Assembly: GCF_030323265.1 (NCBI RefSeq)
Contig: NZ_CP104992.1
Coordinates: forward strand, 2,021,501-2,085,500
Direction of reading: 5' to 3'
DNA from: Terrirhizobium terrae
GTDB lineage: Bacteria > Pseudomonadota > Alphaproteobacteria > Rhizobiales > Rhizobiaceae
DNA: 64,000 nt
Part shown: one piece after another, positions 1 through 64,000 of the stretch
Layout: every line of letters starts with the position of its first letter
Numbering within the stretch: position 1 is the stretch's first letter
Translations under genes and position numbers: made by a program
The notes under the pieces: generated by a model
What the model was told of the DNA's origin: nothing
The model's input: the letters and a program-made list of their open reading frames with translations, nothing else
Database searches by the model: none

Positions 1-92
1 AGGCTTGCCGCACGCCGGGATGCGGCGGTACGGTTTCGCGCATTACCCAGTCCGGCAGGTCGACCTTCTATTGTGCCGCCTGCCAGAAATAA
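1..92 (+). CDS. mutM: Formamidopyrimidine-DNA glycosylase, C-terminal fragment
   Basis: Only the last 29 codons are in the window; the reading frame enters at base 3 and stops at TAA 90-92. The peptide is the C-terminal zinc finger of Fpg/MutM: a first pair CRTPGC, then the ending FYCAACQK. This finger grips DNA during excision of 8-oxoguanine and other oxidised purines. mutM next to an enoyl-CoA hydratase, rpsT and dnaA is a familiar rhizobial order. The rest of the gene lies upstream of the window. Confidence 0.88.
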   Translation, partial: ACRTPGCGGTVSRITQSGRSTFYCAACQK

Positions 93-137
93 CGGCCGGA
101 CACGTCCCGGCGACAATCATATGAGGAGGAACACCCG

Positions 138-911
138 GTGAGCTATGAAACGATCCTGACCGAAACGCGCGGCGCCGTCGCCATCGTCACGCTGAACCGC
201 CCGCAGGCGCTGAACGCCCTGAACTCGACGGTCATGGCCGAACTGACCGCTGCACTGGCAGCCTATGACAAGGATCCGGCGATTGCCGCCGTCGTGCTCA
301 CCGGCTCGGAAAAGGCATTCGCCGCCGGTGCCGATATCAAGGAAATGCAGTCGATCTCGTTCGTCGATGCCTATGTCGGCGACTTCATCTCCGGCTGGGA
401 TGCGGTTGCCGCCTTCCGCAAGCCGCTGATCGCCGCCGTCTCCGGCTTTGCGCTCGGCGGCGGCTGCGAGCTTGCCATGATGTGCGACTTCATCATCGCG
501 TCCGACACCGCGAAATTCGGCCAGCCAGAGATTACGCTCGGTGTCATCCCCGGCCTCGGCGGCTCGCAGCGGCTGACGCGCGCCGTCGGCAAGGCCAAGG
601 CCATGGATCTCGTGCTCACCGGCCGGATGATGGATGCGGCGGAGGCAGAGCGTGCGGGACTCGTATCGCGTGTGGTCGAGAGCGGAAAGCTGATGGACGA
701 GGCGGTCACCGCAGCAGAGAAGATCGCGGCCTTCCCGCGGGCGGCGGTGTTGATGGCCAAGGAGGCGGTCAATCGCTCTTTCGAGACGACGCTTGCCGAA
801 GGCCTGCGCTTCGAGCGGCGCCTGTTTCACTCGCTTTTTGCCACCGCCGACCAGAAGGAAGGCATGGCCGCCTTTGTGGAGAAGCGCAAACCCAGCTTCT
901 CCAACAGATAA
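138..911 (+). CDS. Enoyl-CoA hydratase (crotonase family)
   Basis: A 257-residue crotonase-fold enzyme, the usual length for a single-domain enoyl-CoA hydratase, expected to hydrate trans-2-enoyl-CoA in fatty-acid or amino-acid degradation in the cytoplasm. The oxyanion-hole regions are visible at [11 protein letters not shown] (about 60-70) and [11 protein letters not shown] (105-114). The two glutamates expected of active hydratases are at 111 and 131 (GQPEITLG). The start is GTG at 138, seven bases after a strong GAGGAGGA ribosome-binding site. The exact acyl substrate cannot be told from sequence. Confidence 0.9.
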
Positions 912-926
912 TGCCCAAAAAGCGCG

Positions 927-955
927 TTGACTGGTGCGGGTATTCCCGCTATATG
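927..955 (+). promoter_or_regulatory. Probable sigma-70 promoter of rpsT
   Basis: TTGACT (927-932) and TATATG (950-955) are separated by exactly 17 bp, in the gap between the hydratase and rpsT. The spacer carries the perfect inverted repeat GCGGG-tatt-CCCGC. Transcription from here would give a leader of roughly 115 nt before the rpsT start. Confidence 0.65.
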
Positions 956-1077
956 CCCGGCCACAGTTGGGAAAGCCTCTTCACGGCTTCCTCTATTGCT
1001 CCCGAATTGCTGGATAAAGGGTCGCATGACCGGCGGCAACGGTGGAGTGTTGGTTCGAATTCGTAGAGAGGCATGAA

Positions 1078-1344
1078 ATGGCCAATACAACTTCGGCGAA
1101 AAAGGCGACCCGCAAGATCGCTCGCCGTACCGCAGTCAACAAGGCTCGCCGTTCGCGCGTCCGTGGCTTCATCCGTAAGGTTGAGGAAGCGATCGCAACC
1201 GGTGATCTGACGGTTGCTGCAGCAGCACTGAAGGCCGCGCAGCCGGAGATCGCTCGCGCTGCTACCAAGGGCGTCCTCCACAGCAACACGGCATCCCGCA
1301 AGGTGTCCCGTCTGGCTGCTCGTGTGAAGGCCCTGTCGGCCTAA
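1078..1344 (+). CDS. rpsT: 30S ribosomal protein S20
   Basis: An 88-residue, very basic protein beginning [17 protein letters not shown], the classic S20 start. S20 binds the 5' domain of 16S rRNA early in small-subunit assembly. The frame is open further upstream, but ATG 1078 follows an AGAGAGG ribosome-binding site and gives the family's normal length. It has its own promoter (927-955) and terminator (1371-1398). Its place just upstream of dnaA is conserved in rhizobia. Confidence 0.97.
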
Positions 1345-1370
1345 TCCGGCTAACGAAATTTTGATCTGCA

Positions 1371-1398
1371 AAAAGCCTGGTCTCACGACCGGGCTTTT
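1371..1398 (+). terminator. Rho-independent terminator of rpsT
   Basis: An 11-bp stem (1371-1381 with 1388-1398, one T-G wobble) around the loop CTCACG, with the A tract and T tract in the arms, 27 bp after the rpsT stop. Confidence 0.85.
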
Positions 1399-1504
1399 CG
1401 TGATTCTGCCTTATTCATAGATCGTTGCCCGGCTTATTAACAATTTCATGTCGAGTGCGTGACATGGAATATTCAACCTAATCAGTTGCTTATGGGCCAT
1501 TTTT

Positions 1505-1674
1505 GAATCTTTTTCGGAATTTTGGCCGGCGCCCGGTAGCCGGATTCGAGTCAAGCGAATTTTTATTTTTCCTGTGAATCATGCTCGCCAGAGATGGCCA
1601 AATTTGAATCCCATTGATTCAACTACGATTCTTTATGACAGCTTTCGCCGCATTCAAATCGCGCCGCAAGAGTC
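1505..1674. promoter_or_regulatory. Cluster of CcrM methylation sites (GANTC) upstream of dnaA
   Basis: Eight GANTC sites lie in 170 bp, starting at 1505, 1543, 1548, 1576, 1606, 1616, 1627 and 1670; a ninth is at 1402. About one per 256 bp is expected by chance, and none is found from 1675 to 2235. CcrM is the cell-cycle DNA methyltransferase of alphaproteobacteria, and methylation state tunes the dnaA promoter in Caulobacter. A similar control of dnaA here is inference. Confidence 0.6.
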
Positions 1675-1870
1675 AACGGCCGTGCCTTAAGTTTGGGTAA
1701 AAACGCTGTTGATCTTGCCAAGTGATCCTGCCTAAATGGCCTCCAGCAAGGGGCGCGGGGACATCTTCAAAAGCTTCCGCAGAACGCTTTTCCAAGAAGG
1801 CGTGAACGGTGCTTTATGCCCCTTGCGGCGGGATCGCAATTCCCGTTCTCCATAAACTGCAGGTTGTATA

Positions 1871-1891
1871 CCGAAAAATCCTGTTTTTCGG
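1871..1891. repeat. Perfect 8-bp inverted repeat in the dnaA upstream region
   Basis: CCGAAAAA (1871-1878) and TTTTTCGG (1884-1891) flank a 5-nt centre. It could be a weak bidirectional hairpin or a dimeric protein-binding site. No gene ends here, so a terminator role would concern only leader transcripts. Confidence 0.5.
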
Positions 1892-2125
1892 ATGCAGCCG
1901 TTTTGCGCCCAGCTGGCTGGTAACGGCAAGCGAGGGGACATTGGAATAAGGCGGCTCATGACGAGGATGAGGCGCCATGGTGGGGTCACCCGCACCTGTC
2001 GGCCGTTCACGAGGCGGCCCGGCACAGTTCGGCTTCATTCTGGCGGATGGAGCCGGACACGGGGAACATTTATTTAGGGCGCTTGTCGGTGAGGAACGAC
2101 AGGCGGGACATTGAACAAGGTTTGT

Positions 2126-2153
2126 CTGGCGGAAGAACTTCGCCAGGCTTTTT
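2126..2153 (+). terminator. Terminator-like hairpin in the dnaA leader
   Basis: CTGGCG (2126-2131) pairs with CGCCAG (2141-2146). The stem can extend through AAG/CTT with one bulged G, and five T residues follow at 2149-2153. No gene precedes it closely on this strand and dnaA follows, so it may attenuate dnaA transcription or insulate dnaA from upstream readthrough. Confidence 0.5.
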
Positions 2154-2274
2154 CGAAAAAGGCGGCAAATAATGCATATGAATACCGTATCGGCGCGTGC
2201 AGTTGGTAACGAAGACCACGCGCGGCAGGGATCTCGATTCAGTTTGCTCCCAAGCGGCAGGGGAAACAGCGGAA

Positions 2275-3741
2275 ATGAAGCATGATGCTCTTTTCGAGCG
2301 GTTCAGTGCGCGATTGAAGGCACAGGTAGGTCAGGATGTTTATGCAAGCTGGTTTGCTCGACTGAAGCTCCATTCGGTTTCCAAGAGCGTCGTTCGGCTC
2401 ACGGTTCCGACCACGTTCCTTAAGTCCTGGATCAACAACCGCTATCTCGACCTGATCACGTCGATCCTGCAGGCGGAAGACAAGGAAATCCTCAAGGTAG
2501 AGATCCTGGTGCGCAGCGCGAGCCGCAACGTTCGCCCGGCCGGGCTCGTCGAGGAACGCCCGGCGGCAGCCGAAACCAATGTCGCGGCCAACGTCAATCG
2601 CAGCCAGCCGGCCCGCGAAATCGGCAAGATCGCCGCGTTTCCGGCACCTGCCGCAGCTGTGGCGCGCAGCACCGCCCAGTCCGGTCCGCTTTTCGGCTCG
2701 CCGCTCGACAGCCGTTACACGTTCGACACCTTTATCGAGGGATCGTCCAACCGTGTGGCGCTTGCTGCTGCAAAGACGATCGCTGAAGCCGGCGCCGGCG
2801 CCGTGCGCTTCAACCCGCTCTTCATCCATTCCAATGTCGGTCTCGGCAAGACCCATCTTCTGCAGGCGATCGCCAATGCCGCCGTTGGCAGCAGCCGTTC
2901 GCCACGCGTCGTCTATCTGACGGCAGAATATTTCATGTGGCGTTTCGCCACCGCGATCCGCGACAATGATGCGCTGACGCTGAAGGATTCACTGCGCAAT
3001 ATCGATCTCCTGATCATCGACGACATGCAGTTCCTGCAGGGCAAGATGATCCAGAACGAGTTCTGCCACCTCCTGAACACGCTGCTCGACAGCGCCAAGC
3101 AGGTCGTGGTCGCCGCCGACCGTGCACCGTGGGAACTGGAATCGCTCGATCCGCGCGTCCGTTCGCGCCTGCAGGGCGGTGTGGCGATCGAACTGGAATC
3201 GCCGGAATACGAAATGCGTCTCGAGATGCTCAAGGGCCGTCTCCGTGCTGCCAAGCAGGACGATCCGTCGCTCGACATCCCGGCCGAAATCCTGTCTCAC
3301 GTCGCCCGCAACGTTGCGAGCAGTGGTCGTGAACTGGAAGGCGCATTCAACCAGCTTCTGTTCCGTCGCTCCTTCGAGCCGTCGCTGTCGATCGACCGCG
3401 TCGACGAGCTTCTGGCCCATCTGGTCGGTGCCGGCGAGGCAAGGCGTGTCCGCATCGAGGACATCCAGCGCATCGTCGCGCGCCACTACAATGTCTCGCG
3501 CCAGGAACTGGTGTCGAACCGCCGCACCCGCGTGATCGTCAAGCCGCGCCAGATTGCCATGTATCTGGCCAAGACCATGACGCCGCGTTCCTTCCCGGAA
3601 ATCGGCCGTCGCTTCGGCGGACGCGACCACACGACGGTCCTGCACGCCGTCCGCAAGATCGAGGAACTGATCGGCGACGACACGAAGCTCGGCCACGAGG
3701 TCGAACTCCTGAAGCGCCTGATCAACGAAAACAACGCCTGA
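2275..3741 (+). CDS. dnaA: Chromosomal replication initiator protein DnaA
   Basis: From ATG 2275 the protein has 488 residues and begins [15 protein letters not shown], where homology to rhizobial DnaA starts. Domain I covers about 1-85. AAA+ Walker A GLGKTH is near 190, Walker [11 protein letters not shown] near 245, and the domain IV signature [11 protein letters not shown] near 447 recognises DnaA boxes. The same frame opens at GTG 2197 (514 residues), but that start lacks a ribosome-binding site while AGGGGAA precedes 2275; both are possible. It stands alone between a long control region and a terminator. Confidence 0.95.
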
Positions 3742-3761
3742 TATCGTCGGATACTAGGTTG

Positions 3762-3791
3762 AAGGCCGTCCTGCTTGCGGGGCGGCCTTTT
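3762..3791 (+). terminator. Rho-independent terminator of dnaA
   Basis: AAGGCCG (3762-3768) pairs with CGGCCTT (3783-3789), with extra C/G pairing inside and a T tract, 20 bp after the dnaA stop. Confidence 0.8.
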
Positions 3792-3883
3792 CGTATCGGC
3801 TCTCTCTCCGTAGATCTTTCGTAATTCTGTCGCGGCGTCTTGACGCAAGCCGCCGGCAAGGCGCATTCCTTCATGGCTATCGC

Positions 3884-4513
3884 ATGAGGGCTTTCATGTT
3901 TCTTCTCTCCGTCGCCACCATCTGGGCGGTGGCCTGCGTCACGCCAGGGCCGAATACGCTTCTCGTCATCCGCTATTGCCTGACGGCACCGCGCAAGGTG
4001 GCGATCGTCGCGGCCATGGGCACGATCACCGGCACGTTCTGCTGGGGTGTTGCCGGCTGGCTCGGCATCAACGTGCTTTTTCAGGCGGCACCCTTCGCCT
4101 ATGTGGCGCTGAAGATCGCCGGCGGGCTTTATCTCGTCGGGCTTGGTCTGCGGGTGTTCATGGATATCCGAAAGGCGCGAAAGACGCCGGATCTCGTGCC
4201 GGCAAAGGTCGATATCCCGCTGGGCACTGCTTATCGCATGGGCCTTGCCACCAATCTCGCCAATCCGAAATCGGCGCTCTTCGTCGCCTCGCTGTTTGCC
4301 GTTACCATGCCGGCCGGAACGCCGTTTCTCTACGGCGCGGCGGCAATCGGCGTCATGGTGGTCGTCTCGACCATCTATTACACCTGCCTCGTCTCGCTGA
4401 TCACCCATCCACGCGTTGCGGCGGGTTATCTGAAGGCCAAGCAGAAGATCGATCTCGGTGTAGCAACCGTCTTCGTCGGCTTCGGCACCAAGCTGCTTCT
4501 CTCGCAGAAATAG
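3884..4513 (+). CDS. LysE/RhtB-family amino-acid exporter
   Basis: A 209-residue integral membrane protein, the usual size for LysE-type translocators. The family signature TPGPNTLLVIRY lies at about 20-31, followed by a glycine-rich helix and five to six hydrophobic segments. Members export amino acids or related compounds using the proton gradient; the substrate here cannot be assigned. ATG 3884 and the internal ATG 3896 are both possible starts and neither has a strong ribosome-binding site. The methyltransferase gene follows within 10 bp. Confidence 0.85.
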   Translation: MRAFMFLLSVATIWAVACVTPGPNTLLVIRYCLTAPRKVAIVAAMGTITGTFCWGVAGWLGINVLFQAAPFAYVALKIAGGLYLVGLGLRVFMDIRKARKTPDLVPAKVDIPLGTAYRMGLATNLANPKSALFVASLFAVTMPAGTPFLYGAAAIGVMVVVSTIYYTCLVSLITHPRVAAGYLKAKQKIDLGVATVFVGFGTKLLLSQK

Positions 4514-4523
4514 GCGGGTGGGG

Positions 4524-5120
4524 ATGGAAGGTGACGACGACCCGACCATCCGCTTCTATGCCGAGAATGCCGTAACCTATGCGGATTACTGGCTGACGCC
4601 GAGCGCCCGGCGTCTGGGCGATTTTCTTGGCCTGCTGCCGGAAAATGCCGAAATCTTGGAGCTCGGCTGCGGCAATGGCCGCGACAGCGGCGTCATGCTC
4701 GAACGCGGCTATCGCGTCACGCCGACGGACGGCACGCCGGAACTGGCCGCCGTGGCGGCCAAGCGGCTTGGTATCGACGTCCCGGTGCTACTGTTCGAGG
4801 ATATCAACCATGTCGGGGCCTTCGACGGCATATGGGCTCATGCCTGCCTGCTGCATGTGCCGCGCGCTCAACTTCCCGATATCCTCGCCCGCATCCACCG
4901 GGCTCTCAGGCCGGGCGGTATCTTCTATGCGAGCTACAAGGGCGGCGTCGCCGAAGGACATGACAGATTGGGTCGCTATTACAATTATCCGTCAGAGGCG
5001 TGGCTGCGCGCCGCTTATGAAACGTTGCCATGGAGCTCGATCGCGGTGCAGGGCGGCAAGGGAGGCGGCTATGACGATCAGCCGATCAACTGGCTGCATG
5101 TCACGGCGGTGAAACCATAG
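4524..5120 (+). CDS. Class I SAM-dependent methyltransferase
   Basis: 198 residues from ATG 4524; GTG 4518 would add two. SAM-binding motif I ELGCGNGRDS is at about 47-56, with post-motif LLHVP and the LRPGGIFYASYKGG loop typical of small Tellurite-resistance/UbiE-like methyltransferases. It begins 10 bp after the exporter, so the two are probably co-transcribed. It meets hemW tail to tail with no spacing. The methyl acceptor is unknown. Confidence 0.82.
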   Translation: MEGDDDPTIRFYAENAVTYADYWLTPSARRLGDFLGLLPENAEILELGCGNGRDSGVMLERGYRVTPTDGTPELAAVAAKRLGIDVPVLLFEDINHVGAFDGIWAHACLLHVPRAQLPDILARIHRALRPGGIFYASYKGGVAEGHDRLGRYYNYPSEAWLRAAYETLPWSSIAVQGGKGGGYDDQPINWLHVTAVKP

Positions 5121-6314
5121 TCAGCACGCCAGATCGGCAACCACCGCGTCGAGGATCAGCATGCCTTTCGGCGTGCAGCGCAGGCGCGAATTGCCGAGGC
5201 GTTCGATAAACCCGTGTTCCAGTAAAGTCTGCTCGCGCACCGGATCGGGATCGCGGCCGGAAAGTTCCTGCCAGCGGGCGAGATCGACGCCTTCGGTAAG
5301 GCGAAGGCCCATCAGCAGCAGCTCGTCGGCCTGTTCGTCATAGCCCAGCACTTCCTGGTCGATCATGCCGTGGCCCTGAGCCTCGACCTGTTCCAGCCAG
5401 GTTTCAGGCCGCCGCTCGGTGGAGGTCGCGATCTTGTTGCGGCCACGGGTAAGCCTTCCATGGGCGCCGGGGCCGATGCCGGCATAGTCGCCATAGCGCC
5501 AGTAGGTGAGGTTATGACGGCTCTCGGCGCCGGGCCGCGCGTGGTTGGAAACCTCGTAGGCCGGCATGCCGTGGGCGGCGGTGATCTCCTGCGTCGCCTC
5601 GTAGAGCGAGGCCGACTGGTCGTCGTCGGGCACGATCAGCTTGCCCGCCTTGTGCAGGCCGTAGAAGGGCGTGCCTTCCTCGATCGTCAGCTGATAGAGC
5701 GACAAATGATCGACCGCATAGGAGATCGCCTGCTTGAGTTCGGCTTCCCACGCCTCGACGGTCTGTTTCGGCCGGGCATAGATGAGATCGAAGGACATGC
5801 GCGGAAAGATCTCGCGCGCCAGCTTGATCGCCTTCAGCGCATCGGCCACGTCATGCAGACGGCCTAGGAATTTCAGGTCCGCATCGTTGAGCGCCTGCAC
5901 GCCCATCGACACACGGTTGACGCCCGCCGCGCGATAGCCGCGAAAACGCTCCGCCTCGACGCTGGAGGGGTTGGCCTCCATGGTGATCTCGATGCCGTCG
6001 GGCACATGCCAAGTGTTGGCGATGCCGTTCAGGATCGCCTCGACCGTCGCCGGGTCCATCAGCGATGGCGTGCCGCCGCCGAGAAAGATGCTGGTCACCG
6101 TCTTCGGACCGCTCATCTTCCGCATCGTCTCCATCTCTTTCAGGAAGGAGGCGGTGAAACGGGCCTGATCCACCGGCTGGTGGCGGACATGGCTGTTGAA
6201 GTCGCAATAGGGACACTTGGCCGCACAGAAGGGCCAGTGCACATAGATCCCGAAACCGGGTTCACCGGTATCGGGAAGCAGCGTATCGCGCGAAAGGTTG
6301 ACGACGGCGTTCAA
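5121..6314 (-). CDS. hemW: Radical SAM heme chaperone HemW
   Basis: A 397-residue radical-SAM protein. The cluster motif CAAKCPYC follows IYVHWPF near residue 24, as in HemW, and the glycine-rich MGVQ and SLYQLTIEEGTPF segments are present, with the HemW C-terminal domain after 300. HemW was long annotated as oxygen-independent coproporphyrinogen oxidase but is considered a heme-insertion protein. It starts 6 bp after the rdgB stop, so it is translated from the same transcript as rdgB. Confidence 0.92.
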   Translation of the reverse strand: MNAVVNLSRDTLLPDTGEPGFGIYVHWPFCAAKCPYCDFNSHVRHQPVDQARFTASFLKEMETMRKMSGPKTVTSIFLGGGTPSLMDPATVEAILNGIANTWHVPDGIEITMEANPSSVEAERFRGYRAAGVNRVSMGVQALNDADLKFLGRLHDVADALKAIKLAREIFPRMSFDLIYARPKQTVEAWEAELKQAISYAVDHLSLYQLTIEEGTPFYGLHKAGKLIVPDDDQSASLYEATQEITAAHGMPAYEVSNHARPGAESRHNLTYWRYGDYAGIGPGAHGRLTRGRNKIATSTERRPETWLEQVEAQGHGMIDQEVLGYDEQADELLLMGLRLTEGVDLARWQELSGRDPDPVREQTLLEHGFIERLGNSRLRCTPKGMLILDAVVADLAC

Positions 6315-6320
6315 GGAAGG

Positions 6321-6965
6321 TCAGGCCTCGAGGCAGGTTTCGACGAACAGCTTGAAGGCGCGGGCGCGATGCGACAGCGCCTCGGCGTCGCCCGGCTTCC
6401 ATCCGTGCTTCTCCTCGCCGGACATCTCGCCGAAGGTGACGTCGTAACCTTGCGGTTGGAAGATCGGGTCATAGCCGAAGCCGGCGGTACCGCGCGGCGG
6501 CCATGCCACCGTGCCTTCCACTTCGCCACGGAACATCTCGGTATGCCCATCCGGCCAGGCGAGGCACAGCACGCTGACGAAGCGGCAGGTCCGCTTGTCG
6601 GGCGTCGTCGCACCTTTCTCCTGAAGCGCGTCTTCCACCTTCTGCATCGCCATCTGGAAATCGCGGGAACCGTCCTCGCGCTCGGCCCAGTTGGCGGTAT
6701 AGACGCCCGGCGCACCGTCCAGCGCATCGATGACGATGCCGCTATCATCGGAAAGTGCCGGCAGGCCGGATGCCTTTGCGGAGGCGAGCGCCTTGATCGC
6801 CGCATTTTCCTCGAAGGTCGTGCCCGTCTCGTCCGGCTCCTCGAACTTCAGCTCGGCCGCCGACTTGGCGGAAAAGCCGAACGGGCCGATCAGTTCGGCG
6901 ATCTCGCGGATCTTGCCGGCATTGTGGCTGGCGACGACGATCGTCTTTGTGTCGAGCTTGCGCAT
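6321..6965 (-). CDS. rdgB: RdgB/HAM1 non-canonical purine NTP pyrophosphatase
   Basis: A 214-residue house-cleaning nucleotidase that hydrolyses dITP, XTP and related deaminated purine triphosphates to monophosphates. Signature segments are [13 protein letters not shown] near 10-22, the acidic [12 protein letters not shown] near 70-81, and [10 protein letters not shown]. It sits 7 bp downstream of a VOC gene and 6 bp upstream of hemW. Rhizobia commonly keep rph, rdgB and hemW together. Confidence 0.94.
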
Positions 6966-6972
6966 GAAATTC

Positions 6973-7380
6973 CTATTCGATGTTCCAGAGTTTCGGCTCT
7001 GCGCATTCCAGGCTGTTGCCGGCCGGATCGCGGAAATAGATCGAGCGGGCGCCGTTCGGCCAGCGGAAATCGCTCTCGATCACAATCCCTGCCTTGTTGA
7101 GCTTTTCCACCGTCCTGTCAATCGCCTCGCCATCCATGCGGAAGCAGACATGGCCGGGTCCGGTCGCACCATGCGGCGGAACCGGCAAGGCATCGTCGGA
7201 CGGCGGCTTGACTGTCTCGGCAGGATTGAAGATCAACAGTATCCCCGGCCCGCAGCGGAAGAACACATGCCGATCACCGGCGCGAAGCACTTTTTCCAAC
7301 CCGAGCAGCCCGCCATAGAAGGCTTCCGCTGCATCGATGTCGTCGGCATAGACGGCCGTTTCGAGAATTCCGTCGATCAT
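6973..7380 (-). CDS. VOC-superfamily (glyoxalase/dioxygenase fold) protein
   Basis: A 135-residue single-unit vicinal-oxygen-chelate protein. It has paired beta-alpha-beta-beta-beta modules: the first from [16 protein letters not shown], the second from [12 protein letters not shown] to [11 protein letters not shown]. The glutamate in SLEC and histidine in GHVCF are the usual metal ligands. The substrate is unknown; relatives include glyoxalases and fosfomycin-resistance proteins. It is the first gene of a VOC-rdgB-hemW run. Confidence 0.82.
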
Positions 7381-7430
7381 GACCAGCCCTTCTGTTAGGA
7401 TTGGTTGCGTCGCTCACTGGAGGTTCGCCC

Positions 7431-7613
7431 ATGGCAGCTTGGATATCTGTCGCCATAGGCCTGGTTGTCGCACTGGTGATGATCGCCGCGAGCATCTGGT
7501 GGTCGTTCCGGCCGCGGCCTAAAGGCAGTCGGTCATTCCTTCCGGATGCGCTCGACAACAGAAACGAACCGAATAACACGATCGTCACCGGTACCGGCAA
7601 CGATTTTCCGTAA
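7431..7613 (+). CDS. Small single-pass membrane protein
   Basis: A 60-residue frame with a clear GGAGGT ribosome-binding site seven bases before ATG 7431. It has one hydrophobic segment (about 4-27), then a basic stretch RPRPKG and a polar, Asn/Thr-rich tail, suggesting an inner-membrane anchor with the tail in the cytoplasm. It converges with rph. I do not recognise the family; the good ribosome-binding site and amphipathic layout support a real gene. Confidence 0.6.
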   Translation: MAAWISVAIGLVVALVMIAASIWWSFRPRPKGSRSFLPDALDNRNEPNNTIVTGTGNDFP

Positions 7614-7630
7614 GGTCCGCCGGGCTTCGG

Positions 7631-8350
7631 TCAGCCCGAAATCGCCGCCTTCTGCATTTCCACCAGTTCCTTGATCCCGTCATTCGCAAGGCCGAGCAGC
7701 GTCAGCAGTTCCTCCTGGGTGAACGGCTTACCTTCCGCCGTACCCTGAACCTCGACGATGCCGCCGGTGCCGGTCATGACGAAATTGGCGTCGGTCTCGG
7801 CGGCCGAGTCTTCCAGATAATCGAGATCGATCACCGGCTGGTTGGCGAAGATGCCGCAGGAGATCGCCGCGACATGGTCCTTCAGAACTTTGTCGAGCTT
7901 GATCATTGAGCGGGTTTCCATCCATTTCAGGCAGTCATGCAGCGCGATCCAGCCGCCGGTGACGGAGGCCGTGCGCGTGCCGCCATCCGCCTGGATGACG
8001 TCGCAGTCGATGGTGATCTGCTTTTCGCCGAGCGCTTCGAGATCGACGACAGCTCTAAGAGAACGCCCGATCAGGCGCTGGATCTCCAGCGTGCGGCCGC
8101 CCTGCTTGCCGGAAGCGGCTTCGCGCCGCATCCGGTCGCCGGTGGCGCGCGGCAGCATGCCGTATTCGGCCGTTACCCAGCCCTTGCCGGTATTGCGCAG
8201 CCACGGTGGCGTCTTCTCTTCGAGGCTCGCCGTGCACAGCACATGCGTATCGCCGAACTTGACGAGACAGGAGCCTTCCGCGTGCTTGGAGAAATTGCGC
8301 TCAAACGAGACCTTGCGCATCTGGTTTGTCTGTCTGCCTGAAGGCCGCAT
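7631..8350 (-). CDS. rph: Ribonuclease PH
   Basis: A phosphate-dependent 3'-5' exoribonuclease that trims tRNA 3' ends. From ATG 8350 it has 239 residues, the standard length, beginning [18 protein letters not shown]. The frame stays open 38 codons further upstream, but those residues are not family-like. Conserved segments [38 protein letters not shown] and the C-terminal GIKELVEMQ are present. It is divergent from hrcA and convergent with the small membrane gene. Confidence 0.95.
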
Positions 8351-8482
8351 GGAATACTCCCTGAATTTCAAGTTCATGCCTTCTAAGGCGCAGGGGCGCC
8401 TTTTGCAAAGATTTTCCCTTTTGCGAAGGCTGATGCGACTGACTATATTTCGGCAAGGCATCAAGACTGTGGTGAAGAATAG

Positions 8483-9565
8483 ATGGCAATTTCGGGATCG
8501 GCCGGCAGGGATGGCATTTCGATGCTCGACGAGCGTTCGCGCGAAATCTTCCGGCGCATCGTCGAAAGCTATCTGGAAAGCGGCGAGCCGCTCGGCTCCC
8601 GCAACCTGTCGCGGCTGCTTGCCACCTCACTTTCGCCGGCCTCCGTCCGCAATGTCATGAGCGACCTGGAACAGCTCGGGCTCATCTATTCCCCGCATAT
8701 CAGCGCCGGGCGTCTGCCGACCCAGACGGGTCTGCGCTTCTTCGTCGACGCCTTCATGCAGACGGGCAGCCTGTCGCCGGAGGATCGCGCCAGCATCGAC
8801 CGCCAGATCCGACCGGCCGATCGCGACCAGCCTCTCGAAAACCTGATGGCGGATGCGAGCCTGATGCTGTCTGGCCTCTCCCGCGGTGCGGGCCTTGTGA
8901 TCACGACGAAAAGCGATCCGGTGCTCAAGCATGTGGAATTTATCCGGCTGGAGCCGACCAAGGCGCTTGCTGTGCTGGTCGGTGAGCACAATCAGGTCGA
9001 AAACCGCATCATCGAGCTTCCGGCGGGCGTTACCTCTTCCCAGCTGACGGAGGCCGCGAATTTCCTCAACGCCCATCTGACCGGCAAGACCCTGCTGGAA
9101 CTGCGGGGCCAGCTGAAGGAGCTGAAGCAAGAGGTTCAGACGGAACTCGACGCGCTGGCGCAGGATCTGATCGAGCGCGGCCTTGCCGTCTGGTCGGGCG
9201 ATAACGAAGAGGGCAAGCCGACGCAGCTCATCGTCCGCGGCCGTGCCAACCTTCTCGAAGGTCTCGGCGAAATCGGCGATCTCGATCGCCTGCGGCTGCT
9301 CTTTGACGACCTGGAAAAGAAGGACAGCCTGATCGAGATCCTGGAACTCGCCGAGGCGGGGCCGGGGGTCCGGATCTTCATCGGTTCGGAAAACAAGCTG
9401 TTTTCGCTCTCTGGTTCCTCGCTCATCGTCGCGCCCTATCGTGACGGAGAGGACCGCATCGTCGGCGCCGTCGGCGTGATCGGTCCGACGAGGCTCAACT
9501 ATTCCCGCGTCGTGCCGATGGTGGACTATACCGCCCAACTGCTCGCCCGCCTATCACGCAGTTGA
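8483..9565 (+). CDS. hrcA: Heat-inducible transcription repressor HrcA
   Basis: A 360-residue repressor. The N-terminal winged helix (about 14-90) contains [11 protein letters not shown] and [16 protein letters not shown], followed by [16 protein letters not shown], a hallmark of HrcA. The C-terminal GAF-like domain holds [15 protein letters not shown]. HrcA normally binds CIRCE elements upstream of groESL; none is visible in the rph-hrcA gap, so autoregulation through CIRCE is not supported here. It is followed by grpE, a typical pairing. MLDERSRE at 8522 is an alternative start. Confidence 0.95.
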
Positions 9566-9661
9566 ACCTAATCGCAGCGGAATACGCGCTTAGCCTTGAT
9601 TTTTCGGTGGCAAACATCGATATCGAGCCCAACTTCCAGACAAGACCAATCGGAGAACGTC

Positions 9662-10339
9662 ATGACCGACGAAACCAAGAAGAATGGACCCGACGCAGCC
9701 TCCGCCGAAACCTCGGCAGAAGCAGTGGCATCCGCTCTTGATGACGCGGCCAATCAGAATGCCGAAGAGGCGGTGGCCGCAGAGCCGGATCCGCTGGACG
9801 TATTGAAGGCCGAAAATGCCGAGCTGCGCGACCGCTTCCTGCGGCTCGCGGCCGAAATGGACAATCTGCGCCGCCGCACCGAGCGCGATGTGAAGGATGC
9901 CAAGTCCTATTCCGTATCAGGCTTCGCGCGTGACATGCTGGCCGTGTCCGACAACCTGCGCCGTGCCATCGATGCCGTGCCTGTCGAAACCCGCACTGCG
10001 GCCGACGCCACGCTGACGAGCTTGCTCGAAGGGGTCGAGATGACCGAGCGCTCGATGCTTTCGGCCCTGGAGCGCCACGGGGTGAAGAAGATCGAGCCCG
10101 AGGGCGAGAAGTTCGATCCGAACTTCCATCAGGCCATGTTCGAGGTTCCGAACCCGAACGTGCCGAACAACACGGTCATCCAGGTCGTTCAGGCGGGCTT
10201 TACCATCGGTGACCGCGTCCTGCGTCCGGCCATGGTCGGCGTCGCCAAGGAGGCCCGAAGACCGATGCCGCCCCGGCCGCGAACGAAGACAGCGCGGCGG
10301 GTAACTAACGTCTTACCCGCAACGCGCGTAGGGCAATGA
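9662..10339 (+). CDS. grpE: Nucleotide exchange factor GrpE, C-terminus frameshifted
   Basis: GrpE drives ADP release from DnaK. The protein starts at ATG 9662 (MTDETKKNG). It has an acidic N-terminal tail, a long coiled coil near 45-95, and the beta domain with [16 protein letters not shown] and [18 protein letters not shown]. After that, the expected GGPK ending is replaced by an Arg/Pro-rich tail running to 10339. Adding one G at 10249-10250 restores a normal ending ([19 protein letters not shown]) and a stop at 10306-10308. I therefore regard the last 30 residues as an artefact of a one-base loss. Confidence 0.93.
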
Positions 10340-10341
10340 TC

Positions 10342-10384
10342 TAAAGCGTGAGCCGCGACCCACCGGTTCGCGGCTCACGCTTTA
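10342..10384. terminator. Long bidirectional terminator hairpin after grpE
   Basis: A perfect 17-bp stem (10342-10358 with 10368-10384) around a 9-nt loop, with TAAAG and CTTTA ends that give A and T tracts on both strands. It lies between convergent grpE and the small minus-strand gene. Confidence 0.8.
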
Positions 10385-10426
10385 AGGCGCCCGTCCAATA
10401 TTCAATGAGCTTCATCCAGCAGGAAT

Positions 10427-10663
10427 TCAGTGAGCGGTTTCGAGAGCCGAACTCGCCAGTGAACGGATGAATTCGAGTTCCTGCTTCAGCTGCAGCCGCG
10501 TTCGTCGGTCTGCATCGGCAAGACTATGTCCTTCGTCGGCCGCAAGGGCGAAGATCGTGTCCAGCTCGTCGAGCAGGTCAGGGTCCTTGATCGCCAGAAG
10601 GGTGATCACGGCTTTCAGCAGTTTGTCATTGGCGGCTATTCGGATGCGCGCTTCTTCGTTCAT
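10427..10663 (-). CDS. Conserved small hypothetical protein
   Basis: A 78-residue, mostly helical, acidic cytoplasmic protein (starts MNEEARIRIAANDKLLKAV) with no membrane segment. I do not recognise a named family, though similar short proteins are common in rhizobia. It stands alone between grpE and ptsN, both pointing toward it or away with gaps of over 100 bp, so it is probably monocistronic. Codon use resembles its neighbours. Confidence 0.65.
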   Translation of the reverse strand: MNEEARIRIAANDKLLKAVITLLAIKDPDLLDELDTIFALAADEGHSLADADRRTRLQLKQELEFIRSLASSALETAH

Positions 10664-10824
10664 GTTTTGCCTCCACGCATCCGGAAGACATGTGGCGCCA
10701 TTTCAGAAAGCAAAGGGGCGGAACGCGCCCGAAAGCGGATATATTCTCGAATAGTGATATGACGAGGGCATATCGCACCCGGAGCGAGGGTGCGATGAAA
10801 TCCGCTTAAACCATCGCGTGCCGG

Positions 10825-11289
10825 TCAGGCGGCGTGGTTGGCCTGTTCTTCGTTGAGAAAAGCATAGATCGCCGAGGCGGAATCCGTCTGTCGCAGCTTG
10901 GCGACAAGATCCTGGTCGCGCAGCACGCGTGCGATGCGCGACAGCGCCTTCAGGTGGTCGGCGCCGGCGCCTTCCGGGGCCAGCAAAAGAAACACGAGAT
11001 CGACTGGCTCGTCGTCCAGCGCCTCGAAATCGACTGGGCTTTCAAGGCGCGCAAACACGCCGTTGATGGAGGAAATGCTGCTGAGCTTGCCGTGCGGGAT
11101 GGCGATGCCGTGCCCGACGCCGGTGGAGCCCAGGCGTTCTCGCTGCAGGATGACGTCGAAAATCTCGCGCTCGGAAACACCCGTCAGTTTGGATGCCTTC
11201 GCGGCCAATTCCTGCAACAGCTGCTTCTTGGAATTCACTTTAAGGGCAGGGATAATCGCATCTTGGTGCAGCAGATCTGCCAACGCCAT
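10825..11289 (-). CDS. ptsN: Nitrogen-regulatory PTS EIIA protein (EIIA-Ntr)
   Basis: 154 residues with the EIIA-Ntr fold. The phosphorylated histidine is His66 in GHGIAIPHGK. In the PTS-Ntr phosphorelay (PtsP, NPr, PtsN) this protein links nitrogen and carbon status to potassium transport and other targets. It closes the minus-strand run lptC-lptA-lptB-rpoN-hpf-ptsN, and the location beside rpoN and hpf is the conserved one in proteobacteria. Confidence 0.95.
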   Translation of the reverse strand: MALADLLHQDAIIPALKVNSKKQLLQELAAKASKLTGVSEREIFDVILQRERLGSTGVGHGIAIPHGKLSSISSINGVFARLESPVDFEALDDEPVDLVFLLLAPEGAGADHLKALSRIARVLRDQDLVAKLRQTDSASAIYAFLNEEQANHAA

Positions 11290-11350
11290 TCTCTTGATCC
11301 TTTGTGCCGCAGGGCAGGGGAAGCGCCGTTTCCGACGCTTCCCGAAGTTG

Positions 11351-11926
11351 TTAGTTCTTCATATTGGTGGAGTCGATCCAGCCAATATTGCCGTCACGGC
11401 GTCTGTAGACGATGTTCAGCTTCTCGTCGCCGGGGCTCCGGAAGAGAAACACAGGTTCGTCAGTCATATCGAGGGCCATCACGGCCGTTGCCACCGACAT
11501 GGTCTTCAATGGCTTCGTGCTTTCGGCGACGATCGTCGGTGCAAAATCCTCCGGCACCTCGTCACCTTCATCCGGTACTGCATCCATCACCGTGTAGGCA
11601 ACCTCGTCAAACCCATTGGTCTGATTGCCTGCGTGGTGATCCTTCAGGCGCCGCTTGTAACGGCGCAGGCGCTTCTCGATCCGCTCTGCTGCCGCATCGA
11701 AGCTGACCTGAGGGTCGTTCGCTTCGCCAGCTGCATGCAAAACGATCCCGGTATCGAGATGCACCTTGCAATCAGCGGAAAACCTCGGTCCGGATTTCTC
11801 CACGATCACCTGGCTTGAATAGCCTCCGTCGAAATATTTGGTGACCGCCGCACCGATGTTGTCCTCGATCCTTTGGCGGAAAGAATCGCCGATTTCCATA
11901 TGTTTACCGGAAACACGAACACTCAT
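11351..11926 (-). CDS. hpf: Ribosome hibernation promoting factor, long form
   Basis: 191 residues from ATG 11926, preceded by an AAGGAA ribosome-binding site. The N-terminal S30AE domain (about 1-105) starts MSVRVSGKHMEIGDSF. The C-terminal domain after 130 contains DMTDEPVFLFRS and IVYRRRDGNIGWIDS, which dimerises ribosomes into 100S particles in bacteria with the long form. The frame is open upstream to 12055, but the extension is not homologous. It is the usual gene downstream of rpoN. Confidence 0.95.
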   Translation of the reverse strand: MSVRVSGKHMEIGDSFRQRIEDNIGAAVTKYFDGGYSSQVIVEKSGPRFSADCKVHLDTGIVLHAAGEANDPQVSFDAAAERIEKRLRRYKRRLKDHHAGNQTNGFDEVAYTVMDAVPDEGDEVPEDFAPTIVAESTKPLKTMSVATAVMALDMTDEPVFLFRSPGDEKLNIVYRRRDGNIGWIDSTNMKN

Positions 11927-12135
11927 GGATTTATTCCTTCTTGTCGTGACTTGCATGTTCCAGTCTACGCCAAGCCGCTCCAGCATCCAAGCCGTTCGAG
12001 CCCGCTGAGGCAAAATTGCGCTTTTGTCCCGTGTGCGCGGAGTTTCCGGTCGCATCCTTCCGGTCGAGGCGGGCTTCTATAGGCCCTCGTATGGGATGTC
12101 AACGCGCCGAACCGTAGATATTTCTAATTGCTAAT

Positions 12136-13689
12136 TCACGCTGCCGCGACTTTGGCGAGTGCGCGTTTTTCCCGGCGTCGCTGCACCGAGGACGGGATGT
12201 TCATCGCCTCGCGATACTTCGCGACGGTGCGCCTTGCCAGCTCGACGCCACCCTGTTTCAAACTGATCACGATGTCGTCGTCGGACAGAACCGCGTCGGG
12301 AGCTTCCTGCGCGATCAATGCCTTGATCCGATGACGAACTGCTTCCGCGGAATGGCTGTCGCCACCTTCCTCGGCCGAGCCGATCGATACCGTGAAGAAG
12401 TATTTCAGCTCGAAAAGACCACGCGGCGTCAGCATGTATTTGTTCGACGTCACCCGGCTGACCGTCGATTCATGCATCTTGATTGCTTCGGCGACGGTCT
12501 TCAGGTTGAGCGGCCGCAGGTGGTCGACCCCGTGCATCAGGAACGCGTCCTGCTGGCGAACGATCTCGGTGGCGACCTTCATGATCGTCTTTGCCCGCTG
12601 GTCGAGGCTGCGCGTCAGCCAGTTGGCGTTCTGCAGACAATCCGAAAGGAAGGCGTAATCCTCGCCATTCTTCGGGCATCCCTTCGAAACCTGCTGGAAG
12701 TAGGTCTGGTTGACCAATACCCGCGGCAGCGTATCGGGGTTGAGTTCCACAACCCATCCGCCGCTCAAGGCGGGACGCACGACGATATCGGGCGCCACGA
12801 CATCGGCGACGTGGCCACCGAAATCGGCGCCCGGCTTGGGGTTGAGCTTGCGGATTTCCGCCAACATGTCGATGAGGTCTTCGTCATCGACACCGCAGAT
12901 CTTGCGAAGCGTGACAAAGTCGCGCTTGGCCAACAGGTCCAGATGCCGGACGAGGGCTTCCATTGCGGGATCGAGGCGGTTCTTGTGGCGAAGCTGGATC
13001 GCCAGGCATTCGCTCAGCGTGCGGGCGAAGATGCCGGGTGGATCGAGCGTCTGCAATGAAGACAGCACGCACTCGACATGCACAGCATCGGTGCCGAGCC
13101 TTTCGGCGAATTCGGTCAGGTCTGCCTGCAGATAACCCGCATCGTCCAGCTGATCTGCCAGCTGCTGCGCGATCAGACGGTCCTGCGCATCCTTGAAAAG
13201 AAATGGAATCTGCTGGTGGATGAGATCGCGTAGCCCGACGTCCCCGGCGATGAAATCCTCAAGGTCGTAATCCTCGCCGGCATCTCCTCCCGGCATCGAC
13301 TTCCATTGACCGAGAAGTTCCGGCGCATCGGCGCGGCGATCCGTGATGTCGTCGGGAAATACGTTCTCGAAACCGCTGTCCAGGCCTTCGCCGAAGGTTT
13401 CGTTGATCACGAGGCCCGTATCTTCGTTCCACTCGCCGGCTCCGGCAGAGCTATCGAGTTCGGCAGCGGAGTTGTCGGCTGCATCAGGGCTGGGTGAATG
13501 GCCTAAATCCTGGCCATTCTCGCCGTCGCTTGGCGCGATTTCAAGCAGGGGGTTCTTTTCCAGTTCCTGGGCGATGAACTGGTTCAGTTCGAAATGCGTC
13601 ATCTGCAGCAGCTGGATGGACTGCATCAGCTGCGGCGTCATAACGAGCGATTGGGTTTGTCGCAGGAAAAGGCTGGCGGATAAACCCAT
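12136..13689 (-). CDS. rpoN: RNA polymerase sigma-54 factor
   Basis: 517 residues. Region I is Gln/Leu-rich (LRQTQSLVMTPQLMQSIQLL) and is the part contacted by enhancer-binding activators. An acidic linker (about 50-110) follows, then the core-binding region, a helix-turn-helix near 380-400, and the RpoN box ARRTVAKYRE at 485-494, which reads the -24 element. Sigma-54 drives nitrogen assimilation, fixation and dicarboxylate transport genes in rhizobia. It sits between lptB and hpf as in most proteobacteria. Confidence 0.97.
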   Translation of the reverse strand: MGLSASLFLRQTQSLVMTPQLMQSIQLLQMTHFELNQFIAQELEKNPLLEIAPSDGENGQDLGHSPSPDAADNSAAELDSSAGAGEWNEDTGLVINETFGEGLDSGFENVFPDDITDRRADAPELLGQWKSMPGGDAGEDYDLEDFIAGDVGLRDLIHQQIPFLFKDAQDRLIAQQLADQLDDAGYLQADLTEFAERLGTDAVHVECVLSSLQTLDPPGIFARTLSECLAIQLRHKNRLDPAMEALVRHLDLLAKRDFVTLRKICGVDDEDLIDMLAEIRKLNPKPGADFGGHVADVVAPDIVVRPALSGGWVVELNPDTLPRVLVNQTYFQQVSKGCPKNGEDYAFLSDCLQNANWLTRSLDQRAKTIMKVATEIVRQQDAFLMHGVDHLRPLNLKTVAEAIKMHESTVSRVTSNKYMLTPRGLFELKYFFTVSIGSAEEGGDSHSAEAVRHRIKALIAQEAPDAVLSDDDIVISLKQGGVELARRTVAKYREAMNIPSSVQRRREKRALAKVAAA

Positions 13690-13869
13690 GGTGGACGCTA
13701 AACTCCCGAAATCCCAAGAGCGCTGCGATCATGGCAGCACTTTTTTGCATTTTCCAGGCGGGATCGGCCGGCCAGAACTGCATCTGGCACAAGAATTGCT
13801 TTTTTATTGGGTTTGGTCAAGCGGCGCGAAAGGGATTTTGCGATGGCGCCGCTTTGCTTGGATCGGCGC

Positions 13870-14673
13870 CTAGAGGCTGAACTTGTCGCCCAGATAAAGG
13901 CGACGGACATCGGAATTGTTGACGATGTCAGAGGCCCGGCCATGCGTCAGCACTTCGCCGGCATGGATGATGTAGGCCCTGTCGATCAGCCCGAGCGTTT
14001 CTCGAACATTATGGTCCGTAATCAGTACCCCGATACCGCGTGCCGTCAAGTGACGAACGAGATTTTGAATGTCGGAAACCGAAATCGGATCGACGCCGGC
14101 AAATGGCTCGTCGAGCAGCATGAAGGCCGGATCAGTTGCGAGAGCGCGAGCGATTTCCAGGCGCCGGCGCTCGCCGCCGGAAAGTGCCACCGCCGCTGAC
14201 TTGCGCAGCTGGCTGATGTGGAATTCCTCCAGCAACTCGTCGAGCTTCGCCTCGCGCTTGTCCCGATTGGGTTCGTGCACTTCGAGAACGGCGCGGATGT
14301 TTTCCTCCACCGTCAGTCCTCGGAAGATCGAGGCTTCCTGCGGCAGATAGCCGACCCCGAGCCGGGCGCGGCGATACATTGGCATACGGGTGACTTCGTT
14401 GCCGTTGATCGCGATCATGCCCTCGTCGACCGGCACGAGGCCGGTGATCATATAGAAGCAGGTCGTCTTGCCGGCGCCGTTCGGTCCGAGCAGGCCGACA
14501 GCCTCGCCACGGCGGACGACGAGCGAAACGCCGTTCACCACACGCCGCGTGTCATAGGTCTTGGAAAGGCCATGCGCCACGAGTGTCCCTTCATAGCGCG
14601 CCTTGTCGCGTGCCATGAACGGTTCGGGCGCGGGCGTTTTCCCGGCCGAGGAGGGGAGAAAAGGAAGCTTCAC
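13870..14673 (-). CDS. lptB: LPS export ABC transporter ATP-binding protein LptB
   Basis: 267 residues; the ATPase of the LptB2FG machine that extracts lipopolysaccharide from the inner membrane. Walker A GPNGAGKT is at 63-70, the ABC signature LSGGERRR near 165, Walker B FMLLDEPFAG follows, and the H-loop is ITDHNVRET. The 25-residue N-terminal extension ahead of the conserved core is common in rhizobia, and the internal ATG at codon 20 may be the true start. The stop of lptA is 4 bp upstream of the start. Confidence 0.95.
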   Translation of the reverse strand: MKLPFLPSSAGKTPAPEPFMARDKARYEGTLVAHGLSKTYDTRRVVNGVSLVVRRGEAVGLLGPNGAGKTTCFYMITGLVPVDEGMIAINGNEVTRMPMYRRARLGVGYLPQEASIFRGLTVEENIRAVLEVHEPNRDKREAKLDELLEEFHISQLRKSAAVALSGGERRRLEIARALATDPAFMLLDEPFAGVDPISVSDIQNLVRHLTARGIGVLITDHNVRETLGLIDRAYIIHAGEVLTHGRASDIVNNSDVRRLYLGDKFSL

Positions 14674-14676
14674 GTG

Positions 14677-15234
14677 TCAGTTCTGTTGCTGTTTGCGCGA
14701 GTTCGGGTCGAGCATGATCTCGACGCGTCCGCCGCAGCTGTCGAGCTTGGCCTGGCCGGTCGCCATCTGCACCGTCAGCTTGCAGCCCTTGAAGACGTTT
14801 TGACCTTCCGACAGCACGACCTGCTTGCCGGAGAGCATGAAGGTCTGGCTTGCCATGTCGAACTCGCCCTTTTCGGCGGTCGCCTGCTGGGTGCCCGAGC
14901 TCAGGAAGACGGTGTCTTCGAGAAAGATCTTGTCGATATCGGCATTGCCAGCCGTCACGGCGCCGCCGTCACCCTTGTAGAGAACGGTCATCTTGCCGGC
15001 CTTCAGCGTCGTCGTGCCCTGCACGACGTTCACGTTGCCGGTAAAATATGCCTTCTTCTCCTGATCCTTGATTTCAAGCTGATCGCTCTGGATCTGGATC
15101 GGCTCGTCGCCGGAAAGCTTGAGGCCTTCCACCTGGCTGGTCGTGGTCTGGGCGTGGGCGGAGAAGCTTAAACAGGAAATAAATACAGCCGCGGTCACGA
15201 CGGACATGCGGGGGAAAAAGCAGCGATGCGTCAT
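14677..15234 (-). CDS. lptA: Periplasmic LPS-transport protein LptA
   Basis: 185 residues with a signal peptide (hydrophobic 11-24, cleavage expected after AHA at 28) and an OstA-type beta-jellyroll made of repeated short strands (IQIQSDQLEIKDQEKKAYF, TGNVNVVQGTTTLKAGKM). LptA forms the periplasmic bridge between LptC and LptD. It lies between lptC (12 bp upstream) and lptB. The start could also be ATG 15207. Confidence 0.92.
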   Translation of the reverse strand: MTHRCFFPRMSVVTAAVFISCLSFSAHAQTTTSQVEGLKLSGDEPIQIQSDQLEIKDQEKKAYFTGNVNVVQGTTTLKAGKMTVLYKGDGGAVTAGNADIDKIFLEDTVFLSSGTQQATAEKGEFDMASQTFMLSGKQVVLSEGQNVFKGCKLTVQMATGQAKLDSCGGRVEIMLDPNSRKQQQN

Positions 15235-15246
15235 GACAACCGGGCT

Positions 15247-15915
15247 CTACTTGCCTTTGTTGCGGATGGCGGTGGGTTCGACATGCACTCGAACCTTGCC
15301 GGTGAAATTGAGAGTATGCCCCTTATCGGTGATCTTCATGGAATCTGCAACAATGGAGCCTTCGGTCATCGAAATATTCACTGGATCGGCCGTATTCATC
15401 GTACCGCCAGGGATATCCAGCTGGGCCGACTGGAACCGGGCGGTGATGCCGTTGCTCATGTTGACGTCGAAAGGTGCGGTCAGTTTGAGCGCGTCCGCGC
15501 CGCGATTGAAGTCGGCGCTCTTTGCGGTCACGCGCGCAATCAGTTCGTCATTGATGGGAACGGCAGCCGTGACATCCTGAAGCGTGATGAGATTGGGGTC
15601 CTCGATATCCTGCAGCGCCTTCTGGGCCAGCATGGAATAGCTGATGCCGTCGCTGTTGCGGCCCGAGATTGCCGGTCTCTCCATGACGATCTTGCCGTCT
15701 TCGATCCTGGCGCTCTCAATCGAGACATTCTCAGGCAGGTATGTGCGGATAATGGCGACACCGATAAACAGCAGCGAAATCACAGCCGCCACCACGGGCA
15801 GCAGAACCCTGAGCCTGCCGACGCGAGATGAATGAGCCAGCGCCGCATCGTAGGCGCTGGCGGGCGCCTGCATCGATGCGAGGAAGCCGCCTGTATTTCG
15901 GATATGCTGCAACAT
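15247..15915 (-). CDS. lptC: LPS export protein LptC
   Basis: 222 residues from ATG 15915, preceded by AAAGGA. One transmembrane helix (about 38-57, LLPVVAAVISLLFIGVAI) anchors a periplasmic jellyroll that receives LPS from LptB2FG and hands it to LptA. Low sequence conservation is normal for this family; the position in front of lptA-lptB and the topology support the call. It heads the minus-strand run that continues to ptsN. Confidence 0.88.
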   Translation of the reverse strand: MLQHIRNTGGFLASMQAPASAYDAALAHSSRVGRLRVLLPVVAAVISLLFIGVAIIRTYLPENVSIESARIEDGKIVMERPAISGRNSDGISYSMLAQKALQDIEDPNLITLQDVTAAVPINDELIARVTAKSADFNRGADALKLTAPFDVNMSNGITARFQSAQLDIPGGTMNTADPVNISMTEGSIVADSMKITDKGHTLNFTGKVRVHVEPTAIRNKGK

Positions 15916-16107
15916 TGAAGTTCGTTCGGTCCTTTCCGACACCCGTCCGGGCTCGCGCAATAGGGCGAGCGGCCGTGGTCGTCGGCCTCAAATATGGTTT
16001 TTATCCTTCAACAAACAATAATGGACAACATAAAAACGTGATAAGAGCCGCTGCAATCGGTTCGGCGGTTACTATTTAAAGCGAAAAAGACATTCGAAGG
16101 AACGTTC

Positions 16108-17064
16108 ATGGACCCTATGGCAATCGCGGATCGGCGTCAGTTGCGCCGCAAGCTCAGCTTCTGGCGCATCGCGGCACTCATCTTTCTGGTTGCCATCGGT
16201 TTTGTGTCCTACGCCTTTTTGATGAGCGACCAGACGGGTTCGGCTGCGCCTCACATCGCTCGCGTGCGCATCGCCGGCATGATCACGGATGACCGTGAAT
16301 TGCTGGAAAGACTGGATCGCATCGCCGAGAGCAGCCAGGCCAAGGCACTGATCGTCTCGATCTCCTCACCCGGTGGCACGACCTATGGCGGCGAGCGCAT
16401 CTTCAAGGCGATCCGCAAGGTCGCTGAAAAGAAGCCGGTCGTCTCCGACATCCGCACACTGGCTGCCTCTGCCGGCTACATGATCGCCACCGCAGGCGAC
16501 ACGATCGTCGCGGGCGAAAGCTCGATCACCGGCTCGATCGGCGTCATCTTCCAGTATCCGCAGATTGAAGAGGTGATGAAGAAGGTCGGTATCTCATTGG
16601 AAGAGATAAAGTCTTCGCCCCTGAAGGCCGAGCCGTCGCCCTTCCATCCGGCCAGCGAGGAGGCAAAGACCATGATCCGCAACATGATCATGGACAGCTA
16701 CGGCTGGTTCGTCGATCTGGTCGCTGATCGCCGCAAGCTGCCGCGCGACGAAGTTCTGAAGCTCGCCGATGGCACGATCTTTACCGGCCGCCAGGCGCTC
16801 GGCGTCAAGCTGGTAGACACGCTCGGCGGCGACGACGAGATTCTTGATTATCTCGAGACGCGCGATGTGTCGCGCAATCTGCCGATCGTCGAATGGAAGG
16901 ATACCGAAAGCTCGTCATCGCTCTGGTTTGCCCATGCGCTGGCCGGCGTCTTCCGCTATGCAGGCATAACGCTGCCCATCAGCCCGGATGCGATCGAGGC
17001 TTGGGGGCCGAGCAAGTTGTTCCTTGACGGTCTTGTCTCCGTTTGGCAGGTTGGGGAACGGTGA
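16108..17064 (+). CDS. sppA: Signal peptide peptidase SppA
   Basis: A 318-residue single-domain (short) SppA. One membrane helix near 20-40, then a ClpP-like fold facing the periplasm. The catalytic serine is in LAASAGYM (Ser121) and the general-base lysine in SPLKAEP (Lys173). It degrades signal peptides left in the membrane after preprotein cleavage. It is divergent from lptC across a 190-bp AT-rich gap and 26 bp upstream of ihfB. Confidence 0.93.
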   Translation: MDPMAIADRRQLRRKLSFWRIAALIFLVAIGFVSYAFLMSDQTGSAAPHIARVRIAGMITDDRELLERLDRIAESSQAKALIVSISSPGGTTYGGERIFKAIRKVAEKKPVVSDIRTLAASAGYMIATAGDTIVAGESSITGSIGVIFQYPQIEEVMKKVGISLEEIKSSPLKAEPSPFHPASEEAKTMIRNMIMDSYGWFVDLVADRRKLPRDEVLKLADGTIFTGRQALGVKLVDTLGGDDEILDYLETRDVSRNLPIVEWKDTESSSSLWFAHALAGVFRYAGITLPISPDAIEAWGPSKLFLDGLVSVWQVGER

Positions 17065-17090
17065 AAATCTAATTTTTTCAGGGGGCAAAC

Positions 17091-17390
17091 GTGATCAAGT
17101 CAGAATTGGTACAGATCGTTGCAGCACGCAATCCGCATCTCTACCATCGAGACGTCGAGAACATCGTCAACGCGGTGCTTGACGAGATCACGGATGCACT
17201 TGCGGGCGGAAATCGCGTCGAGCTGCGCGGTTTCGGCGCCTTCTCGGTCAAGAACCGTCCGTCCCGCTCGGGTCGCAATCCGCGCACCGGGGAAAGCGTA
17301 TTCGTCGAAGAGAAGTGGGTTCCCTTCTTCAAGACGGGCAAGGAGCTGCGCGAGCGGCTGAACCCGGGAATGGCGGACGAAGAGGATTGA
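17091..17390 (+). CDS. ihfB: Integration host factor subunit beta
   Basis: 99 residues, GTG start after AGGGGG. The HU/IHF signature [11 protein letters not shown] and the beta-arm proline region match Ihf[18 protein letters not shown] is the DNA-intercalating part. With IhfA it sharply bends DNA at recombination sites, origins and sigma-54 promoters, which ties functionally with rpoN in this window. The order sppA-ihfB-lapA is the usual proteobacterial one. Confidence 0.95.
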
Positions 17391-17463
17391 TAAGGCCTGA
17401 GGCCTTGAAAGGCTCGCATCCGGCCCGATCTGTCACCCGAGAATGATACTGCCGGAGAAAACC

Positions 17464-17775
17464 ATGGCAAAGCTGAAGCGCATTGTGTCGCTCGTCGTTT
17501 TTGTGCCGCTTGGCATCATCCTGATCGTGCTCGCGGTCGCCAATCGCCAGCCGATCACGCTCGCACTCAACCCGTTTGCGCCGCAGGACAGCGTGCTGTC
17601 GGTCACCGCACCGTTCTTCCTGTTCATCTTCGTCACGCTGATCGTCGGCATGGGCATCGGCGCGGGCGTGACCTGGTGGAAGCAGGGGCGCTATCGCCGC
17701 CAGGCCCGTGTCGAGGCCAAGGAAGCGGTGAAGTGGCAGAACGAGCACAAGGCAATCGCCGCACCAAGGGGCTGA
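17464..17775 (+). CDS. lapA: LapA-domain (DUF1049) inner-membrane protein
   Basis: 103 residues from ATG 17464 with GGAGAA just upstream. Two transmembrane helices (about 8-25 and 42-64) flank a short periplasmic loop, then a basic cytoplasmic tail. In Escherichia coli LapA works with LapB in LPS assembly control; a lapB partner is not next door here. ihfB followed by lapA is a widespread pairing. Confidence 0.82.
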   Translation: MAKLKRIVSLVVFVPLGIILIVLAVANRQPITLALNPFAPQDSVLSVTAPFFLFIFVTLIVGMGIGAGVTWWKQGRYRRQARVEAKEAVKWQNEHKAIAAPRG

Positions 17776-17801
17776 CCTGGGCCTGAGCCGTTGCAATCGG
17801 C

Positions 17802-18257
17802 CTATGGCTGTCGGATCTTCTGCTGCACCACCTCATTGAGATGCGAGAAGAACCGCGCCGCGAGTTTCTGCGCGGCCGATCCGATGAAACGCGACCCCAT
17901 CTGCGCCACCCGACCGCCGATCTCCGCGCCGGTGCGATAGTGCAGGATCGTCGCGTCGCCATCTTCGACCAGCGTGATATCCGCCGATGCCTTGCCGAAA
18001 CCGGCAACGCCGCCCTTGCCTACGGCATGGATCGTATAGTGTTCCGGTGGCCGGATATCCGAGAGGGCGATTTCGACCGTGAGCCCCACCGACAATATGC
18101 CGAGCTTCAGCTTGATCTGCGCCAGGAGCTCGGTCGGCGACGTCCATTCCAGCGACTGGCAGCCGGGAACGCAGCGTTTCAGCACCTCGGTGTCATTGAG
18201 CGCGGCCCACACGGCCTCGCGGGGCGCTTCGATCCGTTCTTCGCCGACGATTTCCAT
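17802..18257 (-). CDS. CoxG/SRPBCC-family protein
   Basis: 151 residues from ATG 18257, which has a near-perfect GGGAG ribosome-binding site. It is a carbon-monoxide-dehydrogenase subunit-G type (START-like) fold: starts MEIVGEERIEAPREAVWAAL, with VLKRCVPGCQSLEW and the ending region GSAAQKLAARFFSHL. In CO dehydrogenase clusters CoxG anchors the enzyme to the membrane, but no cox genes are nearby, so a stand-alone lipid or ligand-binding role is more likely. Confidence 0.85.
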   Translation of the reverse strand: MEIVGEERIEAPREAVWAALNDTEVLKRCVPGCQSLEWTSPTELLAQIKLKLGILSVGLTVEIALSDIRPPEHYTIHAVGKGGVAGFGKASADITLVEDGDATILHYRTGAEIGGRVAQMGSRFIGSAAQKLAARFFSHLNEVVQQKIRQP

Positions 18258-18366
18258 GCTTCTCCCTTGGCCGGCCTTCTGGCCGATCGAACTCAGATAG
18301 GACGATAACGCGCTCTTAGCCAGCACGGGCTTTGCCGAAGCCGCGTCAGGTGCTATCTGGCTCGTC

Positions 18367-19527
18367 ATGAAAGCCAAGGATCAGCCTTTGAAGAATAGAG
18401 ACAAGCGGAGCGGGCAGAAGCCCCCGCGCGGGGCGCCCCATGCCGGCGACCGAAAGGCCACGCCAGGCAAGCCCAAAACCGCCGGCGGCCCGCAGCAGGC
18501 GAGGGCGGCCGAACAGGCCAGGGTTAAGGAGACCCGGAGCAGGGAACAGAAGCCGGCACCTGAGCAGGCCTCGCCCACACGCCCGCTGATGGCGCGCACC
18601 GGCGATCTTCCGAAGGAAAACGTCCCGCTCATCCTGGAATCGAAAAATGCCGGCGATTTTCATCTCGTAGACAGCGGCAACGGGCTGAAGCTCGAAAAAT
18701 ACGGTCCCTATCACGTCGTCCGCCCCGAGGCGCAGGCGCTGTGGCAGCCGTCGCTCTCGCCCGAGATCTGGCAGCGGGCCGAGGCGGTCTTCACCGGCAA
18801 TACCGATGAGGACGGCATGGGCCGCTGGAAATTTCCGCGCGAGGCGCTGGGCGAAACCTGGCCGCTGACGCTGCTCGACATCGATTTTCTCGGCCGCTTC
18901 ACCGCCTTTCGCCACATGGGTTTCTTCCCCGAGCAGATCGTCCACTGGCTGTGGGTGAAGGACCGCGTCGAAGAAGCGAAGGCCAAAGGCCGCACCCTCA
19001 AGGTCCTCAACCTGTTCGGCTATACCGGCGTCGCCTCGCTGGTTGCCGCTGCTGCAGGTGCGGAAGTCACCCATGTCGATGCCTCCAAGAAGGCGATCGG
19101 CTGGGCGCGCGAGAACCAGGCACTGTCCCGGCTCGACAAGGCGCCGATCCGCTGGATCTGCGAGGACGCGATGAAATTCATCCTGCGCGAGGAACGGCGC
19201 GGATCGACCTATGACATCATCCTCACCGACCCGCCGAAATTCGGCCGCGGCCCGAATGGCGAGGTCTGGGAGCTTTTCGAACACCTGCCGCTCATGCTCG
19301 ATGTCTGCCGCGAGCTTCTGTCGAAGAATTCGGTCGGCCTCGTGCTGACGGCCTATTCGATCCGCGCAAGCTTCTATTCCATTCACGAGCTGATGCGCGA
19401 GACCATGCGCGGCGCCGGCGGAACCATCGAATCGGGTGAACTCGTGCTGCGCGAGACGGGCCTGGACGGCCAGGGCCGAGGTCGCGCTCTTTCCACATCT
19501 CTCTTCAGCCGCTGGGTTTCAGAATGA
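18367..19527 (+). CDS. Class I SAM-dependent RNA methyltransferase (RlmI-like core)
   Basis: 386 residues. The first 75 are a low-complexity Lys/Arg/Pro/Gln-rich tail, probably RNA-binding. The catalytic domain has motif I VLNLFGYTGVAS near 215, the acidic VTHVDASKKAI, and the catalytic DPPKFGRG near 290, the pattern of 23S rRNA m5C/m2G methyltransferases. Its stop overlaps the start of the next RNA methyltransferase gene by 4 bp (ATGA). The target nucleotide is unknown. Confidence 0.85.
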   Translation: MKAKDQPLKNRDKRSGQKPPRGAPHAGDRKATPGKPKTAGGPQQARAAEQARVKETRSREQKPAPEQASPTRPLMARTGDLPKENVPLILESKNAGDFHLVDSGNGLKLEKYGPYHVVRPEAQALWQPSLSPEIWQRAEAVFTGNTDEDGMGRWKFPREALGETWPLTLLDIDFLGRFTAFRHMGFFPEQIVHWLWVKDRVEEAKAKGRTLKVLNLFGYTGVASLVAAAAGAEVTHVDASKKAIGWARENQALSRLDKAPIRWICEDAMKFILREERRGSTYDIILTDPPKFGRGPNGEVWELFEHLPLMLDVCRELLSKNSVGLVLTAYSIRASFYSIHELMRETMRGAGGTIESGELVLRETGLDGQGRGRALSTSLFSRWVSE

Positions 19528-20384
19528 CAGACGATTACAGAAAGCCCGGTGCACGTAAGGTCGGCCAGGTGAAGGAAGTCACCTCGCTCGCCAACCCGAT
19601 CATCAAGGACATCAAGTCCCTCACCAACAAGAAGGACCGCGAGGCCGCCGGCATCTTCATGGCGGAAGGCTTGAAGCTGGTCATCGACGCGCTGGAACTC
19701 GGCTGGGAAATCCGCACTCTGATCTATGCCAAGGCTGCCAAGGGCAAGCCGCTGGTCGAGCAGGCTGCGACCCGCACCGTCGCCAATGGCGGCCTGGTTC
19801 TCGAAGTCAGCGAAAAGGTGCTCTCGTCCGTCACCCGCCGCGACAATCCGCAGATGGTCGTAGGCATTTTCGAGCAGCGCTGGAAGCGGCTCGATGAACT
19901 TGCGCCGGAAAAGGGCGAGACCATCGTCGCCCTCGACCGCGTGCGCGATCCCGGCAATCTCGGCACGATCATTCGTACCGCCGATGCGGCCGGCGCCTCG
20001 GCAGTCATCCTCGTCGGCGATTGCACCGATCCCTTCTCGCTGGAAACCGTCCGCGCCACCATGGGCTCGGTTTTCGCCCTGCCTGTCGTCAAATGCTCTG
20101 CCGATGAATTCCAGGCCTGGCAGAAGCGCTCCGGCGTCGAGGTTGTGGCGACCCATCTCGCCGGTGCCGTCGACTACCGAACCGTCGATTATGCCAGGAA
20201 GCCGGTCGTTATCCTGATGGGCAACGAACAGTCCGGCCTGCCGGATGATCTGGCGAAGGCTGCCAACCGCACCGTCCGCATTCCCCAGCAGGGCAGGGCA
20301 GACAGCCTCAACCTTGCCGTCGCCACCGCCGTGATGCTGTTTGAGGCTCGCCGCCATCTCCTGACCCTGGACGAGAAGAAATGA
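19524..20384 (+). CDS. TrmH/RlmB-family 2'-O-methyltransferase (SpoU)
   Basis: 286 residues. An N-terminal substrate-binding domain ([20 protein letters not shown]) is followed by a SPOUT trefoil-knot domain with motifs [36 protein letters not shown] and [20 protein letters not shown]. These are characteristic of 23S or tRNA 2'-O-ribose methyltransferases. It overlaps both neighbours by 4 bp, so the trio methyltransferase-SpoU-lspA is translationally coupled. Confidence 0.92.
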
Positions 20385-20869
20385 CAGAACGCGTGGCCTA
20401 TCTCTCGCGGCCGCTGACGGCCGTGGTCGTCATCATCATTGCCGTCATCCTGGATCAGGCGATCAAGATTGCGGTCGAAAACTATCTGCCGATGCATGAG
20501 GCGGTGCCGGTCATGCCGTTCCTGGCGCTGTTTCGCACCTATAATCTCGGCGTCGCCTTCTCGCTTCTCTCAGGCATGGAGCGCGAATTCATCATCGGCA
20601 TGCGCATCGTCATCGTCGCCTTCGTCATCTGGCTGTGGCGCCGCACACCGACATCGCGGACCTTCGCCCATACCGGGTTTGCATTGATCATCGCCGGCGC
20701 CATTGGCAACCTGATCGATGGCCTCGTCTATGGACACGTCATCGACTACATCCTCTTCCATACCGAGAGCTGGTCGTTTGCCGTCTTCAATCTGGCGGAC
20801 AGTTTCATCACCATCGGCGCTGGACTTGTGATTCTCGATGAACTGGTTGGTGCCCGAAAGCCCGATTAA
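20381..20869 (+). CDS. lspA: Lipoprotein signal peptidase (signal peptidase II)
   Basis: 162 residues and four membrane helices. The catalytic aspartates are in HVIDYI (Asp122) and FNLADSFI (Asp140), and the box NLGVAFSLL precedes them. It removes the signal peptide of lipidated prolipoproteins in the inner membrane; the next step, N-acylation by Lnt, is encoded at 49664. The start overlaps the SpoU stop by ATGA. Confidence 0.95.
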
Positions 20870-20927
20870 GACATTGTTAGGGGCGTGACCTAAGGATTGC
20901 GAAGGAAAGGCCATGTAGTCTTTCCCC

Positions 20928-22706
20928 ATGCGCACCATCGCCGATCTGCAGGATATCATCGCAAAGGCATTCGCGCAGCCTGCCTCGAAAGAGCCGGCAG
21001 AGCTGCTGCGCGAAACCGTGGTCGCGCCGCCGCAAATCCTTGATGACAAGGGATCCAGTCCTCTTCGCAACCTGCTCGTCGGCCTGAAGCGCTGGCCGCG
21101 TTCGTCACTGAGGGATCGGCTTTCCGCTTCGGAAGCCGCCAGTGCCGCCAAGTCGCGCCGCATTGCCACTGTCGTTCATGAAGTTCGCACGCCACTGAAT
21201 GGCATTCTCGGTATGACACACCTGCTCAGCCAGACGAAGCTCACGGCCGAGCAGCAGAATTACCTGAGCGGTATTCGCCAGTCCGGCCATATGCTGGCGC
21301 AGCTGGTCGATGACATCCTTGACCTCTCAACCATGGAGGCCGGACGTTTCAGGCTGAATACCCGTGCCGAAAACCTGCGGCAGCTGCTCGAAAGCGTCGT
21401 CGAGATGCTCTCTCCGCGGGCCCACGAAAAACGCATCGAGATCGCCGCGACCTTCACCGCCGATCTTCCGGAACTGCTCGATTTCGATCCCGCCCGCCTG
21501 CGCCAGGTCCTTTTCAATGTCATTGGCAATGCGGTCAAGTTCACTGTCGAGGGCGGCGTTCTCGTCCGTGGCTTGATTGTCGAGGGCAATGTAGAGATTG
21601 CCGTCAGCGACACCGGCCCGGGTATGACCGAGGAAGATCAGGTCCGCATCTTCGGCGAGTTCGAACAGTTCGGCTCGTCCGACAGCCGCAGCGGCGGGAC
21701 GGGGCTGGGTTTGAGCATCACCGCGCGCATCCTTGCCGAATTCGGTGGCTCGCTGTCGGTCAGGAGCCGCGTTGGCGAAGGCAGTGTCTTCACCATCCGC
21801 TTCCCGGTTCAGCGCGCGGAGGATGCTCCTGCCGGCGAAACCGATCGCAGCATTCTGCTCCGCCGTTCGCGCGTCCTGCTTCTTGCTCCTCACGGACCGG
21901 CGGCCCAGGCGACGATTGCGACCATCGAAGCTCTGGGCGGCCGCTGCCGGCATCTCGCCACATCCGAGGAACTGCATTCGCTGATCGACCGTTCGACGGC
22001 CGGTCCGATGCCGTTCACCGACCTGATCGTCGACCACCGCCTTGCCGCAAGCTATGCCTGCGAACCACTGCACAAGCCGCTTCACCGCATCCTCCTCGTC
22101 AATCCTGAGGAGAGGGCATCGCAGCCGCAGGAGCTGTTCGATGCCTGGCTGATCCGCCCGTTGAGGGAGAAATCACTGGTCGATGTCTTGAGTGGGCGGC
22201 TGCGAGGGTTCGGCAATGTGGCGCCGCGGGATCAAACCGACAGAGAGACTGGCCGCGCGCAAGTGGCTTCCGAAACGGTTGGGGAGGATCTGGACAGGCA
22301 GACGCTCGACATCGTGCTTGCAGAGGATGATCCGGTCAGCGCGATGCTCGTCCGGGCGATGCTGCAAAGGGAAGGCCACCGGGTTCGTTGGGTGGCCGAT
22401 GTTCCGGGTTTCAGCGACGCGCTGCATCAGGCGGATGCGCGTACCGACCTTATTATCACCGATATGAACATGCCAGGCGGCGACCCATTGGACATTCTTG
22501 CTGCATTCCGCGTCCAGGAAAATGGTGCCGGTGGCCCGTCGCGGCCCTTTATCGTGCTGACAGGCGACAGCCGGGAAGAGTCGACACGCCTTGCATTGCA
22601 GGCCGGTGCGCGCAAAATCCTTCAGAAGCCGGTGAACCCGGCACTGCTCTCCGAGGAAATCAGGGCCATACTCCTTGATCGGCATATGCGGCGTCAGGCC
22701 CGTTGA
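20928..22706 (+). CDS. Soluble hybrid sensor histidine kinase/response regulator
   Basis: 592 residues without a membrane segment or recognisable sensor domain. HisKA carries the phospho-acceptor His84 in VVHEVRTPLNG. HATPase_c spans about 190-300 (N box NVIGNAVKF, G boxes SDTGPGM and GTGLGLS). A segment near 305-430 looks like a receiver fold without its aspartate. A true receiver follows (about 455-580): acidic pair AEDDPVS and Asp512 in IITDMNMPG. It starts 58 bp after lspA. The signal is unknown. Confidence 0.88.
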   Translation: MRTIADLQDIIAKAFAQPASKEPAELLRETVVAPPQILDDKGSSPLRNLLVGLKRWPRSSLRDRLSASEAASAAKSRRIATVVHEVRTPLNGILGMTHLLSQTKLTAEQQNYLSGIRQSGHMLAQLVDDILDLSTMEAGRFRLNTRAENLRQLLESVVEMLSPRAHEKRIEIAATFTADLPELLDFDPARLRQVLFNVIGNAVKFTVEGGVLVRGLIVEGNVEIAVSDTGPGMTEEDQVRIFGEFEQFGSSDSRSGGTGLGLSITARILAEFGGSLSVRSRVGEGSVFTIRFPVQRAEDAPAGETDRSILLRRSRVLLLAPHGPAAQATIATIEALGGRCRHLATSEELHSLIDRSTAGPMPFTDLIVDHRLAASYACEPLHKPLHRILLVNPEERASQPQELFDAWLIRPLREKSLVDVLSGRLRGFGNVAPRDQTDRETGRAQVASETVGEDLDRQTLDIVLAEDDPVSAMLVRAMLQREGHRVRWVADVPGFSDALHQADARTDLIITDMNMPGGDPLDILAAFRVQENGAGGPSRPFIVLTGDSREESTRLALQAGARKILQKPVNPALLSEEIRAILLDRHMRRQAR

Positions 22707-22803
22707 CGGCTCGGGAACACGCTCCTATTGTGACAGCTGACGTCACGTTACTGTCGTAGAAGCGTGATTATAGACGGTGATCCAACGGGACGGGTGAATC
22801 ACC

Positions 22804-23676
22804 ATGGCAATCGAACTCCTGAACCGCAATTTGACACTCGAAACTCCCTCGAAGACGGCGCCTTCGACCACCAGTGGCGACGTATTTGGTCGCATCGGCT
22901 CGCTTGAGACACGGCTCGCGCGCAACGCACGCGAGATCGTTGCTGCGCAGTCCGTGCGCTACCGCGTGTTCGTCGAGGAAATGGGTGCAAGACTGCCTCA
23001 GGAAGCCATGCGCCTGCAGCGGGATTTCGATAGCTACGATGCGATCTGTGACCATCTTCTCGTCGTCGACAATGCGATCGAGGGCGAGATCGAGGAGCAG
23101 ATCGTCGGCACCTACCGCCTGCTGCGGCAGGAAGTCGCGATGGCGAATGGCGGTTTTTATTCAGCCTCGGAATTCGACATCAAGCCGCTCCTCGAGCGTC
23201 ATCCCGACAAGCAGTTCATGGAGCTTGGCCGCTCCTGCGTGCTGCCCGATTATCGCACCAAGCGGACGGTCGAGCTTCTCTGGCAGGGCAACTGGCTCTA
23301 TTCCGTCAAGCACGGCATGAACGCCATGTTTGGCTGCGCCTCTTTCCCCGGCGTTCGGCCGGAAGAACATGCGCTTGCCCTGTCCTTCCTGCACCACAAT
23401 TCGCTGGTCAAGCAGGACTGGATGGTTTCGGCCCGGCCGGAGCTCTATCGCCAGATGGACCTCATGCCGTCGGAAGGCATCAATGCGCGTCAGGCGCTGT
23501 CGGCCATGCCGCCGCTGGTCAAGGGCTATCTGCGCCTCGGCGCGATGATCGGCGACGGCGCCGTCGTCGACCAGGCCTTCAACACCACCGATGTCCTGAT
23601 CGTTCTGCCGATCTCCTCGATCGCCGGCCGCTACATCAACCACTTCGGCACGGACTTTGACCGCTTCTCGAACTAA
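22804..23676 (+). CDS. olsB: L-ornithine N-alpha-acyltransferase
   Basis: 290 residues, GNAT-like acyltransferase. Family-typical segments are SVRYRVFVEEMGARL, the acidic DSYDAICDHLLVVD, IVGTYRLLR and FMELGRSCVLPDYR. OlsB attaches a 3-hydroxyacyl group from acyl carrier protein to ornithine, giving lyso-ornithine lipid. Ornithine lipids replace phospholipids in rhizobia starved of phosphate. No olsA is adjacent and no clear Pho box was recognised in the 97-bp gap upstream. Confidence 0.88.
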   Translation: MAIELLNRNLTLETPSKTAPSTTSGDVFGRIGSLETRLARNAREIVAAQSVRYRVFVEEMGARLPQEAMRLQRDFDSYDAICDHLLVVDNAIEGEIEEQIVGTYRLLRQEVAMANGGFYSASEFDIKPLLERHPDKQFMELGRSCVLPDYRTKRTVELLWQGNWLYSVKHGMNAMFGCASFPGVRPEEHALALSFLHHNSLVKQDWMVSARPELYRQMDLMPSEGINARQALSAMPPLVKGYLRLGAMIGDGAVVDQAFNTTDVLIVLPISSIAGRYINHFGTDFDRFSN

Positions 23677-24063
23677 CGGACCAGCCTGATCGGGCCGTCG
23701 TACTGGGCGATCGTTTCGTCCGAGGTGATGAGCAGCATGCCTTCGCTCATTGCTTGCGCAATAAGGATACGGTCGAAGGGATCTTTATGAAGTGGCGGCA
23801 ATAGACCCACTGTTAGCCCGTGTTCCGACGTGATCGGCAATTCTTGAAATCCGTTGCCGATAAGAGCCTCACGTAGGATTGCCGGCGGAAATGTGTAGTC
23901 CGATCTTCCCGATGCGTATTTTATCGTCAGCTCCCAAATGCTCGCGGCACTAAAGAATAGCTGGTTTTCCGAGATCTTCGATCAGTAGCCGAGCCGCATT
24001 CGGAAGCTTCGCGGATACGCCAACCAGCCAGACGAGCAGATGAGAATCCGGAAGGAGCTTCAT
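23673..24063 (-). pseudogene. PIN-domain (VapC-type) toxin, frameshifted
   Basis: The ATG at 24063 overlaps the antitoxin stop (ATGA). The frame begins MKLLPDSHLLVWLVG and hits a stop near 23950. Removing one G of the GG near 23970 joins it to a second frame with FSAASIWELTIK, LPITSEHGL, KDPFDRILIAQA and a TAG at 23673-23675. The repaired protein of about 128 residues keeps the PIN acidic residues (Asp6, the Glu of SIWE, the Asp of KDPFD). PIN toxins are RNases that cut tRNA or rRNA. Either a true null allele or a sequencing insertion. Confidence 0.8.
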
Positions 24064-24299
24064 TTGCCGTAGAACATCTCCTCGATTTCTTTGGCCATCA
24101 TCGTGTCCAGATCGTCCGGCACCGAGAACTGCCCATCGAGAAAGCCGATGCGACGTTTCTGCTTCGGCGCCTCGTCCAAAGGCACCACCTTCACCATCGG
24201 CTTGCCGGCCTTGGCGATGACAAAGCCTTCGCCATTAGCCGCCTCTTCGACAAGGCGGGACAGATGGGTCTTCGCTTCGTGAATATTGACAGTCTTCAT
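24060..24299 (-). CDS. Phd/YefM-type antitoxin
   Basis: 79 residues: MKTVNIHEAKTHLSRLVEEA is the classical Phd DNA-binding and dimerisation N-terminus, VIAKAGKPMVKVVPL the middle strand, and the C-terminal acidic helix (DDLDTMMAKEIEEMFYGK) should wrap the toxin. It overlaps the PIN toxin by 4 bp. Its ribosome-binding site GGGGA (24306-24310) lies inside the upstream palindrome. Such antitoxins usually repress their own promoter together with the toxin. Confidence 0.92.
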   Translation of the reverse strand: MKTVNIHEAKTHLSRLVEEAANGEGFVIAKAGKPMVKVVPLDEAPKQKRRIGFLDGQFSVPDDLDTMMAKEIEEMFYGK

Positions 24300-24303
24300 G
24301 GCA

Positions 24304-24358
24304 AATCCCCAAGTGGACTTAGTTCACTGAACTTAGTCCACTTGGGGATTGCATTCAA
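24304..24358 (-). promoter_or_regulatory. Toxin-antitoxin promoter/operator with a 47-bp nested palindrome
   Basis: Two 20-bp arms (24304-24323 and 24331-24350) are inverted copies with one mismatch, and their centre contains AGTTCA-C-TGAACT. ACTTAGT also occurs as a direct repeat (24317 and 24331). On the minus strand TTGAAT (24358-24353), 17 bp, TAAGTT (24335-24330) forms a promoter whose -10 lies at the palindrome centre, so a bound antitoxin would block it. The transcript leader is nearly all palindrome arm. Confidence 0.75.
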
Positions 24359-24364
24359 GCGAGC

Positions 24365-26644
24365 TTACGATCCGGCATTGTAGGCGGCGATCGCCGCCAT
24401 GTTGACGATTTCCGAATCCTTGGCGCCCATCTGTGTGATCTGCACCGACTTGTCGAGACCGACGAGCAGCGGGCCGATCACGGTCGAAGCGCCGATTTCC
24501 TGCAGCATGCGGGTCGCGATCGAGGCCGAATGGATCGCCGGCATGACGAGCACGTTGGCGGTGCCCGAAAGGCGGCAGAACGGATACTGCTCCATGCGGC
24601 TCGGGTTGAGAGCCACGTCGGCGGCCATCTCGCCGTCATACTCGAAATCGACCCGACGGCCGTCGAGGATCTTCACCGCTTCCCGCACCCGTTCCGAGCG
24701 CTCGCCGACTGGCTGGCCGAAGGTGGAATAGGCAAGCATGGCAACGCGTGGCTCATAGCCCATGCGGCGGGCAACACGCGCTGCCTCTACCGCGATATCG
24801 GCCAGATCCTGTGCATTCGGCATGTCGTGGACCGCGGTATCGGCGACGAAGATCGTCCGGCCGCGGGCGACCACGATCGAAACGCCGATGACGCGATGCC
24901 CCGGCTTGGCATCGATGCAGCGGCGGACGTCGGAAAGCGCCGTGGCGTAGTTGCGGGTCGTGCCCGTCACCATCGCATCGGCGTCACCCGTTGCCACCAT
25001 TGTCGCGGCGAAGTGGTTGCGGTCGTTGTGGATCAGGCGCTGCACGTCGCGCAGCAGCAGGCCCTGGCGCTGGAGACGGCCGTAGAGATGGTCGACATAG
25101 GCATCGACGCGGTTGGAAATACGCGCGTTGACGACTTCGATGCCGGGACGGTCGAGATCGATGCCGGCCTTTTCCGCCGTCGCGCGGATCACGTCGTCGC
25201 GGCCGAGCAGGATCGCCGTGCCGAGGCCCTGGTTGCAGAAGGAGATCGCGGCGCGCATGACCTGCTCTTCTTCGGCTTCCGCAAACACGACCCGCTTCGG
25301 GAAGCGGCGGACGCGCTCGTAGATGCCCTGCGTCGTTGCCGCGATCGGGTCGCGGCGGGCAGAAAGCTCGTGCCCGTAGGCGGCAAGGTCGGTAATGTCA
25401 CGACGCGCGACGCCGCTTTCCATCGCGGCCTTGGCGACGGCAACCGGAATGGCCGAAATCAATCGCGGATCGAATGGAACCGGAATGATGTACTGAGCGC
25501 CGAAGCGCGGGCGGTTACCCTGATAGGCAGCGGCGACGTCGTCCGGCACGTCCTCGCGGGCGAGATCGGCCAGCGCCTGGGCGGCGGCGATCTTCATCGC
25601 ATCGTTGATCTGCCGGGCCCGCACGTCCAGCGCACCGCGGAAGATGTAGGGGAAACCGAGCACGTTGTTGACCTGGTTCGGATAATCCGAACGCCCGGTC
25701 GCCATGATCGCGTCGTCACGGATGCGGGCGACTTCCTCCGGCGTGATTTCCGGATCCGGGTTCGCCATGGCGAAGATGATCGGCTTGTCGGCCATCGAGC
25801 GGATCATGTCTTCCGTAAACGCGCCCTTCTGCGACAGACCGAACACCACGTCGGCACCCTTCATCGCCTCTTCCAGCGTGCGGCTGTCGCTCTTCACCGC
25901 ATGCGCGCTCTTCCACTGGTTCATGCCCTCGGTGCGGCCCTGGTAGATGACGCCCTTGGTGTCGCAGAGGATGATGTTTGCCGGGTTGAAGCCCATCGCC
26001 TTGATCAGCTCGATGCAGGCGATCGCCGCCGCACCGGCGCCGTTACAGACGAGCTTGGTGGTCTTCAGGTCACGGCCGGTCAGTTCCAGCGCGTTGATCA
26101 GGCCGGCTGCGGCAATGATCGCGGTCCCGTGCTGGTCGTCATGGAAGACCGGGATGTCCATCAGCTCGCGCAGGCGGCTTTCGATGATGAAACATTCCGG
26201 CGCCTTGATGTCTTCCAGGTTGATGCCGCCGAAGGACGGTCCGAGATAGCGCACGCAGTTGATAAACTCGTCGACATTTTCGGTGTCGACTTCAAGGTCG
26301 ATGGAATCGACATCGGCGAAGCGCTTGAACAGAACCGACTTGCCCTCCATGACCGGCTTCGACGCCAATGCGCCGAGATTACCGAGGCCGAGGATGGCGG
26401 TGCCGTTGGAAATGACGGCCACCATGTTGCCGCGCGTCGTGTAGTCGTAGGCCTTGGCAGGATCGGCAGCGATCGCCAGCACCGGCACGGCAACGCCCGG
26501 CGAATAGGCGAGCGACAGATCGCGCTGGGTCGCCATCGGCTTGGTCGGCGTGATCTCCAGCTTGCCGGGACGGCCGTCGGCGTGAAAATCGAGGGCCTCC
26601 TGTTCGGTTACCGATGTGCGCGTGCGGCCTGTCTTGTCGTTCAC
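24365..26644 (-). CDS. maeB: NADP-type malic enzyme with C-terminal phosphotransacetylase-like domain
   Basis: 759 residues. The malic-enzyme half (about 1-430) has the catalytic and NAD(P)-fold segments [26 protein letters not shown] and [15 protein letters not shown]. The second half resembles phosphate acetyltransferase ([19 protein letters not shown] onward) and in characterised rhizobial enzymes is regulatory rather than catalytic. It decarboxylates malate to pyruvate, supplying acetyl-CoA precursors and reductant when cells grow on dicarboxylates. NAD versus NADP preference (dme or tme type) is not settled by eye. Divergent from mutS. Confidence 0.93.
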
Positions 26645-26762
26645 GGGCGTGTCCTCTCCAGCTTCTTGTGGGCAGCCTTCTGCGAGGCCGCTGCGGATGT
26701 TGTCTTCAAAGGGTCATCACCGATAGTGTCGCGACTTTCCATGCGCAACAAAAATCGGTTCC

Positions 26763-29495
26763 GTGACCCAGTTCGAAAGATTCTCCATCCAAGCCCTGAC
26801 AACCGACCAGCTGGCCTCGGAAGAGAGCCGCGCGTCGGCCACGCCGATGATGGAACAGTTCATCGAGATCAAGGCCAACAACCCTGGATCGATCCTGTTC
26901 TATCGCATGGGCGACTTCTACGAGCTGTTCTTCCAGGATGCGATCGAGGCGTCGCGCGCCCTCGGCATCACGCTGACGCGGCGCGGCCAGCACATGGGCC
27001 AGGATATCCCGATGTGCGGCGTGCCGGTCCATGCGGCCGACGACTATCTGCAAAAACTGATCGCCCTTGGCTTCCGCGTCGCCGTCTGCGAACAGGTGGA
27101 AGACCCTGCGGAAGCGAAGAAACGCGGCGGAAAGTCGGTGGTGAAGCGCGATGTCGTGCGCCTTGTCACGCCCGGCACGATCACCGAGGAAAAGCTGCTC
27201 GTCGCCTCGGAATCGAACTACCTGATGACGCTTGCCCGCATCAAGGGTGCGGCCGAGCCGCTGATGGCACTCGCCTGGATCGACATTTCCACCGGCGTCT
27301 TCCGGGTGGCAGAGACGGAGCAGTCGCGCCTGCTTGCCGACATCCTGCGCATCGAGCCGCGCGAACTGATCATGCCGGACACGCTCTTCCATGATGCTGA
27401 GCTGAAACCGGTCTTCGACGTGCTCGGCCGCGTCGCTGTGCCGCAGCCTTCGGTTCTGTTCGACAGCGCCACGTCGGAGGGCCGCATCGCCCGTTATTTC
27501 GGCGTCGGCACGCTGGATGGCTTCGGCACATTTTCCCGCGCCGAGCTTGCGGCGGCATCGGCGGCCATTTCCTATGTCGAAAAGACGCAGATTGCCGAGC
27601 GCCCGCCGCTCGGCCGGCCGGAGCGCGAGAGCGGCGCTTCGACGCTGTTCATCGACCCCGCCACCCGCGGCAACCTCGAACTGACGAAAACGCTGTCGGG
27701 CGAGCGCGAAGGCACGCTTCTGAAGGCGATCGACCGCACCGTCACCGGCGGCGGCGCCCGCCTGCTCGCTGAACGGCTGATGTCGCCGCTGACCGATCCC
27801 GACCGCATCAACGGCCGGCTCGATTCCATCTCCTTCCTGCGCGACGAGCCGTCGCTCTGCTCGGATCTCCGCTCCTCGCTCAAGCATGTGCCGGACATGC
27901 CGCGCGCGCTTTCCAGGCTGGCGCTGGACCGCGGCGGCCCGCGCGATCTCGGCGCCATCCTCGCCGGCCTCGAAGCCGCCCGCGGCGTCGTCAGCTTCCT
28001 CGAGCGCTCCATGCTGCCGGACGAGCTTTCTGCAGCGCTGACAGACCTCAAGGCTCTGCCGGTCACGGTCAGATCCCTGCTCGGCAAAATGCTGGCCGAA
28101 GACCTGCCGCTGCTGAAGCGTGACGGCGGTTTCCTCGCCGATGGCGCTCATGCCGAACTGGACGAGGTCCGCGCGCTGCGCGACCAGTCCCGCAAGGTGA
28201 TCGCCGGCCTGCAGCTGCAATATGCCGACGAGACCGGCATCAAGTCGCTCAAGATCAAGCACAACAACGTGCTCGGCTATTTCATAGAGGTAACGGCCGG
28301 CAATGCCGGGCCGATGACCGATACGCCGGAAGCCAAGGCCCGCTTCATCCATCGCCAGACCATGGCGAATGCCATGCGCTTCACCACCACCGAACTTGCC
28401 GATCTCGAAAGCCGCATCGCCAACGCCGCCGACAAGGCGCTGACCATCGAACTCGAAGCCTTCGATCGCATGGTTGCGGCTGTCACTGCCGAAGGCGAAG
28501 CGATCAAGGCCGGTGCCCGCGCGCTGTCGGTGGTCGATGTCGCAGCCGGCCTCGCCATGCTGTCGGAGGAATGGGACTACCGCCGCCCGACGGTCGATGC
28601 GTCGCGCATGTTCGCCATCGAAGGCGGCCGCCATCCGGTGGTCGAGCAGGCGCTGCGCCGCCAGTCCTCCGGCCCGTTCATCGCCAACGAATGCGATCTG
28701 TCGCCGAAAGACGGCGGCGAGTTCGGTGCGCTCTGGCTGCTCACCGGCCCGAACATGGGCGGTAAATCGACCTTCCTGCGCCAGAACGCGCTGATTGCCA
28801 TCCTTGCCCAGATGGGCTCCTTCGTCCCGGCCGCATCCGCCCATATCGGCATCGTCGACCGGCTTTTCTCCCGCGTCGGCGCGTCGGATGATCTCGCCCG
28901 CGGCCGTTCCACCTTCATGGTCGAAATGGTCGAGACGGCGGCAATTCTCAATCAGGCGACCGACCGTTCGCTGGTCATCCTGGATGAAATCGGTCGCGGT
29001 ACCGCCACCTTCGACGGCCTCTCCATCGCCTGGGCGGCGGTCGAGCATCTGCATGAAGGCAATCGCTGCCGTGGCCTCTTCGCCACCCACTTCCACGAAC
29101 TCACCGTGCTGTCGGAAAAGCTGAACCGGCTTTCCAACGCCACGATGAAGGTGAAGGAATGGGACGGCGAGGTGATCTTCCTGCACGAGGTTGGCCCCGG
29201 TGCCGCCGATCGCTCCTACGGCATCCAGGTCGCTCGTCTCGCCGGGCTTCCCGATAGCGTCGTCGCCCGCGCCCGCGACGTCCTGACCAAGCTGGAGGAT
29301 TCCGACCGCAAGAACCCTGCAAGCCAGCTGATCGACGACCTGCCGCTCTTCCAGGTCGCCGTGCGCAAGGATGACGTCAAGCGCGGCCCGTCGAAGGTCG
29401 AGGAAGCCCTGAAGGTCATCAACCCCGACGACATGAGCCCGCGCGAAGCACTCGATGCGCTCTATGCGCTGAAGAAGCAGCTTACGGCGAAATAG
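26763..29495 (+). CDS. mutS: DNA mismatch repair protein MutS
   Basis: 910 residues from GTG 26763. The mismatch-reading domain I has the Phe-x-Glu motif in GDFYELFF (about 52-59). Connector, lever and clamp domains follow, then the ATPase with Walker [10 protein letters not shown] near 662-670, [14 protein letters not shown] and Walker [12 protein letters not shown], plus the dimerisation helix-turn-helix tail. The length is normal for alphaproteobacterial MutS. It is divergent from maeB; mutS near glnD and murJ is a typical rhizobial location. Confidence 0.97.
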
Positions 29496-29517
29496 CGGAT
29501 CGGGGGAAATCCGTATC

Positions 29518-30659
29518 TTATGGATTTGCCGCCTCCGTCTTCAGCGCCTGAGCGAAGGCCGCCACGGTAATATCGATCATCTGGGTGTGAAGCTCATGCC
29601 GTGACCGCCCGCCGCCATCCATGCAGATCGGATCGCCGATCTGCTCCGCGGCAGCCATTTCGGCAGCGCCCGGCTTGCATTCCGCAAACAGGCTGTAATG
29701 GCTGGCGTCGTCGATCGTCGTATAGCTCGACGTCGGAATGGTTTTGGCCAGCCCGAACGCATCCGCAGTCGCCGGAATTTCTCCGGGTGCGCCGAGGTTG
29801 ATGATCGAGACCGGGATCGCGATCCCTGCAAAGCTTTCGGCATCGAACACATCGACCGGCGCCGGATCGATCGTCATGGCAAAGCTGATCCGATCGTCCC
29901 TGTTGTCGCGGCCGGCAGATTGCATGTCCATCTCATGAAGGTCAACACCACTTTGCTTCACCCAGTCGCAAAGCGAGGCGTTGCGCATATCGGTATCGCA
30001 ATAACCAGCCAGAAGCCCCGGATCTATCCGGGCACCCGCGATCGCCAGCGCCGTGCCGCCACCCATGGAAAGGCCAAAGGTTCCAATCCGGCCCAGATCA
30101 ATGTGGGCGCTGAAAGTCGGGTCTTTCCCGATCGCATCGAGCGTGTCGCTCAGATCGCCGGGCCGCAACCAGATTTTCATCGTCTCCGCCGCCGATCTTT
30201 TCTTTCCGGAATTCCCCGGATGCGTGGGAGTGGCCACGACAAAGCCTCTGCTCGCCAGCGGAGCGGCGATCCAGCTCATGGCCAGCGGGTTTCCCGCGAG
30301 GCCCGCGCCGTGGGAGAGCAGGATGATCGGAAATTTCCCTCTGCCATCGGGGCGTTGCGCTGTGCCGACGTTCCTTCAAAGAATACGCTCTCGCCAAGCA
30401 CAACTGGCTCTCCGCCGGTTCGGGCGGTATACCAGACCGTCACCTCGATATCTTCGCCACGTTCCTCCGAGGGAGCCAGGATTCGGCGGACACCCACCTT
30501 GTCTGCGGCTTCGGCAGCGGAAGGCGTCATCTCGGCAGAGATCTTGATCGACGGTGCTCCCGCCTCGAAAGGAAACATGGCGGAAGGGATCAGGGAAAGT
30601 CCCATGGCCGCAAGTGCCAGGACGGGCGAGACGAGGGGAATGAGCAAGGGAAATGGCAT
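29518..30659 (-). pseudogene. Secreted alpha/beta hydrolase, frameshifted
   Basis: Two frames make one protein of about 380 residues. From ATG 30659 (GGAG nine bases upstream) runs a signal peptide (MPFPLLIPLVSPVLALAAMG) and a beta-rich start to EGTSAQR. One inserted base near 30375 joins GRGKFPIILLSHGAG (oxyanion strand), then the nucleophile elbow FGLSMGGG and a late histidine in DDASHYS. It resembles dienelactone-hydrolase/PAF-acetylhydrolase-like enzymes. The substrate is unknown. Divergent from the AraC-type gene, which is also broken. Confidence 0.75.
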
Positions 30660-30768
30660 GTCGATCGGTCTCCAGCCGTGTTGAGAATGGAGCGGATGAG
30701 AGCGCCAATCCGTCTGCCCTTCGACCTCGAACATGATATAGTCCGTTCCGAAACATGATTTAGGCCTT

Positions 30769-31850
30769 TTGCCGCATCCGGCGGGATCTCCATTGCTGAC
30801 CGTTCCCTTGCCCCTTCTTGCGGGCCTGATCTTTGTGCTGGTTCTTCACAACAGCCTGAAGGGCGTGGAAGCGCCCGGAAGCCGCCGCTATTTCGCGGCC
30901 TTCCTCATCCTCTATGCGCTGCAGGGGCTGATCGTCGGCCTGCATTTCGGCTATGGCGTCACCGGCCTTGCCTTCGTCCAGCCGGTCACGGCTTCCGTCA
31001 TGCCGCCGCTCGCCTTTCTGGCGTTCCGGGAACTGGCGGGCTTTCCACCGTCCCGTCCCTGGCTCCATCTCTGGGCGCCGCTCGCGGTCGCCATCGCCGT
31101 GGCTTTCGTGCAGGATCTCATCGATCCGCTGCTGCTCGTGATCTTCCTCGTCTACGGTCTGGTCCTGTTGCAGTTGACGCGGACGGGAGGCGCCGAACTC
31201 ATGGCGGAGGCGAGCCTCCAGCGCATGCGACCGGCCCTTCGCGCGGCAAGACTGACTGCCGGTCTGATGTTCCTCTTCGCCGCTACCGACGCTGTGCTCG
31301 CCATCTATACCCGGCTCCACGGTGCCGGCAGCGTGCCCTCGTCGTCACGGTGATGAATATTGCCGCACTCGCCGTCGTCGCGGTCTATTACTTCTGGCCG
31401 CAAGCCGATGCTGCGCCCACACGCATTGCCGAGACAACAGAACCCGATCCTCGCGACGACGACCTCGTGGCCCGCGCCACTGCAGCGCTGAACGAGAAAG
31501 ACCTGTTCAGCGACGAAAACCTCAGCCTCGCAAAGATCGCCCGCAAGGCCGGCATCCCGGCCCGCGACCTCTCATCGGCCATCAATCGGGCAACGGGGCA
31601 GAACGTCTCGCAATTCGTCAACAACCGCCGCGTCACTGAAGCCTGCCGCCTGCTAGACGAGACCAAGCAGTCCGCCACCTCGATCATGCTCGACGTCGGC
31701 TTCTCGACCAAATCCAACTTCAACCGAGAATTCCGCCGCGTCACCGGCATGAGCCCCCGCCAATGGCGTGGGCGCGCTCAGGGTAGTGTGCCGGAGCTCA
31801 CCGCGTCAGCCGACGCTCTTGACCTCAAAGCCGCGCGGCAACAACTTTGA
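30769..31850 (+). pseudogene. Membrane-anchored AraC-type regulator, frameshifted
   Basis: The first frame (30769-31353) encodes about six hydrophobic helices. One inserted base near 31336 continues it as LVVTVMNIAALAVVAVYYFW (seventh helix), a linker, and an AraC-type double helix-turn-helix (LSLAKIARKAGIPARDLSSA, SIMLDVGFSTKSNFNREF). The proposed TTG start is weak. Such proteins sense envelope signals and regulate a neighbour; the divergent secreted hydrolase is the obvious candidate (inference). Confidence 0.75.
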
Positions 31851-31932
31851 AACACCCGATCGTCATAATCGGTGGCAAAGGTGCCCCAAATTCGCTAAAG
31901 CCTCCCCGGCAAACTGGCACCGGCAGGAACAC

Positions 31933-34758
31933 ATGGCCAGACACGAAATTGATTTCTCCGAACTTCTCGACATCGATGCCCTGAAGGCCGAGTGCCGCGC
32001 GCTGATGAAGAAGGACCGGCCGCATCTGGAATTGCGGGCCGCGATCCTGCCCGTCATGCGCCGCGCAAGCACGCAGGGACGCGAAAAGGCGCGCGAGCTG
32101 CTCAACCGCGATGGCAGCGGCCTCAACTGCGCCGAACGCATTTCCTGGCTGCAGGACCAGATCATCTCCATCCTGCACGAGACGGTCGTCTCCGCCGTGC
32201 ATCCCGAAGGCCGCGACATCGCGGTTGCCGCCGTCGGCGGCTATGGCCGCGCCACGCTGGCGCCGGGTTCTGATATCGACCTTCTCTTCCTCCTGCCGGA
32301 AAAGAATTCGGACGCCATGCGCAAGGCGGTGGAATTCCTGCTCTATGTCCTGTGGGACATGGGCTTCAAGGTCGGCCACGCGACCCGCACCATCGAGGAA
32401 TGCATCCGCCTGTCGCGCACGGACATGACCATCCGCACCGCGATCCTCGAAAGCCGCCACATCTGCGGTTCCGAGCATCTGGTCGGCCAGCTGGAGACCC
32501 GCTTCGACCGGGATATCGTTGCCGATACCGGTGCGGAATTCGTCGCCGCCAAGCTCGCCGAACGCGACTTCCGCCACCAGAAGGCGGGCGACACGCGCTA
32601 TCTGGTCGAGCCCAATGTCAAGGAAGGCAAGGGCGGCCTGCGCGATCTGCAGACCCTGTTCTGGATTTCCAAATATTATTATCGGGTCAAGGATACGGCC
32701 GAACTCGTCAAGCTCGGCGTCTTCTCCCGCACCGAATTGCGGCAGTTCGAAAAGGCCGACGATTTCCTCTGGGCCGTGCGCTGCCACATGCATTTCCTCA
32801 CCGGCAAGGCGGAGGAGCGTCTGTCCTTCGATATCCAGCGCGAGATCGCGGCGAACCTCGGATACCATTCCCGCCCGGGCCTGTCGGCCGTCGAGCGCTT
32901 CATGAAGCACTACTTCCTGGTCGCCAAGGATGTCGGCGACCTGACGCGCATCTTCTGCGCGGCACTGGAGGAACAGCAGGCCAAGGCAGCACCCGGTCTC
33001 GCCAACCGCGTCATGTCACGCTTCACCAAGCGCCTGCACAAGATCCCCGGCACGGTCGATTTCGTCACCGATCGCGGCCGCATTACGCTTGCCGCACCGG
33101 ATGTCTTCACCCGCGACCCGATCAACATCATCCGCTTCTTCCATGTCGCGGATATCCACGGGCTCGAACTTCACCCGGACGCCTTGAAGCGCATGACCCG
33201 GTCGCTGTCGCTGATCAATGCCGAGGTGCGCGAGAACGAGGAGGCAAACCGCCTGTTCCTCTCCATGCTGACATCCCGCCGCGATCCGGCCCTGATGCTT
33301 CGGCGGATGAACGAGGCCGGCGTGCTTGGCCGCTTCATCCTTGAATTCGGCAAGGTCGTCGCGATGATGCAGTTCAACATGTATCATCACTATACGGTCG
33401 ACGAGCACCTGATCCGCTCGGTCGAGGCCCTGTCGGAGATCGACAAGGGCGAGGCGAGCGAGGTCCATCCGCTCGCCAACAAGATCATGCCCGGCATCGA
33501 GGAGCGCGACGCGCTCTATGTCGCGGTCCTCATCCACGACATCGCCAAGGGCCGGCAGGAGGATCACTCGACCGCCGGCGCCCGCATCGCCAAGAAGCTG
33601 TGCCCGAGGCTCGGGTTGAATGCCAAGCAGACCGAGCTCGTCACCTGGCTGGTCGAACAGCATCTCATCATGTCGATGACCGCCCAGACGCGCGACCTGC
33701 ATGACCGCAAGACGATTACAGATTTTGCCGACGCCGTGCGCTCGATGGACAGGCTCAAGCTGCTGCTGGTGCTGACGATCTGCGATATCCGCGCCGTCGG
33801 CCCGGGCGTGTGGAACGGCTGGAAGGGCCAGCTGCTGCGCACGCTCTATTACGAGACCGAACTGCTTCTCTCCGGCGGCTTTTCCGAAGCGCCGCGCCGC
33901 GAACGCGCCACCGCCGCAGCGCGTGAACTCGCCACAGCCCTGTCGGACTGGGACGAGGCGGACGCCAAGACCTATTCGGAGCTGCACTACCAGCCCTATC
34001 TGCTGGCGGTCTCGCTGGAAGATCAGGTCCGCCACGCGGGCTTCATCCGCGATACCGACCGTGCCGGCCATGTGCTTGCCACCATGGTGCGCACCGAAGC
34101 TTTCCGCGCGATCACCGAGATTACGGTGCTTGCGCCCGACCATCCGCGCCTCCTGTCGATCATCACCGGCGCCTGCGCCGCGGCCGGCGCCAACATCGCC
34201 GATGCCCAGGTCTATACGACGACCGACGGCCGCGCGCTCGACACCATTCTCATCAACCGCGAATTTGCAGTCGACGAGGACGAGCTTCGCCGTGCCGGTA
34301 CGATCGGCCGCATGATCGAGGACGTGCTCTCCGGCAAGCGCCGCCTGCCGGAAGTCATCGCGACCCGCGCCAAGGCGAAGAAGAAGACCAAGGCCTTCGA
34401 CATCCCGCCCTCGGTCATCATCTCCAACGGCCTGTCCAACAAGTTCACCGTCATCGAGATCGAGTGCCTCGACCGCACCGGCCTCCTGGCGGATGTTACG
34501 GCAGGTTTGGCCGACCTCTCGCTCGACATCCAGTCGGCGCGCATCACCACGTTCGGCGAGAAGGTCATCGATACCTTCTACGTCACCGATCTCGTCGGCC
34601 AGAAGATCACCAACGAAAACCGCCAGAACAGCATCGCTGCGCGCCTCAAGGCAGTGATGTCGGACGACGAGTTCGAGACGCTGGACGGCATGCGGGCGAG
34701 CATCGTCCCGACAGGCTCGGAACCGCCGGCACCCCGCAAAAGCAAGGCAAGCGCATGA
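31933..34758 (+). CDS. glnD: Bifunctional PII uridylyltransferase/uridylyl-removing enzyme
   Basis: 941 residues from ATG 31933 (AGGA upstream); the frame is open to 31768 but the extension is not GlnD-like. The nucleotidyltransferase domain has [18 protein letters not shown] near 102-119. The HD uridylyl-removing domain has VLIHDIAKG near 530. Two ACT domains lie near 735-805 and 845-915 and sense glutamine. GlnD modifies PII proteins and so gates nitrogen regulation. It is followed by murJ after 22 bp. Confidence 0.96.
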
Positions 34759-34780
34759 TCATGGACCTGGGTGGCAACCG

Positions 34781-36355
34781 ATGAGCCTCGTCAAGAAGTT
34801 CGCGACCGTCGGCGGGGCCACGCTCGGCAGTCGCATCTTCGGCTTTGCCCGTGAGACCGCCATGGCGGCAGCGCTCGGCACCGGGCCGATGGCTGACGTC
34901 TTCTATGCCGCCTTCCGCTTTCCCAACCTGTTCCGTCGTCTGTTTGCCGAAGGCGCCTTCAACGCCGCCTTCGTGCCGCTCTTTTCGAAGGAGATCGAGG
35001 CGAACGGCGTCGCGGGCGCAAAACGCTTTTCCGAGGAAGTCTTCGGCGTCCTGTTTTCGGCGCTTCTGATCATCACGATCGTCATGGAACTGATGATGCC
35101 GTGGCTGGTCCGCTGGATCATCGCCCCCGGCTTTGCCGACGATGCGGAAAAGACTTCGCTGACCATCCGCATGGCGGCTGTCATGTTCCCCTATCTCATG
35201 TGCATGTCGCTGACGGCGATGATGAGCGGCATGCTCAATTCGCTGCATCATTTCTTCGCCGCCGCCATCGCCCCAGTTTTCCTCAACGTGGTAATGATCG
35301 CAGCGCTCCTATACGGCCTGTGGGTCGGCGCCGATCCGCGGGATATCGCCTGGTACCTGTCCTGGAGCGTGCTGGTCGCCGGCGTGCTGCAGCTTGCCGT
35401 CGTCTATATCGGCGTGCGCCATGCCGGCATCAATATCGGCTTCCGCCGCCCGCGCATGACGCCCAACGTCAAGCGCCTGCTCTGGCTTGCTGTGCCGGCC
35501 GCCGTCACCGGCGGCGTCACCCAGATCAACCAGATCATCGGCCAGGCAATCGCGTCCGGCAAGGAAGGCGCGATCGCGGCGCTTCAATATGCCGACCGCA
35601 TCTACCAGCTACCGCTCGGCGTCGTCGGCGTGGCCGTCGGTGTCGTGCTCTTGCCGGAACTGTCTCGGGCGCTGAAGGGCGGACAGTTGAAGGAGGCGGC
35701 CAATATCCAGAACCGCTCGATCGAATTCGTCCTGTTCCTGACGCTGCCGGCCGCCGCCGGCCTCTGGGTCCTGTCGGATGCGATCATTCGCGTGCTCTAT
35801 GAGCGCGGCGCGTTCTCGGCGGAAAATACGGCGGTCGTCGCCGGCATTCTGGCCATCTACGGCCTCGGTCTCCCGGGCTTCGTTATGATCAAGGCGCTGC
35901 AGCCGGGCTTCTACGCCCGCGAGGACACCAGGACGCCGATGCGCTTCACCATGCTCGCGGTCGTCGTCAATTCTGGCCTCGCCATTTCGCTCTTCCCGCT
36001 TCTGGCCGAACGCGGCATCGCGACCGCCGAGGCGACCGCCGGCTGGATCAATACCGTTCTTCTGTTCACCACGCTCGTCTGGCGTGGCCATCTCGCCTGG
36101 GAATGGCAGCTTGCAAAGCGCACGGTGCTGCTGATTGTCTCGGCCGGTATCATGGCCGCGGCGCTGATCTACGCTCTGCCCTATGCCGGCCCCTGGCTGT
36201 CACCCGGCTCGCATCTCTTGAGCCAGGTTGCCGCACTCGGCGTGCTCATCGCCATTGCGATGGTCGTCTATTTCAGCGTGGCATTCCTGATCGGCGGCGC
36301 CGATCTCGGCATGATCCGCCGCAATCTCAAGCGCAAGCCGAAGGCCTCGGCATAA
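34781..36355 (+). CDS. murJ: Lipid II flippase MurJ
   Basis: 524 residues with about 14 membrane helices, starting MSLVKKFATVGGATLGSRIFG, the typical MurJ/MviN opening with the conserved arginine. ETAMAAALGTGPMADVFYAAF and NLFRRLFAEGAFNAAFVPLF match the signature helices 1-2. It moves lipid-linked peptidoglycan precursor across the inner membrane. The pairing glnD-murJ is conserved in rhizobia. Confidence 0.95.
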   Translation: MSLVKKFATVGGATLGSRIFGFARETAMAAALGTGPMADVFYAAFRFPNLFRRLFAEGAFNAAFVPLFSKEIEANGVAGAKRFSEEVFGVLFSALLIITIVMELMMPWLVRWIIAPGFADDAEKTSLTIRMAAVMFPYLMCMSLTAMMSGMLNSLHHFFAAAIAPVFLNVVMIAALLYGLWVGADPRDIAWYLSWSVLVAGVLQLAVVYIGVRHAGINIGFRRPRMTPNVKRLLWLAVPAAVTGGVTQINQIIGQAIASGKEGAIAALQYADRIYQLPLGVVGVAVGVVLLPELSRALKGGQLKEAANIQNRSIEFVLFLTLPAAAGLWVLSDAIIRVLYERGAFSAENTAVVAGILAIYGLGLPGFVMIKALQPGFYAREDTRTPMRFTMLAVVVNSGLAISLFPLLAERGIATAEATAGWINTVLLFTTLVWRGHLAWEWQLAKRTVLLIVSAGIMAAALIYALPYAGPWLSPGSHLLSQVAALGVLIAIAMVVYFSVAFLIGGADLGMIRRNLKRKPKASA

Positions 36356-36383
36356 GGGCGAAGGCGGCTTAACGCCGCCTTGA

Positions 36384-36874
36384 TCAGCTCTCGCCGCCCT
36401 TGCTCTTGTTCCTGCGCTTCAGGTTCGCAAGGCTTCCCTTGCCCTTCTTGCCGCAATGGGCCCAGGTCCGGCTTGGGCCGATATCCACATGCACGATGCC
36501 GTTACAGTAGCGGCCGATGCCGCCGATGCCCGGCGCGGTGCGGGCGGCCGCCAGGATGCGTTTTTCTGAGACACCCGGCACGCGGATGTCTGCGGCGTAA
36601 CAGCGGCTATGTTGTGACGTGCCGGAGCGCGGGCGGTGGCCGGATGTCACCATCGGCTTGTGGCCGGTCTGCTTGGCGATATGGGCAAGGATCGCCTCCA
36701 GCTTTTCGGGAAAACAGCCGGTGCGAACGCTGACGCGCTGGACGGTATAGAAGGCGGAATAGTCGTGCTTGAAGCTGGTGCCGCGGCGTTTGTCGTTCTT
36801 GCCTGCGGCCTCGGCGTTGACGTTCAAACTGAATGCCAAAAGGCAGGCCAGCGCGACGCGAAAAAGATGCGCAT
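36384..36874 (-). CDS. Secreted M15-family peptidase, start hidden by a frameshift
   Basis: Peptidase M15 (YcbK/DUF882-like) with zinc-site motifs SGTSQHSRCYAADIRV and GIVHVDIG. Such enzymes trim D-amino-acid bonds in peptidoglycan. The continuous frame runs up to 36965 with an unnatural N-terminus. One extra A in the A5 run at 36861-36865 connects the body to ATG 36874, which has a strong AGGGGA ribosome-binding site and gives a textbook signal peptide (MRIFFRVALACLLAFSLNV, then NAEA). A lost homopolymer base is the simplest explanation. The basic C-terminal tail is normal. Confidence 0.82.
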
Positions 36875-37093
36875 GGAAATCCCCTGGGAAAGGACCTGTC
36901 CTCAAAACAGGTCGACTTGTGTGTCGGGGTATTTCTTTCTGAAAAGTGACGTGAATAAGGAGCAATTTACTCTAAATTGGGATTTCTTGATCTTAAGTCT
37001 TAATAGTCGTTAACCAAGTCTGTGGCGGGTAACGCTTCTATTTGGCGTATACCGCCGTTTTTCTTTGTTAGAAAATTGTTGCAAAACTCAAGG

Positions 37094-37122
37094 TTGACGC
37101 ACCTTCGGAGGCTGGCCATAGT
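37094..37122 (+). promoter_or_regulatory. Possible promoter for the gene at 37201
   Basis: TTGACG (37094-37099), a 17-bp spacer, and CATAGT (37117-37122). The -10 is imperfect. The leader carries a small hairpin TGGCAC/GTGCCA (37155-37176). Confidence 0.35.
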
Positions 37123-37200
37123 TCAGCGGTACATCAGATGATTTCATACGGATGTGGCACTGCCCGACTGGTGCCAGCTCCTCCATAAGAGGCTGTTACC

Positions 37201-38425
37201 ATGTTTGGATTTTCCAAGGACATTTCCCTCTCCAATCCCTTTTCGCGCGCTTCAAGTTCGCGGGGCCAGGACGCCGTCGCGGCGGCTGCGGACAAGAAGG
37301 GCAAGTACGACAAGAAGGATGCGCCGCTCGCCATCACCGACATCGTCATGACCTGCCTCGACGTCGCCTTCGGCACGGCGAACGGCGGCCAGAGCGTCGG
37401 TTATGCCGGGCTTGCTCAGCATGCAGCCCAAGGCGCACAAAACGGCTACAAGGCCAAGGGCAATGCCAAGATCGAGGTTCCCCCAATCCCCGTTTCGTTG
37501 CTCATGGGCACAGCAAGGGCGACATCACGACGGAAAGCCCGGCAACGCTGAAATACCTGCAGCGCCGGCGGATCAAGGAAGTCGGCGGCAACGGCGTCGG
37601 CATTGCCGGCTCGGTGGCGGTCGCCGCCTCCATGGGCCATCTCCCGGTCAACGCGCTTTCGATCGCCAAGCAGGCCAACACGACCGGGTCGACAGCCGCG
37701 CATCTCACCCAGCTGAAAATCCTGGCGAAAGAAATCGATGCCTTGGATCCCGGTCCGCAGACCGGCGTCTCACTGTCGGAGCTGGTCAGGGAAGTCATCA
37801 AGGTAAAAGTCCACAAGTCGGGCATCGAGGGCACCAAGCTTGTGACGGGCTCGATCCCGGTGCTTGGCGAAATCATCACTTCGGCCGTCACCGGTGCCGT
37901 AAATGGTGCGACGTCTGCGGCAAAGACCTTCGACAAAGCTTTCCATGCCCGCGATTGCGCCAGTCTTGCGCTGGAGATCCACTGGCTCGCCTACCAGGAG
38001 CAGTTCCGGGCCTGGTGCCGCATGCACCGGCTCGATCCCGAAGAATTTCTCGACCGCGACAACTATCTCGCCCGCCGCAAGCCGCCGCGCCTAACCGGCA
38101 AGAATCTACGGCAGGCCAATGAGATGCTGCGCGAACACGACCGCCCCCGCGCCTGAAAGGCAAGGGCCTGTCCGCCGCCCGTGAAGCGCTCGAAGCCCAT
38201 AACCCGCCGGCCAGCCGCCTGCCATCGGCCGAACTCGACCGGGTGGTGCACGAAGCCCGCCAGAGCTTTTATTTCCACCGCGACGCCGGCCCGGCGACGA
38301 AACTTGTCGCCGAACTCTTCACCCGCCGCTCGGCACTCGCGGTCCTCGGCAGATACGACGTCGCCGCCCTGATCATGGAACCCGGCGGCTGGGTCGCCCT
38401 GACAGACAAGATCTCGTCCTTGTAA
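37201..38425 (+). pseudogene. Unrecognised glycine-rich protein, split by two one-base deletions
   Basis: ATG 37201 follows AAGAGG. Three frames join if one C is restored in the C runs near 37485-37495 (giving VPPIPRFVAHGHSKG) and one near 38146 (giving REHDRPPRLKGKGLSAA). The repaired protein has about 409 residues: a Ser-rich basic start, three Gly/Ala-rich weakly hydrophobic stretches (GTANGGQSVGYAGLAQHA, GNGVGIAGSVAVAASMG, VTGSIPVLGEIITSAVTGA), then a charged helical C-terminal half. There is no signal peptide. I know no family for it. The glycine-zipper look suggests membrane interaction or oligomer formation, but that is only inference. Confidence 0.6.
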
Positions 38426-38449
38426 GGGGTGTACGGTAGGGCCGGCTCT

Positions 38450-38629
38450 TTCTCCCCTTGGCGGGGGAGAATGGAATTTCAGCATCTTAGCTTCAGCTAA
38501 GTGCTAGAAATTCCAAGAGAGGGGCCTGGTTGCAGAGGACGAACTTGCCCCTCTCCTGAAAAATCTAGCACTTACCTCTTCGAGCTAAGATGCTGATTTT
38601 TCTTCCTCTCCCGCAGGAGGGAGAGGAAG
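38450..38629. repeat. Palindromic intergenic mosaic element (three nested or adjacent hairpins)
   Basis: Hairpin one: TTCTCCCC 38450-38457 with GGGGAGAA 38464-38471. Hairpin two is long: arms 38480-38492 and 38498-38508 pair with 38583-38595 and 38564-38574 (13/13 and 11/11 bp), enclosing an inner stem GAGAGGGGC 38517-38525 with GCCCCTCTC 38547-38555. Hairpin three: 11 bp, 38602-38612 with 38619-38629. The layout resembles rhizobial intergenic mosaic elements (RIME/REP-like), which are small, palindromic and dispersed; copy number cannot be judged here. Confidence 0.7.
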
Positions 38630-38915
38630 GCGCCGCAGAAAATCTTCCCCCACTTCATCCCCGCCCTTTTGCCCCATGCCTACAATCCTCCCGTTCCGCT
38701 TCGGCTACACCGGTCAGCATTGCCGGCGAGGTGGGATCGGTGATCGGATGGACCGCAGTGATGCAAGCGGGACACCCGGGGCTGCGCAGAAAATGGTCTG
38801 CCTCTCCTTTTATGAGGAGGCGTGCGTGTGTCGCACACAAACCGGCCGGCAGTCCGCAAGGACATAAGACCTGCCGCCCTAGACGGACCGGAGTTGCGTG
38901 GAAAAACACACCGAA

Positions 38916-38972
38916 CGGGACACGCCGAGTGTCACATATAAAAATTCAATTCGAGGCACCCGACGTGTCCCG
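38916..38972. repeat. 9-bp inverted repeat upstream of the VOC gene
   Basis: CGGGACACG (38916-38924) and CGTGTCCCG (38964-38972) are perfect inverted copies around a 39-nt AT-rich centre. It could be an operator pair or a long-loop hairpin. Confidence 0.4.
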
Positions 38973-39072
38973 GCCGAAATTCGAAATGCCAAGATCGCCA
39001 AGGGCGGACTCTGCCCAATATTCCGCATCTCGTATCACTACCGTTCAGACTCTTTGAAGCCCCGGAGTTTTC

Positions 39073-39480
39073 ATGTCCAGCAATTCGATCTTTCTCGTCA
39101 CCCTCATCGTCGATGACTACGACCGCGCCAAGGCCTTCTATTGCGACGTGCTGGGCTTCGACTGCACCTTCGACGGGCCGCTGCCGGAGGGCAAGCGCTG
39201 GGTCGTGGTCAGGCCGAAAGGCGGGCAGGGTGCTGCACTCCTGCTCGCCCGCGCCGATGGCGACGAGGAGGTGGCCGCGATCGGTAACCAGACGGCCGGT
39301 CGCGTCGGCTTCTTCCTGAAGACCGATGATTTTTCCCGCGATCACGGCGCGTTCCAGGCAAAGGGCGTCCGCTTCATCGAGGAGCCGCGGCACGAAGCCT
39401 ATGGCACGGTCGCCGTGTTTGCCGATCTCTATGGCAATCTCTGGGATCTCATCCAGCATGCCGATGAAACTGCCACTTGA
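39073..39480 (+). CDS. VOC-superfamily (glyoxalase-like) protein
   Basis: 135 residues, ATG 39073 after CCGGAG. A single vicinal-oxygen-chelate domain: IFLVTLIVDDYDRAKAFYCDVLGFDC, then GRVGFFLKTDDF and a C-terminal ADLYGNLWDLIQ with the usual DxxGN(L)WDL ending. It belongs to the bleomycin-resistance/dioxygenase-like small proteins of unknown substrate. It is not closely related to the VOC protein at 6973. It stands alone before trpS. Confidence 0.85.
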   Translation: MSSNSIFLVTLIVDDYDRAKAFYCDVLGFDCTFDGPLPEGKRWVVVRPKGGQGAALLLARADGDEEVAAIGNQTAGRVGFFLKTDDFSRDHGAFQAKGVRFIEEPRHEAYGTVAVFADLYGNLWDLIQHADETAT

Positions 39481-39616
39481 TTCCGCCCCGCCGGCTGTGC
39501 TTAGAGCGCGGCGTTAGCTACATGGCCCGCGGGCCGCGGCCGCCGGAGATCATCACACCTCTCGGTATCGCGGAATCCAGGGCCTGGGGCCTTCCAACCG
39601 CCTGTTCGAGGACATT

Positions 39617-40681
39617 ATGAATAGCTTCAAGCCGCTCGTCTTTTCCGGAGTGCAGCCCACCGGCAATCTCCATCTCGGCAATTATCTCGGCGCGATCCGC
39701 AAGTTCGTCGCCCTGCAGGAAAACAACGACTGCATCTACTGCGTCGTCGACCTGCATGCCATCACTGCCCAACTCGTGCATGACGACCTGCGCGGCCAGA
39801 TCCGTTCGATCGCCGCCGCATTCATCGCCTCCGGCATCGACCCGGTAAAACACATCGTATTCAACCAGTCGGCCGTGCCGCAGCATGCCGAACTTGCCTG
39901 GGTGTTCAACTGCGTCGCCCGCATCGGCTGGATGAACCGCATGACCCAGTTCAAGGACAAGGCCGGCAAGGACCGCGAAAACGCCTCGCTCGGCCTGCTC
40001 GCCTATCCGAGCCTGATGGCCGCCGACATCCTCGTCTATCGCGCGACCCACGTTCCGGTCGGCGACGACCAGAAGCAGCATCTCGAACTTGCCCGCGACA
40101 TCGCCCAGAAGTTCAATATCGACTTCCAGGAGAAGATCCGCACGACCGGCACCGGCGTCGACATGGTCGTCGGCGAAGAGCCTATCCACGGTTATTTCCC
40201 GCTGGTCGAGCCGCTGATCGGTGGCCCGGCGCCGCGCGTCATGTCGCTGCGCGACGGCACCAAGAAGATGTCGAAATCCGACCCGTCGGACCTGTCGCGC
40301 ATCAACCTGATGGACGAGCCGGAAGAGATCGCCAAGAAGATCCGCAAGGCCAAGACCGATCCGGAGGGCCTGCCGAGCGAACTGGAAGGCCTGGCCGGTC
40401 GCCCGGAAGCCGACAACCTCGTCGGCATCTATGCGGCTCTGGCCGACAAGACCAAGGCGGACGTCCTTGCCGAATTCGGCGGCCAGCAGTTCTCGGTCTT
40501 CAAGCCGGCGCTTGCCGATCTCGCCGTCGAGGTCCTGGCCCCGATCAGCGCTGAAATGCGCCGTCTTCTCGACGACACGACCCATATCGACGCGATCCTC
40601 AAGGATGGCGGTGAACGGGCCGGCGCCCGTGCCCGCAAGGTCATGGACGAAGTCTTCGACATCATCGGCTTCCTGCGCTGA
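39617..40681 (+). CDS. trpS: Tryptophanyl-tRNA synthetase
   Basis: 354 residues, class I synthetase. The HIGH-type motif is [12 protein letters not shown] (about 14-25) and the KMSKS loop is [11 protein letters not shown] near 213-223. It also has the tryptophan-pocket segment [12 protein letters not shown]. The length is slightly above the 330-350 typical of bacterial TrpS, as in other rhizobia. It follows murJ in many relatives; here 3.2 kb of accessory sequence separates them. A terminator follows. Confidence 0.97.
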
Positions 40682-40695
40682 GCGATCGGTGAAAA

Positions 40696-40735
40696 GCCGG
40701 ATCTTCAGTTGAAATGCCGCATCTTCAATTGAAAT
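40696..40735 (+). repeat. Two-copy 20-bp tandem repeat after trpS
   Basis: Bases 40696-40715 and 40716-40735 are head-to-tail copies with two differences (GCCGGATCTTCAGTTGAAAT and GCCGCATCTTCAATTGAAAT). They lie between the trpS stop and its terminator. Confidence 0.75.
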
Positions 40736-40744
40736 GAATGTGAG

Positions 40745-40770
40745 ACCCGCCGCCCGGTGCGGCGGGTTTT
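40745..40770 (+). terminator. Rho-independent terminator of trpS
   Basis: A perfect 9-bp stem ACCCGCCGC (40745-40753) / GCGGCGGGT (40759-40767), loop CCGGT, followed by TTTCATTTTT. Confidence 0.9.
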
Positions 40771-40855
40771 CATTTTTGCGGGTTGGTATAAGGTCCGCGA
40801 CGCGACCGCTTCGGTCGGGCATATGGGCCGAAAATACGGGCAATGAGGGGACGCC

Positions 40856-41347
40856 ATGGTTTCCAAGAGACTTTCGCGGCTGGAAGGACACAGGCGCAAA
40901 TTCATGGCCGTCATCGACGGCACGCCCGAATGCGAGAAGGCGGTCCACTATGCCGGTCGCCGCGCCAAGAATTCCAATGGCGGCCTCGTGCTTCTCTACA
41001 TCATCCCGGAAGGCGACTTTCAGCAATGGCTCGGCGTCGAGCAGATCATGCGCGCCGAGGCCATGGAACAGGCCGAAGCCGTGATGGCCAAGTCCGCCCA
41101 GAAGGTGCGTGAGGCGATCGGTATCGATCCCGAAATCGTGATCCGTGAAGGCAGCGCCACCGAGCAGATCAATGCGCTGGTGGAGGAGGATCGCGACATC
41201 GCCGTCCTCGTTCTCGCCGCCGGTTCGGCCAAGGAAGGCCCGGGTCCGCTCGTTTCCGCCATCGGCGGTCGCGGCACGGCTTTCCCCATCCCCGTCACCG
41301 TTCTGCCTGATACACTGTCCGACGAGGAAATCGACGCACTGGCATGA
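40856..41347 (+). CDS. Universal stress protein (UspA family)
   Basis: 163 residues. One Usp domain with the ATP-binding loop region near the C-terminus (VLVLAAGSAKEGPGPLVSAI, then the glycine-rich GGRGTAFPIPVTVLP). The first strand is RKFMAVIDGTPECEKAVHYA. Usp proteins help survival under stress in the cytoplasm; the exact trigger is unknown. Start ATG 40856 has GAGGGG upstream. It stands between trpS and nfuA, with its own gap on both sides. Confidence 0.9.
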   Translation: MVSKRLSRLEGHRRKFMAVIDGTPECEKAVHYAGRRAKNSNGGLVLLYIIPEGDFQQWLGVEQIMRAEAMEQAEAVMAKSAQKVREAIGIDPEIVIREGSATEQINALVEEDRDIAVLVLAAGSAKEGPGPLVSAIGGRGTAFPIPVTVLPDTLSDEEIDALA

Positions 41348-41381
41348 TCTCGCTATTGACCGGGAGATTGCAAAGGCGCAC

Positions 41382-41410
41382 TTGAACCCAAAGATGAGAA
41401 AGTTTATCTT
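41382..41410 (+). promoter_or_regulatory. Probable promoter of nfuA
   Basis: TTGAAC (41382-41387), 17 bp, TATCTT (41405-41410). The predicted transcription start falls within the Irr box at 41412-41428. Confidence 0.6.
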
Positions 41411-41411
41411 C

Positions 41412-41428
41412 TTTGGAAGAATTCTAAA
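41412..41428 (+). promoter_or_regulatory. Irr box (iron control element) at the nfuA promoter
   Basis: TTTGGAA-GAA-TTCTAAA matches the rhizobial Irr/ICE palindrome TTTAGAA-N3-TTCTAAA at 13 of 14 defined positions. It lies directly after the -10 element, where a bound Irr would repress transcription under low iron (known behaviour of Irr at such positions; its use here is inference). Confidence 0.65.
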
Positions 41429-41461
41429 CTTAGTGCCGCTCGCCGGCCAGGAGCACGACCC

Positions 41462-42028
41462 ATGTTCATTCAGACGGAAACCACGCCGAACCCGGCGACG
41501 CTGAAGTTCCTCCCCGGCAAGGTGGTTCTCGAAAAAGGCACGGCTGAGTTCCGCAATGCCGACGAAGCCGACGCTTCGCCGCTCGCCGCGCGCCTGTTCA
41601 ACGTGCCTGGCGTCACCGGCGTCTATTTCGGCTATGACTTCATCACCGTCACCAAGTCCAATTCGGAATGGCAGCATCTGAAGCCGGCGGTCCTCGGATC
41701 GATCATGGAACACTTCATGTCCGGCCAGCCGATCATGGGCGGTGGCTCGTCCATGGCGGAAGATCTGGATGAGGAAGGCGAGTTCTTCGAGGAAGGTGAC
41801 GAAACCCTCGTCGCCACGATCAAGGAACTCTTGGAGACCCGCGTTCGTCCGGCCGTTGCGCAGGATGGCGGCGACATCACCTTCAAGGGCTTCAAGGACG
41901 GCACCGTCTATCTCAACATGAAGGGCGCCTGCTCCGGCTGCCCGTCGTCGACGGCGACGCTGAAGCACGGCGTGCAGAACCTGCTCAAGCACTTCGTTCC
42001 CGAAGTGCAGGCCGTCGAGGCGCTCTGA
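41462..42028 (+). CDS. nfuA: Fe-S cluster carrier NfuA (NifU-like C-terminal domain)
   Basis: 188 residues. The N-terminal Nfu_N domain starts MFIQTETTPNPATLKFLPG; the C-terminal NifU domain holds the cluster-binding CxxC, Cys157 and Cys160 in GACSGCPSS. It carries 4Fe-4S clusters to target enzymes. It would supply, for instance, HemW and MiaB in this window. ATG 41462 has CAGGAGC upstream. Irr control would reduce its synthesis when iron is scarce. Confidence 0.94.
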   Translation: MFIQTETTPNPATLKFLPGKVVLEKGTAEFRNADEADASPLAARLFNVPGVTGVYFGYDFITVTKSNSEWQHLKPAVLGSIMEHFMSGQPIMGGGSSMAEDLDEEGEFFEEGDETLVATIKELLETRVRPAVAQDGGDITFKGFKDGTVYLNMKGACSGCPSSTATLKHGVQNLLKHFVPEVQAVEAL

Positions 42029-42046
42029 CGTCCGGCGAATGCATCC

Positions 42047-42712
42047 ATGATCACCCTGGCCATCGACACCGCGGGAATTGACTGTTCTGCGGCTGTCTAC
42101 GACGGTTCGTCGAACAAGTTGCTCTCCGCCGTTTCCGAGGAGATCGGCAAGGGCCATGCCGAACGCCTGATGGCCGTCATCGACCACGCGTTGGAAGAGG
42201 CCTCGGTCGATCTCCATGGCGTTGGCCGCATCGCGGTGGTCATCGGCCCCGGATCGTTTACCGGCATCCGTGTCGGCGTGGCGGCGGCCCGAGGCTTTGC
42301 CCTGTCGCTCGGCATCGAATGCGTCGGCGTCACCACGCTGGAAACGCTTGCGGGCAGCTATCTGGCAGGCAATCCCGGCAACCCTGTCGTCGTGACCATG
42401 GATGCCAAGCGCGAGGAAATCTACGCTCAGGCTTTCTCGCCGGAAGGCCTGGCGCTCAACGAAGCGGCGGCACTTTCTGCCGATGGTGTCCGTCAGCTCG
42501 TGGCATCCATCTCGGCGCAGGCGACAGGCTCGTGGAGCGGTAACATCTCCGGCGAGGCCTCCGACAAGCCGGCAACGCCGGACCGTTTCGATATCGGCAC
42601 CGTGGCACGCATTGGAGCGGCCAAGGATGCGGGCGAGGGCAGGCCGAAGCCGCTTTATCTGCGCGGACCGGATGCCAAGCCGCAGACCGGATTTGCGCTG
42701 GCAAGAGTGTAG
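42047..42712 (+). CDS. tsaB: tRNA threonylcarbamoyladenosine biosynthesis protein TsaB
   Basis: 221 residues, ASKHA fold. The start ITLAIDTAGIDCSAAVYDG and the signature GPGSFTGIRVGVAAARGFAL are typical. TsaB dimerises with TsaD to make t6A37 in ANN-decoding tRNAs. It starts 18 bp after nfuA and lies 3 bp before rimI, so the three are probably one transcript. Confidence 0.94.
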   Translation: MITLAIDTAGIDCSAAVYDGSSNKLLSAVSEEIGKGHAERLMAVIDHALEEASVDLHGVGRIAVVIGPGSFTGIRVGVAAARGFALSLGIECVGVTTLETLAGSYLAGNPGNPVVVTMDAKREEIYAQAFSPEGLALNEAAALSADGVRQLVASISAQATGSWSGNISGEASDKPATPDRFDIGTVARIGAAKDAGEGRPKPLYLRGPDAKPQTGFALARV

Positions 42713-42715
42713 GCG

Positions 42716-43210
42716 ATGTTCGACGACTATCTGAGCTGGAAGCCGTTCTTCGAGGTCGTGCCCATGGAAGGGGCCGATTGCCGCGAGATTTCGGAACTGC
42801 ACGGGTTCCGCTTCCCGCGCCAGTGGAGCGACGGCGAGTTCCAGAACCTCCTGATGCAGGAAACCGTCTTCGGCTTTGTCGCCCGCCAGACCAATGCCTT
42901 CTTTTCGAGGCCCATGGCCGGATTCTGTCCTGAGCCGCGAGGCGGCGGGGAAGCGGAAATTCTGACGGTCGCGGTCTCCGAAAAATTCGGTCGCCAGGGT
43001 CTCGGCTGGCGGTTGATGCAGGCGGCATTGCGTGAGGCTTCGTCGCGCGGGGCAGACAGCATGTTTCTCGAAGTCGAGGCGGAAAATGCGGCGGCGGTGG
43101 CGCTCTATGGCAAGCTCGGTTTTGCCCGGATCGCCGAGCGGCCGGCCTATTACACAGGGGCCGATGGCAGGCGGACGGCGGCGCTTGTCATGAGCCGAGT
43201 TCTTCGCTAG
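42716..43210 (+). CDS. rimI: Ribosomal-protein-alanine N-acetyltransferase (RimI family)
   Basis: 164 residues, GNAT fold. The acetyl-CoA loop is VSEKFGRQGLGWRLMQAAL near 84-102 and the C-terminal signature is LEVEAENAAAVALYGKLGF. RimI acetylates the N-terminal alanine of ribosomal protein S18 in enteric bacteria. tsaB-rimI adjacency is widespread. Start ATG 42716 lies 3 bp after the tsaB stop. Confidence 0.9.
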   Translation: MFDDYLSWKPFFEVVPMEGADCREISELHGFRFPRQWSDGEFQNLLMQETVFGFVARQTNAFFSRPMAGFCPEPRGGGEAEILTVAVSEKFGRQGLGWRLMQAALREASSRGADSMFLEVEAENAAAVALYGKLGFARIAERPAYYTGADGRRTAALVMSRVLR

Positions 43211-43249
43211 TCCCTACTTTCAACGAACATTCAAGGGGGCCGGGACGTC

Positions 43250-43678
43250 ATGACGGACCTTTCCAAGACACTGGAAGAATTGTGTGCCGAGAAGGGCATG
43301 CGCATGACGGAGCAGCGCCGGGTGATTGCCCGGATCCTGCAGGATTCCGACGACCATCCGGACGTCGAGGAGCTGTATCGCCGCTCGTCCAAGGTTGATC
43401 CGCGCATCTCCATCTCGACCGTCTACCGAACGGTAAAACTGTTCGAGGACGAGGGAATCATCGAGCGTCACGATTTTCGTGACGGCCGGTCCCGCTACGA
43501 GACCGTGCCGGAAGAGCATCACGATCACATGATCGACTTGAACACCGGCCATGTCATCGAGTTCAACTCGCCGGAAATCGAGGCGCTGCAGGAGCGGATC
43601 GCCCGCGAACACGGCTTTCGTCTGGTCGGACATCGGTTGGAGCTTTACGGCATCCCGCTCGACAAGGACGACGAGTAG
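43250..43678 (+). CDS. Fur-family transcriptional regulator (Fur/Mur)
   Basis: 142 residues. The winged-helix (MRMTEQRRVIARILQ, SISTVYRTVKLFED) is followed by a dimerisation domain with the His-rich metal region VPEEHHDHMIDLNTGHVIEF. It lacks the C-terminal CxxC pairs of zinc-structured Fur. In rhizobia the orthologue in this place acts as Mur, a manganese-responsive repressor, while iron control is taken over by RirA and Irr. I cannot tell Fur from Mur from sequence alone. plsC starts 12 bp downstream. Confidence 0.92.
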   Translation: MTDLSKTLEELCAEKGMRMTEQRRVIARILQDSDDHPDVEELYRRSSKVDPRISISTVYRTVKLFEDEGIIERHDFRDGRSRYETVPEEHHDHMIDLNTGHVIEFNSPEIEALQERIAREHGFRLVGHRLELYGIPLDKDDE

Positions 43679-43690
43679 GAACGACCTGCG

Positions 43691-44524
43691 GTGATCACCA
43701 ACATCCGGATCGGCCTGATCATCGTCTGTCTCGTGGCGGTCACGCTGGTCCTCTTGCCGTTCCAGCTCGTGGGGCTTGCCTTCGATCTCAAGATCCGCCG
43801 CTACGTGCCGCGGCTCTGGCATCGTTCGGCCTGCTGGCTGCTCGGCATCCGCATCCGCACCCACGGCCATCTAGAGCGGCGCCGCCCGCTGATGCTCGCC
43901 GCCAACCATGTGTCGTGGAAGGACATTCTCGTCCTCGGCGCTGTCGCCGACGTGATTTTCATCGCCAAGGCGGAGGTGGCGGATTGGCCGATTTTTGGCA
44001 CCCTCGCCAAGCTGCAGAAATGCATCTTTGTGGTGCGCGAGGAAAAGCGCCGCACCGGTGATCAGGTCAACGAGATTGCCGCTCGCATGAATGCCGGCGA
44101 AATTGTCGTCCTCTTTCCGGAGGGCACGACGTCCGACGGCAACCGCCTGATGGAGGTGAAGTCGTCGCTGTTCGGCGCTGCTGCGGCGGCTGCACCCGCA
44201 ACGCCTGGCAATCTGGTGCATGTCCAGCCCGTGACGCTCGCCTATACCCGCGTTCACGGCATGGCGATGGGGCGCTTCCACCGCCCGCTTGCCGCGTGGC
44301 CGGGGGATATCGAGCTTGCCCCGCATCTTCTCGGCGTGATGAAGGAAGGCGCACTCGACGTTGACGTCGCCTTCGGCGATACGATCGATTTCAAGGCGGG
44401 CGACAACCGCAAGCATCTGAGCCAGAACGTCACCGCCCAGCTGCGCCGCATGCTGATCCGCCATCTGCGTCAGCGCGAATACGACGCGAATGACGGGGAC
44501 GCCGATGGCGCCAGCATAAAGTGA
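43691..44524 (+). CDS. plsC: 1-acyl-sn-glycerol-3-phosphate acyltransferase
   Basis: 277 residues from GTG 43691. One N-terminal membrane helix (IRIGLIIVCLVAVTLVLLPF), then the HX4D catalytic motif NHVSWKD near 75 and FPEGTTSDG near 140. It makes phosphatidic acid from lysophosphatidic acid at the inner membrane. It follows the Fur-family gene by 12 bp, suggesting shared transcription. Confidence 0.93.
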   Translation: MITNIRIGLIIVCLVAVTLVLLPFQLVGLAFDLKIRRYVPRLWHRSACWLLGIRIRTHGHLERRRPLMLAANHVSWKDILVLGAVADVIFIAKAEVADWPIFGTLAKLQKCIFVVREEKRRTGDQVNEIAARMNAGEIVVLFPEGTTSDGNRLMEVKSSLFGAAAAAAPATPGNLVHVQPVTLAYTRVHGMAMGRFHRPLAAWPGDIELAPHLLGVMKEGALDVDVAFGDTIDFKAGDNRKHLSQNVTAQLRRMLIRHLRQREYDANDGDADGASIK

Positions 44525-44644
44525 ACCTATATTGAGTGAGAGGTGTCGTTCGCCATTTGCGGCTGAGCGGCTTTCCTCAAGGCAGCCGGGCCTGAAGTCC
44601 AGCCATGGCAGCATCTCAAGCATTTGACGGCATCTGGAAGCATC

Positions 44645-45267
44645 ATGGATCCACTTGGACAGCTGATACACTGGTCGGCGGAATACGGCCTGTTCGGGGT
44701 CTTTCTCATCGTTTTTCGGAACGTATCATCCCGATCTTTCCCTCCTACGCCATCATGGCGGCCGTCGGCATCGGCGCGGAATCGGGCGCATGGTCGCCCG
44801 CCGCCGCCCTGATCGCCGCGATCGCCGGCAGCTATATCGGCGGGTCTATCTATTATTTCTGCGCCGCGAGCGTGTCCGAAGAGCGCTCGTTCCGCTTCCT
44901 CACGCGCTTTGCGCTCCTGTTCGGAACCTCGTCGGACAAGGTGCAGAAGATGATCTCCTATTTCCGTACCAATCAGGCAGCACTGTCCTTCACCGCCCAG
45001 CTCGTGCCGACCGTCAGGCTGGTCGCTCCGGCCATTGCGGGTCTCCTCAAGGTAAAGCCCGGTCCGTTTGCGCTGGCGGCTGGTCTCGGCGTCGCCGTCT
45101 GGAACTCGCTCTTCTTCTTCATCGGCTATGTCTGCGCGCGCTTTTCCTTCGACGGCAATGTCTCGGAGCTGGCGCTTGAACTGCTGATCGTGTTGATGAT
45201 CGTGGAAAGCTTGGCCTTCGTGGTCTGGCGCCGGTGGCGCAGACGAAAGATGCCTGCGAGCGGCTGA
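44645..45267 (+). pseudogene. DedA-family membrane protein, frameshifted
   Basis: ATG 44645 (GGAAG upstream) starts MDPLGQLIHWSAEYGLFGVF. A missing T in the T5 run near 44711-44715 breaks the frame; adding one T gives LIVFSERIIPIFPSYAIMAA, then the DedA helices with AAIAGSYIGGSIYYF and QLVPTVRLVAPAIAGLLKV. The restored protein has about 207 residues and four to five helices. DedA proteins act in lipid-carrier recycling and membrane homeostasis. A sequencing loss is more likely than decay because every other position is intact. Confidence 0.85.
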
Positions 45268-45366
45268 ACCAGGCACGATGCTTCGCACGACAGCTGTGAC
45301 CGCTCAGGCTATTCGGCCTCATATGAAATGCTTCAACTCGCGCCCGTCTTGCTGTATGAGCCAGCC

Positions 45367-46790
45367 ATGAACGAACACGTCTCCTTTCCGCACCGACCGA
45401 AGAGCCGGTCAACTGTCCCGACACGCGCAGCAATGCGCGCAAGGTCTTCATCAAGACCTACGGCTGTCAGATGAACGTCTACGATTCCACCCGCATGGGC
45501 GATGCCCTGGCGGGCGAGGGATACGTGACGACGGAAGACATGGATGAGGCGGATCTCGTTCTGCTCAACACCTGTCACATCCGCGAAAAGGCGGCGGAGA
45601 AGGTTTATTCCGCACTCGGCCGCTTGCGCGAGATGAAGAAGACCCGTGCCGCCGAGGGCCGCGAATTCATGATCGGCGTCGCAGGCTGCGTCGCCCAGGC
45701 CGAAGGCGAGGAGATCATCCGCCGCGCGCCGGCCGTCGACGTGGTCATCGGCCCGCAGACCTATCACCGCCTGCCGGATGCGCTGAAAAAAGCCCGCGCC
45801 GGTGAGCGCGTCGTCGATACCGAATATGCGGTCGAGGACAAGTTCGCCCATCTTCCCGCAACCGAAAAGAAGGTCATCCGCTCGCGCGGCGTCACCTCCT
45901 TCCTCACCGTGCAGGAAGGCTGCGACAAGTTCTGCACCTTCTGTGTCGTGCCCTATACGCGCGGCTCCGAAGTGTCCCGTCCGGTCAGCCAGATCATCGA
46001 TGAGGCCAAGCGCTTGGTCGATGCCGGTGTCCGTGAGATCACGCTGCTCGGCCAGAACGTCAATGCTTGGCGCTCTGCAGACGAAAAGGGTAGGGAGCTC
46101 GGGCTTGCCGATCTTCTCTACCGTCTGGCCGATGTCCCGGGTCTTGCCCGGCTTCGCTACACGACCAGCCATCCGCGCGACATGGATGATCGCCTGATCG
46201 AGGCCCATCGCGATCTGCGCAATCTCATGCCCTATCTGCATCTGCCGGTGCAGGCAGGCTCCGACCGCATCCTGAAAGCCATGAACCGCCGCCACACCGG
46301 CGCGGAATATCTGCGCCTGATCGAGCGCATCCGCGCGGCCCGGCCGGATATCGCCATGTCGGGCGATTTCATCGTCGGCTTCCCCGGCGAGACGGATCGG
46401 GATTTCGAGGACACGCTGAAGATCGTCGAAGATGTGAATTACGCCTCGGCCTTCTCCTTCAAATATTCGAGCCGCCCCGGCACACCGGGCGCGGATCTGC
46501 CGGATCATGTGGCCGAGGAGGTGAAGACCGAACGTCTGGAGCGATTGCAGGCGCTGCTCTTGAAACAGCAGGCCGAATTCGCCACATCCTGCGTTGGAAA
46601 GACCATCGATCTGCTGCTGGAAAAGCCGGGCCGCATGCCGGGACAGGTGATCGGACGCTCGCCTTGGCTCCAGTCTGTGAATGTTGATGCAAAAACATCG
46701 CAAATCGGTGAGATTATCAGTGTACGAATCACCGGAACTGGCCCGAACAGCTTGTTTGCCGAACCGGCAGAGAGTTTAATCAGGGTCTGA
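45367..46790 (+). CDS. miaB: tRNA-2-methylthio-N6-dimethylallyladenosine synthase, N-terminus frameshifted
   Basis: Radical-SAM methylthiotransferase adding ms2 to i6A37. The uninterrupted frame starts at 45471 ([10 protein letters not shown]), but that loses [10 protein letters not shown], which carries the first cysteine of the auxiliary cluster and is encoded in the same frame just upstream. ATG 45367 starts MNEHVSF; restoring one base in TTTCC near 45385-45389 joins it to the body. Later landmarks: [16 protein letters not shown], the radical-SAM CDKFCTFC and a C-terminal TRAM domain. phoH follows. Confidence 0.92.
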
Positions 46791-46814
46791 TCAGCAAGTG
46801 AGGAGCTTGTTTAC

Positions 46815-47873
46815 TTGAACGCACAAGAATTGGTTTCTTCCACAGCGCGTCAACCCCGATCCGCAGCGACCGATGCCAACCACTTCGTCTTGACGTTCGA
46901 GAATAACAGGTTAGCCAGCGAGCTCTTTGGTCAGTTCGACCAGAACCTCAAGCTTCTTGAACAGCGTCTCGGCATTGACGCTCGCCCACGAGGCAATTCC
47001 GTTTCCATCTCCGGTGATGTCGTTGCCACCAATCAGGCAAGACGCGCACTCGATTTCCTTTATGAGCGACTGCAGAAGGGCGGTTCCGTGGAAGCATCCG
47101 ATGTCGAAGGCGCAATCCGCATGGCGCAGGCCGCAGACGACCAGCTGACGCTTCCGACCTTGGAGCGCAAGGCAAAACTATCCATGGCGCAGATTTCCAC
47201 CCGCAAGAAGACCATCCAGGCCCGCACACCCACCCAGGACGCCTATATGCGCGCCCTGGAACGCGCCGAACTTGTCTTCGGCGTCGGCCCGGCCGGTACC
47301 GGCAAGACCTATCTCGCCTGCGCCCACGCTGCCCAGCTTCTCGAGCGCGGTGCCGTCGACAAGATCATCCTGACTCGCCCCGCCGTCGAAGCGGGCGAAC
47401 GCCTCGGCTTCCTGCCGGGTGACATGAAGGAAAAGGTCGATCCCTATCTGCGGCCGCTCTATGACGCGCTCTACGACATGATCCCCGCCGACAAGGTCGA
47501 TCGGGCGATCACCGCCGGCGTCATCGAGATCGCGCCGCTCGCCTTCATGCGCGGTCGCACGCTCTCCAATGCCGCGATCATCCTCGACGAGGCGCAGAAC
47601 ACGACATCGATGCAGATGAAGATGTTCCTGACGCGTCTGGGCGAAAACGGCCGCATGATCATCACCGGCGACCCGAGCCAGGTCGATCTTCCGCGCGGTG
47701 TGAAGTCTGGCCTTGTCGAGGCGCTGCAGATCCTCAAGGGCGTCGAAGGCCTTTCGGTCGTGCGCTTCAAGGACACCGATGTCGTGCGCCATCCGCTGGT
47801 CGGTCGCATCGTCAAGGCCTATGACGCGCAATATGCCGTCCACGAGGAAAGCGAGGAAGCTTCCGACCGGTAA
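46815..47873 (+). CDS. PhoH-family ATPase
   Basis: 352 residues from TTG 46815, with AGGAG at the right distance and no better ATG. A KH-like N-terminal part is followed by the PhoH P-loop ATPase: Walker [12 protein letters not shown] near 157-167, [20 protein letters not shown], Walker [12 protein letters not shown] and [11 protein letters not shown]. PhoH and YbeY are neighbours in most bacteria and are thought to act together in RNA processing. Confidence 0.93.
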
Positions 47874-47893
47874 TCTGGTCGGAAACAGAACTC

Positions 47894-48403
47894 ATGCCCG
47901 AGCTAGACATACAGATCAGCGTGGAAGACGACGGCTGGCCGGATGAGGCCGTGCTGGAGGCTTTGAGCGGCAGGGTGCTGGGTGCCGCCGCCGATTTTCT
48001 TGCCCGCGAGGAAGCCCAGCCCTTTCCCGACATGGCTCCGGAACTGTCGCTCGTCTTTACCGACGACGATTCCATCCGGGAAATCAACGCCGAGTGGCGC
48101 GGCAAGGACAAGCCGACCAACGTCTTGTCTTTCCCCGCTTTTCCGCTCGAACCCGGCGGCATGCCAGGCCCGATGCTGGGCGATATCGTCATCGCCAGAC
48201 AAACTGTCGAGCGCGAGGCGGTTGATCTCGACAAGAGTTTCGACGATCATCTGACCCATCTTCTGGTCCACGGCTTTCTCCATCTCTTCGGTTACGACCA
48301 CATGGAGAAGGACGAGGCGGAGGAGATGGAAGCACTTGAGACTCGTATTTTGGCCGTGCTTGGCCTATCTGACCCCTATGCGGGGCAGGACCCGATAATG
48401 TAG
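47894..48403 (+). CDS. ybeY: Endoribonuclease YbeY
   Basis: 169 residues. The metal-site motif [11 protein letters not shown] is near 124-134, preceded by the strand pair [12 protein letters not shown] and [12 protein letters not shown]. YbeY takes part in 16S rRNA 3'-end maturation and ribosome quality control. It lies 20 bp after phoH and 9 bp before the corC-like gene, so these form an operon. Confidence 0.95.
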
Positions 48404-48412
48404 TTTGGAACA

Positions 48413-49585
48413 ATGAACGATTATTCGAGCAATGTCGCCCGAGAGGGCAAGGACAGTTCGGACTCACCCTCGTCGGACGAGGGCAGTAGTTCGGCGAGAT
48501 CCGAACACTCATCCAGATCCGGCAATTCCTTCTGGTCGCGGGCGCTGCGCCTGCTGCGACCGTCGCAAGGCGAACAGCTCCGCGAGGACCTCGCCGACGC
48601 GCTGATGGCCGATACCAATATCAGCAATGCCTTCTCGCCGGACGAGCGCGCGATGTTGCACAACATCCTGCGCTTCCGCGAAGTCCGCGTCGAGGACATC
48701 ATGGTGCCCCGCGCCGACATCGAAGCGGTGGACATGAACATGACCATCGGCGAGTTGATGATCCATTTCGAGGAAACCGGGCGCTCCCGCATGCCCGTAT
48801 ACGTTGATAATCTCGATGATGCTCGCGGTTTTGTACATATCCGCGACCTTTTGTCCTACCTCGCCAAGCAGGCGCGCAACAAACGCCGGACCAGCTCCAG
48901 GGCCAATTCACCAGCGCAGGTTGCAAATACTATAGAGAAATCCGAAAAACCTGCCCGGACGCCGAAAGCGGCCTTCGATCTCGGTCGTGTGAACCTGGAA
49001 CAGACGGTCGCGGAAGCCGGGCTGATCCGCAAATTGCTCTTCGTTCCGCCGTCCATGCTGGCATCTGATCTTTTGCGCAGCATGCAGGCGGCGCGCACCC
49101 AGCTTGCCCTCGTGATCGACGAATATGGCGGCACCGACGGCCTCGTGTCCCACGAGGACATCGTGGAAATGGTCATCGGCGATGTCGAGGACGAACACGA
49201 TTCCGACGAGGTCATGTTCTCCAAGACCGGTGACGACATCTTTGTCGCCGATGCGCGCGTCGAGCTCGAGGAGATCGCCAAGGCGATCGGGTCGGACTTC
49301 GACATTCGCGATCGTCTCGAAGACGTCGACACGCTCGGCGGACTGATCTTCTCCGCATTGGGACGCATCCCCGTGCGGGGCGAGGTCGTCCAGGCCGTCC
49401 CAGGCTTCGAATTCCAGATCCTCGAGGCTGATCCCCGTCGTATCAAGCGCGTGCGGATACTCCGCAAGCGTGCACTCGCCCGTCGCCGTCAGGTGAAGGG
49501 CGAGGAGGCGTTGCCGGCTCCGGCCGTCCCTGCCGGGCTGCTTCCGGCGCCCTCGGAAGACCGGGGAGCAAGGCCGGAAGGCTGA
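48413..49585 (+). CDS. CorC/TlyC-family CBS-domain protein
   Basis: 390 residues. The first 50 are Ser-rich and probably disordered. Two CBS domains follow (about 98-240, from DIMVPRADIEAV and PPSMLASDLLRSMQAARTQL), split by a charged insert near 160-200, and a CorC_HlyC domain ends the protein (DIFVADARVELEEIAKAIG onward). There are no membrane helices, unlike long family members. Relatives affect magnesium/cobalt efflux. It closes the phoH-ybeY run and has its own terminator. Confidence 0.92.
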   Translation: MNDYSSNVAREGKDSSDSPSSDEGSSSARSEHSSRSGNSFWSRALRLLRPSQGEQLREDLADALMADTNISNAFSPDERAMLHNILRFREVRVEDIMVPRADIEAVDMNMTIGELMIHFEETGRSRMPVYVDNLDDARGFVHIRDLLSYLAKQARNKRRTSSRANSPAQVANTIEKSEKPARTPKAAFDLGRVNLEQTVAEAGLIRKLLFVPPSMLASDLLRSMQAARTQLALVIDEYGGTDGLVSHEDIVEMVIGDVEDEHDSDEVMFSKTGDDIFVADARVELEEIAKAIGSDFDIRDRLEDVDTLGGLIFSALGRIPVRGEVVQAVPGFEFQILEADPRRIKRVRILRKRALARRRQVKGEEALPAPAVPAGLLPAPSEDRGARPEG

Positions 49586-49596
49586 TCGGATCCTGC

Positions 49597-49623
49597 AAAG
49601 CCCGCGACATCGCGGGCTTTTTT
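49597..49623 (+). terminator. Rho-independent terminator after the corC-like gene
   Basis: A perfect 10-bp stem AAAGCCCGCG (49597-49606) / CGCGGGCTTT (49611-49620), loop ACAT, then a T tract. Confidence 0.92.
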
Positions 49624-49663
49624 GAAACACTCCCCTGCTGATTCGGGACAAAAGGGGGCATCC

Positions 49664-51290
49664 ATGGAGCGGCTGGCGGGTAGGGTCATGCTACTGTCGG
49701 GCATGCCCCGGGTGGCCCTTGCATTCATTGCCGGAGCGGTAGGCGCATTCGCCCTGCCGCCTTTCGGCTTTTTCGCGGCGCTTTTCGTGTCGTTCACGCT
49801 GCTGGTCTGGCTGATCGATGGATCGACCGGCAATCCTGGCGGCGGCGTCCTGAGCCGCCTGCGCTCGGCCTTCTTCATCGGCTGGCTCTTCGGTTTCGGT
49901 TATTTCGTCGCGAGCCTCTGGTGGCTGGGCAATGCGCTGCTCGTCGAGGCAGACGATTTCGCCTGGGCGTTGCCTCTGGCGGTGCTGGGCCTGCCCGCAG
50001 TTCTCGCGCTTTTCTACGGGCTTGCGGCGGCACTGGCGCGCATTCTCTGGTCCGATGGCCTGGGACGCATCGCGGCCCTGGCGGCTGCCTTCGGTCTCGC
50101 CGAGTGGCTCCGCGGCTTCGTGCTGACCGGTTTTCCCTGGAATGCCGTCGGCTACGGAGCGATGCCGACACCTCTCATGATGCAGTCGGCGGCGGCGATC
50201 GGCATATTCGGTGTCAGCGTTCTCGCCGTTTTCGTCTTCTCGGCGCCGGCTCTCATCGGAACGGGCAAGGGCAAGGTCGCCGGCCTCGGTCTCGCGGCGC
50301 TTCTGCTGCTGGCCCATTTCTCCTACGGTGCCTGGCGTCTGCACGGCGCCGATGCGGCCCTTGCGGCGGCCGTGGGAGAACGCAAGACGGTCCGGCTCGT
50401 TCAGCCGTTGATCGACCAAGCCGAAAAACTCGACAATACTAACCGCGCCGAGATTTTCGAGGAGCATCTGCGGCTGTCGGCATTGCCGCCGCAAGGGAAG
50501 GGGCAGGAGCAGGGAGAAGGCGAGGGCAAGCGCCCCGATATCATCGTCTGGCCGGAAACCTCAGTTCCCTTCATCCTCACCGAAAATCCGGATGCCCTGG
50601 CGCGCATTGCCGACGTGCTGCAGGACGGCCAGGTGCTGATCGTCGGTGCCGTGCGTTCGGAAAACGCGGGCGCCGGCATGGCGCCGCGCTTCTATAATTC
50701 CATCTATGTCATCGACAGCGACGGCCAGATCATATCCGCGGCCGACAAGGTCCATCTCGTGCCGTTCGGCGAATATGTTCCCTATGAGAACCTGCTGAAG
50801 AGCATGGGCGTGACCGACGCAATCGCCATGCCGGGAGGTTTCACCGCCGCTCCTAGCCGCTCATTGCTGACGCTGCCCGGCGGCGCCCTGTTCTATCCGC
50901 TGGTCTGCTACGAGGCTATCTTCCCGAACGAGATCGGCCGCGATGTAGAGCGCGCCGCAGCGCTGCTTAATGTGACGAATGATGGCTGGTTCGGCGCCAC
51001 CCCAGGGCCCTACCAGCACTTTCAGCAGGCAAGGCTCCGTGCCGTGGAAACGGGGCTGTTTCTGATTCTGTGGCGCCAATACAGGCATTTCCGCCGTCGT
51101 GGACCCATTCGGCAGGGTAGTAAGCGGCTTGAACTACAATCAAAAGGGCGTGATTGATGCTACCATAGGAGGTGGTGTTCCTGGGGTTTCAGCAGGTGAA
51201 ACGAAACAGCGTAACTTCTGGTTGTTGTTTATAGTAATGTCGGCAATTGGGGCAATTTCGCGCTTAAGTTTTAAAACGCGCAAGAATTGA
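49664..51290 (+). pseudogene. lnt: Apolipoprotein N-acyltransferase, frameshifted near the end
   Basis: From ATG 49664 (AAGGGGG upstream) run six to seven membrane helices and the nitrilase-like periplasmic domain with catalytic Glu in WPETSVPF, Lys in ADKVHLVPFGEYVP and Cys in PLVCYEAIF. An extra T near 51071 throws the last part out of frame; without it the sequence reads LFLIRGANTGISAVVDPFGR and continues to 51290 with the last helix. Lnt adds the third acyl chain to lipoproteins after LspA. It is normally essential in proteobacteria, so a sequencing error is likely. Confidence 0.9.
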
Positions 51291-51439
51291 CCAAAAACCC
51301 CCAAAATTGCATAGTGAGAATGCCTACTGTCTCGCCATATGCTTCATGTTTTGGTTCTGTCGTCCCTGAGCGTGAAGCGTATTCTCCATACGCAGACCGG
51401 GTTGAGAATTGAAACAACAACTTCGTCAGGACCCCCATT

Positions 51440-51859
51440 ATGATTGAAAATAAGAAGAAACCGAACCCGATCGATATTCACGTCGGGAGTCGGATCCGGT
51501 TGCGCCGTACCATGCTTGGCATGAGCCAGGAAAAGCTCGGAGAAAGCTTGGGAATTACCTTCCAGCAGATCCAGAAATACGAGAAGGGCACGAACCGCGT
51601 CGGCGCCAGCCGCCTGCAGAATATTTCGAGCATTCTCAACGTACCGGTGTCCTTCTTCTTCGAGGATGCGCCGGGCGACCAGTCCGGAAACGGTGCGGGT
51701 GTGGCGGAAGCCTCGAGCTCGAACTATGTCGTCGACTTCCTTTCGTCGTCGGAAGGTCTCCAGCTCAACCGCGCATTCGTCAAGATCGCTGATCCGAAGG
51801 TTCGCCGCCGGCTCGTTGATCTCGTGAAGGCGTTGGCCGCAGAAGCCGAGGTCGAGTAG
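51440..51859 (+). CDS. XRE-family regulator (PraR/PhrR-like)
   Basis: 139 residues. The helix-turn-helix at about 15-70 is HVGSRIRLRRTMLGMSQEKLG, then GITFQQIQKYEKGTNRV; the C-terminal helical part is FVKIADPKVRRRLVDLVKAL. The orthologue next to metK in rhizobia is PraR/PhrR, a repressor of quorum-sensing and biofilm genes. That assignment rests on context and overall look. It has its own terminator. Confidence 0.88.
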   Translation: MIENKKKPNPIDIHVGSRIRLRRTMLGMSQEKLGESLGITFQQIQKYEKGTNRVGASRLQNISSILNVPVSFFFEDAPGDQSGNGAGVAEASSSNYVVDFLSSSEGLQLNRAFVKIADPKVRRRLVDLVKALAAEAEVE

Positions 51860-51889
51860 GCGGGAGCTCGATCTGGGGAGGAGTAGGAG

Positions 51890-51915
51890 GCGGCCTCATC
51901 GAGGCCGCTTTTTTT
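51890..51915 (+). terminator. Rho-independent terminator after the XRE regulator
   Basis: GCGGCCTC (51890-51897) / GAGGCCGC (51901-51908), a 3-nt loop and seven T residues. Confidence 0.92.
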
Positions 51916-52039
51916 ATGCGCAAAAGGCGCAAAAGACGGCCGATTTTACGTATAAAGATATATTTATGTCGTTGTACGCTTGTCTTTGACGTGGGAAGCC
52001 ACTAAAGAATTGTCGTCTATTCTTTGAGAGGAATCCCGC

Positions 52040-53302
52040 ATGCACGCCAATTACCTGTTCACCAGCGAGTCTGTGGCGGAAGGCCATCCGGACAAGGTTT
52101 GTGACCGTATTTCCGATGAAATCGTCGATCTCGTCTACCGCGAAGCCGCCAAGACCGGCGTCGATCCGTGGACGGTTCGCATCGCCTGCGAAACGCTCGC
52201 GACCACCAACCGCGTCGTGATCGCCGGCGAAGTCCGTTTGCCGCCGAGCCTGATGAAGAAAGACAAGAACGGCAACGACGTCATCAACCCGTCGAAGTTC
52301 AAGTCCGCCGCCCGCAAGGCGATCCGTGACATCGGCTACGAGCAGGACGGCTTCCACTGGAAGACGGCAAAGATCGACGTGCTCCTGCACTCGCAGTCCG
52401 CCGACATCGCCCAGGGCGTCGACAGCGCTGCCGACAAGCAGGGCGACGAGGGTGCCGGCGACCAGGGCATCATGTTCGGCTACGCCTGCAAGGAAACGCC
52501 GGACCTCATGCCGGCTCCGATCTATTATTCCCACAAGATCCTGCAGCTGCTCGCTGCCGCCCGCAAGAAGGGCGAGGGCGATGCCGGCAAGCTCGGCCCC
52601 GATGCCAAGAGCCAGGTGACTGTCCGTTACGAAAACGGCAAGCCAGTCGAGGTCGACTCGATCGTTCTTTCCACCCAGCACATCGATGCCAGCTGGGATT
52701 CAAAGAAGGTTCGCCAGGTCGTCGAGCCCTATATCCGCGAAGCGCTGGGCGATCTGCCGATCGCCAAGGACTGCAAGTGGTACATCAACCCGACCGGCAA
52801 GTTCGTCATCGGCGGCCCGGATGGTGACGCGGGCCTGACCGGCCGCAAGATCATCGTCGACACCTATGGCGGTGCGGCTCCCCACGGTGGTGGCGCATTC
52901 TCCGGCAAGGACACGACCAAGGTTGACCGTTCGGCCGCCTATGCTGCCCGCTACCTCGCCAAAAACGTCGTTGCCGCCGGCTTTGCCGATCGCTGCACGA
53001 TCCAGATCTCCTACGCGATCGGTATCGCCCAGCCGCTGTCGATCTATGTCGATCTGCACCAGACCGGCAAGAACGTGACGGAAGGCCAGATCGAGAACGC
53101 GATCCGCAAGGTCATGGACCTTTCGCCGACCGGCATTCGTCGTCACCTCGACCTCAACAAGCCGATCTATGCCAAGACCTCTGCCTATGGCCATTTCGGT
53201 CGCAAGGCGGGCCGCGATGGTTCCTTCTCCTGGGAAAAGACCGATCTGGTCAAGCCGATGAAGGACGCCATGAAGGAAGACCTCCTGGCGGCTGCCGAGT
53301 AA
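52040..53302 (+). CDS. metK: S-adenosylmethionine synthase
   Basis: 420 residues, starts [20 protein letters not shown] with the methionine-site histidine; [12 protein letters not shown] and [15 protein letters not shown] are the catalytic signatures. It makes SAM from ATP and methionine for the many methyltransferases and radical-SAM enzymes here. The 124-bp leader holds a tandem 9-mer (GCGCAAAAG twice, 51918-51935), a possible promoter (TTGTCT, 17 bp, TAAAGA) and a GAGAGGAA ribosome-binding site. I could not recognise a SAM riboswitch in it. Confidence 0.97.
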
Positions 53303-53345
53303 GGCTTTTCGGATCGGGGCTTTACCGATCCGGTTCTGACGCGTT

Positions 53346-53378
53346 AAAGCGGGTGCCTTTCGCAGGCGCCCGCTTTTG
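53346..53378 (+). terminator. Rho-independent terminator after metK
   Basis: AAAGCGGGTGCC (53346-53357) pairs with GGCGCCCGCTTT (53365-53376 with one T-G wobble) and ends in TTTTG. Confidence 0.85.
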
Positions 53379-53409
53379 TTTTGCCTGCCATTCTGTACGG
53401 AAGACTTGG

Positions 53410-54111
53410 ATGAGCAACGATCAGCACCCGACCCGGGCAACCGAAGCCTTTTACGGGCGCCGCAAGGGGAAGCCGCTGCGGGAGCGTCAGGCCGAGGGAC
53501 TGGCTTCGCTGCTGCCGGTTCTGAAGCTTGATCTTGCCTCGGCACCACCTGCCGATCTGCGCGAGCTTTTCCCCATCCCGGTCGAACGCCTGCGCCTGGA
53601 GATCGGTTTCGGCGGCGGTGAGCATCTCGTCCATCGCGCGAAGGAGGATAGTGCGACCGGCTTCATCGGCGTCGAACCCTTCGTCAATTCCATGGCGAAG
53701 CTGCTTGGCCAGGTCGAAGAGCACGACCTGAAGAACATCCGTCTTTATGACGACGATGCGACGCAGGTGCTGGACTGGCTGCCGGACGGCTCGATCGATC
53801 AGATCGATCTGCTCTACGCCGATCCCTGGCCGAAGCGGAAGCACTGGAAGCGCCGCTTCGTCTCGCAGGTCAACCTGGAGCGGTTCCATCGCGTGCTGAA
53901 GCCGGCAGGGCTTTTCTGCTTCGCGTCGGACATCGATACCTATGTGAACTGGACGCTGATCCATTGCCGCGACCATGGCGGTTTCGAATGGACCGCGCGG
54001 CAATCGTCTGACTGGCTGACGCCCTATGCGGGCTGGCCGGGGACGCGCTACGAGAACAAGGCGCGTCGCGAAGGGCGGTCTTCTGCCTACCTGACCTTCA
54101 GAAAGGTCTAG
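53410..54111 (+). CDS. trmB: tRNA (guanine-N7-)-methyltransferase
   Basis: 233 residues from ATG 53410, 19 codons inside a longer open frame. The SAM site is [15 protein letters not shown] near 60-74, and the catalytic motif is [14 protein letters not shown] near 135-148, unmistakable for TrmB. It makes m7G46 in tRNA. It follows metK after a terminator; metK-trmB is a common rhizobial pairing. Confidence 0.94.
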
Positions 54112-54123
54112 ATCGATCGGCGG

Positions 54124-54381
54124 TCAGTGCAGGCTGACCGTTTTCAGATCGTCTTCCTGAGCCTTGAAGAAGGTGCTCGAACGATTGTCGGTGAGGAGGA
54201 TCGGCGTGCCGTCGGCGCCGAACAGGGCCCATAGGTCGAGGCTTGGATCGATATCGGGAGCTTCCGGGAAACAGCGGGTGACTTCTTCAGACCGCATCTT
54301 GCGAATGTATCCGACTTCGCCACTGCCGAGATGGGCAAGTTCCGACTGCGTCAAATGAGTATTCGCTTCTTTCAGTAGCAT
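54124..54381 (-). CDS. DUF1150 family protein
   Basis: 85 residues from ATG 54381, which follows GGAGG; an upstream ATG (54405) has no ribosome-binding site. The body (LAHLGSGEVGYIRKMRSEEV, LWALFGADGTPILLTDNR) is the DUF1150 pattern, found downstream of small heat-shock genes in alphaproteobacteria. It lies 43 bp after hsp20 and is probably expressed from the heat-shock promoter. The function is unknown. Confidence 0.88.
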   Translation of the reverse strand: MLLKEANTHLTQSELAHLGSGEVGYIRKMRSEEVTRCFPEAPDIDPSLDLWALFGADGTPILLTDNRSSTFFKAQEDDLKTVSLH

Positions 54382-54424
54382 TCCAGCCTCCGGAATTGAG
54401 GGCATCAGCGTTGATGCTGATGGT

Positions 54425-54854
54425 CTACTCTGAGACGGAAATGTTAATTTTTCGCACTATGCGCTGGGGTTCCGGGCGGGTGAGATCGACGGAAAGGAGA
54501 CCGTTCCTTAACGATGCGGTGCCCACTTCCATACCGTCAGCGAGCACGAAAACCCTTTGAAACTGCCGTGCTGCGATACCCCGATAGAGATAGTTGCGCT
54601 CCGGCTGGTCGATCTGCCGTCCACGGATGATCAATTGATTTTCTTCGGTCGTGACATCGAGTTCGGCCTCCGAAAAGCCGGCTACCGCAAGGGTGATCTC
54701 GCAGCTTTTCCTCGCCATCCGGCACGTCCGCGCGGATTCTGCTCTATGTTGTAGGGGGATAACCCTCGTTCGCCTTGGCGAGGCGCTCCAGCGTCTTTTC
54801 CATCGCGTCGAAGCCCAGCAATAGCGGGCTCGCGAACGGCGTCATTCTGCTCAT
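54425..54854 (-). pseudogene. Small heat-shock protein Hsp20, with three indels
   Basis: From ATG 54854 (AAGGA upstream) the frame reads MSRMTPFASPLLLGFDAMEK and stops after YPP. The alpha-crystallin domain (ITLAVAGFSEAELDVTTEEN, LIIRGRQ) is in another frame to 54425. A loss of one C near 54755, an extra A near 54737 and an extra base near 54705 explain the whole break and would give YPPYNIEQIRADVPDGEEKL. Hsp20 proteins hold unfolding proteins during heat stress. Three indels in 60 bp make a true pseudogene more plausible here than elsewhere. Confidence 0.82.
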
Positions 54855-54911
54855 CGTTCAGTCCTTGCATCAAGCGACCAACCCGATGCCCTGGCGGCAC
54901 ATCGGAACGAG
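54855..54911 (-). promoter_or_regulatory. ROSE-like RNA thermometer in the hsp20 leader
   Basis: The leader folds into two hairpins. The first is CCGATG (minus strand) with CATCGG, at 54883-54905. The second, 54860-54879, pairs GGTC-g-CT with AGGACT, so the anti-Shine-Dalgarno UCGCU with its bulged G covers the ribosome-binding site AGGA (54862-54865), seven bases before the ATG. UYGCU facing AGGA is the hallmark of ROSE elements, which melt at heat-shock temperature to free the ribosome-binding site in rhizobial small heat-shock genes. Confidence 0.75.
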
Positions 54912-54917
54912 CCATTC

Positions 54918-54946
54918 ATATGGGGGCTGCCTGTCTTGATCGCAAG
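54918..54946 (-). promoter_or_regulatory. RpoH (sigma-32) promoter of hsp20
   Basis: On the minus strand CTTG (54946-54943), 17 bp, CCCCATAT (54925-54918), a full match to the classical sigma-32 -35 core and -10. The predicted start near 54911 begins the two-hairpin leader exactly. Confidence 0.75.
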
Positions 54947-54982
54947 GCAATCCGGATGACCGCGACGCGCCATCCGGACTGC
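54947..54982. repeat. 12-bp imperfect inverted repeat upstream of hsp20
   Basis: Arms 54947-54958 and 54971-54982 pair over 12 bp with one mismatch (core TCCGGATG/CATCCGGA). It abuts the -35 of the heat-shock promoter and could be a regulator site or a hairpin ending readthrough from upstream. Confidence 0.5.
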
Positions 54983-55047
54983 AATGTCGGCGGCTTGACA
55001 AAAAGACGCCGTAGCTACACCACTCCGGTAAAGTTGAGGGAGACGTC

Positions 55048-55989
55048 ATGGCACCGCGCAAGATCATCATAGACACGGACCCGGGCCAGGACGATGCCGC
55101 CGCCATCATGCTGGCATTTGCAAGCCCGGAGCAGCTGGAGGTCCTCGGCCTCTGCGCCGTTGCCGGCAACGTGCCGCTCTCTTTCACCAGCCGCAATCTG
55201 CGTATTGTCTGCGAACTCTGCGGCAAGCCGGATGCCAAGGTCTACGAGGGCGCGCTGAAGCCGCTGAACCGCCCGCAGGTAACGGCAGAGCACGTCCATG
55301 GCCGCACAGGGCTGGACGGCGCCGAGCTGCCGGAGCCCACAATGGCGGCACAGCCCGCCCACGCAGTGGATTTCATCATCGAGACGATGCGTAGCGAACC
55401 GGCCGGCACGGTGACGATCTGCACGCTCGGGCCGCTGACCAATCTCGCGCTTGCGCTCACCAAGGCGCCGGATATCGCCGGTCGTATCCAGGAGCTGGTG
55501 ATGATGGGCGGCGGCCTTTTCGAGGGCGGCAACATCACGCCTGCGGCCGAGTTCAACATCTATGTCGATCCGGAAGCCGCCAAGATCGTTTTCGACGCCG
55601 GCATCCCGACCGTGATGATGCCGCTCGACGTGACCCATCAACTGCTGACGACAAAGGCGCGCGTGGCGAAGATCGCCGCGATCGGCACGCGCCCGGCGCA
55701 AGTCCTTGTCGAATGGCTCGCCTTCTTCGAACGATTCGATATCGAAAAATACGGCTCGGATGGCGGACCGCTGCATGATCCGACCGTCATCGCCTACCTG
55801 CTCAAGCCGGACCTGTTTTCCGGCCGTCATTGCAATGTCGAGATCGAGACCCAGTCCGAATTGACCGTCGGCATGACGGTTGCCGATTGGTGGGGCGTGA
55901 CGGACCGCAAGCCGAACGCAACCTTCATGCGCAATGTCGACGCCGATGGTTTCTTCGAGCTGCTGACGGAACGGGTGGGCCGCCTTTAA
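55048..55989 (+). CDS. Inosine-uridine-type nucleoside hydrolase
   Basis: 313 residues. The calcium-binding N-terminal motif IIIDTDPGQDDAAAI (about 6-20), LGPLTNLALAL, MMGGGLFEGGNITPAAEFNI and the late catalytic His in GPLHDPTVIAYLL are all present. It splits purine or pyrimidine nucleosides into base and ribose. Substrate preference is not clear. ATG 55048 has GAGGGAG upstream. The ribokinase gene lies tail to tail downstream, which fits ribose salvage. Confidence 0.93.
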   Translation: MAPRKIIIDTDPGQDDAAAIMLAFASPEQLEVLGLCAVAGNVPLSFTSRNLRIVCELCGKPDAKVYEGALKPLNRPQVTAEHVHGRTGLDGAELPEPTMAAQPAHAVDFIIETMRSEPAGTVTICTLGPLTNLALALTKAPDIAGRIQELVMMGGGLFEGGNITPAAEFNIYVDPEAAKIVFDAGIPTVMMPLDVTHQLLTTKARVAKIAAIGTRPAQVLVEWLAFFERFDIEKYGSDGGPLHDPTVIAYLLKPDLFSGRHCNVEIETQSELTVGMTVADWWGVTDRKPNATFMRNVDADGFFELLTERVGRL

Positions 55990-56037
55990 CGGCCTGCTGC
56001 GTCCCGGCGGTGGAATCGGGTCTTTTGAGGGTATGTC

Positions 56038-56937
56038 TCAGATCGCTTGGTCGACATCCGAAGCAAGCGGGATCGAAGGCTGTGCGCCGCGCTTGAGGCA
56101 GGCGAGTGAGCCGGCCACGGCAGCTCTCTTGAGTGCCTCGGCGAAATTTCGTCCCTGATCAAGGCCGGCGGCCAGATAGCCGCAGAACGTATCGCCCGCG
56201 CCAACAGTGTCGACCGGTTCGATCTTAAGGCCCTGCGCCGTGATGATCTCACCATTGTGGATGGCGACCACCCCGTCGCCGCCAAGCGTTACGACAAAGG
56301 TCTGCTTTCGCTCACCGTGGAATTTGCGCAGCGCCTCGATGCGATCTTGCGCCGTTGCAGACGGCGTACCGACAAGCAGGTCGAATTCCGTCTCGTTGGC
56401 AACGACGATGTCGGCGAGGCTCGCAAGCCGCGCCGCATCGGATGTGAAGGGCGCGGTGTTGAGCAAGGTGACGACGCCTTTTTCCCGTGCCGCCTTCAAA
56501 GCCGTTTCGACCGCTGCGACCGGCGTTTCGATCTGCAGCATCAGAATATCGCCGGAGGACATGGCAGCGACGGTCTTCGTCGCGTCGTCAGCTGTTATGG
56601 TGCCGTTCGCGCCCGGAACCACGGCAATCATGTTCTCGCCGTCGCCGCCCACGAGGATCAGCGCCGTGCCGGTCGGTTCCGAAACCGTCTGGACGAGCGA
56701 GAGATCGGTGCCGGCGTCCTTCAGCAATTGCAGCGCCGGTTCCGCGAAACCGTCGCCACCGACGGCGCCGGACATTTTTACCTCACTGCCCGCGCGGCGT
56801 GCTGCAAGCGCCTGGTTTGCGCCCTTGCCGCCGGCGGCAGTGGCAAAGCTCGTACCGGGCACCGTCTCGCCGGGTTTCGGCAGGACTGCCGTATTGGCGA
56901 TGAGATCCATGTTGATGGAGCCGAAGACAGTGATCAT
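56038..56937 (-). CDS. rbsK: Ribokinase
   Basis: 299 residues from ATG 56937. PfkB-family: N-terminal GSINMDLIA, the sugar-binding GGKGANQALAARR, and the anion-hole/catalytic base DTVGAGDTFCG near 245-255. It phosphorylates ribose, a product of the neighbouring nucleoside hydrolase. The stop lies 48 bp from that gene's stop, tail to tail. No ribose transporter genes are adjacent. Codon use is similar to its surroundings. Confidence 0.92.
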   Translation of the reverse strand: MITVFGSINMDLIANTAVLPKPGETVPGTSFATAAGGKGANQALAARRAGSEVKMSGAVGGDGFAEPALQLLKDAGTDLSLVQTVSEPTGTALILVGGDGENMIAVVPGANGTITADDATKTVAAMSSGDILMLQIETPVAAVETALKAAREKGVVTLLNTAPFTSDAARLASLADIVVANETEFDLLVGTPSATAQDRIEALRKFHGERKQTFVVTLGGDGVVAIHNGEIITAQGLKIEPVDTVGAGDTFCGYLAAGLDQGRNFAEALKRAAVAGSLACLKRGAQPSIPLASDVDQAI

Positions 56938-56988
56938 GTGCAGCCTGCCGTTTGATGAAATGAAGCTGCGGGACACTGCCCGACAGCA

Positions 56989-58191
56989 TTACTCTTCGTC
57001 AACCACCCGCAGTCGCAGAAGACCGGTGCGGCTTTCGACCGACTTCTGTGCAGGCGCCTCCGCTGCCGGATCCGGGCTGGTCGGCGCTTCCAGTTCCATC
57101 GAGGTGATCCGGTTGCCGCGGCGCGTCAGCTTCTCCGTTGACGTCAGGATCTGCTCGACATCCTTTTCTGCGGCCAGGAAATGCGATTGCAGCTTGCGTG
57201 TCCGGTCATCGAGGCGTCCGAGATCTTCCATCAGCAGGCCGACTTCACCCTGGATGAGATGCGCCTGCTCGCGCATCCGCTGGTCGCGCAGCACCGCCTG
57301 GATGACCTGGATAGATAGTAGCAGCAGCGACGGCGAAACGATGACGACGCGGGCGCGTTGCGCCTTCTGCACCACGGCGTCAAAATGCTCGTGGATCTCG
57401 GCGAAAATCGATTCCGACGGCACGAAGAGAAGGACGGTGTCCTGCGTTTCTCCTGCGATCAGGTATTTCTCCGCCACGTCCTTGATGTGGACTTCCATGT
57501 CGCGGCGAAACTGCTGGCCGGCTGCGCGGCGTGCTTCGGGCGAGGCTGCCTCGCGAAACGCATTCCACGCTTCCAGCGGAAACTTGGCGTCGATGACGAG
57601 CGGCGGCGCGCCATTCGGCATGCGGATCACGCAGTCGGGGCGGGTGCCGTTGGACAGCGGCGATTGGAAGGAATAGGCGCCCTGGGGCAGCCCGTCGGCG
57701 ACGATCGCTTCCATCCGCCCCTGGCCGAAGGCGCCGCGGGTCTGCTTGTTGGAGAGGATCGCCTGTAGTCCGACGACATCCTTGGCCAGCGTCTGGATAT
57801 TGTTCTGCGCCGCGTCGATGACGGCTAGCCGCTCCTGCAGCTTGCGCAGGTTCTCATGGGTCGATTTCGTCTGCTCGGTGATCGTCGAGCCCAGCCGGTG
57901 CGTCATGCCGTCGAGCCGCTGGTTGACGGCCTGGTTCAGCTCGCTCTGGCGGGTGGTGATGGTCTCCGCCATGGCGGCGACGCGGCCGTGCATCTCGCCC
58001 TGCATGCGCACCAGCTCGGCGAGACGCGCTTCGGCGTCGGCCGTGCGCCGCATCATCTCGTCCCTCTGCCCGCCGCCCAGGCGCAGCACGAGGATCGCGA
58101 CAAGGAGCAGAAACAGGACCGCGGCGCCGGCCAGGATCAGGGTTTGCGACGGGTCACCGGACGGGAAAAGGGCGGTCAAAGGCTCTATCAT
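56989..58191 (-). CDS. rmuC: DNA recombination protein RmuC
   Basis: 400 residues. One N-terminal membrane helix (ILAGAAVLFLLLVAILVL), a coiled coil (about 40-150), then the RmuC nuclease-like domain with LPQGAYSFQSPLSNGTRPDC, VIDAKFPLEAW and LFVPSESIFAEI. RmuC limits recombination at inverted repeats in Escherichia coli. It is divergent from def; rmuC beside def-fmt is common in rhizobia. Confidence 0.93.
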   Translation of the reverse strand: MIEPLTALFPSGDPSQTLILAGAAVLFLLLVAILVLRLGGGQRDEMMRRTADAEARLAELVRMQGEMHGRVAAMAETITTRQSELNQAVNQRLDGMTHRLGSTITEQTKSTHENLRKLQERLAVIDAAQNNIQTLAKDVVGLQAILSNKQTRGAFGQGRMEAIVADGLPQGAYSFQSPLSNGTRPDCVIRMPNGAPPLVIDAKFPLEAWNAFREAASPEARRAAGQQFRRDMEVHIKDVAEKYLIAGETQDTVLLFVPSESIFAEIHEHFDAVVQKAQRARVVIVSPSLLLLSIQVIQAVLRDQRMREQAHLIQGEVGLLMEDLGRLDDRTRKLQSHFLAAEKDVEQILTSTEKLTRRGNRITSMELEAPTSPDPAAEAPAQKSVESRTGLLRLRVVDEE

Positions 58192-58303
58192 GCGGGCAAT
58201 CTAGCAGAACGTGAGCGGATGGAAAGATCAAAACGTGAACATATGTCGGCAAAGCTATGTCTTGCCTGTTTTCATGCCGCAAAAGATGCGCTATGGGGGC
58301 GGA

Positions 58304-58818
58304 ATGACGATCAAGCCGCTTATCATTCTTCCCGACCCGCTTCTGCGCCAGGTTTCGACCCCGATCGAGACCGTCGACGCGGATGTTCTAAAGCTTGCCG
58401 ACGACATGCTGGAAACCATGTATGATGCGCCGGGCATCGGCCTTGCCGCAATCCAGATCGGCATAGCCAAGCGCATGCTCGTGATCGATGTGTCGCGCGA
58501 GGACGAAGAGAAAATCCTCAGGTCATCATCAACCCGGAAATCCTGAAATTCTCGGACGAGCCTTCGGTCTATGAGGAAGGCTGCCTTTCGATCCCGGAAT
58601 ATTACGCCGAAGTCGAGCGTCCGGCGATCGTCAACGTCAAATATGTCGGTCGCGACGGCAAGGAACACATGATGGAGGCCGACGGCCTTCTCGCAACCTG
58701 CGTGCAGCACGAGATCGACCACCTGAACGGCGTGCTCTTCATCGACCACATCTCGCGCCTGAAGCGCGAGATGGTGATCAAGAAGTTCACCAAGGCTGCC
58801 AAGGGCAAGGCGATCTAA
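58304..58818 (+). pseudogene. def: Peptide deformylase, frameshifted
   Basis: ATG 58304 starts [18 protein letters not shown]; motif 1 [12 protein letters not shown] is intact. A missing A in GAGAAAATCC near 58509-58512 breaks the frame; adding one gives [15 protein letters not shown], then motif 2 [14 protein letters not shown] and motif 3 [12 protein letters not shown] to the TAA at 58818. The repaired length is 171 residues, which is normal. Def removes the N-formyl group from nascent proteins and is essential, so the break is almost surely an artefact. Confidence 0.92.
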
Positions 58819-58874
58819 CACGGCGCTGCGGCGATCCGAAACCGGAAGGCGCGCTTTTGAAGCGTGGAAGGTCC

Positions 58875-59821
58875 ATGTCTCTTCGCATCATCTTCATGGG
58901 CACGCCGGAATTTTCCGTGCCGACGCTGCAGAACCTGAAGCAGGCGGGCCATGAGATCGTTGCGGCCTACACCCAGCCGCCGCGCCCGGCCGGTCGCCGC
59001 GGTCTCGACCTCACCAAGTCGCCCGTGCATCAGGCTGCCGAGCTGCTGGGGATCCCGGTGCTGACGCCGCTCAACTTCAAGGCCGAGGAAGATCGGGAGA
59101 CGTTTCGTGCATTCAACGCGGATGTCGCGGTGGTCGTCGCCTATGGCCTGCTGCTGCCGGTCGCCATCCTCGAAGGCACGCGTTTCGGCTGCTATAATGG
59201 CCATGCTTCGCTCCTGCCGCGCTGGCGGGGTGCCGCGCCGATTCAGCGGGCGATCATGGCGGGTGACGAAAAGACCGGCATGATCGTCATGAAGATGGAA
59301 AAGGGCTCGACACCGGCCCGATGGCGCTGACGAGAGAAGTCGCGATTTCCGAACAGATGACGGCCGGTGAGCTGCACGACAAGCTCATGCTCGTCGGTGC
59401 GCGCGCCATGGTCGAGGCGATGGAAAAGCTTGAGGCCGATGATCTGCCGCTGACGCCGCAGCCGGAAGAGGGTGTGCTCTACGCCGCCAAGATCGACAAG
59501 GCGGAAACCCGCATCGATTTTTCCAGACCCGCGCGGGACGTGCACAATCACATCCGCGGCCTGTCGCCCTTCCCGGGCGCGTGGTTCGAGGCAGAGATCA
59601 ACGGCAAGCCGGAACGCATCAAGGTGCTGTCTTCGACGATGGGCGAAGGGCATGGCGAAGCCGGCGAGTTTCTCGACGATGCGCTGACGGCCGCCTGCGG
59701 CGATGGTGCGGTGAAGCTGACACGCCTGCAGAAGGCGGGCGGCAAGCCGCTGGATGCTGCCGAGTTCCTGCGCGGAACATCGCTGCCGAAAGGCACGAAA
59801 CTGCCGCTCGGATCCGCCTGA
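58875..59821 (+). pseudogene. fmt: Methionyl-tRNA formyltransferase, frameshifted
   Basis: ATG 58875 (GGAAGG upstream) starts [19 protein letters not shown]. The formyl-transfer motif [16 protein letters not shown] is near 110. A missing C near 59305-59308 breaks the frame; adding one yields [16 protein letters not shown] and continues to 59821, giving about 315 residues. Fmt formylates initiator Met-tRNA, the step reversed by Def. Its stop shares a base with the truA start. A one-base error in each of two adjacent linked genes again points to sequencing. Confidence 0.92.
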
Positions 59822-60579
59822 TGCCGCGCTTCCGCATGACCGTCGAATATGACGGCACCGCCTATGTCGGCTGGCAGATGCAGGAAAACGGCCACTCGGT
59901 GCAGGCCGCATTGCAGAACGGCATCCTGTCGCTCACCGGCGAGACGGTGACGATCCGTGGTGCTGGCAGAACGGATTCCGGCGTGCATGCCTTCGGCCAG
60001 GTCATCCATGCCGATCTTTCGCGCGACTGGCAGCCTTTCAAGCTGCGCAATGCGCTGAACGCCCATCTGATGATGGCGAACGAGCGTGTCTCGGTCATCG
60101 ACGTGCAGCAGGTGGACGGCACATTCGACGCGCGCTTTTCAGCGGTGAAGCGGCACTATCTCTATCGCATCATCAACCGTCCGTCGCCGCTGGCGGTCGA
60201 GGCTGGCCATGCGTGGTGGGTGCCGAAGCCGCTCGATCATGAGGCGATGCATGCGGCAGCCCAGATGCTGGTCGGCCATCACGACTTCACCACCTTCCGC
60301 TCGGCCCATTGCCAGGCCACGAGCCCGGTCCGCACGCTCGATCGCCTGGATGTGAGCCGGACGGGTGACCTGATCGAGATCCGCGCCAGCGCCCAGAGCT
60401 TTCTGCACAACCAGATCCGCTCCTTCGCCGGCACGCTGAAACTCGCCGGTGACGGCAAGATGACGCCGGACGACGTGCGGGCGGCGCTCGAAGCGCGCGA
60501 CCGCAAGGAATGCGGCCCGGTGGCGCCGCCGGAAGGGCTATACTTCCTGAAGGTCGACTATCCGGGCGACGCTCAGTAG
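59821..60579 (+). CDS. truA: tRNA pseudouridine(38-40) synthase
   Basis: 252 residues; ATG 59821 overlaps the fmt stop (TGATG). The start [19 protein letters not shown] and the catalytic [14 protein letters not shown] with its aspartate are diagnostic. It modifies the anticodon stem-loop of many tRNAs. Order def-fmt-truA is the normal alphaproteobacterial one. Its 3' end overlaps the converging membrane-protein gene by 7 bp. Confidence 0.96.
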
Positions 60580-61169
60580 GGCGAGACCTCGAGATAGGAT
60601 CTGAGCAGATCCGAAATGATCAGGCTCGGGATCATCAGCACCAGCATGAAGGCGGTCAGAACCAGCGCCTGCGGACCGCAGATATGGCGCAGGATGCGCG
60701 AAACGGCAAAGATCGTCGAGGCCAGAAGTATGATCTGCAGCAGGGCGATGAAGCCTGCAGCGCCGGGCAGCAGGAACAGCAGCGCCGTCAGCACCGCATA
60801 GGCATAGGCGACCGGAACCGACAGCCAGTTTGTCGATGCGACGATCGCCGTGAACTTGCGTTCGGCGTTGAGCAGCAGGCATAGCCCGCCGACAAGGACC
60901 AGCGGCAGGACCCAGTTGACCGCCTCGATGAGAAACAGCCGGAGGAAGAACGGTGCTCCGGCCTTGGCGCCCTCGGGGCCGGCGGCGAGGAAGGCGAAGC
61001 GCATCCCGGCCCAGTAGACGAACATGGCCGGCAGGCACCAGACGAAGGCCCAGAACGACCGCATCATGCCACGATCGGTCAGGTCGAGTAGGCGGAGTCC
61101 CTGCGGATCGCCTTTGACCATCAGCCAGAGGCCGGAAATGTAGAGCTTTATCTCGGCAAATGAAGGCAA
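60573..61169 (-). CDS. Multi-pass membrane protein, tandem paralog B
   Basis: 198 residues with about five hydrophobic helices. The N-terminus [17 protein letters not shown] is followed by [16 protein letters not shown] and [13 protein letters not shown], which is shared almost word for word with the next gene at 61216. I do not recognise a characterised family; rhizobia have similar conserved hypothetical proteins beside dapE. It lies 46 bp downstream of its paralog. Confidence 0.75.
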
Positions 61170-61215
61170 TTGAGATCTCGCGGACTATCTTGGGGCGTGT
61201 TCAGATTATGTATGA

Positions 61216-61836
61216 TCAGGGCACATAGATGCCGAGTTGTTTTTCGATCGGTTCCAGCAGCGCCCAGGCAAGGCTCATGGCGACGATGATCGTCAGCCGT
61301 CCCAACGGGTTGCCACCGACGACAATACGCAAAATGCGCCAGGTCGCGATGAACAGGACTGCAATGTACAGCACAAGCAACGCATAAAGACTGTAGGCAC
61401 TGACCACCCACCATCGGTCGTCGGTTGCGTCCGGTGCGAAAATGATGGCGAGAAGCACCGCGGCTCCTATATAGACCGCCGCCACCGAGCCCCAGTTGCA
61501 GATCACCACCAGCGTACGAAACAGGGCACGTTTGCGCAGAAGCGCAAGCGCCACGAACACGCCGGCGAGCGGCAGCAACCAGTCGGCAATGCCTGCGACG
61601 AGAGACTTGGCGAGAAAGCTCGCGGTCGTTTCCCGGCTATCCGGAAAGGCCGCCAGATGCTCGTTTCGCTGGTCGAGCCACAGTAACAGGAGTGCCGGCA
61701 GGCACCAGACGAAGGCCCAGAAGGAGCGCAGCACTCCACGGTCGGAAATGTCGAAGGCGCTCAGGCCCCGCGCATCGCCTTTGAAGAGCAGCCAGATGCC
61801 GCCGAGAGAATGTTTTAGCTCATGAAGGGATGGCAT
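61216..61836 (-). CDS. Multi-pass membrane protein, tandem paralog A
   Basis: 206 residues, five hydrophobic helices, same opening plan: [47 protein letters not shown]. The C-terminal halves have diverged. The start lies inside the 3' end of dapE (17-bp overlap), so expression is coupled to dapD-dapE. The function is unknown; a link with cell-envelope or lysine/diaminopimelate synthesis is only context. Confidence 0.75.
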   Translation of the reverse strand: MPSLHELKHSLGGIWLLFKGDARGLSAFDISDRGVLRSFWAFVWCLPALLLLWLDQRNEHLAAFPDSRETTASFLAKSLVAGIADWLLPLAGVFVALALLRKRALFRTLVVICNWGSVAAVYIGAAVLLAIIFAPDATDDRWWVVSAYSLYALLVLYIAVLFIATWRILRIVVGGNPLGRLTIIVAMSLAWALLEPIEKQLGIYVP

Positions 61837-63016
61837 CGCCGAACCAGCGGGAAATGAAGGTTCCGTAGATCTGGGTCAGGGTTTCGAGGTCGGCAAGGGC
61901 GACGCGCTCGTCCACCATGTGCATGGTCTGGCCGACAAGGCCGAATTCCACCACCGGGCAATAATCCTTGATGAAGCGTGCGTCCGACGTGCCGCCGGTC
62001 GTCGAAAGCTTCGGCTGCTTGCCGGTCACCGCCTCGACGGCGGAAGACAGCGAGCCGATCAGGGCATTGTTGCGGGTGAGGAAGACATGGCTCGGACGCT
62101 CGGCCCAGGTGATTTCGTAGCGGGTCGGATCGCGATCGGGCCGCAGTGCCTCATCGCCGGCAGCTGCGTCGAGACGGCGGATGATCTCGGCCTTCACGGT
62201 CTCGGCGGTCCAGGTGTCGTTGAAGCGGATGTTGAACGAGAAGGTTGCCTTGGCCGGAATGACATTGGTCGCCGGATTGCCGACATCGACCGAGGTCACT
62301 TCCAGATTGGAGGCCGGGAATTCCGGCGTACCGGCATCGAAGGGCGGGTCCATCAGGGAGCCTGCCAGCGGCAGCAGTCCGCGCACCGGATTGTCGGCGA
62401 GATGCGGATAGGCGGCATGGCCCTGCACGCCAAGGACGGTGACCTTTCCCGAGACCGAGCCGCGACGGCCGATCTTGATCATGTCGCCGAGCACATCCGG
62501 GTTGGTCGGCTCGCCGACGAGGCAGGCATCCCAGCGCTCGCCCTTTTCGGCGGCCCATTTCAGAAGCTTTTCCGTGCCGTTGACGGAGGGGCCTTCCTCG
62601 TCGCCGGTGATCAGGAAGGAAATCGATCCCTCTGGCGCACCATGCGTCTCGATGTGGCGAGCGACGGCGGCGATGAAGCAGGCGATTCCGCCCTTCATGT
62701 CGACAGCACCGCGGCCGAACATTTCGCCATCGGCGATCTCGGCGGCAAAGGGCGGATGGCTCCAGGAAGCCTCGTCGCCGACGGGCACGACATCCGTATG
62801 GCCGGCGAACATGAGATGCGGCCCGTCGGTGCCGATCCGCGCATAGAGGTTCTCGATGTCCGGCAGGCCCGGCTCCGTGGCGATCATCCGCTCGACCGTA
62901 AAGCCGAGCGGGGTGAGCATGGCCTCGAGTGCGCTAAGCGCGCCGCCTTCCGCCGGGGTGACGGAAGGGCAGCGGATCAGCGTTTGCAGGTTCGCAATCG
63001 GATCGACAACAGACAT
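61820..63016 (-). CDS. dapE: Succinyl-diaminopimelate desuccinylase
   Basis: 398 residues, M20 metallopeptidase fold. The zinc ligands lie in MFAGHTDVVPVGD near 67-79, GRGAVDMKGGIACFIAA, TGDEEGPSVNGT and the late TMHMVDERV. DapE releases succinate from N-succinyl-LL-diaminopimelate in the lysine/peptidoglycan pathway. The preceding gene dapD makes the succinylated intermediate; the gap between them is 15 bp. Confidence 0.95.
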   Translation of the reverse strand: MSVVDPIANLQTLIRCPSVTPAEGGALSALEAMLTPLGFTVERMIATEPGLPDIENLYARIGTDGPHLMFAGHTDVVPVGDEASWSHPPFAAEIADGEMFGRGAVDMKGGIACFIAAVARHIETHGAPEGSISFLITGDEEGPSVNGTEKLLKWAAEKGERWDACLVGEPTNPDVLGDMIKIGRRGSVSGKVTVLGVQGHAAYPHLADNPVRGLLPLAGSLMDPPFDAGTPEFPASNLEVTSVDVGNPATNVIPAKATFSFNIRFNDTWTAETVKAEIIRRLDAAAGDEALRPDRDPTRYEITWAERPSHVFLTRNNALIGSLSSAVEAVTGKQPKLSTTGGTSDARFIKDYCPVVEFGLVGQTMHMVDERVALADLETLTQIYGTFISRWFGDAIPS

Positions 63017-63031
63017 CGAACAGGGCCTCGC

Positions 63032-63892
63032 TTAGTCGCGCAGCAGTTCGTTGATGCCAGTCTTGGAACGCGTCTTCTCGTCGACCGTCTTTACGATGAC
63101 GGCGCAATAGAGATGCGGCGCGGCAAGGCCATTCGGCATCGTGGCATTGCCGGAAGGCATCGAGCCGGCGACGACGACCGAGTAAGGAGGCACTTCGCCG
63201 AAGGTCACTTCGCCGGTGGCGCGATTGACGATCTTGGTCGACTTGCCGATGTAGACGCCCATGCCGAGCACGGAACCTTCGCGGATGATGCAGCCTTCAA
63301 CGACTTCCGAGCGGGCGCCGATAAAACAATTGTCTTCGATGATGGTAGGGCCGGCCTGCATCGGCTCCAAGACGCCGCCGATGCCGACGCCGCCGGAGAG
63401 ATGCACGTGCTTGCCGATCTGGGCGCAGGAGCCGACGGTGGCCCAGGTATCGACCATCGTGCCTTCATCGACATAGGCGCCGAGATTGACGAAGGATGGC
63501 ATCAGCACGACGTTCTTGGCGATATAGGCCGAGCGGCGCACGACGGCATTGGGCACGGCGCGGAAACCGGCGGAGCGGAACTGGTTTTCGCCCCAGCCTT
63601 CGAACTTCGACGGAACCTTGTCCCACCAGGTGGAGGCGCCCGGGCCGCCCTTGACGACTTCCATATCGTTCAGGCGGAAGGAGAGCAGAACAGCCTTCTT
63701 GAGCCACTGGTTGACGGTCCATGTACCGTCTTCGCCGCGAACCGCGACGCGGGCTTGGCCACCGTCGAGCAGGTTCAGCGATTCTTCGACGGCATCGCGA
63801 ACCTCGCCCTTGGTCGAGACGTTGACGCTGTCGCGGTTGTCGAAAGCGGTCTCGATGGTCTTTTCGAGGGCGGCGAAGTCGAAGCTGCTCAT
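63032..63892 (-). CDS. dapD: Tetrahydrodipicolinate N-succinyltransferase
   Basis: 286 residues. After a helical N-terminal domain comes a left-handed beta helix of hexapeptide repeats ([46 protein letters not shown]). It transfers succinyl from succinyl-CoA to tetrahydrodipicolinate. It heads the minus-strand operon dapD-dapE-paralog A-paralog B. In the 108 bp left upstream I see only a short inverted repeat (CGTCAATG/CATTGGCG near 63980) and no clear promoter. Confidence 0.95.
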
Positions 63893-64000
63893 GGAATATC
63901 CTTAAACGTCACGCGGTATCGTGATGGCTGGGGAGGTGGTCAATCGGTTCCATTTGCTCTAAGCGACCGCCACTCAAGCGTCAATGTGCATTGGCGTCGA

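Follow-up and report, generated by a model that had tools for sequence, protein, structure and literature searches.

A predicted RpoH-driven hsp20-larA operon of rhizobia headed by a probable short ROSE-like RNA thermometer

Introduction

Is the small heat shock gene hsp20 of Terrirhizobium terrae placed under temperature control twice, once by a heat-shock promoter and again by the folding of its leader, and if so to which class of RNA thermometer does the leader belong and which genes would it serve? We addressed these questions on the minus strand of a 64,000-nucleotide stretch of contig NZ_CP104992.1 (the window, whose own numbering is used throughout), where a first-pass annotation had proposed an RpoH promoter feeding a ROSE-like thermometer of a new, minimal form.

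Passages of PMC3669281 give classical ROSE elements three to four hairpins and describe, before the ibpA genes of Pseudomonas, two-hairpin ROSE-like leaders of 61-62 nt under sigma-32, which carry U(U/C)GCU with flanking G-C pairs and which in five species induced a reporter 3.3- to 8.3-fold. Among rhizobia, every class A sHsp gene of Mesorhizobium loti MAFF303099 is reported to have a ROSE element, in passages which also note that RpoH and ROSE act together on rhizobial sHsp genes and cite RpoH dependence in S. meliloti (PMC3989490); for S. meliloti itself two ROSE-like elements are named, one upstream of ibpA and the other of SMb21295 (passages of PMC2873474). The two-hairpin plan is thus already published, and the proposal of a new minimal version is not supported, while the promoter and the two-hairpin leader hold on the strength of conservation and covariation. 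We consider it very probable that this leader, at the head of a predicted RpoH-driven hsp20-larA operon, acts as a short ROSE-like RNA thermometer. The promoter, both hairpins, their conservation and covariation (the latter mainly in hairpin I) and the gene order are read from sequence; from these we infer the melting of the leader with temperature.

Promoter and leader structure

On the minus strand the -35 element CTTG (54946-54943) is followed after 17 bp by the -10 element CCCCATAT (54925-54918), or after 18 bp by CCCATAT, placing an nCCATAT-type box at RpoH spacing. The -10 element resembles the RpoH-like R. etli motif in passages of PMC4167512, which also state that RpoH and sigma-70 promoters predicted in rhizobia can overlap. 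Between the -10 box and the hsp20 ATG at 54854-54852 lie 63 nt (54917-54855), and a transcription start about 7 nt past the box would give a predicted transcript leader of about 57 nt, in agreement with the length first proposed.

For comparison, 60 genomes (59 relatives besides the window's own) were searched by DNA similarity; every one of the 35 same-genus relatives gave a match, and 29 loci were fetched from these. A scan of named genomes confirmed 585 of 598 candidate stretches, and the best 80 loci were kept, from Rhizobium, Neorhizobium, Shinella, Sinorhizobium/Ensifer, Pararhizobium, Hoeflea, Agrobacterium, Mesorhizobium, Phyllobacterium, Nitratireductor, Aminobacter and others. With the window this makes 110 loci, some records being present in two collections; as they were chosen by gene or protein similarity, they represent the nearer part of the family. 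The promoter, which had been described correctly with its 17-bp spacing, recurs as CTTG-N17/18-nCCATAT in 110/110 loci compared (the window, the 29 same-genus loci and the best 80 named-genome loci), 107 of them distinct around the start. We infer that RpoH transcribes the hsp20 leader from a start close to the position given above.

Two hairpins make up the core of the leader. Hairpin II (54878-54861), the putative thermosensor, reads GUC(G)CUUG - AUG - CAAGGAC, its stem being made of GUC/GAC and CUUG/CAAG. The Shine-Dalgarno sequence AGGA (54865-54862), assigned from the sequence and the leader comparison, lies inside this pairing, masked by UCGCU with G54875 bulged, just as the first-pass annotation had described for the second hairpin. 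Hairpin I (54905-54883) has a variable stem with many compensatory changes and an apex of the form YGCY...RGG with G54898 unpaired. That the leader holds exactly two hairpins is true of this conserved core but not of the whole predicted fold, since the minimum-energy structure of the window leader adds an outer stem joining its 5' end to the start-codon side. Taken alone, the window leader does not fold significantly well (z -1.07; an equally good fold in 31 of 200 shuffles), so its single sequence proves little and the case is made by comparison.

Conservation and covariation of the hairpins

The 110 leaders comprise 103 distinct sequences, in which 59-83 nt separate the end of the -10 box from the ATG. 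GTCGC is present in 103/103 distinct leaders (from the 110 loci listed) and TCGCT..AGGA in 101/103, the exceptions being L027 and L066. In minimum-energy folds UCGCU pairs with AGGA in 70 of the 103 distinct leaders; the same-genus figure is 20/30 by script and 22/30 when L024 and L025, whose second GTCGC the script misread, are read by eye. The loose apex pattern YGCY..RGG of hairpin I occurs in 94/103 leaders, and its G is unpaired both in single-sequence folds and in the structure used for counting. In alignment A7 five of the eight leaders have U-A as the apical pair of hairpin I and the other three C-G, and all retain the following C-G pair and the unpaired G.

For covariation 30 of the 103 leaders were trimmed and 27 of these aligned, L029, L058 and L101 being omitted for spacer or loop length. 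In alignment A4 six rows are one base out of register in the 3' arm; they were retained and count against the structure. MAFFT alignments A1, A3, A5 and A6 put hairpin I out of place and were excluded from the counting of pairs. From the 27 leaders RNAalifold predicted the two hairpins, including the bulged G in II, with the two pairs at the apex of hairpin I left open. For the named structure, 92.3% of cells were paired vs 79.7% in shuffles, and 67 cells showed two-sided compensatory change vs 20.4. The covariation score, which kinship can inflate, was 0.406; shuffles gave 0.175 and slid partners no more than 0.156. Two of the five measures did not separate from shuffles, namely the number of pairs with two-sided change (8 vs 6.8; 68/500 shuffles as high) and the number of further pair types (20 vs 19.2; 204/500 as high).

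Nearly all of this covariation comes from hairpin I. Five of the seven pairs of hairpin II are invariant, and because it hardly varies, covariation says little about it. Hairpin I was further assessed by swapping arms between leaders: the 94 leaders with the apex pattern (the nine without it were dropped) formed 436 pairs vs 294.6 expected (sd 12.0; the highest of 5000 permutations reached 336), a statistic that ignores kinship. Descent alone is an implausible source of the likeness between stems, since these differ as much as GGAAAAA/UUUUUCC does from CCGGCG/CGCCGG.

Covariance models and distribution

A match to the Rfam ROSE model had been proposed as a check, its absence being one half of the refuting condition, and none was found: the window has no ROSE match at the gathering threshold, and the leader gives none even at E 10. 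The model likewise missed all the relatives searched, 0/16 same-genus and 0/20 named loci, although as a positive control three of the four other hsp20 loci of the same genome match RF00435 at 48.9-63.9 bits. We read the lack of a match as a gap in the model's reach because these 36 related loci are missed too. The fourth locus, L001 (C1:298974-302264 of the same genome), has a leader near 1919-1965 on the minus strand that ends GUCGCUU..GGAGGAC and also lacks an Rfam ROSE match.

In class terms, the leader has two hairpins where classical ROSE has three or four, and as modelled it lies outside RF00435. By its sequence it nevertheless fits the definition of the broader ROSE-like class: it precedes a small heat shock gene (PF00011), and in its 3'-most hairpin an anti-Shine-Dalgarno of the form U(U/C)GCU pairs imperfectly with the Shine-Dalgarno. 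Its length of about 60 nt and the two hairpins of the RNAalifold consensus agree with the short form of that class.

Two covariance models were built from the leaders, R1, which includes the window sequence, and R2, which avoids circularity by using eight leaders from outside the genus. The best match of R2 within the window is the leader itself (54909-54860; 31.4 bits, E 4.1e-6), the next reaching 11.4 bits. Across the whole genome (5.9 Mb) the same site ranks first (E 3.8e-4), followed at 18.1 bits. Were these chance hairpins before an ordinary sHsp gene, the poor single-sequence z score and the lack of an Rfam match would be expected, but conservation and covariation across many genera and the match to the held-out model R2 leave that explanation with almost no probability.

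With a limit of E 0.01, R1 matched in 62 of the 199 genomes of the family. Of these matches 61 lie directly before hsp20: 59 have 2-14 nt between their end and a listed hsp20, and L158 and L159 were placed by reading. The match in G180 has no hsp20 behind it and was taken as chance. An sHsp match of some kind was obtained in 195/199 family genomes, most of which R1 misses; the leader diverges, and the search applied stricter filters. A class-wide search with R1 matched in 7/289 genomes, one being the window's own; by a pattern-based assignment two of the other six (L151, L153) stand beside an shsp2-type frame and four do not.

Beyond the family, 64/115 genomes of other alphaproteobacterial families (the window's own included) gave an sHsp match. 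Besides the window's own, 29 loci (within the set L161-L190) were fetched, and six were dropped as the pattern used did not locate their start, leaving 23. A strict U(U/C)GCU..AGGA was present in 13 of the 23 leaders; shuffles preserving the Shine-Dalgarno side gave 2.6 (maximum 5). The CTTG promoter pattern fits only 3/23 of these loci, and larA was detected in 6/23 by a one-sequence tblastn. The ROSE-like element may therefore be older than the Rhizobiaceae, to judge by these motif counts.

The hsp20-larA unit

The window hsp20 (54854-54425) is shsp2-like and its frame is interrupted, a first frame of 36 codons being followed by an ORF (54718-54425) that encodes the alpha-crystallin part (PF00011). 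In the 29 same-genus relatives fetched (of 35 matched) the gene runs for 139-147 codons with no stop. It is possible to see here a decaying pseudogene with the thermometer as its relic, as the interrupted frame itself would suggest, but we hold this to be improbable. Compared with relative G034, def and fmt (58262-59818) are clearly split between frames too, and lnt and a DedA-like gene (49664-51287 and 44633-45264; the latter named only from below-cut-off matches) are split less clearly. The first frame of hsp20 at L001 is likewise short, at only 70 codons, assembly completeness is 91.25%, and the window leader conforms to the family model. Since the frames of def and fmt are split as well, the break in hsp20 is more likely due to sequencing indels.

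Against the NCBIfam IbpA model, L002-L004 score 154-157 bits and three proteins of the hsp20-larA lineage 103.5-108.7, all below the model cut-off of 212. On these lower scores the window hsp20 is, by sequence, a kind of sHsp more divergent from IbpA than the three other copies of the genome.

Behind hsp20 on the same strand lies a DUF1150 gene (54405-54124; PF06620, E 2.6e-30), absent from the first-pass annotation and probably the second gene of an operon. It follows hsp20 by 19 nt when the longest ORF is taken, and a possible start, ATG 54381, can be read behind GGAGG. DUF1150 stands behind hsp20 on the same strand in 110/110 loci compared, the best 80 included (worst E 1.6e-18), 441-568 nt from the hsp20 ATG and, in the 70 of the 110 loci where this could be computed, 13-142 nt past the hsp20 stop. 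S. meliloti Ak57 (CP090106.1, titled pSymB) shares with the window the gene order metK, trmB, larA, hsp20, nucleoside hydrolase. The window protein has the features of LarA, namely a DUF1150 domain, a C-terminal histidine (it ends TVSLH) and a gene placed behind an sHsp gene. The S. meliloti orthologue of the present hsp20 is, we presume, SMc01106, and its leader would be the third ROSE-like element of that species.

In Caulobacter, passages of PMC10665427 describe LarA, annotated as DUF1150, as an activator of the Lon protease and report the shsp2-larA operon to be sigma-32 regulated. By analogy the window DUF1150 protein is likely a Lon activator. The leader likely heads an hsp20-larA unit, since DUF1150/LarA follows hsp20 in every locus compared; cotranscription and any effect through LarA would go with this arrangement.

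Discussion

The scheme we propose combines two layers of control. Heat or unfolded protein would raise sigma-32 and the operon would be transcribed. At growth temperature hairpin II would pair AGGA with UCGCU around the bulged G and keep hsp20 translation low, hairpin I serving as a scaffold for stable folding or for stability. Warming would open the weak hairpin II and admit the ribosome, upon which the small chaperone would be made, and possibly LarA too, by coupling.

The thermodynamic model predicts almost no such opening. With ViennaRNA the AGGA of the window leader is unpaired with a probability of 0.02 at 25 °C and 0.05 at 42 °C, and 4-7% of shuffles are equally closed. For L007, the closest relative, the model gives a half-open state at all temperatures, and over 102 leaders the median rises from 0.05 to only 0.11 between 25 and 42 °C. 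Heat control might accordingly lie in the RpoH promoter alone, the hairpins merely lowering basal translation or protecting the mRNA 5' end. This small predicted shift in Shine-Dalgarno accessibility is what such an arrangement would give; passages of PMC3669281 discuss hairpin I as a possible stabiliser, and the passages cited here give no reporter data for the hsp20-larA lineage. Yet UCGCU stands opposite AGGA in nearly all distinct leaders, as is typical of ROSE-like leaders, and the five Pseudomonas leaders of the same plan do respond to temperature in reporters (passages of PMC3669281), and we think control by the promoter alone unlikely. The ROSE-like thermometer remains our preferred reading. 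A bolder version, in which throughout Rhizobiaceae and their neighbours it gates both hsp20 and LarA such that Lon rises only if sigma-32 induction and warmth coincide (an RNA-based AND gate on proteolysis), and in which hairpin I, with its conserved bulged-G motif, is a second sensing or protein-binding part, is speculative and rather unlikely.

The nearest known system is Pseudomonas ibpA, which has in common with the window the leader size, the two hairpins, a Shine-Dalgarno masked by U(U/C)GCU between G-C pairs in hairpin II, a GC-rich hairpin I and a sigma-32 promoter. There the gene is IbpA, whereas the window has an shsp2-type gene with larA behind it. The window hairpin I has the YGCY/RGG apex with its unpaired G, a feature that the Pseudomonas hairpin I may or may not share. 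Classical ROSE (RF00435) shares the position upstream of sHsp genes and the anti-Shine-Dalgarno hairpin, and differs in hairpin number and in the covariance match that the window lacks. ROSE-G elements of ABC transporter genes, as set out in passages of PMC12857270, also have a bulged-G anti-Shine-Dalgarno hairpin, but with CUGCU, an opposing bulged G on the Shine-Dalgarno side and other genes behind. Caulobacter crescentus shsp2-larA shares the sHsp gene followed by DUF1150/LarA and control by a heat-shock sigma factor (passages of PMC10665427); the word thermometer is absent from that paper, and the thermometer proposed here is drawn from the leader comparison. A search of open-licence PMC literature by title and start of abstract returned no paper joining a thermometer with larA. 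As far as this literature shows, what is new is a rhizobial family missed by Rfam and its place at the head of an hsp20-larA unit.

These results add a family of short ROSE-like leaders in rhizobia and related Alphaproteobacteria, unrecognised by Rfam in the loci tested, and show the two-hairpin plan outside Pseudomonas. With a likely Lon activator as the second gene, the unit could be used to test whether temperature sensing by RNA feeds into protease activity. The variation in the stem and bulge of hairpin I provides natural mutants for the role of the 5' hairpins of ROSE elements.

Two further observations concern hairpin I and the sequence next to the promoter. The closest relative, L007, lacks in the corresponding stretch the arms of an inverted repeat, AGTCCGGATG..CATCCGGATT, which in the window (54949-54980) directly precedes the -35 box and so lies between hsp20 and the nucleoside hydrolase gene divergent from it. 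The passages of the cited ROSE-like papers gave no account of a bulged-G motif in hairpin I; in the present leaders its unpaired-G motif resembles the bulged-G motif of the thermosensor hairpin II.
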